From positions 1 to 64,000 of the forward strand of contig JAEOSU010000067.1 in NCBI GenBank assembly GCA_016840165.1: a stretch of 64,000 bases of DNA, given 5' to 3'. This document shows, piece after piece, positions 1 to 64,000 of this stretch (the first letter of the stretch is position 1; each line of letters opens with the position of its first letter). The translations under genes were made by a program, and so were the position numbers. Under the pieces are notes generated by a model that saw only the letters and a program-made list of their open reading frames with translations, did no database searches and was not told the DNA's origin. Origin of the DNA: Promethearchaeota archaeon (lineage in GTDB: Archaea; Asgardarchaeota; Lokiarchaeia; Sigyniarchaeales; SOKP01).

Positions 1-179
1 GTGTGTAATCTATAATAAAAATAAAATTGAAAAACTGAATAATCTTAAATTAAAAATTAGAATTAAATTTTTATATAAACAGTCAGAGTTCAATAGGATT
101 TAGAGATCTACTTCCTTTGATACTGTTCTTTTTTTAATTTTAAAATTGCTTTATAAAAAGCCTAATATTCTTTTTTCTC

Positions 180-809
180 TTAGAAAAAGAAATCTGTTAA
201 ATCATGAATATCTAATAACTTTTCTACCGTAAGATTAGCATGAGCTTTTAATTCTTCCAAATTCTTGTTTTGTGATGTTTTTTGATCTTTCCAACAGAGG
301 GTATAAACCATTCCGAGATATTTTCCATAAATTATAACACCATCTTCAAAATCAGCATCATTATCAAGGTAAATTGTTCCGAACGTATTTATGTTATCAG
401 TTTCAGTCAAGAAATCAATTAATTGAGAATAAAATTTTGAACTCATGAATGCCCTATCTTGTACATTTGATAATTTATGTTCAAACCCTCTTCCTCCTCT
501 CCGAGGTACTTTCAAATGGTAAAATCTTACAGTTTGATCTAATTCATCAATTTTACTTTGGACATCTTCAAGTAATTGTTCATTTTGTGAAAAATCTCCT
601 TCAACCTTATCAATCTTTTGAGATCCTCTATGTCTTCCATTATTATCTATAAATGCTATAAAGGGAGGACAATTTTCTCCTATAGGATGATTTCTTATTA
701 ACAAATTAAAAAGACCAGACTTTTTCTCGTATTCTATTTGCTTTCTAAAACTTTTTTTGCAATATGGACAAATGAAATTTACTGTTATTGTCTGATCTGA
801 ATTTATCAT
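180..809 (-). CDS. Zinc-finger protein of unknown function
   Basis: Product of 209 aa with no recognised enzymatic motif. The first 70 residues contain a CPYC pair, an HPIGENCP segment and a FIAFIDNNGRHRG-SQKID block. The same layout (CPICG, CPKH, FIVFVDTKG-RGYEKID) opens the 282-aa protein encoded at 41407-42255, so the two share an N-terminal metal-binding domain and are probably distant paralogues. The C-terminal 130 residues are mixed alpha/beta and do not match between the two by eye. The start is an ATG near the end of a short AT-rich gap. A role in signalling or scaffolding is possible but is only a guess from the Asgard context. Confidence 0.6.
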   Translation of the reverse strand: MINSDQTITVNFICPYCKKSFRKQIEYEKKSGLFNLLIRNHPIGENCPPFIAFIDNNGRHRGSQKIDKVEGDFSQNEQLLEDVQSKIDELDQTVRFYHLKVPRRGGRGFEHKLSNVQDRAFMSSKFYSQLIDFLTETDNINTFGTIYLDNDADFEDGVIIYGKYLGMVYTLCWKDQKTSQNKNLEELKAHANLTVEKLLDIHDLTDFFF

Positions 810-923
810 ATTCTTACAAATCCTTGATCAACTGAGCACTTTTAAACTTTAACAAAAGGAAAAGTAAGAACTAAAAATAGATCTCATTGAATAAACCTGA
901 AGCGAATATTCAATAAAGAAAGC

Positions 924-2057
924 TTAGAAAATCTTCTGCCTACTCTTAAATTCGTATATTCTTTTAATTGCATCCAATTTTTCTGTATTATTTAGACGGG
1001 CTTGATCGATTGCTTGTTCCAGTATTTCTGCACATCCTATCATCCTTTTAAGGTTCACAGGGTATGGGATTCCATCCTTACCTCCTACAGCATAAGAGTA
1101 TTTAGCAGGATCTTTCCAGCTTGGGGCCTCCCCCCAAATAAATTCTGATATTAGTGCCAACGCCCTAATCATACCAGGACCTAACCCCTTGATTTTTAAT
1201 AATTCAGTGTAATCATTTACTCCTAATTTGTTCACCATATCGACACTTTCCCATTTAAGTGTAAAGGGAATAGGCATATTCAAGTTTGGAATTTGTCTTA
1301 CCTTCATCCTGTCTTCTGTTTTTATAAAGTCAACTAAAGTAGTTTGGTTTTTATCTTTTAGTTTACTCAGGTATCGCTTTATTCGATTCGACCCTTCTTG
1401 GATCACTTCAAGTGATGTTTTTCTACACTTTCTACTTTCACTTGATACCATATTTAAAGCTTTATCTTTTACAACTTCAGAACTAATGTTCTTATGAGGA
1501 TTATCTAAATAAGATGTCAACCCTTCAGAGAGCCAATGATATCGTCTTGCCTTCTTAATATTACCATCGAGACCTTGCTGAATTATTCCCCAATTATTTT
1601 CAGAGACAATCATTAAATGATGATATAAATTAAAGCCATCTTGAACTGCTGCATTATCAATTTTAGCTACTAATCGACTAGTCTCACTTAATTCTTCAAT
1701 ATCATCAACACTATAATCTAAGACTTTTCCTTTATCTTGAAGATGTTCCCTAACTTTTGTAGAATTCTTGCCTTTTCCCCCTGCTATTATTAAACCATGA
1801 TCTTGGGGATTAATAATCTGTTTTAACACACCGCCTAAAACTGTAGTACAACCGCTTGAATGCCAATCAAATCCTAAAATACATGCTAATCCTTGAAACC
1901 AGTATGTATCAGATAACCGTCTAATTATTCCATCTGGTCCTTCCATATCATATAAAATTTTTAAGATTGGTTTTCCTAAAATTACCATCCTTTTTAAAAG
2001 CCAACCAGGAGCTTTATAACTGTGTAATGGAAGTGTCGCTATACCTACTTTACTCAT
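924..2057 (-). CDS. DUF763 family protein with helix-hairpin-helix
   Basis: Archaeal DUF763 protein; the function of this family is not established. The family signature is clear at the N-terminus (GIATLPLHSYKAPGWLLKRM), in the middle (LGFDWHSSG, HHLMIVSE) and near residues 290-310, where LLKIKGLGPGMIRALALI is a helix-hairpin-helix DNA-binding motif. The length (about 377 aa) is normal for the family. I place the start at the ATG at 2057, which puts MSKVGIATLPLH at the N-terminus as expected. A second in-frame ATG at 2078 would add seven residues. The gene is divergent from the glycosidase gene at 2170. Confidence 0.85.
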   Translation of the reverse strand: MSKVGIATLPLHSYKAPGWLLKRMVILGKPILKILYDMEGPDGIIRRLSDTYWFQGLACILGFDWHSSGCTTVLGGVLKQIINPQDHGLIIAGGKGKNSTKVREHLQDKGKVLDYSVDDIEELSETSRLVAKIDNAAVQDGFNLYHHLMIVSENNWGIIQQGLDGNIKKARRYHWLSEGLTSYLDNPHKNISSEVVKDKALNMVSSESRKCRKTSLEVIQEGSNRIKRYLSKLKDKNQTTLVDFIKTEDRMKVRQIPNLNMPIPFTLKWESVDMVNKLGVNDYTELLKIKGLGPGMIRALALISEFIWGEAPSWKDPAKYSYAVGGKDGIPYPVNLKRMIGCAEILEQAIDQARLNNTEKLDAIKRIYEFKSRQKIF

Positions 2058-2169
2058 CGAATTACATCCAAAATCCATTAAACTATTAAAAGTAATTTAA
2101 TGATATGTATTAAAATGAGTGATACTATAGGATTATTAATTTTTTATTGTTTGTGTAAAGGTCAAATAA

Positions 2170-3501
2170 ATGGTAAGAGCTAAAAGAATAGTATTGATTG
2201 GCGCGGGAAGTGCTGCATTTGGACCAGTCACTTTAATGGATATAACTTCGAGTAAAGTTTTATCTGGATCTACAATAGTTCTCCATGATATTAATAAAGA
2301 AAAATTAGAAAGAGTTTATGATATTGTTGTTAAAGAAAATGAAATTGGTGGGAATAGATTTACTATTGAACAAACTTTAGAACGAAAAACTGCATTAAAA
2401 GATGCTGACTTTATTATTTGTTCAATTGAAAATGGGGATAGGTTTCTATTACGACGGCAAGATAATTTAATTCCTCGGAAGCACGGTTCTACAGAGATGA
2501 TGGCTGAAAATGGAGGTCCTGGAGGATTTTTTCACTCAGCTCGTCAAATTCCTGAACATATTAGAATTGGACAAGATATTATGAAGTATTGCCCTGATGC
2601 TTTTCTAATAGTTTATTCCAATCCAGTGTCAAGAATATGTTTAGCACTTAAAAGATCTATTCCGGGATTGAAATTTGTTGGTCTTTGTCATCAAATTGAA
2701 CTTTTAACAAAATATCATTTATCGGATATGTTAAATAAGGAAATAACTGAAATGAAATTAACTCTTGGGGGTCTAAACCATTTTGGATTCCTATTCGGAT
2801 TGGAAGATTTTTTAACAGGAAATGATTTAATTCCCGAATTTAATGCAAAATGTATGGAGTATTTTCAAGGTAAATGGGATAGATTTCATTATGCTGATCT
2901 AACATTTGAGCTATATAAGAGAACGGGTTGGTTTTGCTATGCTGGAGATAACCATGTTTGTGAGTATTTACAAAATGGATCTCAATATACTAAAATTGAA
3001 GATATCTTAGAATGGTTGGATAAAATGGAATCTGGAAACAAATCAGTAAATACGTGGTTAAAATTATATCATAGAAGACTTGAAAGGGGGAGATATCCCC
3101 GAAAAGGCGTAATGTTAAATATTCAGTCAGAGGAACGAGGGATACCAATTATCGAGGCAATTACTATAAACAGTAATTCATATGAAATGGCAGTCAATAT
3201 CCCTAATAATGGAATTATTGATAATCTTCCCCAAGATCTTGTAATAGAATGCTCTGGATATGTTAATAGAGATGGTATTCACGGAGTAAAGCTTGGAAAT
3301 ATTCCTAAAAGTGTTGCGGCGTTATTACGGATTGAAGCATCCATACAAGATGTGTGCGTTGAAGCAATTTTAAAAAAATCAAAAGACCTTGCTATTGCCT
3401 GTCTTGCTATGGATGTTAACTGCAAGAGTTTTGAGATGGCAGAAGCTATTTTTAATGAAATGAGTGCACTTCAAAAAAAATATTTACCTAATTTTAAATA
3501 A
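2170..3501 (+). CDS. Glycoside hydrolase family 4 (NAD/Mn-dependent glycosidase)
   Basis: GH4 enzymes cleave alpha- or beta-glycosides by an NAD-dependent oxidation-elimination mechanism and need a divalent metal. The product has the N-terminal Rossmann motif (VLIGAGSAAFGP), the NGGPGGFFHSARQIPEH segment, the conserved YSNPVSR asparagine region, the metal-binding cysteine in GLCHQ (about residue 172) and the histidine in GLNHFGF (about residue 204). The length of 443 aa is typical. NGGPGG-type sequences are common in alpha-galacturonidase/alpha-glucosidase members, but the substrate cannot be fixed by reading. An AAGGTC ribosome binding site lies upstream of the ATG. The gene is followed after 24 bases by a flavodoxin-ferredoxin gene, possibly co-transcribed. 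Confidence 0.88.
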   Translation: MVRAKRIVLIGAGSAAFGPVTLMDITSSKVLSGSTIVLHDINKEKLERVYDIVVKENEIGGNRFTIEQTLERKTALKDADFIICSIENGDRFLLRRQDNLIPRKHGSTEMMAENGGPGGFFHSARQIPEHIRIGQDIMKYCPDAFLIVYSNPVSRICLALKRSIPGLKFVGLCHQIELLTKYHLSDMLNKEITEMKLTLGGLNHFGFLFGLEDFLTGNDLIPEFNAKCMEYFQGKWDRFHYADLTFELYKRTGWFCYAGDNHVCEYLQNGSQYTKIEDILEWLDKMESGNKSVNTWLKLYHRRLERGRYPRKGVMLNIQSEERGIPIIEAITINSNSYEMAVNIPNNGIIDNLPQDLVIECSGYVNRDGIHGVKLGNIPKSVAALLRIEASIQDVCVEAILKKSKDLAIACLAMDVNCKSFEMAEAIFNEMSALQKKYLPNFK

Positions 3502-3525
3502 GACTTCAATATCATTCTATTCAAA

Positions 3526-4371
3526 ATGAAAATTCCAATAATTTATTTTTCAGCTTCCGGAAATACAAAATACATAGCAAAATTGATTGAAATGGGATTT
3601 ATTTTTGCTAATCTTGAACCTGAACTAATTCCAATTAATACCCTAAAGAAGAAAAAAATAGATTTTGAAGAAATAGAAGTATTTGGGGTTGGAGCTCCTA
3701 TTTATGCTTTAGCATTTGCTCCAAATATGCTACAATGGGTAAAAAATTTACCAAAAGCAAGAAAAAAACTTAAATTCTTTTTATTTGATACGAATGCTGG
3801 ATTACCTGGCGCGCCAATTAAACAAGTTAGAAATTTATTGGAAAAAAAGAATTATAAATTCATAGGTGCTATTGAAATAATTGCTCCAACAAGAGATTCT
3901 GTATTTGAATCAAGAGCATTTAAATATGTTAACTGGTCAAGAAACAAAATTGAAAAGGTCTTCCAGTTCGGAATTAAACTTGCTAAAATTATCAAGACAG
4001 GAGAGGGTCAAATAGATTGGTCTAATCCTACTTTATTCAGCAAATTATTTAGAGTAATTTTTCAGAACATTGAAAAACCTTTTTATAAATATTTTGGTCG
4101 ATTTTTTGGATTTTTACCTGAAAGATGTAGTAATTGTAGGACATGCGAGAAAGGTTGCCCTACTGAAGCAATAACATTCAACAATAGACCTATTTTTAAT
4201 TATCAAAAATGCATATTGTGTTTTAGATGTGCAAGAAATTGTCCGACCAATGCTATTTATTTCAAATTATTTCCTAACGTAAGATATTTTAAAGGACCAA
4301 AAACCGTTCGGGGTTATATCGCTCCGGATCAAATATTGAAAGAGTATCAGAGAAGATTATTTACTAAATAA
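3526..4371 (+). CDS. EFR1-type flavodoxin/ferredoxin fusion protein
   Basis: Electron-transfer protein with an N-terminal flavodoxin-like domain (YFSASGNTKYIAKLI, the phosphate-binding loop for FMN) over residues 1-165. Two [4Fe-4S] motifs follow near residues 200-245: CSNCRTCEKGCP and CILCFRCARNCP. This order and the length of 281 aa match the EFR1 family of putative ferredoxin-flavodoxin fusions. No membrane segment is evident, so it should be cytosolic. It ends five bases before the convergent ferredoxin gene at 4376. The partner oxidoreductase is unknown. Confidence 0.85.
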   Translation: MKIPIIYFSASGNTKYIAKLIEMGFIFANLEPELIPINTLKKKKIDFEEIEVFGVGAPIYALAFAPNMLQWVKNLPKARKKLKFFLFDTNAGLPGAPIKQVRNLLEKKNYKFIGAIEIIAPTRDSVFESRAFKYVNWSRNKIEKVFQFGIKLAKIIKTGEGQIDWSNPTLFSKLFRVIFQNIEKPFYKYFGRFFGFLPERCSNCRTCEKGCPTEAITFNNRPIFNYQKCILCFRCARNCPTNAIYFKLFPNVRYFKGPKTVRGYIAPDQILKEYQRRLFTK

Positions 4372-4375
4372 TTAT

Positions 4376-5440
4376 TTATTTCCTACGATTTTTTTTGCCT
4401 TCTAAAATTGCCATTGCCATCTCTATTACTCTATTAAAAGGTTCCTCACAGTCTTCCCTTAAATGTAAAGTAATAGCTTCTTCAGGGCAAGTTGTAGCAC
4501 ATAAACCACATCCAAGACATTTTTCTCTTGAAACTACAGCAGTATCTTCTAATATTATGGCTCCAACAGGGCATCGGTCAACACATGTTCCACAACTGGA
4601 GCATACTTCATCATCCACAATAGATTCGAACAGAGCATTCATAAATTTATGTTTATCAAATCCCTTCTGTGTTATTCCTTTCATTGATGCGCAACAACAT
4701 GGGCAACAGTTACATATATTAGAAAGATGTTTAGAGTTAGCTCCAGCATGAACTAGACCAGCATTATCAGCTTGTTCGATAATTTCAATTGCCTCATCAG
4801 CAGATATTTCACGCCCTATTCCATTTTCAATATAATATTCTGCTGCCACTCCAAAACTTAGACATGTTTCTATTGGATAATCACATCCCTCGCCATTTAA
4901 CTCTGCTTCTTTACGACAGATACATTCTGTAACTGAAATTACCCTGGTGTTCTTTATGCTTTCTTTCAATTTATGATAGGGGTAAAGAACAGTATTATAT
5001 TCAATTGTCTCTTCAATTGGAACCACTTTAAATCCAGGAACATTGCTTAAACCCATTTCTTCTTGGTATGCAGTATCATAATATTCTTTATAATATTTAG
5101 CAAGTTCTTTATCTATCTTTTTGACAGAATATTCATATAACCCAACCATAAAAGGAATAGCATTAAATAGCGTTTTATTATCTCGTCGAATACGAAATAT
5201 TAATCCTTTTTTAGCCATTATTTCTAGTTTTTCCTCTAATTGCTTTTTGTCCAATCCAAATTTTTTAGCAATTTGAGAAACACTATTAGGCGTCGGGGTT
5301 AATAATACAGCTATTTTTGCCTCTTCTTCCGTAAACAACCTTTTTAAGATTTTTAATTCAACTCGAGAAGGTGTTTCAGGAAAACCTAAAGGGAATTGAT
5401 TTAAAAATTCTCTTAATTTCAAGTAGACATCGTCAGACAT
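4376..5440 (-). CDS. HTH and 4Fe-4S dicluster protein
   Basis: Iron-sulfur protein of 354 aa with three parts. Residues about 45-110 form a winged-helix-like segment (SVSQIAKKFGLDKKQLEEKL). A central cysteine-rich domain carries CICRKEAELNGEGC and a dense CNCCPCCC cluster. The C-terminus holds two classical ferredoxin motifs, CSSCGTCVDRCP and CLGCGLCATTCP. Similar HTH-plus-ferredoxin proteins are frequent in anaerobic archaea and are usually annotated only as 4Fe-4S binding proteins. A redox-sensing regulator or a metabolic electron carrier are both possible. The start is an ATG at 5440. Confidence 0.78.
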   Translation of the reverse strand: MSDDVYLKLREFLNQFPLGFPETPSRVELKILKRLFTEEEAKIAVLLTPTPNSVSQIAKKFGLDKKQLEEKLEIMAKKGLIFRIRRDNKTLFNAIPFMVGLYEYSVKKIDKELAKYYKEYYDTAYQEEMGLSNVPGFKVVPIEETIEYNTVLYPYHKLKESIKNTRVISVTECICRKEAELNGEGCDYPIETCLSFGVAAEYYIENGIGREISADEAIEIIEQADNAGLVHAGANSKHLSNICNCCPCCCASMKGITQKGFDKHKFMNALFESIVDDEVCSSCGTCVDRCPVGAIILEDTAVVSREKCLGCGLCATTCPEEAITLHLREDCEEPFNRVIEMAMAILEGKKNRRK

Positions 5441-5482
5441 TAATATTACCTAAACATAGGTTATTATAACTGTAATTATTAT

Positions 5483-6355
5483 TTATTTAATTAAATCTTT
5501 TTCAAATAATACAACTCCGAATGGTTCTCCCTCATAATAATAAAAACCTATTGTTTCAACAAGGTTTGCGATATCGGGATGGCAAAAAACTTCAAAATAA
5601 TTACTTTCTTCATTTTGAATTTCTCTATAAAGAACTGCTTTGATAAGTTCGAAAGCTATTTTCGGATTACCATATACTATTAACCAAACTTGATGTTCGC
5701 CGGGAGATTCTTGAAGAACAGTTCTTTTGAATTTAATCTTTTGAACTATTGCATCAGAATCGTGTACATACCATTCACCATCATCATCTGTTATGTAATT
5801 TAATGGAGTATAGGACCAACCTAAGCAAATCTCATTTCCAGGACCAATATCGAAAGATTTATATATTTCTTTAGCTTTTTGGGCTGAGATTTTGTTAAAT
5901 TCAAAGCTTGAATCTCCTGTTATTTGAATCTCTTTTTTTTCAGCATCTAAGACATTTAAAGATTTTTTTCTTCTAAATCCGAAAAATTTAGCTAGTGCAT
6001 GTGACCCTAAATTTTTTGAGGATGTATCATACTGCGCCACTTTAGCATTTACTTTATAACCATAATCTATTGCGTATTTTATCATTTTTCTTCCAATCCC
6101 TTGTCGTTGATATTCTACTTTTACCCTCCCTCCTTCTAACCAAGCTAAATAATTATTAATTATTTTTACACGTCCAAAACCCACCATCTCTGATTTATTT
6201 TCAACTTTAAATGCCCCATAGTTCAAACAGTTTTCATCTTTAAGCCAATATTCAATTACTCCAGGAATATAATCCCAACCTTCCCAAATATCTTTGCTAA
6301 TATCTTTTATAGCTTGAATATCTTCGAACGTTAATTCTCTAAAGTAAATTTCCAT
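5483..6355 (-). CDS. GNAT family N-acetyltransferase
   Basis: Acyltransferase of the GNAT superfamily, which moves an acetyl group from acetyl-CoA to an amine. The acetyl-CoA loop is visible as RVKVEYQRQGIGRKMI (about residues 78-95), after the usual beta strands (GFGRVKIINNYLAWLEGGRV). At 290 aa it is about twice a single GNAT domain. The C-terminal half (residues 150-290) reads like a degenerate second GNAT fold without its own CoA loop. The substrate is unknown. The gene stands alone, divergent from the acyl-CoA ligase gene. Confidence 0.8.
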   Translation of the reverse strand: MEIYFRELTFEDIQAIKDISKDIWEGWDYIPGVIEYWLKDENCLNYGAFKVENKSEMVGFGRVKIINNYLAWLEGGRVKVEYQRQGIGRKMIKYAIDYGYKVNAKVAQYDTSSKNLGSHALAKFFGFRRKKSLNVLDAEKKEIQITGDSSFEFNKISAQKAKEIYKSFDIGPGNEICLGWSYTPLNYITDDDGEWYVHDSDAIVQKIKFKRTVLQESPGEHQVWLIVYGNPKIAFELIKAVLYREIQNEESNYFEVFCHPDIANLVETIGFYYYEGEPFGVVLFEKDLIK

Positions 6356-6452
6356 TTAAATCAAACAAATAATTTTAAATATAGGACTAACAATAACAAT
6401 ACCATTAAAAAAAGTTAATTCTAATTAAAAAAATTTCTAAAATTGATCAAAA

Positions 6453-8183
6453 ATGACCGAAAAAATAATGGAAAGCAGCCCATATTCAGAAAAAATATGG
6501 CTAAAATCATACGATAAACATGTCAAACCTGAAATAGACATAGAAATCTATTCTTTAGCAGAAATGATGAGGAGAACTGTTCAAAAATTTCCTGATAGTC
6601 TTTGTTATGATTTTCAGGGGGCTCGCGCGACTTTTCAAGAAACTGAGAACTATATTAAAAGTTTTGCTAACTTTCTTATTGAAAATGGGGTCAAAAAAGG
6701 AGATCGCGTTGTAATAAACTTACCAAATATTCCTCAATTTATTGTATCATTATTTGGTACTTTCTATGCTGGATGTGCTGCTTCAGGGATGAATTTCCTT
6801 TTACAACCTAATGAAATAATTTATCAATTAAAAGATTCTGGAGCAATTGCAATTGTGACACTTGATTCTTTTTATGAAGAAAAGGTTAGACAAGCAATTT
6901 TAAGTGGAGAAACTGATGTGAAGATTGTTATTACAACTAATGTCGCTGACTTTTTAGATCTAGAACCTAGTATGAAAGAACAACTAATTAAAATAGGAAA
7001 AGTTCCATTTGGAAAAGTAGAGCCTATAGAAGGCGTTAAATTAGCTACTTTTAATGAGATATTAGAAAAATTTCCAAGTGATACGATTCCTGATGTAAAA
7101 ATTGAACCAGAAGATGTCTTATTACTTCAATATACTGGTGGAACAACTGGTCCTCCTAAAGGTGCTATTTTAACCCATAAAAATTTAATATCAATAATTC
7201 AAATTGTAAATCATTGGTTTGAACCTGCGCTTAAACCAGGAGAAGATGTTTATATCTCAGGTTTTCCTTTTTTTCACTTAGCTGGTCTGCAATTTTGTAT
7301 ACAAACTGTTGCTCAAGGGTGTATGCAAATTTTAGTACCAGATCCGAGAGATACGAACTATATGGCTGGGAAAATGAAAGACTATGAAGGGAAAGTTTCA
7401 CTAATGTATAATGTTCCAACCCTTTATATGATGCTTGTTAAGAATCGAAGATTTAAAAAGCTAGATCTCAGTTCAGTAATAGGTTATATTTCTGGTGCAG
7501 CGCCATTTCCAACAGAAAGTATAAATGAATTTGAAGATGCAGTTGGTAAGGAAAAAGTTGTAGAGGCTTATGGCATGACTGAAGCATCTCCAGGTGTTAC
7601 AATGAATCCATATTTAGGGAAGAAGAAAATAGGAACTGTTGGAGTTCCTTTCCCTAATACTGAAGTAAAAATCGTAGATGTTACAGATCGCCAAAAAGAA
7701 GTTCCTTTAGGAGAACCAGGGGAAATAGCTATTAGAGGCCCCCAAATATTTAAAGGGTATTGGAATAAACCTAAAGAAACAGAAAATGCACTTCAAAATG
7801 GATTCTTCTATAGTGGTGATGTTGGAGTTATGGATGAAGATGGTTATATCACAATAGTTGATAGGACTAAGGATATGATTATTGTTAGTGGCTATAAAGT
7901 TTTTAGTGTAGAAATAGATGATAAAATGAATAAACATCCAGCAATTGAACTCTGTTCATCTGTTGGTATTCCTGATCCAGATCGTCCTGGCTCTGAAATT
8001 GTCAAGTTATATGTATTATTAAAAAAAAGTTATGAAGCTATAGAAGAAACGAAAAATGATATTTTAAAATATGCCCAAGATAATTTAGCTAAATATAAAA
8101 TTCCAAAAATCATTGAATTTATTGAAGAAATGCCTCTTACTACAATAGGTAAAGTAGATAAGAAATTATTGAGAAAAAAATGA
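6453..8183 (+). CDS. Acyl-CoA synthetase (AMP-forming)
   Basis: Member of the ANL adenylating family that activates a carboxylic acid, probably a fatty or aromatic acid, to the CoA thioester through an acyl-AMP. The diagnostic motifs are YTGGTTGPPKGAILTH (AMP-binding loop, about residues 227-242), YGMTEASP, the YSGDVGVMDEDGY hinge region, VSGYKVFSVEID and the C-terminal catalytic lysine in TTIGKVDKKLLRK. The length of 576 aa is normal. No signal peptide is present. It is monocistronic and followed by a T-rich terminator that faces the convergent protease gene. Chain-length preference cannot be read. Confidence 0.9.
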   Translation: MTEKIMESSPYSEKIWLKSYDKHVKPEIDIEIYSLAEMMRRTVQKFPDSLCYDFQGARATFQETENYIKSFANFLIENGVKKGDRVVINLPNIPQFIVSLFGTFYAGCAASGMNFLLQPNEIIYQLKDSGAIAIVTLDSFYEEKVRQAILSGETDVKIVITTNVADFLDLEPSMKEQLIKIGKVPFGKVEPIEGVKLATFNEILEKFPSDTIPDVKIEPEDVLLLQYTGGTTGPPKGAILTHKNLISIIQIVNHWFEPALKPGEDVYISGFPFFHLAGLQFCIQTVAQGCMQILVPDPRDTNYMAGKMKDYEGKVSLMYNVPTLYMMLVKNRRFKKLDLSSVIGYISGAAPFPTESINEFEDAVGKEKVVEAYGMTEASPGVTMNPYLGKKKIGTVGVPFPNTEVKIVDVTDRQKEVPLGEPGEIAIRGPQIFKGYWNKPKETENALQNGFFYSGDVGVMDEDGYITIVDRTKDMIIVSGYKVFSVEIDDKMNKHPAIELCSSVGIPDPDRPGSEIVKLYVLLKKSYEAIEETKNDILKYAQDNLAKYKIPKIIEFIEEMPLTTIGKVDKKLLRKK

Positions 8184-8194
8184 TTTAAAGCGCT

Positions 8195-8219
8195 CTTTTT
8201 TTTTATTTTTAATTTTCTT
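8195..8219 (+). terminator. Poly-T terminator after acyl-CoA synthetase
   Basis: Runs of nine and five T residues lie directly behind the stop codon of the acyl-CoA synthetase gene. This matches the U-tract type of archaeal intrinsic terminator. It sits between two convergent genes. Confidence 0.5.
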
Positions 8220-8228
8220 CATACTCTC

Positions 8229-8822
8229 CTATACTTTTTTTTTGAAATATCTTCTATAAATATTATAATATAAAAATAGAGCAAAAATATAATGAATCAC
8301 TATACAAGGTATTATTCCTAATTTCAAAAATAAATACCCATTGTATAAACCTAATATAAATGGATTGCCAAGATTGATTAACCTAAGTTTTAGATTTTTA
8401 ATAGCAAACCACGTATGTAGATGATATAGAGAGAAAATTAAGCTAGATAATATTATGAGTAGAAATGATTCTAATTCCATTGAAAAAATTAGGAACCCAA
8501 TTAAATAATACCTAAAAATTAATTCTTCAATTATCATTATAATAGGAAAAAAGAGCCATACTATTATCTGATTGTTCTTATTAATAAAACCATTAATAAC
8601 ATCATGATTTTTCATAATTTCGATGTTTCTATTGCTATAACCATAAATTTCGATTAATTTACTCAATATTAAAAGCACAAGAACACCAGTTATTATAATT
8701 AAGATTACGCATAGAGTTAAATCCCTTACCAAGAAATATTCGATGAATACCCCAAAAAACAGAGGAATAGTTAATAAAATAAAAATTATAGTTATAACAG
8801 TATACTTCTTAATCTTTTTCAA
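8229..8822 (-). CDS. CPBP family intramembrane protease
   Basis: Integral membrane protein of 197 aa with about six hydrophobic segments. It carries the CPBP (Rce1/Abi-like) motifs: EELIFRYYLIG (the EExxxR glutamates), FSLYHLH (motif 2 histidine) and a C-terminal HYIFA histidine. The family cleaves substrates within the membrane and includes CAAX prenyl proteases and bacteriocin self-immunity proteins. The substrate here is unknown. A second, fused CPBP domain occurs in the ABC permease at 46301-48886. Confidence 0.82.
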   Translation of the reverse strand: MKKIKKYTVITIIFILLTIPLFFGVFIEYFLVRDLTLCVILIIITGVLVLLILSKLIEIYGYSNRNIEIMKNHDVINGFINKNNQIIVWLFFPIIMIIEELIFRYYLIGFLIFSMELESFLLIILSSLIFSLYHLHTWFAIKNLKLRLINLGNPFILGLYNGYLFLKLGIIPCIVIHYIFALFLYYNIYRRYFKKKV

Positions 8823-8895
8823 AATTTTCCAAACCTAAAATAAAGTAAATTTAAATTATTAATAGGAACCTATTTCAAAATACTATAAACTAAAA

Positions 8896-9180
8896 TTATC
8901 CAGAATAATCTTTTTTTGAACCCATTAATGTAGTTGTTTCCTCTACCCATTGAGACAAATCTTTATCTACTCTACAAAAAGTGACAATTTTATCTATATC
9001 CCTTAATTTAGAAAAAGAGCATTCAACCATAACATCCCATCCCCCATAGATTGGAGTGACATACGTAATTTTCCACTCCTCCTCTGGTTCAGTGGATTTT
9101 AAATCAGTCAATTTTTCAACGACTTTCCATTCTGTACCAATTGCTTTTAAACGTATTAATATATATCCTCGATAATAAAT
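8896..9180 (-). CDS. Stand-alone Lrp/AsnC ligand-binding (RAM) domain protein
   Basis: Small protein of about 94 aa whose fold reads as a complete RAM domain: strand YILIRLKAIG, helix TEWKVVEKL, strands ITYVTPIYGGWDVMVECSF and helices to the end. RAM domains bind amino acids or other small effectors and form oligomers. There is no DNA-binding HTH. The first ATG/GTG/TTG (TTG at 9111) would remove the first strand and helix. The open frame continues to an ATT at 9178-9180. This is preceded six bases earlier by AAAGGTG (9187-9193) and about 32 bases earlier by a TATA box, so I place the start at the ATT. That start is inferred. An in-frame TAA at 9184-9186 rules out any longer version. Confidence 0.65.
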   Translation of the reverse strand: MYYRGYILIRLKAIGTEWKVVEKLTDLKSTEPEEEWKITYVTPIYGGWDVMVECSFSKLRDIDKIVTFCRVDKDLSQWVEETTTLMGSKKDYSG

Positions 9181-9210
9181 CTCTTACACCTTTGGTTCCC
9201 TAATCGTTTA

Positions 9211-9221
9211 AGTTTATATCT
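9211..9221 (-). promoter_or_regulatory. TATA box for the RAM-domain gene
   Basis: On the minus strand GATATAAAC fits an archaeal TATA element. A start of transcription about 25 bases downstream would fall near 9190. That leaves a leader only long enough for the AAAGGTG ribosome binding site and the proposed ATT start. Confidence 0.4.
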
Positions 9222-9320
9222 CTATTTCGACTTAACTTTAATTTAAATTAGAATATATTTAAGTAATTTAATGTTTCTATTATAAATTGCTTAATATAAA
9301 TTTGATGAGATAATACAGAA

Positions 9321-10838
9321 ATGTCTGACTTATATCAAAAATTAGAGAAAATAGTGTCAGAAAAGTATATTTCGAATGATATTTATGTTCGCCATGCTTA
9401 TTCGCGAAATGTGGATATTGCGTTACAAGGAATACCTGATATTGTAATACGACCAAAAGATGCACAAGAAATCACAGAAATTCTTAAAATTGCTAATGAA
9501 GAAAATAGTGCTGTAATTCCCCGTGGAGCAGGAATTTGTGAGTTTGGAGGAAGTAAACCTATTGGAGATAACGGGATTGTATTAGACTTGAAAAGAATGA
9601 ATAATATCTTAAACTTAGACAAAGAAAATCTCATTGTTACTGCTGAGGCTGGAATTTCTTGGGGCAAATTAAATGAATATCTTTGCCATCATGGTCTTTA
9701 TACAGGTTGTATGGGACCGGGCTCTGGTATGTCAGCATCAATAGGAGGAGGAATTTCTCACCATTCGGTAGGTGGTGGGGGGTGTGCTAAATATGGAGCT
9801 TGCACCAACCAATTAGTTTCATTAGAGGTTGTTTTACCAACTGGAGAGGTTATAGAAACAGGTTCTCAAGCAAATAAACACTCAAAATTTCCATTCAATC
9901 GATTTGGAAATGGCCCAGACTTAGCAGGATTATTCTGTGGAGATAATGGAATTTTTGGCGTGAAAACTAAAGTTTCATTACAAGTGTTTCCTAAGCCAGA
10001 ATATGCTGAGTATAAGACATTTTTATTACCCCGAAAAGAAAGGATAGTTTCAGCAAAAATTTTATCAGAAATTAGACATAAGGGAATTGATGTGTATGAT
10101 GCAATGTATATTATGGATCTTCTTGTCAGAGTGGGTGTTGATCAAGGCTCAATGCCTATGTATGAGAATTTAAAAAGGAAAAGAGGTTTAATTTTTTATA
10201 CTATAGAAGCTAATACTGAAGCAGAATTGGAAGAAAAAGCTAAACAATTAGATGAAATCATGATAAAAAATAAAGCAGAAAATGTTGGCTCAGAAATTTC
10301 AGACGGAAATATAGCTAAATGGCATTATGTTGAACAGGGGCATTGGCAATTCTATCATAATTTATGGGGGATGGTACCGTCCAATCAGCCTTTAACAGCT
10401 GAATCTTTTTGTCCAACAAATAAATATCCAGAAATTCTGAATGATATTGATCAATGGGATATGGAAAATAATGAGAATATGCAAAAGATTTCTGATATTA
10501 CTAAAATGCGACCTATTGCGGGAAGTGGACCAATATTATTAATAGATGGTAATAATGTAGAAATTACATGCGGATTTACAAGCTTCTGGAGTTATTTTGA
10601 CGGTGAGATCCATGATGTCATACAAGAAACAAATTTAAAACTATGGAAATCACTTTTAGAAAGAGTTACAAAACACGGGGTTCAATGGTATATGATGGGA
10701 GATTTTATGTCTCGCTTAATGGTGGATATTGGTGCTTACTCTGAGGAATATTACAACTTCATGAAGTCAATTAAAAAAATTCTTGATCCTAATATGATTT
10801 TAAGTAGAGGTAAATTTAATTTTTGGGGGGATAAATAA
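9321..10838 (+). CDS. FAD-linked oxidase, GlcD-like subunit
   Basis: FAD-binding oxidoreductase of the glycolate/lactate oxidase (GlcD) or p-cresol methylhydroxylase type, 505 aa. The N-terminal PCMH-type FAD domain shows VIRPKDAQEITEILKIA, the pyrophosphate-binding RGAGICEFGG, and GPGSGMSASIGGGISHHSVG. A C-terminal cap domain ends with ILDPNMILSRGKFNFW, a position-specific family ending. Such subunits hand electrons to a cysteine-rich Fe-S subunit. A truncated 5' end of that partner starts one base after this stop codon, and a full partner gene lies at 16375-17671. The natural substrate (2-hydroxy acid or other) is not readable. Confidence 0.87.
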   Translation: MSDLYQKLEKIVSEKYISNDIYVRHAYSRNVDIALQGIPDIVIRPKDAQEITEILKIANEENSAVIPRGAGICEFGGSKPIGDNGIVLDLKRMNNILNLDKENLIVTAEAGISWGKLNEYLCHHGLYTGCMGPGSGMSASIGGGISHHSVGGGGCAKYGACTNQLVSLEVVLPTGEVIETGSQANKHSKFPFNRFGNGPDLAGLFCGDNGIFGVKTKVSLQVFPKPEYAEYKTFLLPRKERIVSAKILSEIRHKGIDVYDAMYIMDLLVRVGVDQGSMPMYENLKRKRGLIFYTIEANTEAELEEKAKQLDEIMIKNKAENVGSEISDGNIAKWHYVEQGHWQFYHNLWGMVPSNQPLTAESFCPTNKYPEILNDIDQWDMENNENMQKISDITKMRPIAGSGPILLIDGNNVEITCGFTSFWSYFDGEIHDVIQETNLKLWKSLLERVTKHGVQWYMMGDFMSRLMVDIGAYSEEYYNFMKSIKKILDPNMILSRGKFNFWGDK

Positions 10839-10839
10839 A

Positions 10840-10935
10840 GTGAGTGAATTAAAGCATTTGAAAAATGAATGGGAAGCTATAATGAGTTGTATGGGAGAAA
10901 AAAATTTATTAAATAAAGATAAATGTAAGTACTAG
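10840..10935 (+). pseudogene. Truncated 5' end of Fe-S oxidoreductase subunit gene
   Basis: A GTG-initiated frame of 31 codons begins one base after the FAD subunit stop. Its product starts VSELKHLKNEWEAIMSC and continues MGEKNLLNKDKCKY. This aligns along its whole length with the start of the intact Fe-S subunit gene at 16375 (MSKLKNLKEQWQAIMSC, then IGLESLLNRGKVYN after a one-base correction). The frame then stops at TAG, before any cysteine motif. I read it as the remnant of the original operon partner, cut off by the inserted segment that follows. The two copies are diverged, so it is not a recent exact duplication. Confidence 0.7.
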
Positions 10936-11373
10936 AGTAAAATCAATTAATATTAAGAGAGAAAATATAAACCAATAAACCTTTTTTACTTTATTTATAA
11001 ATGAGTCTTTAAATTGAAATTTTACTTCAATAAATTTTTTAACTGATTTAATTTTCTCAGATTCATTTGCATATTCAGTGGGATTAATATATTTAAAAGG
11101 ATGTAAATATTTCTCATCAGAAAATATTTCAAAATTAGTTTCCTCATTTAGATTTAGTTTCTCACTTATTTTTATATTTGTACCTCGCCATTCAGCCCAT
11201 CTTTTATAATGCCTTTCGCTATTTGATTTAATTGTAAATAAAATGAGTACTAAGAATGCTGTTATACTTAATACAAATGAAATTTTACAGATTTTATCTA
11301 AAATTGTGTTTGATATATTAAATAGAAAAGGAATTATGGTTAAAATAGGTATAAAAATTGTCGTTATAGTCAT
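10909..11373 (-). CDS. Small membrane protein of the inserted segment
   Basis: About 154 aa with three predicted membrane spans: two close together near the N-terminus (TTIFIPILTIIPFLF and ISFVLSITAFLVLILFTI) and one at the C-terminus (WFIFSLLILIDFTLVLTFIF). A soluble loop of about 75 residues lies between them. No known family is recognised. The 3' end overlaps the truncated Fe-S fragment by 27 bases. The frame stays open upstream on the minus strand to 11484 without a standard start, and the extra residues (for example KFDFDNLKFLYDKYHEKE) look protein-like, so the true N-terminus may be longer and overlap the ATPase gene start. It is divergent from the ATPase gene. Confidence 0.5.
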   Translation of the reverse strand: MTITTIFIPILTIIPFLFNISNTILDKICKISFVLSITAFLVLILFTIKSNSERHYKRWAEWRGTNIKISEKLNLNEETNFEIFSDEKYLHPFKYINPTEYANESEKIKSVKKFIEVKFQFKDSFINKVKKVYWFIFSLLILIDFTLVLTFIFI

Positions 11374-11478
11374 CAAAAATTTTAAATTTTCCCATATTTG
11401 ATTAATGTCAAATAATTCCTTTTCATGATATTTATCATATAAAAATTTTAAATTATCGAAATCAAATTTGCTGGGGTT

Positions 11479-13914
11479 ATGGGATTATTTCTCGTTGGAA
11501 CGATTATTATTATTTCAATTGGAATAATAATCTACATTATAATAATCCCATTTGATAAAGAATACAAAGCCTTAACCATTTTTGTTATTTTTTCCTTGGA
11601 AATATATATTTTAATTACCATTCGAGAATGGCTTCTAGCATTAATATTATTTGGGGCGATTTCATTCGTGGTTTCATTAGGCCATGAATCATTTAGAAAT
11701 AGAATTGTATCCATTTATCAAACAACTTTAGTTTCTTCAAAAAAGACAAGTTCAAAGATATTAAAACCATTAAAGAAGAAAGGTCATAAGAATTCACCTT
11801 TAAAAAATGATAAAAATGGAAAGAACGAGAAGAAGAAAAGAGCTTTATTCTGGCATGCAAGAGTAAAAATCTTACAAGGAACTCTTGAAAAAGAACCAAT
11901 TGAGAAAGACAAGACTAATCAAAATATAAAAACGTGGCTACAAGATTACTTTTCAAACAGTTCAAGATATTGTCTTGAGCTGGTTTCCCATAAAGATTTT
12001 AATTGGACGTTTTTAATGAGAGCTCGAAGGGAAGCTAAAGCACGTATTATTGGGGAAGCATTACTCACTCGTCTTTTAAGTATTTTTCCAGGTGTAGATG
12101 CAGAATTGGAAATTGAACCAGTAACACGCAAGAAAATCTATAAAAACAATGTATTTTGGGAAATCAAACTTCCTAAACCACCATATTTAGAAAAATTTAC
12201 CTTAATCAATGATTTTATAACGATTTTTCATAGAAGTAAACAAGAAATAAAAGTATATATAATGTGGAAAAAAGCAACTCCCAGAAAAATCGAAAAAATC
12301 AGATATAAAATTCAAAGAATGAAATTCAAGGATGAGGATGAGAAAAAGCAATATTTAAAAATGTGGGAAGAGGAACTTTTTCGAGTAAGAATTTTTGTCA
12401 GCTATCGAATTTTTGAAAAAGATCTTAGGGAAAGAGAACTTGAATTACAAAGGATTGAAGGAAGAATTAAGAGTTTAACTATGTCTGGTAGAAATTTGAA
12501 AAAAGCAGCTCAAATTAAAAGAGTCACCTCAGGAACCTATGGTAATATTCTTCGAGTTAATTTATTCTCTGGTAGTTATATCACGCCTTATTGCGTCGAT
12601 TTTGATATTCTTAAAATTACACCTTTAGTAAAACCTTTTACTCTTGAAAGTGAGAATGTGAAATATATCCCTACAGATATCAGTAATCCCGATTATATCT
12701 TAATTGGACGCCACGTGAATCAGGGAAGAAAAACAGAACATCGAATGCTGATTCAAAAGAATGGATTTGCTCAGAGTCTATTAGTAGCAGGGCAACAAGG
12801 CACAGGAAAAACTTATTTATTAGCTCAAATTGTAAACGAATTTCATAAGAAAGCGCCTGATATTGGTATTTTAATCTTGAATCTTGGAAAAGGGAACCAA
12901 GAAGGATTTTATAAGACTGATAAAGTGATTAAATTTGGTTCTCCTGATTTTCATGTTCCTTATTTTGTAAATGGACATTATCTTGAAAGGAGCATTCAAG
13001 AGACTGCTACTTATTTAATTGCTTCAACGGGATTAAAAAACATCGTAGAAAAAAACATGGTTAATGTAATGCAAGCATTTATAGATAAAAAAGGGAAATT
13101 ACCACGTTCATTAAAGTTTTTGTTTAAAGAATTGATAAGATACTTTGATCTCCACCCCTACCATGTAAAATTTCAAACTAATATATTACGAGCACTAAAA
13201 AATAGAGTATTAAGTCTTTTATCAAATCCAGTTCTAGAAAAGGCTATTAATCTAGCTCCTAATGATGAAATCCCTCAATGGTTTAAAGATTGGAGAAAAG
13301 GTAAAAAAGTATTCCTCGATCTCTCAATGTGTAATATTTATGAAAAACGATTAATAACCAATGCGATTTTTCAATTAATTCGCTCTCGCACACCTGATAT
13401 TGAGGTAGGGAAGCTTCAAAATATAATCTTGATTGATGAAGCTCATCAGATTTTAGAGAAATCTATAACCAACAATTATGATGATGATGACTATATTTCA
13501 AGAACTCAATTAGAGAAAATATTCAATGAATTATTGCGAGAATTCCGTTCAAAAGGTTTCTCTTTCATACTTTCTGACCAAACACCTTCAAGGCTTTTCG
13601 ACTGCGTTATTACACTTCCAAGCCTGAAAATATTGTTCCGTGTGGGTCATCCATGTAACACACGATTAGTTGGGAATCAAAAAGAGCAGGATTTTTTAAT
13701 GCTCCAAAAAAATCGACAAGCTTTGGTTCTGAACGGGATTACTGGTGAAAAATATATTATTGAAACTCTAGATTTTTCGTTACCACATCAAGGACCTGAG
13801 GGATCCATTAGATCAATAGATGATCAAAGATTTTGTGAATATTGTGGAACTCAAGTTGATTCTGATGCGAAATTTTGCGATTGCTGTGGAAAACCATTTC
13901 TTTTTTTTGATTAA
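11479..13914 (+). CDS. Membrane-anchored HerA/FtsK-superfamily ATPase with zinc ribbon
   Basis: P-loop ATPase of 811 aa. Two or three membrane spans fill residues 1-75, followed by a lysine-rich linker and an alpha/beta region to about 400. The Walker A motif is GQQGTGKT (about residues 437-444) and the Walker B is IILIDEAHQILEK (about 648-660), with a downstream SDQTPSRL segment typical of HerA/VirB4-like motors. The C-terminus is a zinc ribbon, CEYCGTQ then CDCCGKP (about 785-806). Such ATPases pump DNA in conjugation, or act with nucleases in end resection and phage defence. The membrane anchor favours a translocation role. The adjacent HNH gene is the obvious functional partner, though this is inferred. 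The GTT-ATG start has only a weak ribosome binding site. Confidence 0.8.
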   Translation: MGLFLVGTIIIISIGIIIYIIIIPFDKEYKALTIFVIFSLEIYILITIREWLLALILFGAISFVVSLGHESFRNRIVSIYQTTLVSSKKTSSKILKPLKKKGHKNSPLKNDKNGKNEKKKRALFWHARVKILQGTLEKEPIEKDKTNQNIKTWLQDYFSNSSRYCLELVSHKDFNWTFLMRARREAKARIIGEALLTRLLSIFPGVDAELEIEPVTRKKIYKNNVFWEIKLPKPPYLEKFTLINDFITIFHRSKQEIKVYIMWKKATPRKIEKIRYKIQRMKFKDEDEKKQYLKMWEEELFRVRIFVSYRIFEKDLRERELELQRIEGRIKSLTMSGRNLKKAAQIKRVTSGTYGNILRVNLFSGSYITPYCVDFDILKITPLVKPFTLESENVKYIPTDISNPDYILIGRHVNQGRKTEHRMLIQKNGFAQSLLVAGQQGTGKTYLLAQIVNEFHKKAPDIGILILNLGKGNQEGFYKTDKVIKFGSPDFHVPYFVNGHYLERSIQETATYLIASTGLKNIVEKNMVNVMQAFIDKKGKLPRSLKFLFKELIRYFDLHPYHVKFQTNILRALKNRVLSLLSNPVLEKAINLAPNDEIPQWFKDWRKGKKVFLDLSMCNIYEKRLITNAIFQLIRSRTPDIEVGKLQNIILIDEAHQILEKSITNNYDDDDYISRTQLEKIFNELLREFRSKGFSFILSDQTPSRLFDCVITLPSLKILFRVGHPCNTRLVGNQKEQDFLMLQKNRQALVLNGITGEKYIIETLDFSLPHQGPEGSIRSIDDQRFCEYCGTQVDSDAKFCDCCGKPFLFFD

Positions 13915-13962
13915 ATCTTCTTATTAGTTTACTTTAAATTAGTCTGTCAAAAAATATATCAA

Positions 13963-14544
13963 ATGAGTGAATATGATGAAGAAGTGGAGAGTGAGGATGC
14001 AACTGATGATTATGAGGAATCTGAAGAATTGGATGAAGATGCCACAGATGACTATGAACCATTAGATGAAAATGAGGAACTTGAGAATGAAACTGACGAA
14101 GAGCTTGAAAATGATTTCGAACCGTTGGATGAAACTGATGAACTTGAAGACGAAATTGAGAATGATTTCGATCCTCGTGATGAATATGAAGATTTAGAAA
14201 AGGATAAAGAAGAACTTGAGGATTCTCAAGATAATCCTAAAGATATTAATGAAATAACTAAAGATAACTCTAGAGATGGCTTAAATAATAAACAATATCA
14301 TACAATGAGACTTGATGTCCCTCCTGGACGCTTCCCCCCAGAAAAACCAAAAGTTAGACGCCAAAAAGAGAAGAATCCAAGACCTCCTAAAAAAAAAGGG
14401 AAACTAATCGATTGGAATAGATTAAAGAAAATGTTACCCCTTAAAAAAAGGAAGAAAAAGATTTTTACAAAAAATGTTGAAGAACTCAAGGAAGAACTTA
14501 CGACTGTCAAATATAAAGAATTAAAGTATAAAAAACATAAATAA
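13963..14544 (+). CDS. Acidic/basic low-complexity protein
   Basis: 193 aa in two contrasting halves. Residues 1-105 are rich in Asp and Glu, with repeats of the type DDYEPLDENEELE, NDFEPLDETDELE and NDFDPRDEYEDLE. Residues 110-193 are rich in Pro, Lys and Arg (GRFPPEKPKVRRQKEKNPRP). No enzyme motif is present. The same NDFEPLEEN repeat reappears directly downstream, in the same reading frame, at the start of the HNH nuclease frame. The two are therefore related, either as tandem paralogues or as one gene split by the TAA at 14542. A DNA-mimic or adaptor role for the ATPase/nuclease pair is conceivable but unsupported. Confidence 0.55.
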   Translation: MSEYDEEVESEDATDDYEESEELDEDATDDYEPLDENEELENETDEELENDFEPLDETDELEDEIENDFDPRDEYEDLEKDKEELEDSQDNPKDINEITKDNSRDGLNNKQYHTMRLDVPPGRFPPEKPKVRRQKEKNPRPPKKKGKLIDWNRLKKMLPLKKRKKKIFTKNVEELKEELTTVKYKELKYKKHK

Positions 14545-14559
14545 CAAGGTGAAAATCTC

Positions 14560-16278
14560 ATAGGAGAATATGGGGAGGACGATTCCAAAGAAGAGAATAA
14601 GGAAATTGACAATAAGCTCAATCAAATAATAAAAAAAAAAAATAGTGAACTAATCAATGATTTTGAGCCTCTTGAAGAAAACCAAGATTTAAATGAAAGT
14701 CTTGAATCTAAATTTGAACCTAAAGATGAATCAAAATATATAAAAAATGACTTTGAAAAATATGAGCCAAATTCTGAATTTGAACATATAAATTATAACT
14801 ATAAAAGTAAAGAAAATTCAAAAAATGAAGGTTTCGATATTGAAAAGATTAAAAAAGCGATTAAAAAAAAGGATTGGGATGAAATTTCAAAGGATTGGAC
14901 AATCAAAATCCAAAAAAATCAGTATTCAGACATAGAGACTATTCAATTAAATCCTAGTCAAGATATTTCCAAGGAGAATCCCTTATATAAACATAAAGAG
15001 TGGTTAAATACAATCTATAATAATAAGCAATTAAACTTATATGACAAAGAAATTGGAAAAATTTGTGGAGTCAATACTTCTACAATTGGGAAATGGCGAA
15101 AAAAACATAATATACCAATAAAACCTTTAGGTAAAGGAAGATATATAGACAGAAGAAGTGGTAGAGTATATATTCGAGTTCCGAAAGATTATAATCACCC
15201 AGAATTGGGAAATTATAAAGATAGGATAAGAAATTTTCGACTAGAACATATTTATGTAATAGAACAGTATTTATCAAAACATCCTGAACTAGAAATCTCA
15301 AAGAAATTCTTAATAGATGGTAAATATTTAAAAATTGGATGTGAAATCCACCATATAAATCAAAATCCTCAAGACAATAAAATAGAAAATTTATGGGTCT
15401 ATAAAACAAAAAATGATCATGCTGAAGGTGAATTATCTTTGCGGGATTCTTTACAATTTTTAATAAAAACAAATCGAATTAGATTTAAAGATGGGAGATA
15501 CTATATAAATCAAGATAATAATTCTACTTTAAATCATTCTACTGAAGTTTCTATAAATCAAGATATTAAAGAACCTATCAATTATAAAGACATAAATTTA
15601 GTTAAAGATGAAATTAAAAAGATTAGTTGGGAAAAAATTTCAAATAATTGGACCGTAAAAAATCGAATCAACCAATTTGTAGAAAAAAAGATTCAAGTAG
15701 ATCCTACGAGGGAATGTTCAGTTGAAAATCCGCTCTATAAACATAAAGAATGGGTTGAAAGAATAATTAAAGATAAACGCTATAATTTAACAGATTCTAG
15801 ATTTGGAAAATTATGTGGAATATCAAGGGATAAAGCACGGTACTGGAGGGATAAAGTCCATAATATTAAAGGAAAAACAGATTGGGGCTATGACCGTATT
15901 GTTGATCCTAGTGATGGAAGAATTTGGATTAAGGTACCTGATGATTATGAAAATCCTATTGTTAAGAAGGAAGATCATCAACGTCGAAATATGTTAGAAC
16001 ATCGTTATAATATGGAACGATATCTTTCTGAACATCCAGAACTTAGAATTACTCAAGAAGCTTTAATCGATGGTAAATATTTAAAAACAGAATATCAAGT
16101 ACACCATATAAACTTAGACTTTCAAGATAATAGAATAGAAAACTTATGGGTTTTTAAAAACAATAAACTTCATCTGAAGGCTAGAGAATCTCTATATGCT
16201 CTAGTGGAAGATTTATTAAAACAAACTCAAATCATTTTCAAGGATGGAAAATATGAAATAAATAAAGAAAAGAATTAA
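14560..16278 (+). CDS. Duplicated HTH-HNH endonuclease
   Basis: A 572-codon open frame. After an acidic N-terminus (about 100 residues) it contains two copies of a roughly 215-residue unit. Each unit has an ENPLYKHKEW segment, a helix-turn-helix-like stretch (GKICGVNTSTIGKWRKK; GKLCGISRDKARYWRDK), a RVYIRVPKDY or RIWIKVPDDY strand, and an HNH nuclease motif (EIHHINQNPQDNKIENLW; QVHHINLDFQDNRIENLW). Both HNH motifs keep their histidines and asparagines. There is no ATG, GTG or TTG before 15205, which would delete the first HTH. The frame is open from the preceding TAA, and AAGGTG (14546-14551) sits eight bases before ATA at 14560, used here as start. Read-through of the TAA or an assembly indel are alternatives. 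Confidence 0.65.
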   Translation: MGEYGEDDSKEENKEIDNKLNQIIKKKNSELINDFEPLEENQDLNESLESKFEPKDESKYIKNDFEKYEPNSEFEHINYNYKSKENSKNEGFDIEKIKKAIKKKDWDEISKDWTIKIQKNQYSDIETIQLNPSQDISKENPLYKHKEWLNTIYNNKQLNLYDKEIGKICGVNTSTIGKWRKKHNIPIKPLGKGRYIDRRSGRVYIRVPKDYNHPELGNYKDRIRNFRLEHIYVIEQYLSKHPELEISKKFLIDGKYLKIGCEIHHINQNPQDNKIENLWVYKTKNDHAEGELSLRDSLQFLIKTNRIRFKDGRYYINQDNNSTLNHSTEVSINQDIKEPINYKDINLVKDEIKKISWEKISNNWTVKNRINQFVEKKIQVDPTRECSVENPLYKHKEWVERIIKDKRYNLTDSRFGKLCGISRDKARYWRDKVHNIKGKTDWGYDRIVDPSDGRIWIKVPDDYENPIVKKEDHQRRNMLEHRYNMERYLSEHPELRITQEALIDGKYLKTEYQVHHINLDFQDNRIENLWVFKNNKLHLKARESLYALVEDLLKQTQIIFKDGKYEINKEKN

Positions 16279-16374
16279 AATAATACAGTTGGCTAGAATG
16301 GCAATATTAAGAAATTTTAATTATTAATGAAATTATATTCTTTTTATCTTAGAAAAAAATTTATTGCTGTAATA

Positions 16375-17671
16375 ATGTCAAAATTGAAAAATTTAAAAGA
16401 ACAATGGCAGGCCATAATGTCCTGTATAGGTTTTGGAATCTCTCCTTAATCGCGGAAAGGTTTATAATTATATTTATAACTCCCGCTTGGGTTGTGGGGA
16501 TTGTGGGTATGCTATTAGACCATTTGTTGGAAGATATTTAACTTGTCCTGTGAAAGAGGCAAAAGGTGAAGAGGGTTTCGAAATTTATTTTGCTCGTGGT
16601 CGAATGAATGTGTTAAAGAGTATCTTGGAAGGACAAATTCCACTAAGCAAGGAACTCGCTGAGTGGATATATGAATGTTCTGAATGTGGAAATTGTACAG
16701 AAGTTTGCCATATGACACATAATGAACATATCATTTTACCAACAAGCAAGTGGATCGATCATGTAAAAGTATGGGATGCTTTGAGAAGAGATTTAGTAGA
16801 AGCTGGGTTTGCTCCCCTTGATCACCATGAGGAATTGGTTCAATATATGAACAATGATGATATGAAAAATCCATACGGTGAAGATAAAGCTAAAAAATTT
16901 GAGTGGGCGAAAGAATTTCCAAATATTAAAAATAAGGGAGAATTTGTATTTTTTGCTGGTTGTACAATGCCATTAAGACAAGCTGACACATTAAAAAGCA
17001 TGATGAAAGTTTTACAATCATCAGGAATGGAAATTGCATTATCAAAAGACGAATGGTGTTGTGGCTCTATTGGAATCCGAATAGGCGAATATAAATCTGT
17101 GGACGAACTTTTAAAACACAATCTCGAAATTTTCAAGAATATGGGTGCGAAAACAGTATTTACTGCTTGTGCAGGGTGTTATAGAACTTTAAAGAAAGAT
17201 TATCCTGAGCTGTTGAGCGAGGAATTACCCTTCGAAGTAAAACATATTACAGAAGTTTTAGTTGAATTGATAAATAATAACAAAATATTATTCGATTCTG
17301 CTAAAGAGGAACAAATAAAAGTAACATATCATGATCCTTGTCATCTAGGACGTCATATGGATTTGTATGAAATACCAAGAGAAATTATTGCTAAAATTCC
17401 TGGTGTTGAATTGATAGAAATGAAGAGAAATCGAAAACACGCATGGTGTTGTGGTGCAGGTGGAGGTGTGAAAAGCCAATTTCCAGACTTAGCGAAAGAT
17501 ATTTCGAAAGAAAGAATTAGAGAGGCAGTAGAATCCGGAGCAGATATATTAACAACTAGTTGTCCTTTTTGTATAGGAAATCTGAATGATGCATATGATG
17601 AAATGGAGCTGGAGATTAAAGAAAAAATTAAATTAATTGACATCATTGATTTTATTGCTTCAAAAATTTAG
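16375..17671 (+). CDS. Fe-S oxidoreductase subunit, GlcF/HdrD-like (frameshifted start)
   Basis: Electron-transfer subunit expected to partner the FAD oxidase at 9321. It has N-terminal cluster cysteines (GCGDCGYAI...CPV and CSECGNCTEVCH) and two CCG domains: AGCTMP with EWCCGS, and HDPCHLGR with HAWCCGAGGG plus TSCPFC. Removing one T from the TTTT at 16431-16434 joins the ATG frame (MSKLKNLKEQWQAIMSCIG) to the main frame (ESLLNRGKVYNYI), giving about 431 aa. As written, translation would have to begin at TTG 16433. The shift may be an assembly error or a real lesion. The N-terminus matches the truncated copy at 10840-10935. Confidence 0.8.
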
Positions 17672-17818
17672 AATTTTATTTATTCTTTTATTTTTAAAGA
17701 TGAGTTTATTCTATTGATTTAATCAAGTTTAAATATATTATTTGTTATTTTTTTATAAAATAGCTTGAATGTTATTTTAAAAAAGATGAATTTAACAAGA
17801 ATAATATGAGGGAATGAC

Positions 17819-18742
17819 ATGACAACAGAGAGATATGGCAAAATAACGTTTATAGGAAAAGCTGGAATGGGGAAAACTACAATAAAGAAAGTTATCTTTC
17901 AGGGAGAAGATCCAAATGAGTTAGTAATTTTCCCACTTGAAGCTACTATTGGAATTAAATATTCGGTACACAATTATATGGATTCAAAAGTTAGTTTAAT
18001 TGATACACCAGGTCAATCTATGCAATTAATATTAGAAGATGAAGAAAAGCAGATATTTGTATTTGAAAATGCAAATGCTATAATATACATCTTCGATTAT
18101 CCTACTTGGATTTCAGATTCTCAAGATATTATTGATGATATTAAAAAAATCTATGAAATTAATAAAAAACGTAAATTTGGTGCCAAAATCGTTTTATTTA
18201 TGCATAAAGTTGATCTATTAATAAATAAAAAAATTGGTAGTAGGCTTGATATAATTAAACATCAAATAATTAGACAATTAAGTTTACCTGAAGAATTACC
18301 AATTTATTTCACAAGTTTACATCCAAATTTAATTTACACTATTTATAATGCATTATCTGATACTATTAGTTATTTTTCAGAAGACAATGTGAAATTAAAA
18401 GATATTATCATGAGATTAATCAATGGATTAGCTAAAACAAGCTGTTTTGTTACCAATCAGGAAGATAACATTATAATTCAAGTATTTTCAGAGGACTTTG
18501 ACACTAGTCTTCTTTATTATTTATATGAAAGTATTTATAGACTAAATACGTCGTCTGAATTTACTTCATCAGAATATAATTTAGTAAATCTTGGCCCAAA
18601 ATTATTGCATATAGCAGAAAAAAACATAAGCGAGTTCCATTCTAATTTCAAGAACGTGATGATTTTCTCGGAGACTTTAGAAAAAAATGATATGATTGAG
18701 ATAATAGATAAATTAAAGAAAGAACTAAACCAATATTATTAA
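17819..18742 (+). CDS. Rag/Gtr-like small GTPase with C-terminal roadblock-like domain
   Basis: GTPase of 307 aa. G1 is GKAGMGKT (residues 13-20), the switch region has FPLEATIGIKYS, G3 is DTPGQ (62-66) and G4 is HKVD (about 130). The ATIG switch and the spacing resemble eukaryotic RagA/Gtr1. A C-terminal domain (about 195-307) with SCFVTNQEDNIIIQVFS reads like a roadblock/longin fold, again as in Rag proteins, which sense nutrients on lysosomal membranes. Asgard archaea are known to be rich in such GTPases. The gene lies 30 bases before the longin-Arf-like GTPase gene, with which it probably forms an operon. Confidence 0.82.
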   Translation: MTTERYGKITFIGKAGMGKTTIKKVIFQGEDPNELVIFPLEATIGIKYSVHNYMDSKVSLIDTPGQSMQLILEDEEKQIFVFENANAIIYIFDYPTWISDSQDIIDDIKKIYEINKKRKFGAKIVLFMHKVDLLINKKIGSRLDIIKHQIIRQLSLPEELPIYFTSLHPNLIYTIYNALSDTISYFSEDNVKLKDIIMRLINGLAKTSCFVTNQEDNIIIQVFSEDFDTSLLYYLYESIYRLNTSSEFTSSEYNLVNLGPKLLHIAEKNISEFHSNFKNVMIFSETLEKNDMIEIIDKLKKELNQYY

Positions 18743-18772
18743 TATTTTTAGATAGAAATTAAAAAACACATC

Positions 18773-19822
18773 ATGCTGCGACAAGTTTTCATAATTATAA
18801 ATGATACAATAGCATATCAAAGAACTTATGCTAAAGGATTAGATAGTAATCTTTTTACAAATATATATCAAAAACTTAAAAAAGCAGCATTTTCGAAATT
18901 TGGAGGAGAAGCAGGTTCTTACGAGTTTTTTGAATATAAGCTGTCGTATATAGTTGATGAGAATTTAAATTTAATTTTACTCTTTGTTTCTGGATTAGGT
19001 GACAATTTCGATGATATAAAACCACAATTAAAAAAATTCAAAACTGAATTTTTAGAATTTTATGGGGATAATATCAAGGATGATAACTTCGAAATAATAA
19101 GTGATATTCTAGATCCAATTGTTGATAATGTTCACAGAAATTTAAAACCAAAAATATCTTTAGTGGGCTTTTCAGGAGTAGGGAAAACTACGACTACCAA
19201 ATTAATAAAATCTGAAGAGATTCCTATGCAACACATTCCTACGATAACTGGTGAAGTTGCCACTATTAAAATTGGAAAACTTCACTTCTTTTTATGGGAC
19301 TTCGCAGGACAAGATCAATTCGATTTTCTTTGGGAGAAATTTATCAGAGGAAGTGATGCTGTGTTATTAATAACGGATTCTACTTTAGAAAATCTTGAAA
19401 AGAGTAGATATTTCTTTGAATTAGTAAATAAAATAGTTCCTACTGCTCGTTTAGCAGTCATTGGAAACAAACAAGATTTACCTAATGCAATGAAAGTTGA
19501 AGATATTGAAAGATTATTGGGGCATAAAACTTATTCATTCATCGCCGTTGATCCAAACAATCGCCCTAAAATGATTCGTATAATAGCAGATCTCCTAGAT
19601 ATGGATACTGGAGTATCACCATTATTACAGCCTATGTTCGAAAGAGATGTTCTAATGGATAAACTACAAGAAGCATTACAACAGGGAGAATTTGAAAAGG
19701 TTATTGAAATCTTTGAAAAAATCAGTAATTTATGTCTTGAATTGGGAGATGATTCTCTTGCGATTGAATTTCAAAACAAAAGTAAAAAAATTCAGGATAT
19801 GTTGGCAAAACTTAGTAGCTAG
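18773..19822 (+). CDS. Longin-like domain fused to Arf/Ras-like GTPase
   Basis: 349 aa in three parts. Residues 1-115 form a longin/profilin-like alpha-beta domain (VFIIINDTIAYQRTYAKG). Residues about 125-295 are a small GTPase with G1 GFSGVGKTTTTK, an effector threonine in PTITGEVA, G3 DFAGQD, G4 GNKQDLP and a G5-like FIAVD. A C-terminal helical pair (LQEALQQGEFEKVIEIFEKI) follows and may mediate pairing. The WDFAGQD form is Arf/Sar-like. It lacks C-terminal cysteines for lipidation. It is likely co-transcribed with the Rag-like GTPase upstream and may form a heteromer with it, as Rag pairs do in eukaryotes. That is inference. Confidence 0.82.
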   Translation: MLRQVFIIINDTIAYQRTYAKGLDSNLFTNIYQKLKKAAFSKFGGEAGSYEFFEYKLSYIVDENLNLILLFVSGLGDNFDDIKPQLKKFKTEFLEFYGDNIKDDNFEIISDILDPIVDNVHRNLKPKISLVGFSGVGKTTTTKLIKSEEIPMQHIPTITGEVATIKIGKLHFFLWDFAGQDQFDFLWEKFIRGSDAVLLITDSTLENLEKSRYFFELVNKIVPTARLAVIGNKQDLPNAMKVEDIERLLGHKTYSFIAVDPNNRPKMIRIIADLLDMDTGVSPLLQPMFERDVLMDKLQEALQQGEFEKVIEIFEKISNLCLELGDDSLAIEFQNKSKKIQDMLAKLSS

Positions 19823-19843
19823 TAAAAAGATGTTTACGAATCC

Positions 19844-21529
19844 TTACCATGTTCTTGTTAAATTTTGTAAAAATACTAAAACTTCTCTATTTCCTAAGGG
19901 AACGATATTAGATTGAAAAACAATTTGATTATCCTTCAAAGGTAAAATAAACTTCATTTCGATTGATTCATTTTCTTTAAGTGCTTTTTCAATATTGATT
20001 ACTGCCTCATCAGCAATTTCTTTTGGTAAAAAATCATTTATAGTTTTCCCTATAAATTCTGTTGTTGTAAATGCTTGTTCAAAAATTTTTTTGATTTTTT
20101 TATCTAATTTAATCTCTAAGAAGACTCCATTTTTAGAAATTTTAAAAATTGAGAATGGAATATGATTAAGAAGGATATTTTTAGATATTTCACTTTGTCG
20201 TAATTCTTCTTTATTTTGTATTCGTTCCACCGCTGTGCCTAATTCCATCCCCAATGAAATAACTATTTCCATCTCTTCAGAGCTAAGTGATTTATTACCC
20301 TTAAAAATCATATATATAGCACCAATAATTTCGAATTTTGAAAATAACGGGAGTACTGCAGCAGAATTAAATTCAATTCCTTCAAAAAATTGTTCTAATA
20401 ATTCAGGAAAATTTTCATTATTAAGTACAACACCCTTATTAAAAACTATTTCATAAGGGCTTTTGGTTATATCTAATTTATTGTTTTGCTGAATGAAATA
20501 TGAAGGAAAACCTTTATGAACTTTAACACTAGCGATATTTTTAGATTTACCGACTAAGTATATACAGCATCCTTTAAGATCAAATAAATCTATAGAATTA
20601 TCAAGAATATTAGTTAATAATTCTGATAAACTATTAGCTTGGTTCGCAATACTGATGATTGTATTTAATATGTCCATTTTTTTAACCTGTCCCTTAAGTT
20701 TCTCCTCAAATACTTGGATGTCTGTAATATCATGAAACATATATTGAATAAAATGCTCATCTCCTAATATGATTTCATTTACACTTACTTCTAAGTATAA
20801 TTTCTTACCAGTCGATTTTTTTATCCTTGATATTATTGGAGGTGGGTTATTAATTAGATGTTCGACCATAGTCGGATCTATTAAACCTCCATCAAATAAT
20901 TCAAGTTTAAGGGCATGGAGCCCAATAATCTCCTCTCTAGATTTTTCGACTAATTTTTCAGCTTCTAAGTTAACATCAACGATTGTTCCATTTTTGCGAT
21001 TTGTAATAATAATTGCATCTTTAGCAGCCGTAAAAAGCGCTTGGTAACGATTCTCAGCCATTTTTATAGTTCTAAGAGCCGGTTTAATAGATTCAAAATA
21101 AGAGAAGAAGAAATTTTTGATTTCTTTCAATTTTTCAGGATCACTGTTAATATCCTTAACTTTATTATCAAAAGCTTTATATCCTTCTTCTAAATCTGCT
21201 AGATTTTGAGCAAAACTTTCAAGAAGTTCGTGGGCTAACATCAATGAGATATCGTTTTTAATATCAGTTATGATACTAATCATTAAACTTTCATTTCCGC
21301 CCCTTGCATGCTTATTAGGTAATTTAAAGAATAAATTTGCGGTTTTAATTTTTTTAAATATATGAATAAAAATCCCTTTAGTTTGGAGTTCCATTAATGA
21401 AGGAATTTCTTTTACATTATGTTTTTCTAATGATTTAGGTGCTTTTAAAAAGATTTTTGGACCATAAAATGGGTCAAAGCGACTAAGTATTAAAGCTTCC
21501 AAGGTTTTCACAGATTTGTTATAATTCAA
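19844..21529 (-). CDS. Longin-like/PAS/GAF/PAS sensor protein without kinase
   Basis: 561 aa. The N-terminus (ALILSRFDPFYGPKIF) resembles the start of the protein at 23393 (IILYEIDQSFGPNI) and fits a longin/roadblock-type fold. After a helical linker comes a PAS domain (about residues 165-275: YQALFTAAKDAIIITNRKNG), a GAF domain (about 285-440: SLSELLTNILDNSIDLF) and a second PAS-like region to the end. No histidine kinase, receiver or cyclase domain follows. It may therefore sense a ligand or redox state and pass the signal by protein contact, perhaps to the convergent GTPase pair. Confidence 0.72.
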   Translation of the reverse strand: MNYNKSVKTLEALILSRFDPFYGPKIFLKAPKSLEKHNVKEIPSLMELQTKGIFIHIFKKIKTANLFFKLPNKHARGGNESLMISIITDIKNDISLMLAHELLESFAQNLADLEEGYKAFDNKVKDINSDPEKLKEIKNFFFSYFESIKPALRTIKMAENRYQALFTAAKDAIIITNRKNGTIVDVNLEAEKLVEKSREEIIGLHALKLELFDGGLIDPTMVEHLINNPPPIISRIKKSTGKKLYLEVSVNEIILGDEHFIQYMFHDITDIQVFEEKLKGQVKKMDILNTIISIANQANSLSELLTNILDNSIDLFDLKGCCIYLVGKSKNIASVKVHKGFPSYFIQQNNKLDITKSPYEIVFNKGVVLNNENFPELLEQFFEGIEFNSAAVLPLFSKFEIIGAIYMIFKGNKSLSSEEMEIVISLGMELGTAVERIQNKEELRQSEISKNILLNHIPFSIFKISKNGVFLEIKLDKKIKKIFEQAFTTTEFIGKTINDFLPKEIADEAVINIEKALKENESIEMKFILPLKDNQIVFQSNIVPLGNREVLVFLQNLTRTW

Positions 21530-21653
21530 ATCTCAATTTTAAGGTAATAATTGAATTATTAAAATTTATATTTATGTTATAGTGAATAAAATAGAGATCT
21601 AATTAATTTTATTTAAGAGAAATATTATAAAATGATCTATTTTTTCTTTAGTT

Positions 21654-22313
21654 ATGGACTCAATGAAAGAATATCTCGGACCTACGGAATTCCTCGATTT
21701 TGACAAGAAAAATGTAAGTGATAAAGCTTTTGAAATAATCAATGGATTGAAATCTGAAAAAGAAAAAGCAATTGCACTTTTTTACTGGGTTAGAGATAAT
21801 ATCAAGTATAATATGTATACATACAATCCAAGTAATAGAGCAAATCTTAAAGCTTCTGTTACATTACGCAGAGGTAATGGTTTTTGTATGTCAAAAGCTG
21901 TACTATTATCTACTTTTGCTAGAGCTGTTGGCATTCCTGCAAGAATCCACATGGTAGATATCATAAATCATAAAATTCCTGATTGGATCGAAGAATTAAT
22001 GGGGACTAGAACATTTCATTGTCATGGATATAGTGAATTATATATTGAGGGTAAATGGCGAAAGCTCACTCCCGTTTTTGATAAAGATACAGCAATTAAG
22101 GCAGGCTACGTTCCTATAGTAGAATTTGATGGAGAAAATAACGCTCTTTTAGCTCCTTATGATGAAGAAGGAAACTTATTCGTGGAGTATGCTGAAGATT
22201 GGGGAATTTATACTGATGTACCGTTAGAAAAAATTAGTAAGATCTTTTCAAAAAATTATGGGAAAATCTATGATAAATACCAATTTCAAAAACCGGATAA
22301 ATTAGAAAGCTAA
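21654..22313 (+). CDS. Transglutaminase-like cysteine peptidase
   Basis: 219 aa with a transglutaminase-like core. ALFYWVRDNIKYNMY precedes the catalytic cysteine in GNGFCMSKAVLL, with a histidine in FHCHGYSELYIEGKW and an aspartate in TPVFDKDT forming the expected triad. In archaea and bacteria such domains are usually cysteine proteases or deglycosylating enzymes rather than crosslinkers. There is no signal peptide, so it is cytosolic. It is convergent with the formyltransferase gene, 13 bases apart. Confidence 0.82.
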   Translation: MDSMKEYLGPTEFLDFDKKNVSDKAFEIINGLKSEKEKAIALFYWVRDNIKYNMYTYNPSNRANLKASVTLRRGNGFCMSKAVLLSTFARAVGIPARIHMVDIINHKIPDWIEELMGTRTFHCHGYSELYIEGKWRKLTPVFDKDTAIKAGYVPIVEFDGENNALLAPYDEEGNLFVEYAEDWGIYTDVPLEKISKIFSKNYGKIYDKYQFQKPDKLES

Positions 22314-22326
22314 TAAAAATTTGAAT

Positions 22327-23244
22327 TTAAGAAAAATAATTTTCTTTTAATCCTAATTCTCTCAAAAATATTTTATATTTACCTAATTTTCCTCCATAAT
22401 TACCCGTTGATATTTTAATGAGACCCTCCAAATCAATTATTCCCTCAATTACTGTTAGCATTGTTTTTTCTATTGTTTCAATATCTAAAGCATTAAATAC
22501 AATTTCAGGAATAGACAATACTCCCTCAGGAACCTTATACTCTTCTGGCGAGAGTTTTCCTTTTAAGGATGGACAATATGAATGGTTTGTCGATGGACCT
22601 ATTTCAGGAAAGTTTGTTTCTGGTTTGGAACCAGCTGAACACACATCAAAAGTTGTGCAAACATTATCAATCTCAGCAATAATTTTAACAGCTTCTCTAC
22701 CCACTTTGATTCCTGACATCACAGAATCGCAAAATAACCATATATTCCCCCCCATTACGCCTTTTGTATAGGAAATCTCTTCTTCTACTAAAAAATCATG
22801 TCCCATCATAATTGGTACTGAAATCATTTTTCTTTCAAAATTTTCAATAATTTCTTCATAACCATCTCCGCAATGACCTACATTATTCATCATATTTAAT
22901 TTTATTTCAGATTTATGTGGATAATAGTCAAAAACAGCTGTTGTTGGTACAACAAGAATACCTTGCCTCATCCGTCTCCCTAATTGATCATAAAACTTCG
23001 CAATGGCTTTCTTTCCTGTTCCGGTGACCCACAATTGAACTATAGCACCTAATCTTCCATCAATTGTTTCCTTTTCAGTTAACCACCTTACAATACCTCC
23101 TTCAGCATCTCCAAAAACCGTTGAGGGTAAGGCAGTAAACGCATTAGCAGCTCTATTCAAAAATTCGCTATCCTGAGCAGTTACCATCAATTGGCAACAA
23201 AGACCTTCAAAAGCCTCACAATACGTATCTTCTATAATAGCCAT
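22327..23244 (-). CDS. ftr: Formylmethanofuran:tetrahydromethanopterin formyltransferase
   Basis: Transfers the formyl group from formylmethanofuran to H4MPT in the archaeal C1 branch of the Wood-Ljungdahl pathway, or in the reverse oxidative direction. The start MAIIEDTYCEAFEG is the family hallmark, followed by LMVTAQD and AANAFTALPSTVFGD. The ATG at 23244 has AAAGGTT six bases upstream and gives about 305 aa, close to the usual 297; the TTG at 23271 is less likely. No other C1 pathway genes adjoin it, but an F420-related gene (35970) and the methanogenesis-marker-9 gene (28859) are nearby. Confidence 0.9.
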   Translation of the reverse strand: MAIIEDTYCEAFEGLCCQLMVTAQDSEFLNRAANAFTALPSTVFGDAEGGIVRWLTEKETIDGRLGAIVQLWVTGTGKKAIAKFYDQLGRRMRQGILVVPTTAVFDYYPHKSEIKLNMMNNVGHCGDGYEEIIENFERKMISVPIMMGHDFLVEEEISYTKGVMGGNIWLFCDSVMSGIKVGREAVKIIAEIDNVCTTFDVCSAGSKPETNFPEIGPSTNHSYCPSLKGKLSPEEYKVPEGVLSIPEIVFNALDIETIEKTMLTVIEGIIDLEGLIKISTGNYGGKLGKYKIFLRELGLKENYFS

Positions 23245-23392
23245 ATTTTTAACCTTTATTTTTTCCCGCAATTTTTACTTTATATATATGACCTTAATCA
23301 TCTAGATAGAATAAAAATTTAAAATCAAAACCTTATTAACTCTATAATATATAAATTAATCACTAGAAATTTATTAACAGAGCTATAATAAT

Positions 23393-24316
23393 ATGCCACG
23401 AGCAATAATTTTATATGAAATTGATCAATCTTTTGGGCCAAATATCTTAGCTGAGTATTATTTAAAACAAGATGATAAAATATCACCAGCTATTTTAAAG
23501 GAATTTTCTGATAAACACGTAAAAAAAGAATCCTTAACTGTCACCATTCGCAAAGATAATAATCGTTATTATTCGAGCAAAGTTAATGCTGAACCTATTG
23601 ATAAAGAAAATCTTTATTTAAGTTTTATATTACAAGAAGAAGAGGACCTTATCTCCTTAAAAAGTATCTTTGAAAATATAGAAGAAAAAGTTATTCAAGG
23701 TTTTTCTACTGACAAAAAAAGTATGACAGATATTCTAAAAAACAGCTTGAATGCAATTTTAAGTTTGATTCAGAAACTACAAGAACCAGAAATCATAAAG
23801 GATATTTTGAATGAGAGAACAAAAAAAATGCTTGACGATGGACAGCTTCAAGAAGCAAGAGAATTGATAGATTTAGGAGAAGACATCCCTCAAAAACTCG
23901 CAGCTGAAGTAAAAATTGCAGATCAATTTTTGAAAGATGAATTTTACAGAAAAGCAAAAAAAAGCTTCCAAAAGGCTGCAGAATTAGCAGTACTTATTCA
24001 AGAAGAAGAAATTGCTTCATTTTTACAAAATAAGGGAGAGCAAGTTGGAATGTTCCCTGAATTATTAAAAGAACGAGAGAGTCTCTATAAAGAAATTGCA
24101 AAATTCTTTAATGAATTTTTAGGTGAGAAATTAGATATTTATAATCAATTAATTGAACCAATCGATAGATTAATTGAAATTTCTGATAATTTTGAAGAAC
24201 ACGAATTAATTGATGACTTAACTAAATTAAAAAACAATACACAAAGAGCTTCTCGCTTAGGAAAAGATCTATATGGATTAGAAAACAAAATAAAAGAATT
24301 TTTTGAAAAGATCTAA
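23393..24316 (+). CDS. Longin-like N-terminal domain with helical C-terminus
   Basis: 307 aa, not assigned to a named family. Residues 1-95 (AIILYEIDQSFGPNILAEYY) read as a longin/roadblock-like alpha-beta domain. The rest is almost entirely helical and charged, with TPR-like pairs (DEFYRKAKKSFQKAAELAVLI). The N-terminus resembles that of the PAS/GAF protein encoded at 19844-21529. It sits among GTPase-type signalling genes and could be a GTPase platform or effector. That is inferred from position and fold only. Confidence 0.6.
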   Translation: MPRAIILYEIDQSFGPNILAEYYLKQDDKISPAILKEFSDKHVKKESLTVTIRKDNNRYYSSKVNAEPIDKENLYLSFILQEEEDLISLKSIFENIEEKVIQGFSTDKKSMTDILKNSLNAILSLIQKLQEPEIIKDILNERTKKMLDDGQLQEARELIDLGEDIPQKLAAEVKIADQFLKDEFYRKAKKSFQKAAELAVLIQEEEIASFLQNKGEQVGMFPELLKERESLYKEIAKFFNEFLGEKLDIYNQLIEPIDRLIEISDNFEEHELIDDLTKLKNNTQRASRLGKDLYGLENKIKEFFEKI

Positions 24317-24323
24317 TTAAATT

Positions 24324-26102
24324 TTACATTTCTTCATTTGGAGTAGGGGATTCTTCAGTTTCTATGTATTCTCCAATGTCGGGGAAAATAATTCGTGTAA
24401 TCTCCCATCCCTCTTTTGTTGGACGCTTTAACGCATTTTCTATTATTTTTTCTCCAGTTTCATTATTCAACTCTACTTTATGAATATCAGGGTTATTCTT
24501 CAAAATACTTTCAAATTTCGCACCGCTACTTCCCTCTGGAACAATTAATAATGCTTTATCTATTGCTTTTTGATCGAGAGCATCTTTCAAACGTTTTGCT
24601 GCATAATATCCTGCAACACCAGCACTACGATCGAAAGTTTTAATAGAGGGAATTTCTAATCCCCATTTTTTGCCTTCAGCTTCTATTAATGCAGCTAGAG
24701 TTTGTGATCTTTTACCAAGCTTAAATTTGAATTCCATTTGAGTTTTAAAATCTTTCTTTTTTTCCTCCCCTACCATATTAATACATTTTAATGTAGCTCC
24801 TGCAACGGATTGAGGATTGACATCAATCGAGTATTCCTCTTCTGCTAAGATATCTTCAATAGTCTTTTTAATAACTTCTCTTGGTTTTGAGAAATCTATC
24901 ACTTCTTCTTCAATTTCACTTGGTGGCTTAGCTGTCGCAACAAGCTCAGAGCCAACTTCCATAAGTTGTTCTACTGTCATCTCTTCCATTACAACTTTAT
25001 CGATAAACCTTCTACAAAGTTTAATTGAATTTCTAGGATTCCCTTTAGTCTTTTCAAAAATCAATTCAATAAGCTTTTCATTTAATGGAAATAATGGGTA
25101 TAGTGGAGGATTCAAATTATTATCATCCCAAAAAGATTCCATAGATTTCGAGAAAAATATTTTTAGATCATTTAGGCTAAAAGGTTTTAAATCCTGTTCA
25201 GGTTCCATCCTTGACCTTAAAGGAGCATCAGCAATCTCAATGATTCTCGGCCAAATCTCTTTTAAAACTGCAATTATAATTACAAGACTCTTAACTTCAT
25301 TATACAACCTTTTTAAGATTTCCAGGAATTTGCGCTCTGCAACTTCTCCCAAGTATCTATATGGAGATTCTAATTCGTCAAAATAAAGAATAAGCACTCT
25401 ATCTAAATTTTCCGTGATGATTTTAATTAATGCTAAGCATACGTCATCTTCTTCGAGGACTGAATTGATTCCTAATGTTTCTAATTCCTCATCTTCTAAA
25501 TCTTCACCGAGAAGCCACCTTTCTGCTAAAGCTTTCTTATTTTTATCTAATTGGTAAGTCACTAACGCTTTTACACAATCAGCAAATACACCCGGGAATT
25601 CTCTTATCCCCATTTGGATTACTTCCTCAGCCTTAGGCTTTTGGAATATTCCTTTCTTCTCACCACCCCATTTTTTAACTAACCTTTCTGAAACGATATC
25701 AAGCAATTCAGCACCAAGTTCCTCAATAATACATGTATAAACATGAAGTAAAACACGTATACTTGCAGGTGGGCTGGGAACATAAATGATACTCCAATCT
25801 ATGGGCTCTAATTTGCTCACATCTATTTCTTGTGCTTCTGTAGATTCCGATAATTTATTTCTATTTTCTCTCTCTTTATCTTTAAATGAATGATAAGCAT
25901 GAGTTTTGCCTGAACCTGCTGATCCTAATATTGGAATAAGTCTCGCACTTCGATCTTTATATGTTTGACGTGCTAACCTATATACCTCACGATCTATATA
26001 ACTTCGTGGTCTAGCTATATCAATTTTATCTGGTATATCTCCCCTCGATACAAAATTAGAAAAGGGCATTATTGGTGCTTCACGTAACACATCAAGATAC
26101 AT
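24324..26102 (-). CDS. AAA/ORC-like P-loop ATPase
   Basis: 592 aa. Walker A is GSAGSGKT (about residues 57-64), Walker B is VLILYFDELESP (about 234-245) and a sensor-2-like segment is TKGNPRNSIKLCRRFID, an arrangement seen in ORC/Cdc6 and STAND-type AAA ATPases. The C-terminal 200 residues (LGKRSQTLAALIEAEGKKWG, DKALLIVPEGSSGAKF) form an additional alpha/beta domain that I do not recognise. No transmembrane segment is present. It is convergent with the gene at 23393 by eight bases. The function could be DNA- or complex-remodelling. Confidence 0.7.
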   Translation of the reverse strand: MYLDVLREAPIMPFSNFVSRGDIPDKIDIARPRSYIDREVYRLARQTYKDRSARLIPILGSAGSGKTHAYHSFKDKERENRNKLSESTEAQEIDVSKLEPIDWSIIYVPSPPASIRVLLHVYTCIIEELGAELLDIVSERLVKKWGGEKKGIFQKPKAEEVIQMGIREFPGVFADCVKALVTYQLDKNKKALAERWLLGEDLEDEELETLGINSVLEEDDVCLALIKIITENLDRVLILYFDELESPYRYLGEVAERKFLEILKRLYNEVKSLVIIIAVLKEIWPRIIEIADAPLRSRMEPEQDLKPFSLNDLKIFFSKSMESFWDDNNLNPPLYPLFPLNEKLIELIFEKTKGNPRNSIKLCRRFIDKVVMEEMTVEQLMEVGSELVATAKPPSEIEEEVIDFSKPREVIKKTIEDILAEEEYSIDVNPQSVAGATLKCINMVGEEKKKDFKTQMEFKFKLGKRSQTLAALIEAEGKKWGLEIPSIKTFDRSAGVAGYYAAKRLKDALDQKAIDKALLIVPEGSSGAKFESILKNNPDIHKVELNNETGEKIIENALKRPTKEGWEITRIIFPDIGEYIETEESPTPNEEM

Positions 26103-26277
26103 ATTTTTATCATCATCACTAAGTTCTGAGTATATTTTAATCTCCTCTACAAATTTTAATTTTTGATAATTAACTGTTTATGTAGAATAAATTTATTAAC
26201 CTAAACAATTTTTTCTAATATATAAGCTATTTAGTTTTTAGCAGTTATAATATTAAATTAACAATTTAGCTTATTAA

Positions 26278-26295
26278 ATTTAATTGAAATTAAAT
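26278..26295. repeat. Inverted repeat upstream of Hsp20 gene
   Basis: Perfect 8-base arms (ATTTAATT and AATTAAAT) around a two-base centre, ending 29 bases before the Hsp20 start codon. It is a possible operator, but such AT palindromes arise easily in this composition. Confidence 0.2.
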
Positions 26296-26324
26296 AAATC
26301 AAATATTTTATTAAGATTGATTGT

Positions 26325-26984
26325 ATGCCTAAAAAAAATGGAAATGATGATGAGGAAGATGATGAAATAAAAGATCCTTTTGACTTTTCCAAATATTTTG
26401 AGGATCCTTCTAAATTTTTTTCTGATCCAAATAAATTTGTGATAGATCCGAATAAGTTATTTGGATCTAAAGAATTCAGACGGGTATTTAAAGACATTTT
26501 TGATAAGATTTCAAAAAATTTACCTCCTGATTTTCAAAATCTTTCCCCTGAAGATCTTATGAAGGAATTCAAGAAGAATCAATCTAAATTTGGTTTTCCG
26601 ATAATGTATGGATTTAACATAAATATTGGTAAAGATGGGAAACCAAGAATAGATTCATTTGGTAATATTGAACCAAAACCTTATTCTGGAGAGCCTGTTG
26701 TCAAATCAAGGCGAGAACCCTTGATAGAAGTTAATGAAGAAAAGGATCATATATTAATTATAGCTGAAATGCCAGGTGTAGATAGAGACGATATCGAACT
26801 TAAAGCAACTACACATAGTCTGGCTATTTCAACAAGAGAGAATGCCAATAGAAATTATTACAAAGAAATTGAATTACCTTCTGGAATTAACTCAGATGTC
26901 GCCAAAGCTCGTTATACAAATGGCATTTTAGAAGTTCGCTTGAAAAAGATTGATGAAACACACACACATATAAGGATTGATTGA
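26325..26984 (+). CDS. Small heat shock protein Hsp20/alpha-crystallin
   Basis: ATP-independent chaperone that binds unfolding proteins. The alpha-crystallin domain spans about residues 128-219, with EPLIEVNEEKDHILIIAEMPG, VDRDDIELKATTHSLAIST and the closing NGILEVRLKK. The N-terminal arm is unusual. It opens with an acidic tract (NGNDDEEDDEIKD) and then has a run of DPFDF, DPSKF, DPNKF, DPNKL units (about residues 19-52) with roughly 8-9-residue spacing. The C-terminal IxI anchor motif seen in many relatives is not obvious (THTHIRID). The length of 219 aa is long for the family because of this arm. Confidence 0.88.
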   Translation: MPKKNGNDDEEDDEIKDPFDFSKYFEDPSKFFSDPNKFVIDPNKLFGSKEFRRVFKDIFDKISKNLPPDFQNLSPEDLMKEFKKNQSKFGFPIMYGFNINIGKDGKPRIDSFGNIEPKPYSGEPVVKSRREPLIEVNEEKDHILIIAEMPGVDRDDIELKATTHSLAISTRENANRNYYKEIELPSGINSDVAKARYTNGILEVRLKKIDETHTHIRID

Positions 26985-27064
26985 TTTCTTATTCTTTCAG
27001 GAATTGAATCCTTAATACGGGAATCATATTATTTGAAAATCTTAAAAACCAATTCAGTTAAGAA

Positions 27065-27074
27065 GATATAAATC
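27065..27074 (+). promoter_or_regulatory. TATA box of PAP2 gene
   Basis: GATATAAATC about 71 bases before the ATG of the PAP2 gene fits an archaeal TATA element. Confidence 0.35.
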
Positions 27075-27144
27075 TTTATTAATTTGGTTTACTCATAAAG
27101 TTTTAAATGACTAGATTTTATTAAAAAATTTTTAGTGAAAACTT

Positions 27145-28095
27145 ATGAATGAAGAAGAAATTTTAACAAAAAGAAATTTTGTTTTTATATTCGTTGTAGC
27201 ACTTATCATTAGTTTAGTTGGGTTAGTTTTTATAGTTCTTGGATTAAACAATGCAATTAATGAGTACTTCTATGACAATGATATTGTTTTTGCAATTTTT
27301 ACAGCAATTGGTTACATTGGATGGCATACCGCTTTGATAGTAATAATAGTATCTGTCTTAATTATTTATGATGTTAGGTTTGCTAAAAATTTGACATTCT
27401 CTTTACTCGGGTCGTTCTATATAAATGGAATTTTGAAAGATTGTATTCAAGATCCTACACCCGCAACAAGGAGAGAAGAACCTGGCTTTGGCTTTCCTTC
27501 GGGACACGCTCAAAATGGTGTTGCTATATGGGGATATTTTTCCTATCACACATATAAGAAGAAAAATAAATACTTGCCTTGGGTTTTCCTTATTTTTATT
27601 TATTTAATCGCAACTGCGAGAATAATGAATGGATCTCATGATGTAGATGATGTTGTTGGAGGATTATTGGTTGGCATTGCCTTTTTATTATTATTTATTC
27701 ATTTAGAGCCAATAGTTACTAAGAAAATTAATACTCTGAATTTAAACATAAAATTACTTCTTTCAATAGTTATTCCAATAGTTTTATTTATAGTGGCAAT
27801 ACTTATTTTTCCTGATACTGACAATGAATATGGGTTAATCGGTGGTGCTTTAATGGGTTTATCAGTGGGATATCTATTGGAAGTAGAATATATTAAGTAT
27901 GATCCAGCGGAACTAAACAATAAGCAAAAAATCATTAATTTAATTATCGGATTGGTAATAGTATTGGTGTTGTATGTGGTTCTTGATTTGCTAGTTTCTT
28001 TAGAGAATCAAGTGTGGGCATTCTTTGAATACTTAATAATAGCTTTAACCGCAGTTTTGCTAGTACCGTGGATTTTGCAAAAAATAAAGCGATAA
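27145..28095 (+). CDS. PAP2 family membrane phosphatase
   Basis: Integral membrane phosphatase of 316 aa with about eight or nine hydrophobic spans. The PAP2 catalytic motifs are present in order: KDCIQDPTPATR (C1-like), FPSGHAQ (C2) and ARIMNGSHDVDDVVGG (C3, with the nucleophilic histidine). Family members dephosphorylate lipid phosphates such as isoprenyl diphosphates or phosphatidic acid, so a role in polyprenyl or membrane lipid metabolism is likely. Three extra membrane spans follow the catalytic core. It is monocistronic and followed by a strong poly-T tract. Confidence 0.85.
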   Translation: MNEEEILTKRNFVFIFVVALIISLVGLVFIVLGLNNAINEYFYDNDIVFAIFTAIGYIGWHTALIVIIVSVLIIYDVRFAKNLTFSLLGSFYINGILKDCIQDPTPATRREEPGFGFPSGHAQNGVAIWGYFSYHTYKKKNKYLPWVFLIFIYLIATARIMNGSHDVDDVVGGLLVGIAFLLLFIHLEPIVTKKINTLNLNIKLLLSIVIPIVLFIVAILIFPDTDNEYGLIGGALMGLSVGYLLEVEYIKYDPAELNNKQKIINLIIGLVIVLVLYVVLDLLVSLENQVWAFFEYLIIALTAVLLVPWILQKIKR

Positions 28096-28119
28096 AAAGA
28101 CTATACAAAATCTAATTCC

Positions 28120-28137
28120 TTTTTTTTTTTATTTTCA
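28120..28137 (+). terminator. Poly-T terminator after PAP2 gene
   Basis: A run of eleven T residues followed by ATTTTC, 25 bases behind the PAP2 stop codon. Confidence 0.5.
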
Positions 28138-28167
28138 TATAATTTGATTACTCAAAAGTATAGGATA

Positions 28168-28329
28168 TTAATGAGCTATTTTTATGGTTCTTCTCTTAGC
28201 GACTTCTTCTAAAAGAATACGATTTACTTCCATTTTGTCGCTTTCTTTAACCTCATCATGAGGGGTAATTACCTCGTTTATATAAATTTCTGGTCTAGTG
28301 GGATGAGCCATAACTTGTTCAAGAATCAT
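28168..28329 (-). CDS. Small hypothetical protein (53 aa)
   Basis: An ATG-initiated frame encodes 53 residues, beginning MILEQVMAHPTRPEIYINEV and ending RRTIKIAH, with balanced charged and hydrophobic residues. It fills the otherwise empty gap between the PAP2 and marker-9 genes. No strong ribosome binding site is seen before either the first ATG or the second (MAHPTRPE). No family is recognised. Coding status rests only on amino-acid composition. Confidence 0.4.
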   Translation of the reverse strand: MILEQVMAHPTRPEIYINEVITPHDEVKESDKMEVNRILLEEVAKRRTIKIAH

Positions 28330-28403
28330 TAATTAAGTGAAAAATTAGTGATTTATAAAATTTCTCATTTATCATCTGAAAAAAAGGAATTTAAATTAGA
28401 ATC

Positions 28404-28859
28404 TTAGAATAAGTCCAAATATGGTTTAACTTCTTTTTTTCCATTAGAATCTTTGATTGATTGCAAAATTTTTTTGGATAATTCCTTTTTCTTTTTAAAA
28501 TAAAGTTCCATTATTTTTTCCATCGTCAAATTTGGATATCGTTCCACTAGCGCAGTATCTCTCCTTGGGCATCCATTTCGTCTCATACAACAATAAGAAA
28601 TTGATCCAAAGCACACTATTTCTGAATCCCAATTATTTTCTTTAGAAAAATTCTCTTTTATTTTTATGAATTCTTCAGGAGTTAAACCTATTTCTCTTAA
28701 TATTTCATCTCTCTTACACTTAAACCCAAAGGTTAATGAATATCCCGGTTTACAACAAAAAGTTAAGGCTCGAAAATCACCGCCCATACAGATTGGAACT
28801 GGAGCATTTTTCTCCCATCCCGGTACGTCGCGAAGCTTATCTTGATCCAAATCCGTCAT
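28404..28859 (-). CDS. Methanogenesis marker 9-like protein
   Basis: Cysteine-rich protein of about 151 aa. The blocks APVPICMGGDFRALTFCC, CFGSISYCCMRR and NGCPRRD match my recollection of the methanogenesis marker protein 9 family, which is found in methanogens and some related archaea and has no assigned reaction. The many paired cysteines suggest metal or Fe-S binding. I take the ATG at 28859 (MTDLDQDKLRD) as start. A TTG at 28937 would add 26 mostly hydrophobic residues that do not fit the family. It lies just downstream of the tRNA-His gene on the same strand. Confidence 0.7.
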   Translation of the reverse strand: MTDLDQDKLRDVPGWEKNAPVPICMGGDFRALTFCCKPGYSLTFGFKCKRDEILREIGLTPEEFIKIKENFSKENNWDSEIVCFGSISYCCMRRNGCPRRDTALVERYPNLTMEKIMELYFKKKKELSKKILQSIKDSNGKKEVKPYLDLF

Positions 28860-28978
28860 ACTACTTTTTAGAAACGGGGCTATTAATGTAAATAAAAATC
28901 CATAAAGTATTATTAATTTTCCATTTTTAGAATACAAAACTAGATTTCTAAAGAGGAAATAAGGGCCCGGTACGGGAA

Positions 28979-29008
28979 TTGTTCCAACGAGAAGAAAATT
29001 CTCATTAT
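28979..29008 (-). other. tRNA-His intron 3 (T-loop, 58/59)
   Basis: 30-base intron. The central helix GTTC/GAAC (29014-29011 with 28984-28981) is followed by a 5' bulge AA^A and a 3' bulge beginning AA^T. The inner stem is nine pairs, TAATGAGAA/TTCTCGTTG. Cutting after the second bulge base on each strand leaves the canonical seven-base T-loop TTCAATT. Confidence 0.75.
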
Positions 29009-29033
29009 TTGAACCCGTCTCTAGGGATTCACA

Positions 29034-29059
29034 TTAGGGTCTCTATTGGAAATAGAAAT
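29034..29059 (-). other. tRNA-His intron 2 (anticodon loop, 32/33)
   Basis: 26-base intron. The central helix GGGG/CCCT (29065-29062 with 29039-29036) is flanked by bulges AC^A and AA^T, and the inner stem has eight pairs (TTTCTATT with AATAGAGA) closing a three-base loop. Excision places T33 directly before the GTG anticodon. The position differs from the canonical 37/38 site. Confidence 0.75.
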
Positions 29060-29078
29060 GTCCCCAATACTAACCACT

Positions 29079-29107
29079 CTACACATATCCAGTTATTCTG
29101 GGATGTT
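29079..29107 (-). other. tRNA-His intron 1 (D-loop, 15/16)
   Basis: 29-base intron. A four-pair helix GTAT/GTGT (29113-29110 with 29084-29081) is flanked by three-base bulges AGA and AGA on the two strands. Cutting after the second bulge base (AG^A) on both sides removes exactly this segment. The inner stem is ATCC/GGAT. The motif has several G-U pairs, so its boundaries are less certain than those of the other two introns. Confidence 0.6.
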
Positions 29108-29229
29108 CTATACAAACCGGGCCATTTGTGTCTCTGACTTAGAAAAATCAATTAGAATTAATTTAACTTAATAAAAAAATTTATTCATTTTCCTATATAA
29201 GTAATTTTCCTATAAATTGTTTAATAAGC

Positions 29230-30477
29230 TTAAACAAAATTATCAATCGAGACTTGATGATCATCTGAATTTATATATCTTAAATCTAAAATTGGTGAGA
29301 TCTTGACAATTTCGTGATTTATATGGTAAAATTTCTCCACTTTTTCATAAAATTTCTTGATAATCTCTTTTTGTACTCTGATCGGGTTATTTAATAAAAA
29401 TTTCCAATTAAATCCATCATATTCTTTAATTCTAATTAAAATAATTTTATATTTTTCAGCAATTTCTAATTCTAATTTATCTCTCGCAATTTGATTAGCA
29501 AACTCAGAGAATGATTTATGAAATAAAGATGTAAAATTATCGTGTTGGATTCCATCATACTCAAAGGCAACTTTAAATGAGTAGTATTTATTATCCTGAC
29601 CTTTTAATTTGATTTTTCCGTTATATCCATCAAATCTTAATTTTCCAGCAGAAATGATAAATTTAAAACTCTTATTGTTCAACTCTATTGTTTTTAAAAC
29701 TTTTCCCGAACATCCACATGCTTCTCTTATTGAAATTTCAGATTTAAAATTTAAATTAAATACATTATTCATATAGAATGTAGTGATCTCTTGACATTTT
29801 CTTTGTTGGCATATAGGGCACCATGTATCGTCATATATAAGATGTCCTACACGAGCAGTCCAGTTTTTATGGTTTTTATTACATTTTATTTTAATGTATC
29901 TTTTGGTAGGTCTCTCTTTCATTGAATTAAATATTTCTTCTTTAGTGATTATATAACCATTTTTATTTTTAATATATTTTTTTATGGCGTTATAGGAAAT
30001 TGGATTATTTCTATTCTTTTTAGATGTCCAAACGTCATATAATATATTTTTCCCTTCAAATCTACCATATTCTTGAATTAACCAATCTTTAATCCACTCG
30101 GTAATTGTCAATCTGTTTAGGTTCCACTTAAAAGCTAAATCCGATAGGGTTTTAATTTTAATATTGTTTTCAGGATAAAAATTTACTAGTTGATTAATAA
30201 TTTCTTCTTTCAATTTGTACTTTTTTAATCTCGCATCAAGATGAGTGGAAGGCCATAATTGAGAGCGAATTTCAAATGACTTTTTAACTCCAAATTCATT
30301 ATCGAGATATTTAATAATTTTTAACCTAAAACTTGGATATGGTATTTCAAAATATCTCGCATATTCTCTTAAAGACCTAATATTTTTACTTCTCTTGAAT
30401 TCATTTAAATCATTTAGTTGAAAATTTCTAAAGAGTTTGTTGAAATAAGTAACATAATCGTTTCTTTTTGTAGACAT
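29230..30477 (-). CDS. Zinc-ribbon PD-(D/E)XK-like nuclease with HTH repeats
   Basis: About 415 aa. The first 190 residues contain repeated helix-turn-helix-like stretches (LREYARYFEIPYPSFRLKII; LSDLAFKWNLNRLTITEWI). A zinc-ribbon-like part follows (IKCNKNHKNW, then TWCPIC). The C-terminal region reads like a Vsr/PD-(D/E)XK-type nuclease: LRFDGYN, VAFEYDGIQH and RDKLELEIAEKYKIILIRI, with D, E and Q/H in the expected order. This layout resembles homing or mobile nucleases of archaea and large viruses. ATG 30477 is chosen over the in-frame start at 30546. It lies directly upstream of the multi-intron tRNA-His gene on the same strand. Confidence 0.62.
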   Translation of the reverse strand: MSTKRNDYVTYFNKLFRNFQLNDLNEFKRSKNIRSLREYARYFEIPYPSFRLKIIKYLDNEFGVKKSFEIRSQLWPSTHLDARLKKYKLKEEIINQLVNFYPENNIKIKTLSDLAFKWNLNRLTITEWIKDWLIQEYGRFEGKNILYDVWTSKKNRNNPISYNAIKKYIKNKNGYIITKEEIFNSMKERPTKRYIKIKCNKNHKNWTARVGHLIYDDTWCPICQQRKCQEITTFYMNNVFNLNFKSEISIREACGCSGKVLKTIELNNKSFKFIISAGKLRFDGYNGKIKLKGQDNKYYSFKVAFEYDGIQHDNFTSLFHKSFSEFANQIARDKLELEIAEKYKIILIRIKEYDGFNWKFLLNNPIRVQKEIIKKFYEKVEKFYHINHEIVKISPILDLRYINSDDHQVSIDNFV

Positions 30478-30586
30478 AGTACTAATTTTTAATTTGATCT
30501 GAATAAATGTCTTACTTTCTCTAATTATGAATAAACAAATAATCATTTGGACGGTGGTTATTTTTCAAAATTTAGAGGAATCCTAT

Positions 30587-31156
30587 TTAGAATTCCTTAA
30601 TATCTTTCAACATATATTCCAAAAGATGATTAATAGCATCATCCAACTTTCCAGAGTTATCTACTATGAAGTTTGCTTCTGGAAACTTCTGATTATTTTT
30701 AGCTCGTTCAATTCTTTCATTTAATAATTCTTCACTTTCTCTTTTTCGATCTTTTATTCTTTGGTAAGTTATTTCAAAGGGAACATCAATAAAAACAACC
30801 TTGACATTTTTATATTTTTCTTTAGCTTCATTTACAATAGTACGGCTTACATTAATAATAACTGGATGCCCATTCTTAAGCCAATCTTCAATTTCAATAT
30901 GTATTCCGTAATCTAAACCATATATATGCCATTTCAATGCGTATTCTCCATCTTTCTCCATTTTTTTGAATTCTAATGGTGAAATTGAGATATTTTTTTC
31001 AGTTTCAGAAGGAGGTCTAGTGATATATCTTTTAGGAGCATAGATTTTTTTTAAATTTGAAGGATAAATATTAACTACACCAGAGATAATAGAGTCTTTA
31101 CCAGCACCAGAATTTCCAACCACCAAAAATAATACGCCAGAAAAATATTTTGTCAT
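30587..31156 (-). CDS. phnN: PhnN-like ribose 1,5-bisphosphate phosphokinase
   Basis: Guanylate-kinase-fold protein of 189 aa. The P-loop GNSGAGKDSI, the RYITRPPSETEKN segment and the LKWHIYGLDYGI block follow the PhnN pattern (ATP-dependent conversion of ribose 1,5-bisphosphate to PRPP). No other phosphonate genes are visible here, so the physiological role may instead be nucleotide or ribose salvage. Guanylate kinase proper is the main alternative, but the serine-rich GMP-binding motifs look different. Confidence 0.72.
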   Translation of the reverse strand: MTKYFSGVLFLVVGNSGAGKDSIISGVVNIYPSNLKKIYAPKRYITRPPSETEKNISISPLEFKKMEKDGEYALKWHIYGLDYGIHIEIEDWLKNGHPVIINVSRTIVNEAKEKYKNVKVVFIDVPFEITYQRIKDRKRESEELLNERIERAKNNQKFPEANFIVDNSGKLDDAINHLLEYMLKDIKEF

Positions 31157-31378
31157 TTACTTCTTGATCTAATACTTTATTAATCTATATTCTTATAAGG
31201 TTCATTTAAAATATAAAGTCTTTAATAATTTGAACAGTCTTTATTTTTCTTACAGGTTAAAAAAAGATATACAAAGAATCACCCTAATCAAAACAAAAAA
31301 AATTAAAGTATGATTGATGTTATCACTCTTGTAAGCAAGATTAAATTTTCATTAAATATTTAAAATTTTCATTTAGTT

Positions 31379-31801
31379 ATGACAAAAAAAAAGATTAAAG
31401 ATACTACAAAAATTTCAGACATCCCTGAAAGTTATCAAAGGTATTTAGATGAAATTCATGTTATTTCACGTAAAAAAAAAGGGGGCTGGGTAAGTAATAA
31501 AGAAATAGCTGAAAGACTTCAGATTGAACCGCCATCTGTTACTGGGATGTTGGAGAAATTAAAAAATAAAGGATTAATTAAATGGGAACCAAGAAAGGCT
31601 ATAAGACTAACTGATAAAGGAAAAGAAATTGCAATGCAATTAAGTGAAATACACTCATTGTTATACCAATTCTTTGCAAAAGTTTTGAAAATACAAGATA
31701 AAAAAGTGATAAATGATTTATCTTGTGAAATTGAGCATCATATTACCCCAGATGTTAAAGACTCTTTAGAAGAATTCCTCTCAAAATATTTGAATGGTTA
31801 G
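31379..31801 (+). CDS. DtxR/MntR-type metal-dependent regulator
   Basis: 140 aa with an N-terminal winged helix (GGWVSNKEIAERLQIEPPSVTGMLEKL) and a metal-binding dimerisation domain with SCEIEHHITPD, where Cys, Glu and two His are typical ligands. The family represses metal uptake or related genes when Mn(II) or Fe(II) is plentiful. There is no SH3-like third domain, so it is closer to MntR than to DtxR. No metal transporter adjoins it. The next gene starts about 65 bases downstream and may be co-transcribed. Confidence 0.85.
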   Translation: MTKKKIKDTTKISDIPESYQRYLDEIHVISRKKKGGWVSNKEIAERLQIEPPSVTGMLEKLKNKGLIKWEPRKAIRLTDKGKEIAMQLSEIHSLLYQFFAKVLKIQDKKVINDLSCEIEHHITPDVKDSLEEFLSKYLNG

Positions 31802-31866
31802 ATTTAATTAATATTCTTAATTCATTGATTCAACTATTTAAAAAAATACTCTTGGAACATGTAAAA

Positions 31867-32625
31867 ATGTCAGAAGAATTAAAGCAAAAAATAGATAAAG
31901 TTCATGAAAATTTCAGTAACTTTACTAATTTCATTGAACTGCAAAATTTTCGGTCATTTCTGTTATTTACCTTGACTAGTCAGGTACCTACAAACATTTT
32001 AGCTCAGTTTGGATTAGGTGGAAACAAAGAGATAATTAATTTACCATACAATCCTGTTTTTAAGATTTATTACCAAAAAATAAATTTGATGTCTGCTGGT
32101 TCGCTAATTGTCTACATAAAGAACGAACCTATATCTGGTGAATTTTTATTAGAAAAAGATGATTCAGTTATAAAACAATTTCTAAATCCTAATGAAATGA
32201 GTCTCGCATTTCGAGGAAAGGAAAAATTCATTCTACCGATGATTAGTGATTGCAGTATATTTGATGTTGATAACAATTCAAAATTAACAGTAAATGTCGA
32301 TGATATCTTTCATTCATTAGAAAGTTTCCTAGCTGTTGGTGAACCAAATTTACTTTTTGTTATTGACGCTAAAAATGCATCTGAGCCGGATATATTATAT
32401 ACTTTCAATATAATGCCACAAATGCCAACTAAATTAGATAAAAAAGTATTAAAAATCGATGTATTTTTGGACAATGAACATAAAACTCAGGATATCACTT
32501 ATTTAAAGCGTGAAGAAGATTATAGTATAACATATTTAAAAGATATAAAAGAAGTAAGTCATGCTGATTTATATAAATCTGCATTTTCACTATTATTACA
32601 TATTAAATCTTTCACTCAACCGTAA
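31867..32625 (+). CDS. Hypothetical protein
   Basis: About 252 aa from the ATG at 31867 (MSEELKQKIDKVHENFSNFT). A TTG at 31825 would give 14 more residues with no ribosome binding site. It is an alpha/beta protein with no signal peptide, no cysteines suggesting metal binding, and no recognised motif. Segments such as NLMSAGSLIVYIKNEPISGE and PNLLFVIDAKNASEPDILYT suggest a compact globular fold. It follows the metal regulator on the same strand and may share its operon. Confidence 0.55.
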   Translation: MSEELKQKIDKVHENFSNFTNFIELQNFRSFLLFTLTSQVPTNILAQFGLGGNKEIINLPYNPVFKIYYQKINLMSAGSLIVYIKNEPISGEFLLEKDDSVIKQFLNPNEMSLAFRGKEKFILPMISDCSIFDVDNNSKLTVNVDDIFHSLESFLAVGEPNLLFVIDAKNASEPDILYTFNIMPQMPTKLDKKVLKIDVFLDNEHKTQDITYLKREEDYSITYLKDIKEVSHADLYKSAFSLLLHIKSFTQP

Positions 32626-32696
32626 TTCTGTTCTAATGTGTTCTTTTTAATCTTTTACTTTCTTTTAAAAATATTATTTAAAAAGTAAGTATATTA

Positions 32697-32716
32697 TTAC
32701 TTTAATAATACTTTAT
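32697..32716 (+). promoter_or_regulatory. Direct repeat TACTTTA, possible operator
   Basis: TTACTTTAA and ATACTTTAT occur 11 bases apart, upstream of the ribbon-helix-helix gene. The same pair with the same spacing lies at 36678-36697. Confidence 0.3.
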
Positions 32717-32737
32717 GCTTATTAGAAATCTGAAAGT

Positions 32738-32772
32738 ATTGTATTCGTTAGCCATTAAGCGATTAATACAAT
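32738..32772. repeat. Inverted repeat upstream of RHH gene
   Basis: Arms ATTGTATT and AATACAAT are separated by 19 bases that can themselves partly pair (CGTTA with TAAGCG). It could be a cruciform or an operator for the downstream regulator. Confidence 0.3.
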
Positions 32773-32877
32773 TAAAGGATTAATATATTCAATTTATAAA
32801 CAACCCGACAAAATATATAACGTATAATATTCTTTATTAAGGCTTATTTCAATTTTTAGAATAAAGGGTTGTGTAAA

Positions 32878-33081
32878 ATGAGGATAATAACAATTAATTT
32901 ACCAGAAAAATATTTACAAGCTATTCAAATTCTAAACGATATGGGAGTTTATCCATCTAGAAGTGAAGCTATAAGAATTGCGTTAAATGATTTTTTAGCA
33001 AAAGAATTGAAAATGTATAAAGATCTTGATGATGAAAACTTTAAAATGCTGATAAGAAGCAAATCAAATAAACGTAATTAA
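32878..33081 (+). CDS. Ribbon-helix-helix (CopG/NikR-like) regulator
   Basis: Short DNA-binding protein of 67 aa from the ATG at 32878, which has AAAGGG upstream; the TTG at 32869 is less likely. MRIITINLPEKYLQAIQIL forms the DNA-contacting strand and first helix, and PSRSEAIRIALNDFL the second helix. No NikR nickel-binding domain follows. Such proteins usually repress their own promoter as dimers, and direct and inverted repeats upstream could be its sites. No toxin gene adjoins it. Confidence 0.82.
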   Translation: MRIITINLPEKYLQAIQILNDMGVYPSRSEAIRIALNDFLAKELKMYKDLDDENFKMLIRSKSNKRN

Positions 33082-33087
33082 TTCTAC

Positions 33088-33106
33088 TTTTTTTATTCTT
33101 TTTTTT
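33088..33106 (+). terminator. Poly-T terminator after RHH gene
   Basis: Two T runs (seven and eight T) directly behind the stop codon of the RHH gene. Confidence 0.45.
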
Positions 33107-33235
33107 ATTAAATTAGTCTTATTTAAATTAATTTAATTAAAGAAATTAAAGCTTAACTAAGAGGATAATTAAAATATTAAATATATAGAAAACATAATAG
33201 GAATAATTAAAAATTAGATAAAAAGAAGATAATTT

Positions 33236-34498
33236 ATGGCAAAAAATACTCAAATTTTAGCTATTTTAACGCTTTTCTCATCAACTCTTTTTAGTATCAT
33301 CACACCAATGGCTTTTGAAATTTCATCAGCATTAAGTTTCGATGAAAATCAAGTCATTTTTATTAATTCAATGTTTTTGATGGTCGGCGCCATAAGTTCT
33401 CTTTTTTGGGCATTTTTAGGAGATAAAATTTCTAGGAAAATCTTACTAATCATTAGTACATTAGAATGGTCAATTCTTACTTTATTGACTATATTTTCAA
33501 CTAATTTTTTCAGTTTATTGATGTTTCAACTAATTACAGCAATAGGATTTGGGGCGACATTACCTTTAATTTTCTCATTAACAGTCGATCTAGTAGGTTC
33601 AGAAAACCGGGGTAAAAAATTTGGAGATTTAAGTGCAATCTATGTTTTAGGAAACGGTTTAGGTCAAATGCTTTCGGGATTCTTAATTGATTATTATACA
33701 TGGCAGATACCTCTTATAATTGTGTCTATATGTGGACTTTTTTGTACAGGATTCTTATTTTTGGTTGAGGAACCCGCAAGAGGTGCAAAAGACGATCTTT
33801 ATAAAGCAATTGATGAGAGTGCTCTTGGATTAGGTTATAAGATAAAATTCAAAGATCTCAAGCAAATCTGGAAAGTAAAATCAACAATTTGGATATTATT
33901 ATTAAATTTTGCGATGTTCATATCTATAGGTGCGATATCATCATTTTTTATTTCAATGCTTAAAAATGATTATGGAGTTAGCTCTACTCTCGCAACTATG
34001 TTTTTAATTATAATTTTTGGTTCACAAGTTCCAGCAGGACCCATATTTGGAAAATTGGGGGACAAAAAGTATAAAACTGATAAAAAAGGTAGGATGAAAA
34101 TTGTATTTATATGTCTTTTAAGCGGTTCAATCCTTTATATTATAGCGTTTTCATTGTTATTCATATCAAATGAATTTTCGATTGTAATTCTCTTTATTAT
34201 TCTCGCATTGGGAGGCGCCTTTCTGTTTGGGGGTATTGACCCGTTAACACAGGCTACACTCGGTATTAATCCTCCTCAGATCAGATCAACAATATATTCC
34301 CTTAATTATTTAACTTATACATTCGGCAGGAGTATCAGTTTATTACTACTTGGGCAATTCTTTATAGCCTTTAACAACCTTTATAGTCCAGGTTATTTCA
34401 TTTTATCAATCATGGCCTTAACGTGTACATTATTGCTTATACCAATTGTTAGATTATTACCTAAAGACATAGACAATATCAAGTCTGAAAAAGTCTAA
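33236..34498 (+). CDS. Major facilitator superfamily transporter
   Basis: 420 aa with about twelve membrane spans. It has the MFS loop 2-3 motif in the form GDKISRKILLIIST, a GENRGKKFGDLSAIYVLGNGLG segment in the N-terminal half, and a repeated GKLGDKK loop in the second half. This suggests a secondary transporter or exporter. The substrate is not readable. It lies 34 bases before the ferredoxin-like gene, possibly in one unit. Confidence 0.82.
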   Translation: MAKNTQILAILTLFSSTLFSIITPMAFEISSALSFDENQVIFINSMFLMVGAISSLFWAFLGDKISRKILLIISTLEWSILTLLTIFSTNFFSLLMFQLITAIGFGATLPLIFSLTVDLVGSENRGKKFGDLSAIYVLGNGLGQMLSGFLIDYYTWQIPLIIVSICGLFCTGFLFLVEEPARGAKDDLYKAIDESALGLGYKIKFKDLKQIWKVKSTIWILLLNFAMFISIGAISSFFISMLKNDYGVSSTLATMFLIIIFGSQVPAGPIFGKLGDKKYKTDKKGRMKIVFICLLSGSILYIIAFSLLFISNEFSIVILFIILALGGAFLFGGIDPLTQATLGINPPQIRSTIYSLNYLTYTFGRSISLLLLGQFFIAFNNLYSPGYFILSIMALTCTLLLIPIVRLLPKDIDNIKSEKV

Positions 34499-34532
34499 TA
34501 TTAAACACAAATCTGTCATAGGAACTATTATT

Positions 34533-35234
34533 ATGTATATAAATAGAGAAATTTGCACAGGGTGTGGACAGTGTGTTATTGTATGCCCTGTTCAAGCAAT
34601 TAGATTAGTTGATAATAAAGCTGTTATAGATGAAGACAAATGTGTTGAGTGTGCCATTTGTTATCGAAATGCAGAATGCCCAGTTAAAGCAATTAGACCT
34701 ACAAGATTAAAATGGCCAAGGATAATTAGAAGTCCATTTAGCAATGTAATAGCAACCCATAAGATCACAGGCATTCCCGGGAGAGGAACAGAGGAAATGA
34801 AAACGAACGATGTTACTAATCGATTTAGTATTGGGGAAATTGGAGTTTCCATTGAAGTAGGACGACCTGGAGTAGGAACTTATCTTGAAAATATTGAATT
34901 ATTCACAACAAGATTATCTAAAATTGGTATAGCTTATGAAGAAAAAAGCCCAGTAACAGCATTAATAATTGATAATGAAGGGCATATTAATGAAGAAGTA
35001 AAGAATCAACGCGTGCTTTCAGCAATTATTGAGTTCAAAATACCAGATAAAAAACTATCTCAAGTATTGGAAGTTATTAGAGAAGTAGAGAAAGAAATTG
35101 ATACTGTTTTTTCTGTTGGTATTATATCAAGAATAAAAGAAAATAATACAAAAGATATTATAAATAGAATATCTCAACATGGTTTTGAAGTAAGACCAAA
35201 TGCTAAAGTCAATGTTGGATTAGGTAAGCCATGA
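34533..35234 (+). CDS. 4Fe-4S ferredoxin domain protein
   Basis: 233 aa. Residues 1-55 form a two-cluster ferredoxin (CTGCGQCVIVCPVQAI and CVECAICYRNAECPVKAI; the second motif has an inserted residue pair). The remaining 175 residues form an unrecognised alpha/beta domain with GEIGVSIEVGRPGVGTYL. The stop codon TGA is followed in the same frame by a 195-codon open frame without a standard start, so the two may function together or derive from one gene. The pair could be a redox enzyme or a cofactor-assembly factor. Confidence 0.72.
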   Translation: MYINREICTGCGQCVIVCPVQAIRLVDNKAVIDEDKCVECAICYRNAECPVKAIRPTRLKWPRIIRSPFSNVIATHKITGIPGRGTEEMKTNDVTNRFSIGEIGVSIEVGRPGVGTYLENIELFTTRLSKIGIAYEEKSPVTALIIDNEGHINEEVKNQRVLSAIIEFKIPDKKLSQVLEVIREVEKEIDTVFSVGIISRIKENNTKDIINRISQHGFEVRPNAKVNVGLGKP

Positions 35235-35252
35235 GATTATGGAGAAGATAAA

Positions 35253-35840
35253 ATTATAACTCATTCATTACACAGGAAAGGGATTGAAAATGATTTAAAA
35301 AAGGATTATGTTATTCTAGCAATGTTAGCGGCTGGCATCAATGATAAATATGATGATTCACGACAAAAATTAATAAGAGTAGGGGAAATTTTGAAACAAC
35401 ATAATCCTGTTAATATAATGCCTGAAATAGGATGGAGAACTTCCCCTACTGTTACAGCTACATTCAATGACCTTGAAACAGTAAAAAATATAATTCAACA
35501 ACTTAAAAAAGAAGATCTTGGTCTCTCGATTGTCATAAGTGGATTGATTCCTGAAATAAAACGCACTATTAGAGAAGTTGATTTAGATATTCATACAGTA
35601 CATTTATCCTTAGGTACATTCGGGAAAAAGGAGTTATTACCATCTGAAAAGGTTTTAGAAATTACTACAATGTGTGGACATCACACAGTTTCTCCAAAAT
35701 CAATAACATATTATGTCAAATTGATTAAGCAAGGCAAAATAACGATTGAGATAGCAGCAAAAAAGTTAGCTAGACCTTGTGTATGTGGTATTTTTAATAC
35801 TTCTCGAGCAATAGAAATCCTTACTACATTAACTAAATAA
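35253..35840 (+). CDS. Hypothetical protein with C-terminal cysteines, atypical start
   Basis: About 195 aa, not recognised. The C-terminus contains EITTMCGHHTVSPKSITYYV and ARPCVCGIFNTSRA, which suggests a metal or cluster site. The only standard start (ATG at 35322) would cut into an apparent beta strand, DYVILAMLAAGI. The frame is open back to the stop of the previous gene at 35234, and GGAG (35241-35244) sits eight bases before ATT at 35253, which I use as start. An ATG overlapping the upstream stop (ATGA at 35231) lies in a different frame and ends after six codons. A one-base indel would connect it to this frame. Confidence 0.55.
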   Translation: MITHSLHRKGIENDLKKDYVILAMLAAGINDKYDDSRQKLIRVGEILKQHNPVNIMPEIGWRTSPTVTATFNDLETVKNIIQQLKKEDLGLSIVISGLIPEIKRTIREVDLDIHTVHLSLGTFGKKELLPSEKVLEITTMCGHHTVSPKSITYYVKLIKQGKITIEIAAKKLARPCVCGIFNTSRAIEILTTLTK

Positions 35841-35852
35841 TATTTTCAAATT

Positions 35853-35888
35853 TTGCAATACTTGCAATACAGCTCAAGATATAAATAC
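35853..35888 (+). promoter_or_regulatory. Promoter with tandem TTGCAATAC repeat and TATA box
   Basis: Two adjacent copies of TTGCAATAC (35853-35861, 35862-35870) are followed by GATATAAATA (35879-35888). The TATA element is about 82 bases before the start of the F420-type reductase gene. The tandem repeat just upstream is a candidate regulator site. Confidence 0.4.
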
Positions 35889-35969
35889 CTAACTATTATA
35901 TTTTCAATTAAAACTGAGCGATTTAGAATTTATAGTTTTTAAATAAAGTTCAATTTGGAGGAAAAATTA

Positions 35970-36608
35970 ATGAAAATTGGGATAATTGGCACAGGAAGAT
36001 TAGGGAGTGCTCTAGGAAAAATTTGGGCAGAAAAGGGTCATATGATTATGTTTGGCTCTCGAGATCCTCAGAAAGCAAAAAAGTTAGCTAATTCAATCGG
36101 ATCTAATGCAAGTGGAGGAACATATGAAGAAGCTGCAAAATTTGGGGATGTTATCATTCTTGCAGTTCCATGGTCAGGAGCAAAAGAATCAATCAAAACA
36201 GCAGGAAATTTAGATAGTAAGATTATAGTAGATTCTACTACTACTGCTGCACCCCATTTGGGAGGCCCTTTAATAGGACGTACTCCATCTGCAGCAGAAA
36301 AAGTCGCAAAATGGGCAGTAGGGGCTAAAGTAATAAAAGCAGTTCATACTATTGGAGTAGAAAGTTTAAATAACTTACAATTTGGTTCCCAAAAAGCAAA
36401 TTTATTTATTTGTGGAGATAATTTAGAAGCAAAATCAATTGTTCGTACTTTGGGAGAGGATATCGGTTTTGAAGTAATAGATGCTGGGCCACTCACAAAT
36501 GCGAGGCTTACTGAACCCCTCGCGATGCTTTGGATTGAATTAGCTTACAAACAAGGCATGGGTACAGACATAGCGTTCAAATTATTACGCCGTAGGAAAG
36601 CTAAATGA
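35970..36608 (+). CDS. NADPH:F420 oxidoreductase-like protein
   Basis: Rossmann-fold protein of 212 aa. MKIGIIGTGRLGSALGKIW binds the dinucleotide, FGSRDPQKAK fits recognition of the NADP 2'-phosphate, and later VIILAVPWSGAKES and AGPLTNARLTEPLAMLWI are typical of F420-dependent NADP reductases (Fno/NpdG family). The reaction would move hydride between F420H2 and NADP+. The ATG at 35970 has GGAGG upstream; the TTG at 35955 overlaps that ribosome binding site and is rejected. Related non-F420 NAD-binding proteins share this fold. Confidence 0.78.
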   Translation: MKIGIIGTGRLGSALGKIWAEKGHMIMFGSRDPQKAKKLANSIGSNASGGTYEEAAKFGDVIILAVPWSGAKESIKTAGNLDSKIIVDSTTTAAPHLGGPLIGRTPSAAEKVAKWAVGAKVIKAVHTIGVESLNNLQFGSQKANLFICGDNLEAKSIVRTLGEDIGFEVIDAGPLTNARLTEPLAMLWIELAYKQGMGTDIAFKLLRRRKAK

Positions 36609-36677
36609 AAGAATTAACAAATTAAGTTTTAATACTTTTTATTTTTTACATTAGATTTTTTAAGAGATAAAGACGCA

Positions 36678-36697
36678 ATACTTTAAGTATACTTTAA
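36678..36697 (+). promoter_or_regulatory. Direct repeat ATACTTTAA, possible operator
   Basis: Two exact copies of ATACTTTAA start 11 bases apart, 26 bases before the DUF1028 gene. This matches the pair upstream of the RHH gene at 32697-32716. Confidence 0.3.
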
Positions 36698-36722
36698 TAA
36701 GAATGCTTGTAAGTACAAAATT

Positions 36723-37664
36723 ATGCAAATTTCAAAATTCAATAGTAATTCTCCATTTGTTCATACTTATTCTATTGTAGCAAGAGATCCCATTACAGGA
36801 GAAATGGGTGTGGGAGTTCAAAGTCATTATTTTTCTGTTGGTTCGGTCGTATCGTGGGGGGAATCTGGCGTTGGAGTAGTTGCTACCCAATCTTTTGTAA
36901 ATAAATCTTTTGGATTACGAGGACTTGAGTTATTGAAACAAGGAAAAACTCCTCAAGAAGCAGTAGATATTTTGCTTTCAGATGATGATGGAAGAGATGT
37001 AAGACAAGTTTCAATTTTAGATGTTAAAGGAAAAGTAGCAACTTGTACTGGTTCAAAATGCATAAAATATGCTGGCCATTTTAAAGGAGATAATTTTTCA
37101 GTTCAAGCAAATCTCATGCTCTCGGATAAAGTTTGGCCAAAAATGGCAGAAGCCTATGAAAAGCATAAAACACTTCCATTACCTGATCGAATAATTAGAT
37201 CTATGGAAGCAGCAGAGATTGTAGGAGGGGATATAAGAGGAAAACAGTCTGCAGCATTATTAATTGTAAAGGGTGATCCAGTAGAAAACAAATGGGAGGA
37301 TCCACTGATTGATATTAGAGTGGAGGATCATAATGAGCCTTTAAAAGAATTAGATAGATTACTGAAACTTTGGAGAGCATATAATCACTTGGATAAAGGT
37401 GACCAAGAATTCGAGAAAGGAAATATAAATGAGGCTTTTGAAGAATATAATACTGCTAGAAAAATGTTTCCCGATGATCTTGAGATGAAATATTGGACAG
37501 CAGTTACATTAGCTAATCATCAAAAACTTGATGAAGCTTTACCATTATTCAAAGAAATCTTCAAAAAGGATAATAATTGGCGAATACTTACAGAAAGATT
37601 ACCTGAAACAGATCTTTTAAATGTAAAAAAGGAAGAAATAGACAAAATCCTATCTCTTAAATAA
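36723..37664 (+). CDS. DUF1028 (Ntn-hydrolase-like) protein with TPR-like tail
   Basis: 313 aa. The DUF1028 core (residues 8-220) is clear: THTYSIVARD-type start (HTYSIVARDPITGEMGVGVQ), GSVVSWGESGVGVVATQS and CTGSKCIKYAGH. Structural work on the family suggests an N-terminal-nucleophile hydrolase fold, but the reaction is not established. The C-terminal 90 residues contain TPR-like helix pairs (YNHLDKGDQEFEKGNINEAFEEY, read in parts) that may bind partners. No signal peptide is seen. Confidence 0.82.
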   Translation: MQISKFNSNSPFVHTYSIVARDPITGEMGVGVQSHYFSVGSVVSWGESGVGVVATQSFVNKSFGLRGLELLKQGKTPQEAVDILLSDDDGRDVRQVSILDVKGKVATCTGSKCIKYAGHFKGDNFSVQANLMLSDKVWPKMAEAYEKHKTLPLPDRIIRSMEAAEIVGGDIRGKQSAALLIVKGDPVENKWEDPLIDIRVEDHNEPLKELDRLLKLWRAYNHLDKGDQEFEKGNINEAFEEYNTARKMFPDDLEMKYWTAVTLANHQKLDEALPLFKEIFKKDNNWRILTERLPETDLLNVKKEEIDKILSLK

Positions 37665-37757
37665 GTATTAAAAACATCAGAAAGACTTAAGTAACTTTTT
37701 ATATTATCTTATTGAAGTAGAATATAATCTAATTATTGATTTTTATTGTATATAATA

Positions 37758-38807
37758 ATGAAAGTTGCGAGATATTTTAGTAATGATGATATAAGAGAAG
37801 CTGAGATGCAAAAACCAATAATAGGTCCAGGAGAGATTTTAGTTAAAGTTAAAAAATCAGGTATTTGTGGATCTGATATACTGGAATATTATAGAAAGGC
37901 AAAAATGAAAAAGTTGGGTGTAAGCTCACTCATCTTAGGTCATGAAATTGCTGGAGAAATAGTTGAGAAAGGTGATAATGTAAAGCACCTTAAAGTTGGA
38001 GATCGCGTATTCGTCTCTCACCACGTTCCATGCTTTGAATGTCATTACTGTGAACAAGGTCATCATACGGCATGTGATCTGCTCCATAATACAAATTATG
38101 ACCCGGGTGGTTTTGCTGAGTTTATTCGAGTCCCGAAAATTAATATTGAAAAAAAAGGGGTTTTGGTGTTAGATAAAAATGTATCTTATGAAGAAGGAGT
38201 TTTAATTGAACCACTTGGTTGTGTGTGCCGTGCTCAAAGATTAGTTAATGTAAAAAAAGGTTTAACTGTTCTGGTACTAGGTAGTGGTGTATCTGGTATA
38301 TTGCATATTCAATTAGCTAAACTAAGAGGAGCCAAGAAGGTAATAGCAACTGATATTAATGAATTTCGATTGCAGATGGCAAAAAAATTTGGAGCAGATT
38401 ATGTTTTTCATGCACAAGAAGATATCGCTACTGAATTAAAAAAGGTTAATGAAGATAGATTAGCAGATATAATAATAGTTTGTGCGGGTGCTTTATCTGC
38501 TGCAGAACAAGCATTAAATTGCGTAGCACCAGGAAGTAAAATTGTGTTTTTTGCAGTTCCAGAACCAGGGATAAATCTTGAAGTTCCTATAAATGATTAT
38601 TGGAGAAATGAAATTACTATTATGACATCCTATGGTGCAGCGCCAGAAGACCTTGATGAGGCATATAATTGGATACTTTCAAAAAGAATCAATGTAGAAG
38701 AATTGATAACTCACCGGTTTCCCTTAAGTAAGGCTGGAGATGCTTTTAAAGTGGTTTGCGAGGCTGCTGAGTCTTTGAAGGTGATTATAGAACCAGAAAA
38801 AGGCTAA
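37758..38807 (+). CDS. Zinc-dependent medium-chain alcohol dehydrogenase
   Basis: MDR-family dehydrogenase of 349 aa that oxidises an alcohol or polyol with NAD(P). The catalytic zinc site starts with ICGSDI and continues with LGHEIAGEI. The structural zinc lobe has the four cysteines of CFECHYCEQGHHTAC. The Rossmann motif is VLGSGVSGILHIQLAK, followed by ATDINEFRLQMAKKFGAD. Threonine- or sorbitol-dehydrogenase-like members share this pattern, so the substrate is open. I take ATG 37758 as start; the TTG at 37746 adds four residues. Confidence 0.88.
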   Translation: MKVARYFSNDDIREAEMQKPIIGPGEILVKVKKSGICGSDILEYYRKAKMKKLGVSSLILGHEIAGEIVEKGDNVKHLKVGDRVFVSHHVPCFECHYCEQGHHTACDLLHNTNYDPGGFAEFIRVPKINIEKKGVLVLDKNVSYEEGVLIEPLGCVCRAQRLVNVKKGLTVLVLGSGVSGILHIQLAKLRGAKKVIATDINEFRLQMAKKFGADYVFHAQEDIATELKKVNEDRLADIIIVCAGALSAAEQALNCVAPGSKIVFFAVPEPGINLEVPINDYWRNEITIMTSYGAAPEDLDEAYNWILSKRINVEELITHRFPLSKAGDAFKVVCEAAESLKVIIEPEKG

Positions 38808-38818
38808 ATTGTATAATA

Positions 38819-39784
38819 TTATCTCTTAAAATAGTCAGATTGTTGAATATGTTTTCGAATTATCCATGATTCCCAAAAACTATATATTTCTAATACAACA
38901 CCCTTTAATTTCTTTTTAGGGAAAAATAAATCCATTTGCAGTAATTTTTTAACTACTTTATTCTCATTTTTATTTAAGATCTCAAGTGATATTAATGTTT
39001 TATCAACTTTCTCTTGGTTATTCTTAATTTTTTTTCTCATATATTCAAAAGGGTGTGTGTTTGGACTCTTCACAAAGTAGGAATGACTTGAAGTTAAATA
39101 TTTACCATTTTTAAGAAAAAATGCTTCTGCTTTATTAATATCTTCTAAATATTGAGGAATTGAGCATTGTTTAAATCCATACCAGGGACCAAAACCTTCT
39201 ACTTCAGGCTTGGGTTTATCAAATCCTAAGCAACTGATGTGGAAAATTCTCTCTTTAGGTAAAAAGAAACCTATATGTCCTTTTGAATGCCCAGAGAAAG
39301 AAATTGTATCTATCTTAAAATCTTCAAACTTTAATGAATCTCCTGGATTAAAAGAATTAACGTGATTACACTTTTGGAATCCGTTTAATTTTGCGAAATG
39401 GTTAACAATATTAAAGTCTAATTCATCATCAAACCCAAAACCTTTATAAAATTTATGAAGATCTAATAAATAATTTGCTTCTGGATATGGTGCGTGAATT
39501 TTAGCTCCAAGTTCTTCCCATGCGTGAACATGACAAGTGTGATCAAGATGACCATGAGAACAAACATAATTTGAAACAGGACCATAAATATGATTTAGTG
39601 AATTCACATATCTTGGCTCGATATTCAAATCAAGTGCTATAGTTTTTCTATTTCGAACTGGCTTTGGTAAAACAAGAAGACCATCGCAGCAAGAAAAAAA
39701 GAATGGTGGTTTAATTTGATGGATTAATAAAATATCTTCCGTTACTTTTCTAATCTCAAGATTATCAATTTTAGGTAAAGTCAT
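38819..39784 (-). CDS. Metallo-beta-lactamase fold hydrolase
   Basis: 321 aa. The metal motif is SHGHLDHTCHVHAW (HxHxDH), followed by the ligand histidine in FSGHSKGHIGFF and a later histidine in TSSHSYF. These are the features of an MBL-fold hydrolase with a dinuclear site. No RNase J or beta-CASP domain is present, and the C-terminal 80 residues are helical. Glyoxalase-II-like or lactonase activity is possible. Its gene is convergent with the dehydrogenase gene, 11 bases apart. Confidence 0.83.
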   Translation of the reverse strand: MTLPKIDNLEIRKVTEDILLIHQIKPPFFFSCCDGLLVLPKPVRNRKTIALDLNIEPRYVNSLNHIYGPVSNYVCSHGHLDHTCHVHAWEELGAKIHAPYPEANYLLDLHKFYKGFGFDDELDFNIVNHFAKLNGFQKCNHVNSFNPGDSLKFEDFKIDTISFSGHSKGHIGFFLPKERIFHISCLGFDKPKPEVEGFGPWYGFKQCSIPQYLEDINKAEAFFLKNGKYLTSSHSYFVKSPNTHPFEYMRKKIKNNQEKVDKTLISLEILNKNENKVVKKLLQMDLFFPKKKLKGVVLEIYSFWESWIIRKHIQQSDYFKR

Positions 39785-39941
39785 AAAATGAGGTTCTGAA
39801 AAATAGTCAAATTATTGCGATGAAAAATAAATTAGAATTTAATAACTTAACCTTAAAGAAATATTTTTTTTCAGAATTAACTCCTCATGATTATAAAGAA
39901 AAAAAAGAGAATTTGGAATTTGAATTTATCCTTATCTACTT

Positions 39942-40346
39942 TTAAAGTAGTGGTTTCATCTTTTCCTCTTGCTGTAGAAAAGTAAGTACAAAGAGTACTA
40001 GCAGAACTATAAAAATTATAAGGGTTACTACACCCATTCCTATATTAAAAACCGCGAAATTAATAATTGCTGCAATTAATCCTGTTGCCAACCATACCAA
40101 TTCAGCAATAATTACAATTTTCACTTCTTTCCATTCTTTTGCTAAGAAACCACATAAAGAACTCACTGTCAAACCTGCGCCAGAAGCACCCAAAATCATT
40201 AATATAGCCCCAATTTCATCGGTATAAGTCATTCCATATATAGGCACGGTAATTTCTGGTATAAAGAATAAAACCGTTAAAATAATCCCTATAACAAAAT
40301 GGATTATAAAAGTTATTTTCGTAAATTTTTGAATCTCTTCAACCAT
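39942..40346 (-). CDS. Four-span membrane protein
   Basis: 134 aa with four hydrophobic segments (for example ITFIIHFVIGIILTVLFFI and VVTLIIFIVLLVLFVLTF) and short charged loops. No conserved motif is recognised. The gap 39785-39941 before it carries no gene. A small integral membrane protein of unknown role. Confidence 0.6.
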   Translation of the reverse strand: MVEEIQKFTKITFIIHFVIGIILTVLFFIPEITVPIYGMTYTDEIGAILMILGASGAGLTVSSLCGFLAKEWKEVKIVIIAELVWLATGLIAAIINFAVFNIGMGVVTLIIFIVLLVLFVLTFLQQEEKMKPLL

Positions 40347-40493
40347 TTTTCAAATCACTTTTTTGTTAGGTTTATTTAAATAGATGATTTTGAATTATTA
40401 TTTTCCTTAGTATATAAATGTTGAAATCTCAATAATATTAGTTTAGATATGAAATTCAATTAAAAATAAAAAAATAAGAAAATAAAAAAGTAA

Positions 40494-41288
40494 TTATAGC
40501 CCTACAGGGCCTTGTTTATAGATCTCATAAGCTTCATCAACTGAAACATTATCATGAACTATAGCTCTCACGGCTTTAATCATGCCAATAGGTTTATCTG
40601 ATTGGAAAATATTCCTTCCCATGTCTACTCCAACGGCATTTTTTTCAATTGCATTCTTTGCCATCTGCAATGCATCTCTTTCCTCGATTTTCTTCCCTCC
40701 AGCAATTACGATTGGTGCTGGGCAAATGCTAGTTACTTCCTCAAAATTTTCACAATAATAAGTCTTTACAAAAGTAGCTCCCATTTCTGCAGCCATTCTA
40801 CTTGCCATTCCGAGATAACGTGCATCTCTCACCATTTCTCTCCCTACTGCTGTGACCGCAAGTACGGGTACTCCATAAGTTTGCCCAAAATTCACAAGCT
40901 TAGAGAGGTTCATTAAAGTCTGTTTCTCATACTCACCTCCAACGAAAATAGAACAAGTAATAGCAGAAACATTCAACCTTATCGCATCCTCGATTGAAAC
41001 ATTGATTTCTTCGTTTGAAAGTTCCTTAAGCATACTAGCACCAGCAGAAACTCTTAAAACAATAGGAACATCTATTTCAGAAGGAACACAATTTCTTAGC
41101 ATACCACGTGTTAGCATTAAAGCATCTGCATATTCAAATAAAGGTGTCATATCTGCAAAACATTTCAGTTGCCCAGGGACATTTCCAAAATACCCATGAT
41201 CTATAGCCAGCATTACACAACGTCCACTCTTGGGCCTAATTATTCTATTCAATCTGTTTTGAAAGCCCCAATCACCTATTACTACCAT
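40494..41288 (-). CDS. LsrF/DeoC-like class I aldolase
   Basis: TIM-barrel class I aldolase of 264 aa. The C-terminal half (FVKTYYCENFEEVTSICPAP, IVIAGGKK, GVDMGRNIFQSDKPIGMIKA) closely follows LsrF, 3-hydroxy-5-phosphonooxypentane-2,4-dione thiolase. The lysine in VKTYY is the expected Schiff-base residue. Archaeal relatives include the ADH-synthase/fructose-1,6-bisphosphate aldolase group used for aromatic amino acid biosynthesis, so an AI-2 role should not be assumed. No lsr transporter genes lie nearby. Confidence 0.82.
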   Translation of the reverse strand: MVVIGDWGFQNRLNRIIRPKSGRCVMLAIDHGYFGNVPGQLKCFADMTPLFEYADALMLTRGMLRNCVPSEIDVPIVLRVSAGASMLKELSNEEINVSIEDAIRLNVSAITCSIFVGGEYEKQTLMNLSKLVNFGQTYGVPVLAVTAVGREMVRDARYLGMASRMAAEMGATFVKTYYCENFEEVTSICPAPIVIAGGKKIEERDALQMAKNAIEKNAVGVDMGRNIFQSDKPIGMIKAVRAIVHDNVSVDEAYEIYKQGPVGL

Positions 41289-41406
41289 TTATAATTCACT
41301 TTTTATATTATTGGTTATATTTATAGTTAATTTTTGTAAATTAATTATCGATCTTTATTTTATTTTTACTAAAAATTGGAGTTTACAAAGTTTCATAAGA
41401 AATTAG

Positions 41407-42255
41407 TTATATGACACTTAAAAACTCTCCAACTCTACTTTTTATCTTTGAGACAATCTTCACAGAGATATTTCTTCTAATAAATTCTTTAATCAAATTC
41501 AAACGATAAGTACTTATTTTTTTTATTTTTAATGCTTTAGATAATTGTTCAATTAAATCATCTTCATAAATATTATCAACTGTTTCAAGAATGGAAACAA
41601 CATAATTCACTTCACTTATAAATCGGGAAATATCTTGTTGAAGAAGCTTTTGTTGCTCTTGTTCATCAATAATTTCTAAAGCTCTTTTTAGAATTTGTTC
41701 TTCAAACTTTAGTTTTTCTTTCCATGGCGTTTGAAAAATATGTTGTTGTGTATCCATTATCAATGCATCTTTATCTTTTACTTTAATTTTACTAATATCA
41801 GGTTCATCGAGTAAATAGATTGTTTTACTTCCTCTAAAACTTTCGGGTAATATATTATCGCCTACTTTGTTTAATATTTCTTCAGAATACTCAAAAAAAT
41901 CATCCTTTATAATATAAGCAGGATAATTAAAAATCTTAGCATGAATTAGACTAAAAATTCCATAAGTACCAAAAGTTTGAATTAAATTTCTAAGATTTAT
42001 TCTTCCTTCAGCCTCTCTCTCTGCTTCAGGAGAAATAGTAACTATATGAAGGTCAATTTTTTCATAGCCCCTTACAATTCCTTTAGTATCTACAAATACT
42101 ATAAATTGGTGCTTTGGACATACTGCATTTATGGGTACTTGAATTTTGATGGTCCCAAACTTTTTTTGTGAAAAAACAGCTTCAGGAATATTAATTGTTT
42201 TTGCTATACCACATATAGGGCATTTTACTTCGAGGACTTTAAATGTATTACTCAT
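41407..42255 (-). CDS. Zinc-finger protein related to the one at 180
   Basis: 282 aa. The N-terminus has CPICG, then AVCPKH and FIVFVDTKGIVRGYEKID, the same metal-binding module that starts the protein at 180-809. A middle alpha/beta region (NYPAYIIKDDFFEYSEEILN) is followed by a long helical C-terminus (LKFEEQILKRALEIIDEQEQQK and a terminal helical bundle). No catalytic motif is evident. Two diverged members in one window suggest a lineage-specific family. Confidence 0.6.
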   Translation of the reverse strand: MSNTFKVLEVKCPICGIAKTINIPEAVFSQKKFGTIKIQVPINAVCPKHQFIVFVDTKGIVRGYEKIDLHIVTISPEAEREAEGRINLRNLIQTFGTYGIFSLIHAKIFNYPAYIIKDDFFEYSEEILNKVGDNILPESFRGSKTIYLLDEPDISKIKVKDKDALIMDTQQHIFQTPWKEKLKFEEQILKRALEIIDEQEQQKLLQQDISRFISEVNYVVSILETVDNIYEDDLIEQLSKALKIKKISTYRLNLIKEFIRRNISVKIVSKIKSRVGEFLSVI

Positions 42256-42364
42256 CTTTCAAATTAACTAATTTGATCAGATCCTAATAATAATACATCA
42301 ACTCTACATAAAAAGATTAACAAATTTCTTAAAATCTGATATTAGATATTTAGAATTAGTGTAA

Positions 42365-43099
42365 TTACAGTTTTGTCGCAAAGCTTTCATTTTTTAAGCT
42401 GACTAATTTTTTATTCCAATTCTTATAATCCATAACATAATTATATCCACATACTGTTTCGATATTTTGTTTTTTAACGATTTCTTTTATTCTTTTTACC
42501 CCATCCATAGTTGAATGAGCAGGACCGTAAGGATTTAAAATCAGATTTTCTTCTCTTAAGAAAAAATAATCACAAATAAAAAGCACATCTTCGAAAATAT
42601 AAAATGTAAATCCTGGTGTATGTCCATTAATAATGTGGGCTTCAATGCCTTCAAGTTTAAAATCATGTTCAAATTTCTTATCAAATGGATGTTTACTAGC
42701 AATTGGAAGTTCTGAATCTTTCTTATGGATCCAAATAAAGGTTGTATAATAAGCCCTATAAAGATTAGATGCTCCTAGAAAATGAGGGTGTGTAAATAAT
42801 ATTTTATCCATAGGTTCTAAATCCTTACTGAATGTAGAAGGACAATCAATCCATATATTCTTACCCTTTATTTTAATACAATAAGCTGAATGCTCAAATC
42901 CTAATTTAGGGTAAGAATTTAAACGATCAATTTTATTATTAATTTTAGAACTCACAATTGAATATTTTTGAGAACACTCTTCTGCGGTAATAAAATTTTC
43001 ATGAGATACCCCACAAAAAGGACAGGATTCTGGATAATAACCCCCAATTATATTATACCCGCATCTTTTACAAACGTATTGTTCTTTCAATAATTTCAT
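42365..43099 (-). CDS. Rubredoxin-like domain fused to degenerate MBL fold
   Basis: 244 aa. Residues 8-35 form a rubredoxin-type knuckle pair (YVCKRCGYNIIGGYYPESCP with a following FCG). The rest follows a metallo-beta-lactamase fold, but the usual HxHxDH is replaced by THPHFLGASN. The later NGHTPGFTFYIF histidine is kept, and ICDYFF stands where an aspartate ligand lies. Metal binding may therefore be altered. Rubredoxin-MBL combinations occur in flavodiiron-type and related redox enzymes, but there is no flavodoxin domain here. Confidence 0.68.
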   Translation of the reverse strand: MKLLKEQYVCKRCGYNIIGGYYPESCPFCGVSHENFITAEECSQKYSIVSSKINNKIDRLNSYPKLGFEHSAYCIKIKGKNIWIDCPSTFSKDLEPMDKILFTHPHFLGASNLYRAYYTTFIWIHKKDSELPIASKHPFDKKFEHDFKLEGIEAHIINGHTPGFTFYIFEDVLFICDYFFLREENLILNPYGPAHSTMDGVKRIKEIVKKQNIETVCGYNYVMDYKNWNKKLVSLKNESFATKL

Positions 43100-43193
43100 T
43101 TTTCTAGGAAAAAATCACTTCAAAGAAACTCTCTTTAAATTAATTCTTCTTAAATATGTAAAAAGTTTTTTTAAAAAATTAATTAATTCCATT

Positions 43194-44489
43194 ATGAAAA
43201 TAGATATTTCTAAAGAAGATTCAGAATTTTTGTATAATTTTGTTCATCGAATAATTACAGAAGTGGGACCAAGAATACCTTGTAGTTCTCAAGAAGCTAA
43301 AGCCGCTGAAATTATTGAAAAAGAGTTTAAAAAATCCTGTGATGAAGTTTTGATGGAAGATTTCACTTGTCATCCGAAAGCATTTTTAGGTTGGATTAAG
43401 CTGGATATGATTATGATTGTAATATCGATTCTTCTTTATTTCTTAAGTCAAGTATTTACAAATTATTATTGGTTGTTGATTATAGCTATATTTTCCTTTT
43501 TGTTTGTATTAATCCCTTTTTTGGTTATGTGGGAGGAATTTTTTAATTATAAAGAGTTTATAGATCCACTATTTCGTAAAAAAACCTCCAAAAATGTAAT
43601 TGGGAAATTTAAACCAAAAGGAGAGCTAAAAAAAATCATAATCTTTTCTAGCCATATGGATAGCGCTATTGAATTTAAATTGTTGAAACTTTTAGGTTGG
43701 AAATTTATACCCATTGCATTTGGGGGAATATTCATAATGTCAATGTGGTTAATTCTTTCATTTTCACATCTTTTAATTATTTTGATTGGTATAATTAGCT
43801 TAAAGGCAATTTTTTTTAATGTAATGATTTGGACTCTTATTATAGGAAGCCCATGTATTATAGGACTTTATTTTTTTGTACCACTGGGAGATAAGGGAAA
43901 TGTAGTACCTGGTGCTGTAGATAATCTAAGTAGTTGCTCAGTTGTTCAAGGGATAGGACGATATTTAAAAAAAAATAGGGACTTAATCCCAAATAATACT
44001 GAAATAAGATTAATAAGCTTTGGTTGTGAAGAAGCTGGTTTGAGAGGGGCATATCGGTATGTAGAAGCTCATTATGAAGAGTTAAAAAAATATGATGCAG
44101 TAGTTGTAAATATGGATGGTCTTGAGTCTCCTGATCATTTTCAAATAATCGAATTTGAACCTACTACGAGAACTTGGCATTCAGAGGAAGTTATTCAAAA
44201 CCTATTAAAGGCAGCAAAATTAGTTGAGGTTAAAACAAAACGATTTGGTGCAGGAAAATTAGAGAAAACAGTAGGGCGTTTAAGTGGGGGTTCCGATGCC
44301 GCAGCATTTTCAAAAGCAGGTATTAAAGCAGGATTTCTAAATTCCGCAGATTGGAGGACACGTTCAAAATATTATCATCAATCTACAGATACATTAGATA
44401 AAATCAAAACTGGAACATTAGAGTGCGCATTAAAAATTTGTATTGCTTTTCTAATGAATGAAAAAAATACTAATTATGAATTTTCATAA
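43194..44489 (+). CDS. M28 family metallopeptidase with membrane spans
   Basis: 431 aa. The zinc peptidase parts are SSHMDSAIEF (first ligand), VPGAVDNLSSC (bridging Asp), SFGCEEAGLRGAYRYV (catalytic Glu and ligand) and LSGGSDAAAFSKAGI. They are interrupted by two pairs of hydrophobic segments, at about residues 65-110 and 170-230, that insert into the peptidase domain. The active site would sit next to the membrane. M28 enzymes are aminopeptidases or carboxypeptidases. Its stop abuts the convergent deacylase gene. Confidence 0.8.
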   Translation: MKIDISKEDSEFLYNFVHRIITEVGPRIPCSSQEAKAAEIIEKEFKKSCDEVLMEDFTCHPKAFLGWIKLDMIMIVISILLYFLSQVFTNYYWLLIIAIFSFLFVLIPFLVMWEEFFNYKEFIDPLFRKKTSKNVIGKFKPKGELKKIIIFSSHMDSAIEFKLLKLLGWKFIPIAFGGIFIMSMWLILSFSHLLIILIGIISLKAIFFNVMIWTLIIGSPCIIGLYFFVPLGDKGNVVPGAVDNLSSCSVVQGIGRYLKKNRDLIPNNTEIRLISFGCEEAGLRGAYRYVEAHYEELKKYDAVVVNMDGLESPDHFQIIEFEPTTRTWHSEEVIQNLLKAAKLVEVKTKRFGAGKLEKTVGRLSGGSDAAAFSKAGIKAGFLNSADWRTRSKYYHQSTDTLDKIKTGTLECALKICIAFLMNEKNTNYEFS

Positions 44490-46124
44490 TCATGTTTTTC
44501 TTAAAGGCATTCCAGACAATGATCCTGTAAAATTTCCCTGATCATATGCAATCACTCCGTTTACGAAAACATATTCAACGCCTTCAGAATATAATCGAGG
44601 ATTTTCATACGTTGCTTTATCAATTATTTTATCTGCATCAAATATGGTGATATCCGCCCAATATCCTTCTTTAAGTAAGCCACGATCTTTTAATCCCAAT
44701 TTCTGTGCAGGAAATGAAGTCATTTTTTTAATTGCATCATGTAAAGTAATTAATTTTTTTTCACGGACATACTTTCCTAATACCTGAGTAAAAGTACCAT
44801 TACAGTAAGGATTTGGAAAAACCTCAGAATTTTCTGGTATTATTAACCCATCAGAGGCAATCATGGAAAGTGGATGCACAATTGTTACAATATTATCTTC
44901 AGCAGTTATCGAAAGGTATGTTGCGTTTACAGCACCATTTTGATCTATTAAAATTTCAATAATTGCTTCTCTTGGATCGATTTTTTTCTCTAATGAAATT
45001 TGGTATACATGTTTACCGTTATATTCTTTGCTTTTAGGAGCATTTATATATACCTTCACCCAATCTTTTTCTTCCTTGATATTCAAAAAACTGCCAGCGA
45101 TCACACTCATTTCTCGAAGTATCTTACTTTTTAAATCATTATCGTTTTTAGATTTTTTTAAAATATCTATCGCACGAGGAATGTCTACTCTTTCATTTGA
45201 TTGGTAAATCCAAGGCGGTACCATAGCAAACAAAAAAGTGTAATTTGATGCATGAGGAAATACATCAAAAGTTACATCTAAACCCTCTTCACGGGCTCTT
45301 TCGACAACTTTACAAGCTTTTCTGATATCTCCTGGCCAAAATCCAAAGGGTTTAAAATGAGAAATTTCTACGGGTATCCCTGTTCTAGCAATCTTAACGG
45401 CCTCTTTCGTAGCCCTTACTAATCCGCTTCCAAATCCGCGAAAGTGAGTAGTATAAATTCCATCATATTCACTAACAACTTTACAGAGCTCAATAATTTC
45501 ATCAGTTTTGGCAAAAGAGCCTGGGGGATAGTCTAAACCTGTTGACATGCCGAATGCCCCCTGTTCCATTTGTTCTCTTAGAATATCTTTCATTTTTTTC
45601 AATTCTTCAGAGTTTGGGGCTCTTTTGTCTAAACCAAGGGTTAAAATCCTTATCATCGAATGACCTACTAATGGAGCAATGTTAATGGGGATCCCTTTTT
45701 GCTTTAAATCGGCTAAATATCCACTTAATTTACGATATGTTTTATATTTATCTCCAGATGAAATGAGAGATCTAAACATATCATAAATTTCATCTCCAGC
45801 TCTCTTTGGATCGATTGGTGTCATTGAAAATCCACAATTCCCGACAACATGAGTAGTTACTCCTTGTGTCAATACATTCTCACCTCGACTTAAAAAAATT
45901 GTTTGATCTGAATGTGTGTGGATATCAATAAAACCAGGTGAAACAATTAAACCTGAAGCATCAATTACTACATCAATATCTTTTTTTCTAATGGTACGAG
46001 CAATTTCTTTAATTTTACCATTATCAATTAATAAATCTGCTTTAAACCAAGGATTTCCTGTTCCATCAATTATTTTTCCATTCTTGATTAAAAAAGAGTT
46101 TTTATTAGAGTTTTGTCCTTTCAT
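44490..46124 (-). CDS. N-acyl-D-amino-acid deacylase family amidohydrolase
   Basis: 544 aa. The amidohydrolase signature includes IKNGKIIDGTGNPWFKADLL, SPGFIDIHTHSDQ (metal-binding HxH), TQGVTTHVVGNCGFS, GMSTGLDYPPGSF and the C-terminal EGYWADITIFDAD. This pattern is that of D-aminoacylase/dihydroorotase-like enzymes that remove acyl groups from N-acyl-D-amino acids. The length is typical. Such enzymes may scavenge D-amino acids or peptides; the M28 peptidase next door fits peptide use. Confidence 0.87.
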   Translation of the reverse strand: MKGQNSNKNSFLIKNGKIIDGTGNPWFKADLLIDNGKIKEIARTIRKKDIDVVIDASGLIVSPGFIDIHTHSDQTIFLSRGENVLTQGVTTHVVGNCGFSMTPIDPKRAGDEIYDMFRSLISSGDKYKTYRKLSGYLADLKQKGIPINIAPLVGHSMIRILTLGLDKRAPNSEELKKMKDILREQMEQGAFGMSTGLDYPPGSFAKTDEIIELCKVVSEYDGIYTTHFRGFGSGLVRATKEAVKIARTGIPVEISHFKPFGFWPGDIRKACKVVERAREEGLDVTFDVFPHASNYTFLFAMVPPWIYQSNERVDIPRAIDILKKSKNDNDLKSKILREMSVIAGSFLNIKEEKDWVKVYINAPKSKEYNGKHVYQISLEKKIDPREAIIEILIDQNGAVNATYLSITAEDNIVTIVHPLSMIASDGLIIPENSEVFPNPYCNGTFTQVLGKYVREKKLITLHDAIKKMTSFPAQKLGLKDRGLLKEGYWADITIFDADKIIDKATYENPRLYSEGVEYVFVNGVIAYDQGNFTGSLSGMPLRKT

Positions 46125-46300
46125 AAAAATCAGAATTTTTTATTTTTTTATTAAAAGTGATCTTTATTTTTGGGGATATAAATATTGAATTATTTATATA
46201 CTCTTGAAATCTTTACTGAAAATCCTACCTTTTTTATTTCGAAAATATAAAGAATTAATAGATTGAACAAAAAAAATAGAATTTATTATTATATTTTCTA

Positions 46301-48886
46301 CTATTGTTTTTTAACAACTAGTTTTGTTAAAGCTATGATAAGAATCATTGGTATAACACCAAGACCAAATATCAGAAATAAAGCTAAATCTAGATAGCTT
46401 CCAATCGATAAAATGAAAGGAATTAGAAATAGTTGTCCAACAGAATCGAGTAAATAATGAGCTATTATACATGGTAGTAAACTTTTTGTTTTAATATAAA
46501 TATAAGCAAAAGTAATCCCAATACAACTAGCATAAATTGTTTGCATAAGAGTTAAGAATAAATCTGCTCCCAGTATTAAATTAGTTAAATGGAATAATCC
46601 AAATAATACACCATTTAAGATTATTGATGTCTTATGTGAATATTTCTTTAATTGCAAATTTAAAATTACTCCTCTAAATGCTATCTCTTCCCATATTCCA
46701 GGTATTAATGCGATAATCAATATAAACCAACCTAAGCCTGTATAAATGCTTGGATTCCCAAATAGAATATTCCAATCAAGGAACCATGTTCCAAAAATAT
46801 TTCCAATCAAAAGTATCGAGATACCTAATATTATGATACTACTAACTCCAAGAAATATATTACGCCAGAGAGGTCTAAACGTACTTAATCCAATAGTTAG
46901 AGAAAATTCTCTAAAAGATTCTTTCTTAGGTAGCTTTAATCCAAGAGGTACCGCTACAAACCATAAAAGGGCAAATAAGCTAAAAGTTAAAAAAAATTCA
47001 ACAAACAACAATACAAGAAAAGGTAGATTTAATATAATTGGTAATAAGAGTAATTCTATTGGTATCACCAAAAGCCCGAAAATTAGATACAGAACCATTA
47101 GGATTCCAGAACCAATATTAACATGTTCTCGTAGTAATCCTCCAGTTACATAATTGTGCATTTTTTCAACATTAGGAAACATTCTAGTGAATACAAATAT
47201 TAAACTTAAAACTCCAATAATCCCTATAAACCCTAAAACAATTAATGCAGTAATTATACCAGAAATATAAAACAAGAGATTACCAGTTATTGAAATTGTT
47301 GCATATAATAAAAATAAAGATACGAGCATAAGTGCCCATTTACCAACTTTATGTTCTTTATTTAATTCCTCTATGATATATTTGTATTTCACCTTCCCAA
47401 AGAGTCGAATCTTCACCTCAAACATGAATAACAATAAAGTCCAAGCAATTGGTAAACTGACTAAGAATAATAATAGTATAATTATCGAATTAGTTAATAT
47501 TGTAAGCACTATTGATGACAGAATAATTGATATTCCTTGAATTGATAACATTAGTATGATTTTAGCTTTAGCTTGTTCACGAGGGATAATAGGTAACGAT
47601 GCTATTGTGGATGAGCCTGATTCTTCAATATTTAAGAAACCTACAATTAACATTGGAGGAATAAATAAATACACTGCTAACACAATAGACCATAGGATTA
47701 AAATAGCCTCTACCGATGTTCCTGCCATGTTAATTGGTACTTGCATAGTTAAAATTAGTATTAAAGGATAAAAAATAGGGAAGAAAATAAACATAAAGGA
47801 CTGTAAATCACGTGTCGTTGATACTAAATCTTTCCTTAAGTATGCCTTTATAGGTGATTTAGGAACTATTTCCACTTCAATCTCTCTTTTCTCTACTTCT
47901 TCTACTTTTATCTCGGTAGAAATCGTGCTACGTAAAGCTCGTTGAGCAGTCCTAAAGAGAAACAATGTTATTAGTATGAATAAGGCAAACCCTATGATTG
48001 TACTTCCTATTATTCCTAAGGGAACTCGATTTGGCATACTACTTAATGATATGAGATATCCTGGAGCGAACGGGTATGGGATTAAGCTAAAAATAATATT
48101 CATCATATCAGAAGGCTCATTAGTAGCGAAAGTAGCTAGAAGTGTATCAACAGAATTAAATCCCCAAGTAATTATGAATCCAGATGAAAATGCGATTACA
48201 AAATAGCTTATCATCGTTATCATTCTAACAATATTCACTTTCTTTGATTTTCCTTTCGATTCTGAGAAAATATAGCTCATTTTTTCTCCTAAGATAACAA
48301 GTAAGCTAAAGCAAAAGACCACATTTAGAAACGAAACTAAGAGCGTGGTTATAAAAATTAAGAAATTCTGGGTTCCGATGAACATTATAATAGGAGATGC
48401 GAAGATTAATACAATGAGCGGGATATCAAGATTGCGAAAAATAGTCATAAATCCAATTTTTCTCAAATCTTTTTTAGAGAAGGGAAGTGTTTGTAACCAT
48501 TTGAAAGAATTTCCCGACATGAAAGAACTGGTTGAAACCATACCAAACATTATCATATATAGAAGTGTTATTGCAAAGAATATTCCAAAAATGAAACTGG
48601 ATACAAAAGCAATGGTATTTGGCGTATATACATGTTCAGGATTAAGTGTAATTTGGAAATACATGACTAATGGGAGAAGGGGAAAAAATGTAAATAGAAA
48701 TGAAAACACAATCTTTAACGCTAAAAATTGATGTTTAATATAATTCTTATTTCTCTTGAATTTTTCAATTAACCTTGCCTGATGAGCACCTGCACTTGCA
48801 ATTTGACCCTCCATCAGAATTTCATAGCAGGTAAATTTACTTATGCTGTAGTATTTTAACTTTTCTTCTTCCATATTCAATTTCAC
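46301..48886 (-). CDS. ABC-2 type permease fused to CPBP intramembrane protease
   Basis: 861 aa with about 17 or more hydrophobic segments. The N-terminal 550 residues form an ABC-2-like export permease. The C-terminal 200 residues form a CPBP protease with WEEIAFRGVIL (EExxxR), GVLFGLFHLTN and IIAHYLLDSVGQ, all motifs intact. The start codon overlaps the stop of the ATPase gene by one base, so the two are translationally coupled. The fusion suggests that a substrate, perhaps a peptide or prenylated protein, is cleaved in the membrane and exported by the same complex. That is inference. Confidence 0.82.
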   Translation of the reverse strand: MKLNMEEEKLKYYSISKFTCYEILMEGQIASAGAHQARLIEKFKRNKNYIKHQFLALKIVFSFLFTFFPLLPLVMYFQITLNPEHVYTPNTIAFVSSFIFGIFFAITLLYMIMFGMVSTSSFMSGNSFKWLQTLPFSKKDLRKIGFMTIFRNLDIPLIVLIFASPIIMFIGTQNFLIFITTLLVSFLNVVFCFSLLVILGEKMSYIFSESKGKSKKVNIVRMITMISYFVIAFSSGFIITWGFNSVDTLLATFATNEPSDMMNIIFSLIPYPFAPGYLISLSSMPNRVPLGIIGSTIIGFALFILITLFLFRTAQRALRSTISTEIKVEEVEKREIEVEIVPKSPIKAYLRKDLVSTTRDLQSFMFIFFPIFYPLILILTMQVPINMAGTSVEAILILWSIVLAVYLFIPPMLIVGFLNIEESGSSTIASLPIIPREQAKAKIILMLSIQGISIILSSIVLTILTNSIIILLLFLVSLPIAWTLLLFMFEVKIRLFGKVKYKYIIEELNKEHKVGKWALMLVSLFLLYATISITGNLLFYISGIITALIVLGFIGIIGVLSLIFVFTRMFPNVEKMHNYVTGGLLREHVNIGSGILMVLYLIFGLLVIPIELLLLPIILNLPFLVLLFVEFFLTFSLFALLWFVAVPLGLKLPKKESFREFSLTIGLSTFRPLWRNIFLGVSSIIILGISILLIGNIFGTWFLDWNILFGNPSIYTGLGWFILIIALIPGIWEEIAFRGVILNLQLKKYSHKTSIILNGVLFGLFHLTNLILGADLFLTLMQTIYASCIGITFAYIYIKTKSLLPCIIAHYLLDSVGQLFLIPFILSIGSYLDLALFLIFGLGVIPMILIIALTKLVVKKQ

Positions 48887-49683
48887 TATTGATTTTTCTT
48901 TCTAAATGAAGCTCTTAGTCTTTTTACAATTTCAATTACTGATGTATCTTGTTCAGTTAAACGTAAAAATACATCTTCTAAGCTTGCGCCTACTTTATTT
49001 GCCTTTTGACGGAGTTCTTCAATAGTACCAATCCCAACAATTTTACCCTTATTTATAATTGCTATACGGTCGCATAAATCTTGAGCAATCTCCATTATAT
49101 GGGTAGAAAATAAGACAGATCCTCCATTTTCTATATGTAAATCTAGTATTTCTTTCATTACTTTGACTGATTTGGCATCAAGCCCTGCAATTGGCTCATC
49201 TAAAATTAATAAATCGGGATCATGTAGAATAGCTGCAATGATCTGAAGTTTTTGTTTGTTACCATGAGATAATGTTGCTATTAATTGGTCATAATATTCA
49301 AGTGCATCAAAACTTTCTAAATATTCTCGTACTCGTTCTGTAGTAGTAGTTTCATCTAATCTTCTAATTGATGCTATAAAGTTAAATAAATCTTTAGGTG
49401 TAAGCGACTTGAATATTAAGGGTTCTTCTGACACATAGCCTATTCTTTTTTTTATTTTGACTTCCTCTCGTTCAGGATTTAACCCAAAAATACTCATTTC
49501 TCCTTCATTTGGTTCAAGTAAGCCGAGAAGAAGCTTAATAGTTGTTGTTTTCCCCGCTCCGTTCGGACCAAGGAGTCCAAATACTTCTCCTTTATGTACA
49601 TTAAAAGAAATGCCATTAACGGCTTTCACTTCTCCAAAAAACTTCTTTAAATTTTGAACAATAATGATTTCATTATTAATCAT
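48886..49683 (-). CDS. ABC transporter ATP-binding protein
   Basis: 265 aa with all ABC motifs: Walker A GPNGAGKTTTIK, Q-loop region GYVSEEPLIF, signature LSHGNKQKLQIIAAI (LSHGN instead of LSGGQ), Walker B LLILDEPIAGLD and H-loop STHIMEIA. The C-terminal tail (GASLEDVFLRLTEQD) is the type found in ABC-2 exporters. It drives the permease encoded directly downstream. Confidence 0.9.
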   Translation of the reverse strand: MINNEIIIVQNLKKFFGEVKAVNGISFNVHKGEVFGLLGPNGAGKTTTIKLLLGLLEPNEGEMSIFGLNPEREEVKIKKRIGYVSEEPLIFKSLTPKDLFNFIASIRRLDETTTTERVREYLESFDALEYYDQLIATLSHGNKQKLQIIAAILHDPDLLILDEPIAGLDAKSVKVMKEILDLHIENGGSVLFSTHIMEIAQDLCDRIAIINKGKIVGIGTIEELRQKANKVGASLEDVFLRLTEQDTSVIEIVKRLRASFRKKNQ

Positions 49684-49729
49684 TTCAAATCAACTTTGAT
49701 ATATTTCTATATATATTTACATATAATAT

Positions 49730-49975
49730 TCATAATTCATAATTCTTCCTAATTAATTCTAAAAAAATTAACCTTATGATAGTTTCTACTTCGTTGACTA
49801 TCAAGAATCTCTGTATAATACTGAATCTTAGACCAAAGATGTTATGATGATATGTGTATAAGGTCGCTTTACGGTAAATCTCCATTTTTTTAAACGGAAA
49901 AATGTCCTTAGATGCGTTAAATGGAACTTCACCATTATCCTTACAATACCCTCTATAAAATTTCCTCGATATCAA
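49730..49975 (-). other. Doubtful ORF in a 420-base intergenic stretch
   Basis: The gap 49684-50105 has no convincing gene. The minus strand holds an 81-codon frame with a TTG start, whose first 60 residues (for example KDNGEVPFNASKDIFPFKK) look more protein-like than chance, while the end is poor. It could be a small gene, a decayed coding remnant or noise. Confidence 0.2.
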
Positions 49976-50105
49976 TTATAGTTTAGATTCTTGTCTTCGA
50001 AATTCTACAAACTCTACAAATTAATAAGTCACCTATACATAATGAAATATATAGGGGAATTTTCTTTAAAATACTATAAGAGAACTATATTAAAAAATAA
50101 TCGCT

Positions 50106-50972
50106 ATGGCAAGAATGAGTGTTGAGATATTAGATGATGATGAAGAGGCTGATATAGCGGGATTTATGCTGGAGGCGTGCGGGATAGATTCTCCCGATTT
50201 TTATCGCAATGAAAGAATCCTCACGAGAGAGAACTTCGAGAAAAATTATGATGTTCTCGAGAGAATGGTACAAGTCCGGCACTTTATTAGAGCACCGTAT
50301 TTTGTAATTGGTTATTTTGCACTATTAACTGGTGCTAAAATATCTGAAGAACTGCGACAAGATATACTTGAGGCTGCGAAGTGGGAGCATGAGGAAGGAT
50401 ACTGGGAGGATGAGGGGTTTGCCCTCAAAAGACGGATATATCTCGAAGACTTTCAAGAAAAGATTCAAATCCATAAAGCAGGACAAAAATTACACGCAGC
50501 AAGCTTCAAGTATTCAGAGAAGGGTTTTATGGATTCAAAAGTGGTTGTTGGGATTAATCAATTTAAAAATTATTGCGATTATGGGAAAATTCAGGATATA
50601 AAGCATGTAAATTTAGATGGATGGGGGCTAATTTCAATTCCACAAGAAGTCTTTGAGCTTACTAATTTAAAATCACTAAGTCTTGAGTTCAATGAATTGA
50701 CAGAAATTCCAGATGAAATTTCAAATTTAGTCTCATTAAAACATCTACATTTAGATTATAACTCACTTGAAACGCTGCCGGAGTCAATAGGAAAGCTATT
50801 GTCATTAAAAAGCTTTTCCATAATCCATAATAATATTGCACATCTTCCTGAATCAATAAAATACTTAAACAATTTAAAATATGTTTACGTTAGGGGGACT
50901 AAAATAAATCAGGTTCCTGAGTTTCTAAATAATGCCGAGTTAGATAAGTTAAATAAAACAATCTACTTGTAA
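50106..50972 (+). CDS. Leucine-rich repeat protein
   Basis: 288 aa. The N-terminal 155 residues are acidic and helical with no known motif. Residues about 168-278 carry five 23-residue leucine-rich repeats of the plant-/bacterial-type pattern (LTNLKSLSLEFNELTEIP, LVSLKHLHLDYNSLETLP). LRRs form a curved protein-binding surface. No signal peptide is present, so it acts in the cytoplasm. It converges on the giant nuclease-tailed gene with 72 bases between stops. It could bind that protein, but this is speculation. Confidence 0.83.
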   Translation: MARMSVEILDDDEEADIAGFMLEACGIDSPDFYRNERILTRENFEKNYDVLERMVQVRHFIRAPYFVIGYFALLTGAKISEELRQDILEAAKWEHEEGYWEDEGFALKRRIYLEDFQEKIQIHKAGQKLHAASFKYSEKGFMDSKVVVGINQFKNYCDYGKIQDIKHVNLDGWGLISIPQEVFELTNLKSLSLEFNELTEIPDEISNLVSLKHLHLDYNSLETLPESIGKLLSLKSFSIIHNNIAHLPESIKYLNNLKYVYVRGTKINQVPEFLNNAELDKLNKTIYL

Positions 50973-51044
50973 TTAAATAAAAAGAACTATCTACTTATGT
51001 CAAAATAAAAAGTTAAATAAAAAAAATAGTTAAATCTCCACTTA

Positions 51045-54000
51045 CTATACACTTACTACAATTTGTAAACGACCGAAATAATAATCTGAATATATATCCT
51101 TAGCAATATCAAAGTCATAACCGAGCAGATCAACAAATAAATTCTTTAATTCCCATGCTGACAAGGAGTTGAGCCGATCAGACAAGCCAAGATGTTGGAG
51201 AAATTCATACTTATTGTCAAAATTCTTAATAACAAAAGTAGCATAAAATCTTAACAACGGAATAATATCCTTTCTTTGCCAATGTTCGTAGAGCGACTCC
51301 CGCTTCCTAAACCAGGTATAGTATGATTGAACTGAAATTCCTAGATCTTTCAAATATTTCTCGAATTCTTGAGGAACTAAATTTTTATCGAAATCGAATT
51401 CCCTGAAGTATTTAGCGGTCAGAAAACCCTTTAGATATTCATTCCCCATTGGGAAATATTCAGAACTAAGAGTCCGCATTACTCGATTAGGATCCATACC
51501 TCTAAAATTAGAAGCTAATTCATCAAACTCAAATATACCATCATCCATTAATTCAAACATCCTCTTTCCAGGATAATACACACGAGCTGCTACAGTACTC
51601 ATACCTACGGCTCTCCATAGTACTCTCGTTAAAACGCCTGGACTTTTCGCTTGAGAAATTCCTATATAATCTCCAATTTCATGACCAATAAATCCGTGTG
51701 AAAAAAGGAAGGTAATTTTACCATCCAAATCTCTTTGACTATAACCAGTAGTCTCATATTTCGCGGTTCTTCCTGTCAGACCTCCCTTAACATTATACAA
51801 GTCTTCTCCCAATCTCCGAAACTCCTCAATCCACCAATCCTCCAAAACTTTTATTAGATAAGTGTCTGATTTAAAATTTCTCCCAAGCAATTGGATTTCG
51901 ACGATTTCAAGCTCCATTGATTCCCTAATTGCATCCATGCCCGCTTGACCTCTTCCTGCACTATCATAAATGTTTCTTATATCTAAATAAAATTCATTAT
52001 ATTTCTTCTTTAATTCTACCTTCCTAGTACTTAGTGCTGTGTCGAGCTCCTCTTCAAACCTTACAGACATTGAAGAAAAAGGACGACAATAAGGTGTACC
52101 CTTAACACGTTGAGTCCTACCAACATAGAACTTTCCCGTTTCTTTATTCTTCCATTTATAAATCATCCCGAACACATAATCATCACCTAATCTCTGCCCC
52201 TTCCATACATTTAACAAAAAGCGTTGGGTATGCTGCGGGTTCCCTCCACATTCATGAGAGATAATTCTCTTAGCTCTTGGGGGAATTATTGATTCCCCTG
52301 TCACCAGATCGCTCTGTGGTTTATGAGGAGGCCCTCTCCCGCCCATATAGAAACTTGCAACATCAGCAATTACCCTTTCTAATTGTGTCCAATCTTCATC
52401 CTTATTAAATTTGTCTTGAAGTATAGCCATAACCTCCCAATTCATCTGTTCATTAATAATAATATCTAATCCATGATATCTCGTAGACTTAAGAACCTCT
52501 CTTGCTTCTAAGATTAACTCAGACCGGTAGATAATTTGGTCGAGCACCTTTTCAGGCTTGTTCTGGTCATAATTGGGATCAAATAATTTCGCATGAATAT
52601 AATTTATCCGATCTTTATCATATTCTGGGAATAATCCTTCAAAATTGTCTACATGAACAATATCTGTTTTAACTATATCATCCGAAACTTTTTGTTCTAC
52701 TAGAACATTTTCTTCACTGGCCTCCTCTTTATAAAATTGCATTTGGAATGATTGAATATCATACCCAATACTTTCAGCATTCTTACCTAAAACAATTTCT
52801 TTAAACTTGTTGAATAAATCAACTTTTTGTTCAGTCTTAGGATCAGAATTAATGCTAGGGAATGAAATTGTTAGAGGTGGATTGTCAATCTCGATATCTT
52901 GCTTACCTCTAAAGAGGTCTCTTAATGATTCCCCATCGATTTCCGCTGGTTTCTTCGCTTGTTCTTGTAGCATGTTGGATAACACTGTGCTATCAAGAAC
53001 GTCTTGTTGGTCTTTGAACATATTCTGGATATCAGCTTTCCTATTTGCTTGTTGAATTGATTTTCGTTTCCCATATGCTTGGGGAGCGACAGCAACAGTG
53101 CTCTTAATCATCTTATTAAGCCCCATTAATGCGAAAAAGTCAAACGAGCCGAAAAAGATACCAGGCATTATCATGAGAAGTCCCTTGAAAAATCCAGATT
53201 TTATCAACCGCTCCATGGTGGTCATACTGTCTAATCTCTTTTGCTCTGCTTCACGTTGCTGCTGTAAGTCTTGCTGTATTCTCTGCCTCAAATCGATATA
53301 TGCACTCGGATCTCCTGCTTTCAAGGCTCTTACAGTCGCAATGCCTTGTTTAAGCTCAGAAAATCCACCTAATGCCAATTCTCCTAATGCACCTTTAACC
53401 TCCCTATAGGATGTTCCTAATGACGATAGCCAAAATCCTGCATCTTCAGAAAGTCCAGCAAGATCGGCAATGTTCTCAGCAAATGCTTCAATAAAGCCAT
53501 CTTTAATAATCTCCTCAAATACCTCTTGAATGGGACTTGTGACCAACTGGAGAACGGATTTTCCTATCAATGCTTTTACTGAATGAACCCCAGCTTGTGC
53601 CATCATACCGCTAGTGCTCATTATTGTCCATGAACCAAGTAATATCAAGGGAGCACTTATAAGCGTTGACCAGAAGGTCATTGTCTCTGTATATGCAATT
53701 TCTGAGATCATTTGGGCGGTAGTTTCCGCATATGTGTATTGATTGAAATAGTCCATTATGGTATAATAGGTAGCTTGAGCTAACGCTAATTTGTAATTCT
53801 CAGCCTTTGTATCATTAACAAACACATCAAACACGATGTGCACGTTATAGTACACGGAAGTTTGCGCATCAGTCTGCTGTAAGGCGTTATAGAACGAGGA
53901 ATATTGATTAATAATGATGGTCTCAAGTGGTATTGTGAAGTACAAATTACCACTATCAATTGCAAACTGTGCCTCATCGACAACCAGATCTTGAGCAAGA

Positions 54001-57000
54001 TAGTTAATTCCTTCACTTGGATGATCTCGTATCACGTCAATAGAGATATATCGAATCGGATATTCAAAACCTCTATCATTAATTGGGATCTTCGATCTAT
54101 ATCCCGCTTTGGTTTCAATATCATTTAGCGAATACGCATTAATCCCTTCAGTATTAATGGAATATTCCTCATCATAACTGCATTCAGTAGTTATAACTAA
54201 ATGCCCTGGTTCAGGATCAATTTCATCAAATCTACTTTGACTCAACACGATTGGTCTAAACAAAACGGATTGAGGTAATATGGCTTCATAATTAGTACTA
54301 TTAATAAATTCATATTGCGGTCTGCCATCTATACATGTTGCTCGAATCGCGTCAAGGTGACCATCAGAGACTATCCCCACCTTTCTCTCAAGATTACCTA
54401 ATGTATTGGCATAATACCAATTATAAATACTAGTAATACTGTCGGTATTTTTATAGGTATAATGACTCTTCTGGTTGAATGAAGGCAATTCACTAGTCAA
54501 TAAGAAATAATCCAAATTCATATCATCAAAATCCAATGCCCAGAACGCATCGGGATCTGATTCTCCCATACTTTCGAAATTCTCCCATAGTAAATCCAAG
54601 AATCCGCCAAATGAGTCTAATAACCTTGCTGGATTTGGCGGACTTACTAATACTTCAGCGTTATACCTATTACCAGGTTCTCCTCCACTAACTGTGGTAT
54701 AATAACCTCCTGGATGACCAATAAGAGCTGCTGCCATTGTATCTCCAAGTACTCTATCACCAAGTGACTTCTCATTTAGCGATACAGGATCTCGCACTTC
54801 ACTTGATACTGGGTAAAATGTCTCAGAACGTGTTCGAGATTCTGCTTCATGCAGATCCATATCAATGAAGAATTTAGTCATCAAGGTATATACTGTGAAA
54901 TAAGTCAATGCATTTAATCCAGTAAGCGCCCCAATCCCTGCTGTTAAAGCAGTAACTGCAGCACTCAACGTTGAAGCGGTCACCGACATGAATACCTGTT
55001 CTGCGATATCACCTACTAGTTGTTTTTTATATTGCTCCCATGCTTGTGAATAAGTCTTATGTCGCACTTCATAGAATAGAGTGGAGAACTTAGGATTTTT
55101 GCTACTTTGTTCTGTAAGTTTATATATTTCAAATATCTGATCTTTCGGCTTATAATCATCCCATACAGATTCTTCATCCCATAAGAGTTCAACATATTGA
55201 AGTTTATCAAATTTGTATACCCAATCAGAGCCAAACATAGTGCTCTCACCTGCTAACCTATTAAACGTGGAAGTTATCTCTACGCTCTTATCTAATCGTT
55301 CATAAGGAGCAAAATCATGAATGCCGTCATAATTGTATCCAATGGTGATTACATCATATTCAGGAATCCCAGTTGCAGAAGTACCACAAATATCACTTAC
55401 AACATACACAGTTTCATAAAATCCATTTGAATCACTATCGACATAGAAATAAGAGCCGCTGGTCTTTGCAGTTCTATCAATGAACGAATCAATATCAGAA
55501 GTATAATACACCTGTCCATCTGGTGGTGTAATAAGCACTCCCTCTACTTCAAACTCAACCCATCCATCATCTACTACATTAGATTTTGAAATCTTGCCAT
55601 AGTCATTATAGAGAGAAAAGCGGTTTGGAATTCTTAGAATTATTTTTTCATCAAATGCATTTACACTATAGGCATAATCTTCTCCAACTACTTGTAAGGA
55701 ATCATATTTAACTGGAATATGATCAGAACCCCATGTGGGACTTGACCAACTGATATTAGCAGGATCCGTGAACGGAAGGTCGGGATCAAATAGTACTGAA
55801 ACTTCTTGCCCTGTTTCAATGTCTGTAATTGCATGCTCTTGGGCTAACTCTGAGAAAAAGTTATCTGCAACATTAACTTCATGATCTTTAAATTCATCAA
55901 TATAGACTCTTTGTTCCTCAATCCCACCTTCATCGTCAAATTCAATAACCGTGATCGCTGATTGCTCAAAAGTATCAACGTATGTAGTAGTTATGCTTTG
56001 CTTGAATTTTCTATATGTAGCCCGTAGAGTTGGGGCGTTATCCTGAGTGTATCCATTGCATGAACTAAAGTCTCCAGAATTAAGCACTTCTTCTGTGAGA
56101 TCCTCGTTAAATACAGGATTCTCATATGATCCGGTAAATAAGGATTCAATACTTTTATCAACATATTCTGCTATAAAAGTAAAAATATCTTGCTTTTTTG
56201 CTGCTAATATCGTCTTTCTGACTTCTTTTACCTCATAATAGATATCAACAGTAGTACGTTCAAAATTCATTTGAGAATCGGGATACCCATCCCTATCATT
56301 ATCAACTTTAACGCTATAGAAACTTGTTTTACTATATTCTTCTTTAGTTACCATTTGTTGAGTAGATTTCTTAGCCCAATAATCGACATCAGGAAGGATC
56401 ATCTTCGATATATGTAATGCTAATAGGGGTAAAGTAAGCACGATCTCAATTAATTTATCTACATTAAAATCATAAGATGCGAAGATTCTATCATTAATAT
56501 CAAACCATTCAGTATGTCGCTGTTCATCTACTTGTTGTTGGATGGTAATTTCTGAGCTTTCAAAATCTTGAATAACAGTATGCCAATAAATTTCTCCTGA
56601 ACCTTCTGGATCATCAATACCATATCTTATAATGTCTATTTTACCATCTCGATCAACGTCAATAGTATGCTTATAGTCTGGCTCTCCGTCCATATCGATA
56701 TCTGCTACATAAATTATGGAGCTTTCATCTTTGTAGAGTTCAAAATTATCATATAATTCTAACCCATAGCCAATTAACTTATCATTATCCCTCATATCTG
56801 GGTTTCGGCAATATTTACTAGATTTAAAGGATGTATATTCACTTGTGATAGTTGCAGCACTTTCAGCTAATAATGGGATTCCGGACTTTGATATGTAATT
56901 ATAATCAATATCTACATAATTATAGAAAGTTTCCTTAACATCGGTTAGATATGTCTGATTAAATTCATCTAACAGATAAATTTCAGTAAAGCTGGATATT

Positions 57001-60000
57001 GGGCCATATGAAAAGTTTAAAATAGCAGTGATTTGATCAAATGCATCAAGGAGTCCATCTCCAGAGTTCAAGTCAGTAATTGTTAATTGTCCTGTGATGG
57101 CATTAAATGCTACTGTGAAGTCACTATTATCAGTTAGGGTTGTGGATGAAAAGGTTGCATTCAAACCAATTACCTTATAGACGCTTACATTTACAAAATC
57201 ATCTTCAAAGGAAAGATCTCCAATATCATACGTATGGGTATATTCAGAAACACTAGTATATACGCTAAAGGATTCATAATAATATTGTACTACCTTATAT
57301 TCAGTTTCGTTCTTGAAGGAATATGCAATATTCTCATAAGAATGATCCATGCTAAATTGTTGGCCATACCATTCATAATATTCTGGTTTCAATAGATAAT
57401 TATAATCATAAATTACCCGAATTGAGTCAAGATCAATATTTTCCACTTCAATTAATATAGGTTGTGCCCAAGAAGTATTAATCACATACTCAAAGTATAA
57501 TGTTTTATTTGGTTCGATTATTAATGGTTCTTGAAATTCCATACCAAAGTATTCTGGGAATTGATTAAAATCTGGATTCCAAGTAAATGTATTGGTAGCA
57601 GATTCAAAGTGTAATTGATGATCATTTCCCGTAATACCTGCGGTATAATAATTACCATCTTCATCATAAATATTAAGATAGTCTAACCATTCTGAATTTG
57701 GATAGAATAATGGAATTTCATCTAAAGCTAGTTGATATGAATCATCTTCTGGAGTGGCACTTGCAGTAAACATTTCAACCTCAGAATATTGCCATACTCG
57801 ACTATCTATATTACCCGCTTGAGTTGTGCCTTCAAATGAATCTTCTAAGAGTATTATTTCGGAAATGGTTAATTCATATGAAGGATCTGGCATGGTAAAG
57901 AGCAGATGAGTGAAATTCAAGACGTCGCTTTGCGTGGATTCATAGAGTGAAGTAAGGTCTAACTCAATTTTAACCGCTTTATATCTTCCATTATGTTCGG
58001 TATCAAATGGTGTTAATTGTAAGGGAGTCTGATAATAATAATCGGCAGTGAAATCTGAATAGGCGGTATCAGAACTGGCTTCCACTAATAATATTTCTGC
58101 TTTTGGAAGATCTGAATGGGAAGCATAATTATATCCTTTATTTTCAAAATATAACTTACCAATACCTACCGCTATACCCTTCTTGATTGGCGAATTATAA
58201 CGAATTGCGATCACTTGATCTTCTATAAAGGACATTACTTCTTTAGTATCTGGATGAATATATGTAGTCGGAATGTGTAAAGTGTATACATCTTCTTCTT
58301 TGGTATAAGTTAAGGATTTTCCTTCAGGGAATTCTAAATATTCGAGTCTATCATTAAAGATATATGCTAATTCATCTAGTCCTGTTTTTAGAGCATAGTC
58401 TAACTTTACATGGAAGTATTCTTTCCCGCTATTTAGAGGGGAAACCGATTCAGAATTCCATTGTGCAGTCTGGAATCTCGCAATTCCTTGTATATTATCT
58501 CCATTATACTCTTTATCAGTCCTAAATGTGGGAATAAGCCTAATCTTTTTCAGCGTATTAGAAGAGGTTGGTAGTTCAATTTTGATATTATAATCATACA
58601 TGAGTAATTCTTCTCTAGAGAGCGTCTGAGTAAATGCTGACATCAATCCAGAATTATCATAAAGTTTAATGGTGAGGTGATCCACACTTTCAATATTTCT
58701 TATATTTGTATCAATGTAGAGTGCAAGGTACGTTCCATTGTGAATTTCATTAATTAATCCGCCATCAAAATCCCCGATTTCACCTTCTAAGTTAAATTCT
58801 AACTCATCTCCTTGCTCAAGATATGCAGCAATTTGAGAGGCATGACATACAGTAGTAGCTATGGTGGAATCTTCCTCATTTATAAAATAAAATGCATCTA
58901 AGTTAGGAATTACATCTACTCCACTTTCACCAATGACATCCCAATAGGGCATATCTAATGTATCTGTAATGGGCTCTGCGGGATTGTAAGTAAAGCGATA
59001 ACTGGCAAATTCTTTATCGTTACTTTCCGAGACAAAAGATACGTAAAATTCCATGAGTCCATTTGGTAAGACTAGCACATTCTCATCATTTTTGATTATA
59101 ATTTCACGTGTGGCACTAAGATATTCATAATGGATTGGATCTAAGAATCTCATTTTGCCAAATCTATCATAATAATAGATATTGATCGAATTTTCTCCAT
59201 TAACTTCAAGGACATCAATATAATTATCCAATTCTTCAGACATTAATTCATATACATATCCATTCTTAGAACTACTGAAATATTGAGATTTGATTTCAAA
59301 TTTATTCTCATAATAATCCCTTACATTTAAGCGATAGCTCAAGTATAAAGTATATTTGTTTTCAATAGAAAGGCTGTATTCGAAAGGAGTGATAATTGAC
59401 CCTCCACTTAGTTTCCTATATTCTTCTCTATAGTCAATTTGAGGATTATCACTTACCAAAGGATCATAAGGCGTATCAAAAATGTTGCTCCATGGGTAAG
59501 TTACAATCAAAAAGTGCTTTCTATCAAGCAGACCTGGTTGTAATTTAAATTTATAAGAAAGCTTAATGGCACTCTTTGGTTCAATATACCCTGATTGTCC
59601 TTCTGATTTGTCATTAAAGTAGATATATTCATTTTCAATCTTTAATACATAATCATTAAAGAGAGATTCGTTGGAATATGCTATAAATTGATCATCAATA
59701 TATAAAGCAATTTGATACGCGTCATGTTGATCTCCCAAATACTTATAATTAAATGGGGTGTGTCCCATTTCATATTTAAGTAGTGTGGAATTATATTGAG
59801 CTAATACATAGAGATAAGAATTCTCGACAAGCTGATATTCTGAGCCATAGGTTGTCTTAATATAAGCCTCAATATTGTCGAAATTGATGGTATATTCATA
59901 AGAATCTGGGGTATTTTGAGATAAATAGCTCTTTGACTCCTCATTAGCAATTTCAAATACTTCAATAGTTTCTTCATCCTCACCTTTTTGAGCCAATGTA

Positions 60001-63000
60001 TAAATTGTAGGGAATAGGATATAATCTTCTTTATATTGTCCTTCTGGAACAATATATTGTATGCTAAATTCATCAGTACTACTTTCTCCGGTGTATAATA
60101 TAGAAATATTATAAAATTCTTCAGGTTGGAATGTAAATAGATCCTCTCCATCTTTAATATACGTACTATTGAAAATCTCCCATTCTAACGCAGTATATTC
60201 AATTGTAAAACTTGTTTCATCAGAGAAATCAGGGTGCAGGTGATATGTATCTCTATCTGTATAGTTGTAATCCCATTCAATTTGTGAAATATAGGGATCT
60301 TCTGGATCTTCATGGATATAATAATCATAGCTATTGATAAATTCATGATTAATCCAATAATCGATCATGATTTTATTTTCATCATCCGTATAGGAGCTTA
60401 ATTCTCCTACTGCTTTAAAGAATAGAATATATGCAGTTCCGTTTTCATCATATTCTAAGGCAAAATCAGTATCAATCTCAAGTATATCCTCAGAAGGAGT
60501 AAATGAGCCGCTATAACCCTCAGATATTAAATTGCAATAATCTTCTTTGTAATTCCCGACTGGAAATCCTTGTACAGATAATGCATAGGAATAGGGCATT
60601 CCCACAGCTCGAATTTCAGCGACGTCAATATCTTCTATTAATTGTAGTCCAAAGTTAATTATTTTGCCATAATTTGGGAAAATATTTTCCATAACTGAAG
60701 AGCTGTTTATATCAATATCTAAATCAAATAATTGATGATAAAAGACTTGTCCACTTACCGTTATAATATCTGTGGTTAAGAATTTATCAGCAAAATTAAA
60801 AGTGTCCTCCCAAGAGGTTGGTTCATTTCCTGAAATCGAGGATCGATAATCTGGTATTGAACTGCTCTCATAATCCATGTAGATTGTATTTATATATTCT
60901 TCCTCTCCTCTTATCGAAGTTCCAGAACCGTAATAAAGGTCAACATATCCATCTTGATACAAAGGCTCATCAATATCATAGGTATCAATAAACATGCCTA
61001 AGTTAGGAATCATATAGAAATTCTCAGAATTTACGGGAAGAGTCTGTTTCCAGCCAATATAATCAAAAGCATAATTCACTCCATCTGAATCTACTGATAC
61101 TAAGGTTACATTAGGTAAGTCTTTTAACGCAACTGTTACCTTACTACTATCTATTAAATTAAATGGAGATTTTCCATAGATACAATCGACAAGAGGGCGA
61201 CTAAATATCTGATAGTAATGGGGAGTGTTTACCGCAGCTTTTATATCGAAATTGCCATATTTATCTAAGGGCATTCTATCATAATTCTCAACTAAATGCT
61301 CATCAGAGATATAATCAAATTGCTCTAAGATAACATATGGAATATAGTTATCACTACTTCCTACTTGATGAATAGTAATTTCAATATCAACACTATCAGT
61401 TCCAACCATGTCATAAATCGCTTGGAGATCTTTATTATAGCCAATAACATAACTATTTGCTACGATATCTGGCTGAATCTCAGTATAATTTAATGGAACT
61501 ACTTTAGGATCTGAATAATATTCATAAAATCCATCGTTTGTCGTATATTTAAATTCAATCGTTAAATCATTGAAATCATCTCCATAAGTTTGAATTAAGT
61601 CTAGTAATGCATGATCCAGAATGAATGTTAAATTAATTTCTGGAGCATATAACAATGGCACATTCAATAACTTGAGAATGGTCTTTTCATTTGAATTGTC
61701 TAATGAAATATATAACGCGGAATCTTCAAGCGTTAATGGGTATATCTCATTGCTCGATTCATCTAATAATTTAGAAGTGGAGTCGGTATTATTTATTAAC
61801 CTTACAGAATCGCTATATGATTTATTATACTTCTGGAATCCGTATCCGAGGGTATATTGCGATTTTACTCCATAAATTACTGTAAATGGAGAAATTGGGG
61901 GTGTAATTTGATCAAGGGTAATCTTTAAGTGATTTCCTACTATTGCCTTCACAATTGGATTATCATTATTTAGTATCTCTAATTCATGTTCATTGTAGAT
62001 GATAAAATCCGAGGGTACAGCATTCTGCTTTCCATAATCTAAGGTATAATCAGCAGTAGTTCCATCACAATCTTGGACAAATCGAGTGAACATAGGAGAA
62101 TAGGAATTATCACTTTCAGGTAAGAATCCAGCAGGTAATCGAAGCTCTATCGAACTCTCATTATATTCATTAGTATATCCGAGTGTTATTATACCATAAT
62201 TATTAGAGCCAAAATCAAACTTTAATTTGTAGATAACTGAAAATTCAGTTCCCTCATCAGGAACATTAGCTCCCGTAAACCTAATGACTGAATCATTGCT
62301 TAAGATACCAGAAGGATAATACGGGGCAGTCCAATCAGTAGTCTGTTCAAACTCATATTCATCTCCCTCTTTTATTCCTATTACCTCTAACACACTAATC
62401 TCAGTTAAGGCATTCAGCAATAATAATTCACTATCAGCATCAATACCATATTCTAAGGTATCATTACTAAACAAGAACGCAATTTCCTGTCCATACGTTT
62501 GTCCGTTTTGAATCCCTCCTAAATACCGTACACTATCACCGGTTGATACTGCATCCTCTATTGCTACGGTAATCGCACCGGAAGTAAATCCATCAACATA
62601 TATTGACCATATGGTGTTTGGATCATTACTGGAAGGATTCTTTTCCAGCCTTAAGTCCAATAAATAGATTTCAACATCTCTTTCATCCTTAAAAATTTGA
62701 TCTCTATTGAAATCAATACTAAATGATAAATTTAAATCACATTGAAGCCCCATTAAAAATGCATCTTCTGGACCAAGCCCTATAGTAAAGGTCATTAAGC
62801 CATCATGATTCCCTGGACGGAGCATAATATCATTTCGCAGGGGGAATGTGCTAGTAGTACCATCCTCGTTGTAGATTGTACAATCTAAATTAATGTCAAT
62901 ATAATCTTGGACAGATTCCTCACCACCCGATGAATTGAAATAAGGTTCTACCCATACACTTCCTATTAAAAATGGATAATTACTTTCAAATGGCATTTCC

Positions 63001-64000
63001 TTATCACTGTTATACGCTTCACCCCATGCAGAAACAAATGGATCAATAAGTTCAATATGGGTATTCTTCTCTCCGAATTTAATCCAGTTTGCGGGTCTTA
63101 TTTCTAAAGGTACGGCGACTACAGGAGATGCTTTATAAAAGTCAGATTCTACCACATGTACTCTGATGGTGGAAATACCTGGTCCTAACTTCTCACAGAG
63201 ATCTACTATTGTCTCATTATCTACTGTTATAGTTCCACTATCATATGCTTTATGAATCTCCTTATAAAGAGTTTCTACTATATTTCCAGAAGGTGTAATA
63301 AACTCAATATATGCATAATAACGATAATCACTATCATTTAGTATGTTTAATGGAAGTGGTTCTAATTCTGAATTGGTGTGGACTTTACTTAGATATTCTA
63401 CACTTGGAACCGTGGTCGATGGGATTGGTTTAGCTTCTGTCACGTGTAGGTGCAATGTTAATGGATCATATGTCTCATCAATATCATCATCAGGTAAATT
63501 ATAGGCATAATAGTCATTAATACCAAGAGCAATATCTTTCTTATGGAGATGGATAAGTCCTTCTACATAAGTGGAATCCTGAAGGACTGATTGTGTAATA
63601 TCATAAGCAGGAACCTGAGCAGTGCCGTTGAATACTATTCCATCTTTTGAGCTAACATATTCATATGGAGAATCAATTGCCATCTCATCCCAATCTTCAA
63701 CATAGGTATTAAAGGCGCGAATATACAACACACAATCTTCAATATCAGAAATCTGGAGCTGTCTATTTTCTCTTGATATACTTCCCCAAATCTCAAAGAA
63801 ATCAGTAAGAAAGTCATGATCAAATGAAATATCAAATGAAACTTCTCCGGTCTCATCAGTAATTCCATACGTCCAAATATAAGGTCCATATGCAGAGTAA
63901 TTTGAATAGTCGTGCTTAATCTCATAGATAAGAGGTCTACCATACATTTTATTTGCAAGATCAGTACCTCCTCCTGGACCTCGGAATGTAACATCTTCAG
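51045..64000 (-). CDS. Giant beta-rich membrane-associated protein with C-terminal GIY-YIG domain (partial)
   Basis: The frame stays open to the window edge, so the N-terminus is missing; more than 4,300 residues are visible, numbered here from the ATG at 63947. Residues 1 to about 2,400 are Thr/Ser/Asn/Tyr-rich beta sequence resembling an extracellular repeat stalk. Calcium-loop-like motifs occur near 2,415-2,437 (DIDMDGEPD, DVDRDGKID) and 2,550 (DNDRDGYPD). Hydrophobic stretches lie near 2,985-3,026, 3,419-3,445 and 3,586-3,612. At 3,927-4,055 is a GIY-YIG nuclease-like domain: GMIYKWKNKETGKFYVGRT, a glutamate in LEDWWIEEF and LYNVKGG. A helix-turn-helix-like tail follows. The layout recalls large secreted toxins with C-terminal nucleases. 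No homologue search was possible. Confidence 0.8.
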   Translation of the reverse strand, partial: EDVTFRGPGGGTDLANKMYGRPLIYEIKHDYSNYSAYGPYIWTYGITDETGEVSFDISFDHDFLTDFFEIWGSISRENRQLQISDIEDCVLYIRAFNTYVEDWDEMAIDSPYEYVSSKDGIVFNGTAQVPAYDITQSVLQDSTYVEGLIHLHKKDIALGINDYYAYNLPDDDIDETYDPLTLHLHVTEAKPIPSTTVPSVEYLSKVHTNSELEPLPLNILNDSDYRYYAYIEFITPSGNIVETLYKEIHKAYDSGTITVDNETIVDLCEKLGPGISTIRVHVVESDFYKASPVVAVPLEIRPANWIKFGEKNTHIELIDPFVSAWGEAYNSDKEMPFESNYPFLIGSVWVEPYFNSSGGEESVQDYIDINLDCTIYNEDGTTSTFPLRNDIMLRPGNHDGLMTFTIGLGPEDAFLMGLQCDLNLSFSIDFNRDQIFKDERDVEIYLLDLRLEKNPSSNDPNTIWSIYVDGFTSGAITVAIEDAVSTGDSVRYLGGIQNGQTYGQEIAFLFSNDTLEYGIDADSELLLLNALTEISVLEVIGIKEGDEYEFEQTTDWTAPYYPSGILSNDSVIRFTGANVPDEGTEFSVIYKLKFDFGSNNYGIITLGYTNEYNESSIELRLPAGFLPESDNSYSPMFTRFVQDCDGTTADYTLDYGKQNAVPSDFIIYNEHELEILNNDNPIVKAIVGNHLKITLDQITPPISPFTVIYGVKSQYTLGYGFQKYNKSYSDSVRLINNTDSTSKLLDESSNEIYPLTLEDSALYISLDNSNEKTILKLLNVPLLYAPEINLTFILDHALLDLIQTYGDDFNDLTIEFKYTTNDGFYEYYSDPKVVPLNYTEIQPDIVANSYVIGYNKDLQAIYDMVGTDSVDIEITIHQVGSSDNYIPYVILEQFDYISDEHLVENYDRMPLDKYGNFDIKAAVNTPHYYQIFSRPLVDCIYGKSPFNLIDSSKVTVALKDLPNVTLVSVDSDGVNYAFDYIGWKQTLPVNSENFYMIPNLGMFIDTYDIDEPLYQDGYVDLYYGSGTSIRGEEEYINTIYMDYESSSIPDYRSSISGNEPTSWEDTFNFADKFLTTDIITVSGQVFYHQLFDLDIDINSSSVMENIFPNYGKIINFGLQLIEDIDVAEIRAVGMPYSYALSVQGFPVGNYKEDYCNLISEGYSGSFTPSEDILEIDTDFALEYDENGTAYILFFKAVGELSSYTDDENKIMIDYWINHEFINSYDYYIHEDPEDPYISQIEWDYNYTDRDTYHLHPDFSDETSFTIEYTALEWEIFNSTYIKDGEDLFTFQPEEFYNISILYTGESSTDEFSIQYIVPEGQYKEDYILFPTIYTLAQKGEDEETIEVFEIANEESKSYLSQNTPDSYEYTINFDNIEAYIKTTYGSEYQLVENSYLYVLAQYNSTLLKYEMGHTPFNYKYLGDQHDAYQIALYIDDQFIAYSNESLFNDYVLKIENEYIYFNDKSEGQSGYIEPKSAIKLSYKFKLQPGLLDRKHFLIVTYPWSNIFDTPYDPLVSDNPQIDYREEYRKLSGGSIITPFEYSLSIENKYTLYLSYRLNVRDYYENKFEIKSQYFSSSKNGYVYELMSEELDNYIDVLEVNGENSINIYYYDRFGKMRFLDPIHYEYLSATREIIIKNDENVLVLPNGLMEFYVSFVSESNDKEFASYRFTYNPAEPITDTLDMPYWDVIGESGVDVIPNLDAFYFINEEDSTIATTVCHASQIAAYLEQGDELEFNLEGEIGDFDGGLINEIHNGTYLALYIDTNIRNIESVDHLTIKLYDNSGLMSAFTQTLSREELLMYDYNIKIELPTSSNTLKKIRLIPTFRTDKEYNGDNIQGIARFQTAQWNSESVSPLNSGKEYFHVKLDYALKTGLDELAYIFNDRLEYLEFPEGKSLTYTKEEDVYTLHIPTTYIHPDTKEVMSFIEDQVIAIRYNSPIKKGIAVGIGKLYFENKGYNYASHSDLPKAEILLVEASSDTAYSDFTADYYYQTPLQLTPFDTEHNGRYKAVKIELDLTSLYESTQSDVLNFTHLLFTMPDPSYELTISEIILLEDSFEGTTQAGNIDSRVWQYSEVEMFTASATPEDDSYQLALDEIPLFYPNSEWLDYLNIYDEDGNYYTAGITGNDHQLHFESATNTFTWNPDFNQFPEYFGMEFQEPLIIEPNKTLYFEYVINTSWAQPILIEVENIDLDSIRVIYDYNYLLKPEYYEWYGQQFSMDHSYENIAYSFKNETEYKVVQYYYESFSVYTSVSEYTHTYDIGDLSFEDDFVNVSVYKVIGLNATFSSTTLTDNSDFTVAFNAITGQLTITDLNSGDGLLDAFDQITAILNFSYGPISSFTEIYLLDEFNQTYLTDVKETFYNYVDIDYNYISKSGIPLLAESAATITSEYTSFKSSKYCRNPDMRDNDKLIGYGLELYDNFELYKDESSIIYVADIDMDGEPDYKHTIDVDRDGKIDIIRYGIDDPEGSGEIYWHTVIQDFESSEITIQQQVDEQRHTEWFDINDRIFASYDFNVDKLIEIVLTLPLLALHISKMILPDVDYWAKKSTQQMVTKEEYSKTSFYSVKVDNDRDGYPDSQMNFERTTVDIYYEVKEVRKTILAAKKQDIFTFIAEYVDKSIESLFTGSYENPVFNEDLTEEVLNSGDFSSCNGYTQDNAPTLRATYRKFKQSITTTYVDTFEQSAITVIEFDDEGGIEEQRVYIDEFKDHEVNVADNFFSELAQEHAITDIETGQEVSVLFDPDLPFTDPANISWSSPTWGSDHIPVKYDSLQVVGEDYAYSVNAFDEKIILRIPNRFSLYNDYGKISKSNVVDDGWVEFEVEGVLITPPDGQVYYTSDIDSFIDRTAKTSGSYFYVDSDSNGFYETVYVVSDICGTSATGIPEYDVITIGYNYDGIHDFAPYERLDKSVEITSTFNRLAGESTMFGSDWVYKFDKLQYVELLWDEESVWDDYKPKDQIFEIYKLTEQSSKNPKFSTLFYEVRHKTYSQAWEQYKKQLVGDIAEQVFMSVTASTLSAAVTALTAGIGALTGLNALTYFTVYTLMTKFFIDMDLHEAESRTRSETFYPVSSEVRDPVSLNEKSLGDRVLGDTMAAALIGHPGGYYTTVSGGEPGNRYNAEVLVSPPNPARLLDSFGGFLDLLWENFESMGESDPDAFWALDFDDMNLDYFLLTSELPSFNQKSHYTYKNTDSITSIYNWYYANTLGNLERKVGIVSDGHLDAIRATCIDGRPQYEFINSTNYEAILPQSVLFRPIVLSQSRFDEIDPEPGHLVITTECSYDEEYSINTEGINAYSLNDIETKAGYRSKIPINDRGFEYPIRYISIDVIRDHPSEGINYLAQDLVVDEAQFAIDSGNLYFTIPLETIIINQYSSFYNALQQTDAQTSVYYNVHIVFDVFVNDTKAENYKLALAQATYYTIMDYFNQYTYAETTAQMISEIAYTETMTFWSTLISAPLILLGSWTIMSTSGMMAQAGVHSVKALIGKSVLQLVTSPIQEVFEEIIKDGFIEAFAENIADLAGLSEDAGFWLSSLGTSYREVKGALGELALGGFSELKQGIATVRALKAGDPSAYIDLRQRIQQDLQQQREAEQKRLDSMTTMERLIKSGFFKGLLMIMPGIFFGSFDFFALMGLNKMIKSTVAVAPQAYGKRKSIQQANRKADIQNMFKDQQDVLDSTVLSNMLQEQAKKPAEIDGESLRDLFRGKQDIEIDNPPLTISFPSINSDPKTEQKVDLFNKFKEIVLGKNAESIGYDIQSFQMQFYKEEASEENVLVEQKVSDDIVKTDIVHVDNFEGLFPEYDKDRINYIHAKLFDPNYDQNKPEKVLDQIIYRSELILEAREVLKSTRYHGLDIIINEQMNWEVMAILQDKFNKDEDWTQLERVIADVASFYMGGRGPPHKPQSDLVTGESIIPPRAKRIISHECGGNPQHTQRFLLNVWKGQRLGDDYVFGMIYKWKNKETGKFYVGRTQRVKGTPYCRPFSSMSVRFEEELDTALSTRKVELKKKYNEFYLDIRNIYDSAGRGQAGMDAIRESMELEIVEIQLLGRNFKSDTYLIKVLEDWWIEEFRRLGEDLYNVKGGLTGRTAKYETTGYSQRDLDGKITFLFSHGFIGHEIGDYIGISQAKSPGVLTRVLWRAVGMSTVAARVYYPGKRMFELMDDGIFEFDELASNFRGMDPNRVMRTLSSEYFPMGNEYLKGFLTAKYFREFDFDKNLVPQEFEKYLKDLGISVQSYYTWFRKRESLYEHWQRKDIIPLLRFYATFVIKNFDNKYEFLQHLGLSDRLNSLSAWELKNLFVDLLGYDFDIAKDIYSDYYFGRLQIVVSV

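What the first reader, a model, noticed from the sequence alone, without database searches (positions are those of the whole stretch)
28964..29123. tRNA-His interrupted by three short introns at non-canonical sites
A gap that looks empty encodes a complete tRNA-His only if three segments of 29, 26 and 30 bases are removed. Each has a four-pair central helix with bulges that cut after the second base, so one rule removes all three. The result is 74 bases with a perfect acceptor stem, canonical T-loop, GTG anticodon and the G(-1):C73 pair specific to tRNA-His. Three introns in one tRNA, none at 37/38, are known mainly from Thermoproteota; I do not know of a described Asgard case. A default tRNA scan could miss it and report histidine as lacking.
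Basis: partly seen in the sequence, partly recalled or inferred. Interest (0 to 1): 0.85.

Follow-up and report, generated by a model that had tools for sequence, protein, structure and literature searches.

The report
Histidine tRNA with three removable inserts
In a Lokiarchaeon, a relative of the ancestor of eukaryotes, the gene for the histidine carrier RNA is cut into four pieces by three short inserts that the cell must splice out; related species carry from none to four such inserts at the same spot, which makes it a good place to study how such inserts come and go, although the kind of gene is already known.

Summary
On the MINUS strand at 29123-28964 lies a tRNA-His(GTG) gene broken by three bulge-helix-bulge (BHB) introns at about 15/16, 32/33 and 58/59. 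ARAGORN and Rfam see nothing; the spliced RNA is called tRNA-His(gtg). Syntenic orthologues in nearly 40 Lokiarchaeota genomes carry 0-4 introns at seven sites; genes lacking an intron show the exact junctions, and BHB helices covary. Corrections: the D-loop intron is more likely 31 than 29 nt (mature RNA 73 nt with G-1). An intact tRNA-His exists in the assembly (contig C79), but C79 and the window contig C48 are orthologous segments of two species: C79 belongs to the main genome and C48 looks co-binned, so the intact gene does not refute this one. The likely enzyme is a two-gene (alpha-beta)2-type endonuclease with the specificity lysine of crenarchaeal enzymes. Multi-intron Asgard tRNAs were reported in 2024 for Atabey- and Freyarchaeia, so the kind is known. 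What looks new is the Lokiarchaeial case, a four-intron relative, fast turnover, and one pair of near relatives in which the change coincides with a recombination boundary.

The parts
28964..29123 (-). tRNA-His(GTG) gene, precursor 160 nt, read from 29123 (G-1) to 28964 (C73)
   Evidence: spliced form called tRNA-His(gtg) by ARAGORN; syntenic orthologues
29108..29123 (-). exon 1, GGCCCGGTTTGTATAG: G-1, acceptor 5' strand, D-stem 5' strand, A14 G15
   Evidence: sequence; alignment with orthologues
29077..29107 (-). intron 1, D-loop (15/16), 31 nt by comparison with relatives; the 29-nt alternative is 29106-29078
   Evidence: 31 nt gives the D-loop of relatives (central helix 3/4 pairs); 29 nt has 4/4 pairs but leaves 2 extra bases
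29060..29076 (-). exon 2, TGGTTAGTATTGGGGAC: D-loop, D-stem 3' strand, anticodon stem 5' strand, C32
   Evidence: sequence
29034..29059 (-). intron 2 at 32/33, 26 nt, BHB with GGGG/CCCT central helix and 8-bp inner helix
   Evidence: 88% identical to the 26-nt intron at the same site in L106
29009..29033 (-). exon 3, TGTGAATCCCTAGAGACGGGTTCAA: U33, anticodon GTG, variable region, T-stem 5' strand, T-loop to A58
   Evidence: sequence
28979..29008 (-). intron 3 at 58/59, 30 nt, BHB with GTTC/GAAC central helix and inner helix of 8-9 bp
   Evidence: helices covary among 6 orthologues
28964..28978 (-). exon 4, TTCCCGTACCGGGCC: T-loop end, T-stem 3' strand, acceptor 3' strand, C73; no CCA encoded
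   Evidence: sequence
28404..28937 (-). conserved downstream neighbour, Cys-rich protein, no Pfam match; marks the syntenic tRNA-His locus in relatives
24324..26102 (-). 592-aa protein without Pfam match, one full-length orthologue in most relatives, used as anchor and species marker

Best explanation
This is the functional tRNA-His gene of a Lokiarchaeon. The precursor folds three local BHB motifs (D-loop, 32/33, 58/59). A tRNA-splicing endonuclease of (alpha-beta)2 type cuts each motif two bases into each bulge, and a ligase joins the four exons into a 73-nt tRNA-His with encoded G-1. Shown by sequence: the gene, the junctions (by comparison), BHB geometry and covariation, orthology, and endonuclease genes in every related genome searched. 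Inferred: transcription, the splicing itself, ligation, and that this is the organism's only tRNA-His. Introns at this locus turn over fast between species; in one pair of near relatives the change coincides with a recombination boundary.
For: The spliced RNA is a full cloverleaf, tRNA-His(gtg). The score is far above shuffles and random places. Relatives lacking each intron show the same exon junctions. BHB helices covary: 58/59, 98.9% of cells paired and 3 pairs changed on both sides; 32/33, 90.9% paired, 8 of 14 pairs changed on both sides, 0/500 shuffles reaching the covariation score. Conserved synteny. Two PF01974 genes in 28 of 31 related genomes and one found in the other three: an alpha with candidate Tyr, His and Lys and a lysine aligned with Lys44 of the Aeropyrum enzyme, and a beta with Tyr in place of the His. 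That lysine is linked to broad specificity in PMC6379350.
Against: No RNA data. The D-loop intron boundary is uncertain by 2 nt. The organism that owns contig C48 is not otherwise identified, so a second tRNA-His there cannot be excluded. The endonuclease genes were read on other contigs and genomes, not on C48. Catalytic residues were judged by alignment and motif, not tested.
Confidence: 0.93

Rival explanations
1. The locus is a redundant or dying copy, because the same genome carries an intact tRNA-His on contig C79.
For: Intact tRNA-His(GTG) at G000:C79:33182-33253 in the same assembly.
Against: C48 and C79 are orthologous over about 40 kb with the same gene order. C48 is nearest in gene content to G030 of another genus, while C79 is 95% identical to the near relative G019 in the 592-aa gene and a gene on the 287-kb contig C30 is 92% identical to G019. 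Relatives have one full-length orthologue of the 592-aa gene and one tRNA-His where one was found; the second pattern hits in G004, G010 and G015 are not tRNAs. All acceptor, anticodon and T-stem pairs of the C48 gene are intact.
Confidence: 0.06
2. Chance: any AT-rich gap would give a tRNA if three free excisions are allowed.
Against: Maximum score -18 in 120 shuffles and -11 at about 200 random places, against 109.5; orthologues with other intron sets at the same place.
Confidence: 0.005
3. A second organism is not needed: one cell acquired a large segment from another Lokiarchaeon and carries both alleles of the region.
For: Recombination between lineages seems to touch this locus in one pair of relatives.
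Against: At least 40 kb of duplicate synteny would have to be kept; no relative shows such a duplication of the marker gene. The CheckM contamination of 6.3% fits co-binning, but relatives with one copy of the marker show 1-9% as well, so that figure alone proves little.
Confidence: 0.05

Closest known systems
Multi-intron tRNA genes of Thermoproteales (Pyrobaculum, Thermofilum)
   Same: BHB introns at non-canonical sites, up to three per gene (PMC3218864, PMC8450103); tRNA-Pro(UGG) of P. islandicum has three (PMC4090602); (alpha-beta)2 endonuclease
   Different: The reviewed Pyrobaculum example includes a canonical 37/38 intron, absent here; the host here is an Asgard archaeon and one relative has four introns. 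In Thermoproteales very similar introns occur in different tRNAs and sites (PMC4090602); here introns at different sites of this gene resemble each other less than those at one site
tRNA introns of Atabeyarchaeia and Freyarchaeia (PMC11291895, 2024)
   Same: Asgard archaea, non-canonical positions, over half of tRNA genes with multiple introns
   Different: Other Asgard lineages; the main text gives no Lokiarchaeia tRNA intron result and no comparison across species at one locus
Crenarchaeal (alpha-beta)2 tRNA-splicing endonuclease (Aeropyrum pernix, PDB 3p1z and 3ajv)
   Same: Two genes, catalytic and structural; a lysine in the specificity loop aligned with Lys44 (PMC6379350)
   Different: Lokiarchaeial; activity and assembly not tested

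Membership tests
archaeal tRNA-His | GTG anticodon and encoded G-1 facing C73 | tested here: met
archaeal tRNA-His | complete cloverleaf after processing | tested here: met
   ARAGORN 112.9 (31-nt form) or 108.9 (29-nt form); partial removal gives a call only when introns 1 and 3 are out and 2 is read as an intron
archaeal tRNA-His | expressed and charged with histidine | not testable with these tools
   no RNA data
BHB tRNA introns | two 3-nt bulges flanking a 4-bp helix, cut after the second bulge base | tested here: met
   4/4 central pairs for introns 2 and 3; intron 1 has 4/4 as 29 nt or 3/4 as 31 nt
BHB tRNA introns | helices kept by compensatory change among homologues | tested here: met
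   tested at 58/59 and 32/33, not at 15/16
BHB tRNA introns | cut by the host splicing endonuclease | not testable with these tools
   genes for both subunits present in related genomes
(alpha-beta)2 splicing endonuclease | separate catalytic and structural subunit genes | tested here: met
(alpha-beta)2 splicing endonuclease | crenarchaea-specific loop with the conserved lysine in alpha | tested here: met
   sequence alignment with 3p1z_B, GINKPR against DVEKPR; structure not modelled

The most novel reading that the evidence does not exclude
In one Lokiarchaeial family a single essential tRNA gene gains and loses BHB introns so fast that near relatives differ completely, with up to four introns in one gene, and whole intron sets are exchanged between species by homologous recombination at the tRNA.
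Probability: 0.45. Interest if true: 0.65.

Novelty: new member of a known kind. Interest (0 to 1): 0.45.

Why it matters
Histidine could be scored as lacking its tRNA in this and many related Asgard assemblies, because ARAGORN and Rfam fail on the gene; the same Rfam search finds only 20 tRNAs in the 99.7%-complete window assembly and 20 in a 3.3-Mb single-chromosome Lokiarchaeon. The locus gives a clean comparative series (0-4 introns, fixed neighbours, named genomes) for asking how BHB introns are gained, lost and exchanged in the archaea nearest to eukaryotes, whose own tRNA splicing endonuclease is related. It also warns that an intact tRNA elsewhere in a metagenome bin may belong to another species.

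Tried and rejected
Plus-strand reading of the locus: no coherent tRNA. The idea that C79 is a paralogue was dropped after the synteny and marker comparison. Seed searches missed tRNA-His in some loci because the contig ends or the gene is diverged; these were left out of the tree. In L101 two introns were found with poorly fitting boundaries and it was left out. The intron decoding of other tRNAs is rough and used only to show that other tRNAs also carry introns.

Full report
CHECK. The window holds no tRNA by ARAGORN and no Rfam match at gathering level; even at E<=10 the region 28900-29200 gives no tRNA match. On the minus strand a search for strict hBHBh' motifs ranks the 30-nt and 26-nt introns first and second, and the 29-nt intron is among the next best. 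Splicing all three gives 75 nt, which ARAGORN calls tRNA-His(gtg).

COMPARISON. A search of 58 related genomes brought back orthologues at the same place, next to a conserved Cys-rich gene. Spliced alignment shows different intron sets: none in C79; one in G009, G015, G021, G025, G028, G029 and G030; two in G004, G016, G022, G023, G027, G033 and G035; three in G002, G003, G007, G010-G013, G018, G019 and G026; four in G020. Some junctions with weak motifs (for example one in G019) are uncertain. A scan of named genomes anchored on the 592-aa neighbour gave 43 loci, all Lokiarchaeota, and resolved tRNA-His in about 25. L117 (isolate SZ_4_bin8.338, RDOE01000024.1; evidently the same contig as in G020) has four introns, all with 4/4 central pairs. 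[quoted passage not shown] I could not check the supplementary tables of the 2024 Asgard paper.

D-LOOP INTRON. Relatives have D-loop AGTGGTTA. A 31-nt intron restores it, with 3 of 4 central pairs; 29 nt has 4 of 4 but leaves two extra bases. ARAGORN prefers 31 nt. I favour 31 nt, not firmly.

CHANCE AND COVARIATION. Against the C79 mature sequence the locus scores 109.5; shuffles reach -18 and random window places -11. On the six introns at 58/59, the window's included, 98.9% of cells pair, with three pairs changed on both sides. On eleven 30-nt introns at 32/33, 8 of 14 pairs change on both sides and no shuffle reaches the covariation score; the window's own 26-nt intron is not in that set. 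The D-loop intron was not tested in this way.

TWO ORGANISMS IN ONE BIN. The assembly also has an intact tRNA-His on C79. C48 and C79 share gene order over about 40 kb at mostly 50-85% protein identity. The 592-aa gene is present once at full length in most relatives and twice here. C79 is 95% identical to G019 in that gene and C48 83%; phosphoglycerate kinase on the 287-kb contig C30 is 92% identical to G019. In the protein tree C48 falls apart from C79 (moderate support). So C79 goes with the main genome and C48 is most likely a co-binned contig of another species, with G030 nearest by gene content. CheckM contamination is 6.3%, but relatives show 1-9%, so this is only weakly informative. 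A ribosomal protein S8 search found one copy, so the foreign share of the bin is partial.

ENZYME. All 31 genomes searched have PF01974 genes, 28 of them two. In the window assembly, alpha (C14) matches the catalytic-type subunit 3p1z_B (E 3e-38) and aligns a lysine with its Lys44; beta (C4) has Tyr where alpha has the catalytic His. PMC6379350 links that lysine to broad specificity. These genes are not on C48.

TURNOVER. On a tree of the 592-aa protein of 27 genomes the least number of changes is 5, 4, 6, 2, 6, 4 and 1 at 15/16, 22/23, 32/33, 37/38, 45/46, 58/59 and 59/60. Only 10 of 24 inner branches are strongly supported, and gain cannot be told from loss. Introns at one site resemble each other (45/46 mean 0.68, 58/59 mean 0.74) more than introns at different sites (mean 0.45, maximum 0.70), which points to common origin with many losses or to exchange. 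L114 and L132 are 93-95% identical over most of the locus and 99% just downstream of the tRNA, but 83.5% over 0.7 kb upstream and into the tRNA; L114 has only a 45/46 intron, L132 has 22/23 and 37/38, neither resembling other introns. The intron change therefore coincides with a recombination boundary in this pair. This is one case, seen after the fact.

KNOWN. Multi-intron archaeal tRNAs are established (PMC3218864, PMC4090602), and in Asgard archaea since 2024 (PMC11291895: 92-95% of tRNA genes with introns in Atabey- and Freyarchaeia, over half with several). My paper searches found no Lokiarchaeial description, within an open-licence library only.

Noticed in passing
G000:C48:51045-89687 (window 51045-64000 and beyond), minus strand: An open reading frame of 12,880 aa runs off the window; the 4300-aa stretch translated from the window has no Pfam match. 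Giant genes are reported in Asgard archaea (PMC8813620: 3,000-6,000 aa in Heimdall aloposons, other giant genes elsewhere).
   Followed up: partly
window 29230-30546, minus strand: A 438-aa protein without Pfam match sits between the tRNA-His and the guanylate-kinase-like gene; it has no counterpart in the syntenic segments compared. By eye its C-terminal part suggests a nuclease fold (inference).
   Followed up: partly
window 15205-16278, plus strand: HNH endonuclease (HNH_3, E 2e-12) with no counterpart in the syntenic segments compared.
   Followed up: partly
L114 5375 and L132 6044: Identity jumps from 83.5% upstream to 99.1% downstream inside the tRNA-His region of two otherwise 93-95% identical loci, a likely recombination boundary at a tRNA.
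   Followed up: partly
G000 (all contigs) and G058 (CP070831.1): The Rfam tRNA model finds only 20 tRNAs in each, several with introns; many tRNA genes are probably hidden by introns.
   Followed up: partly
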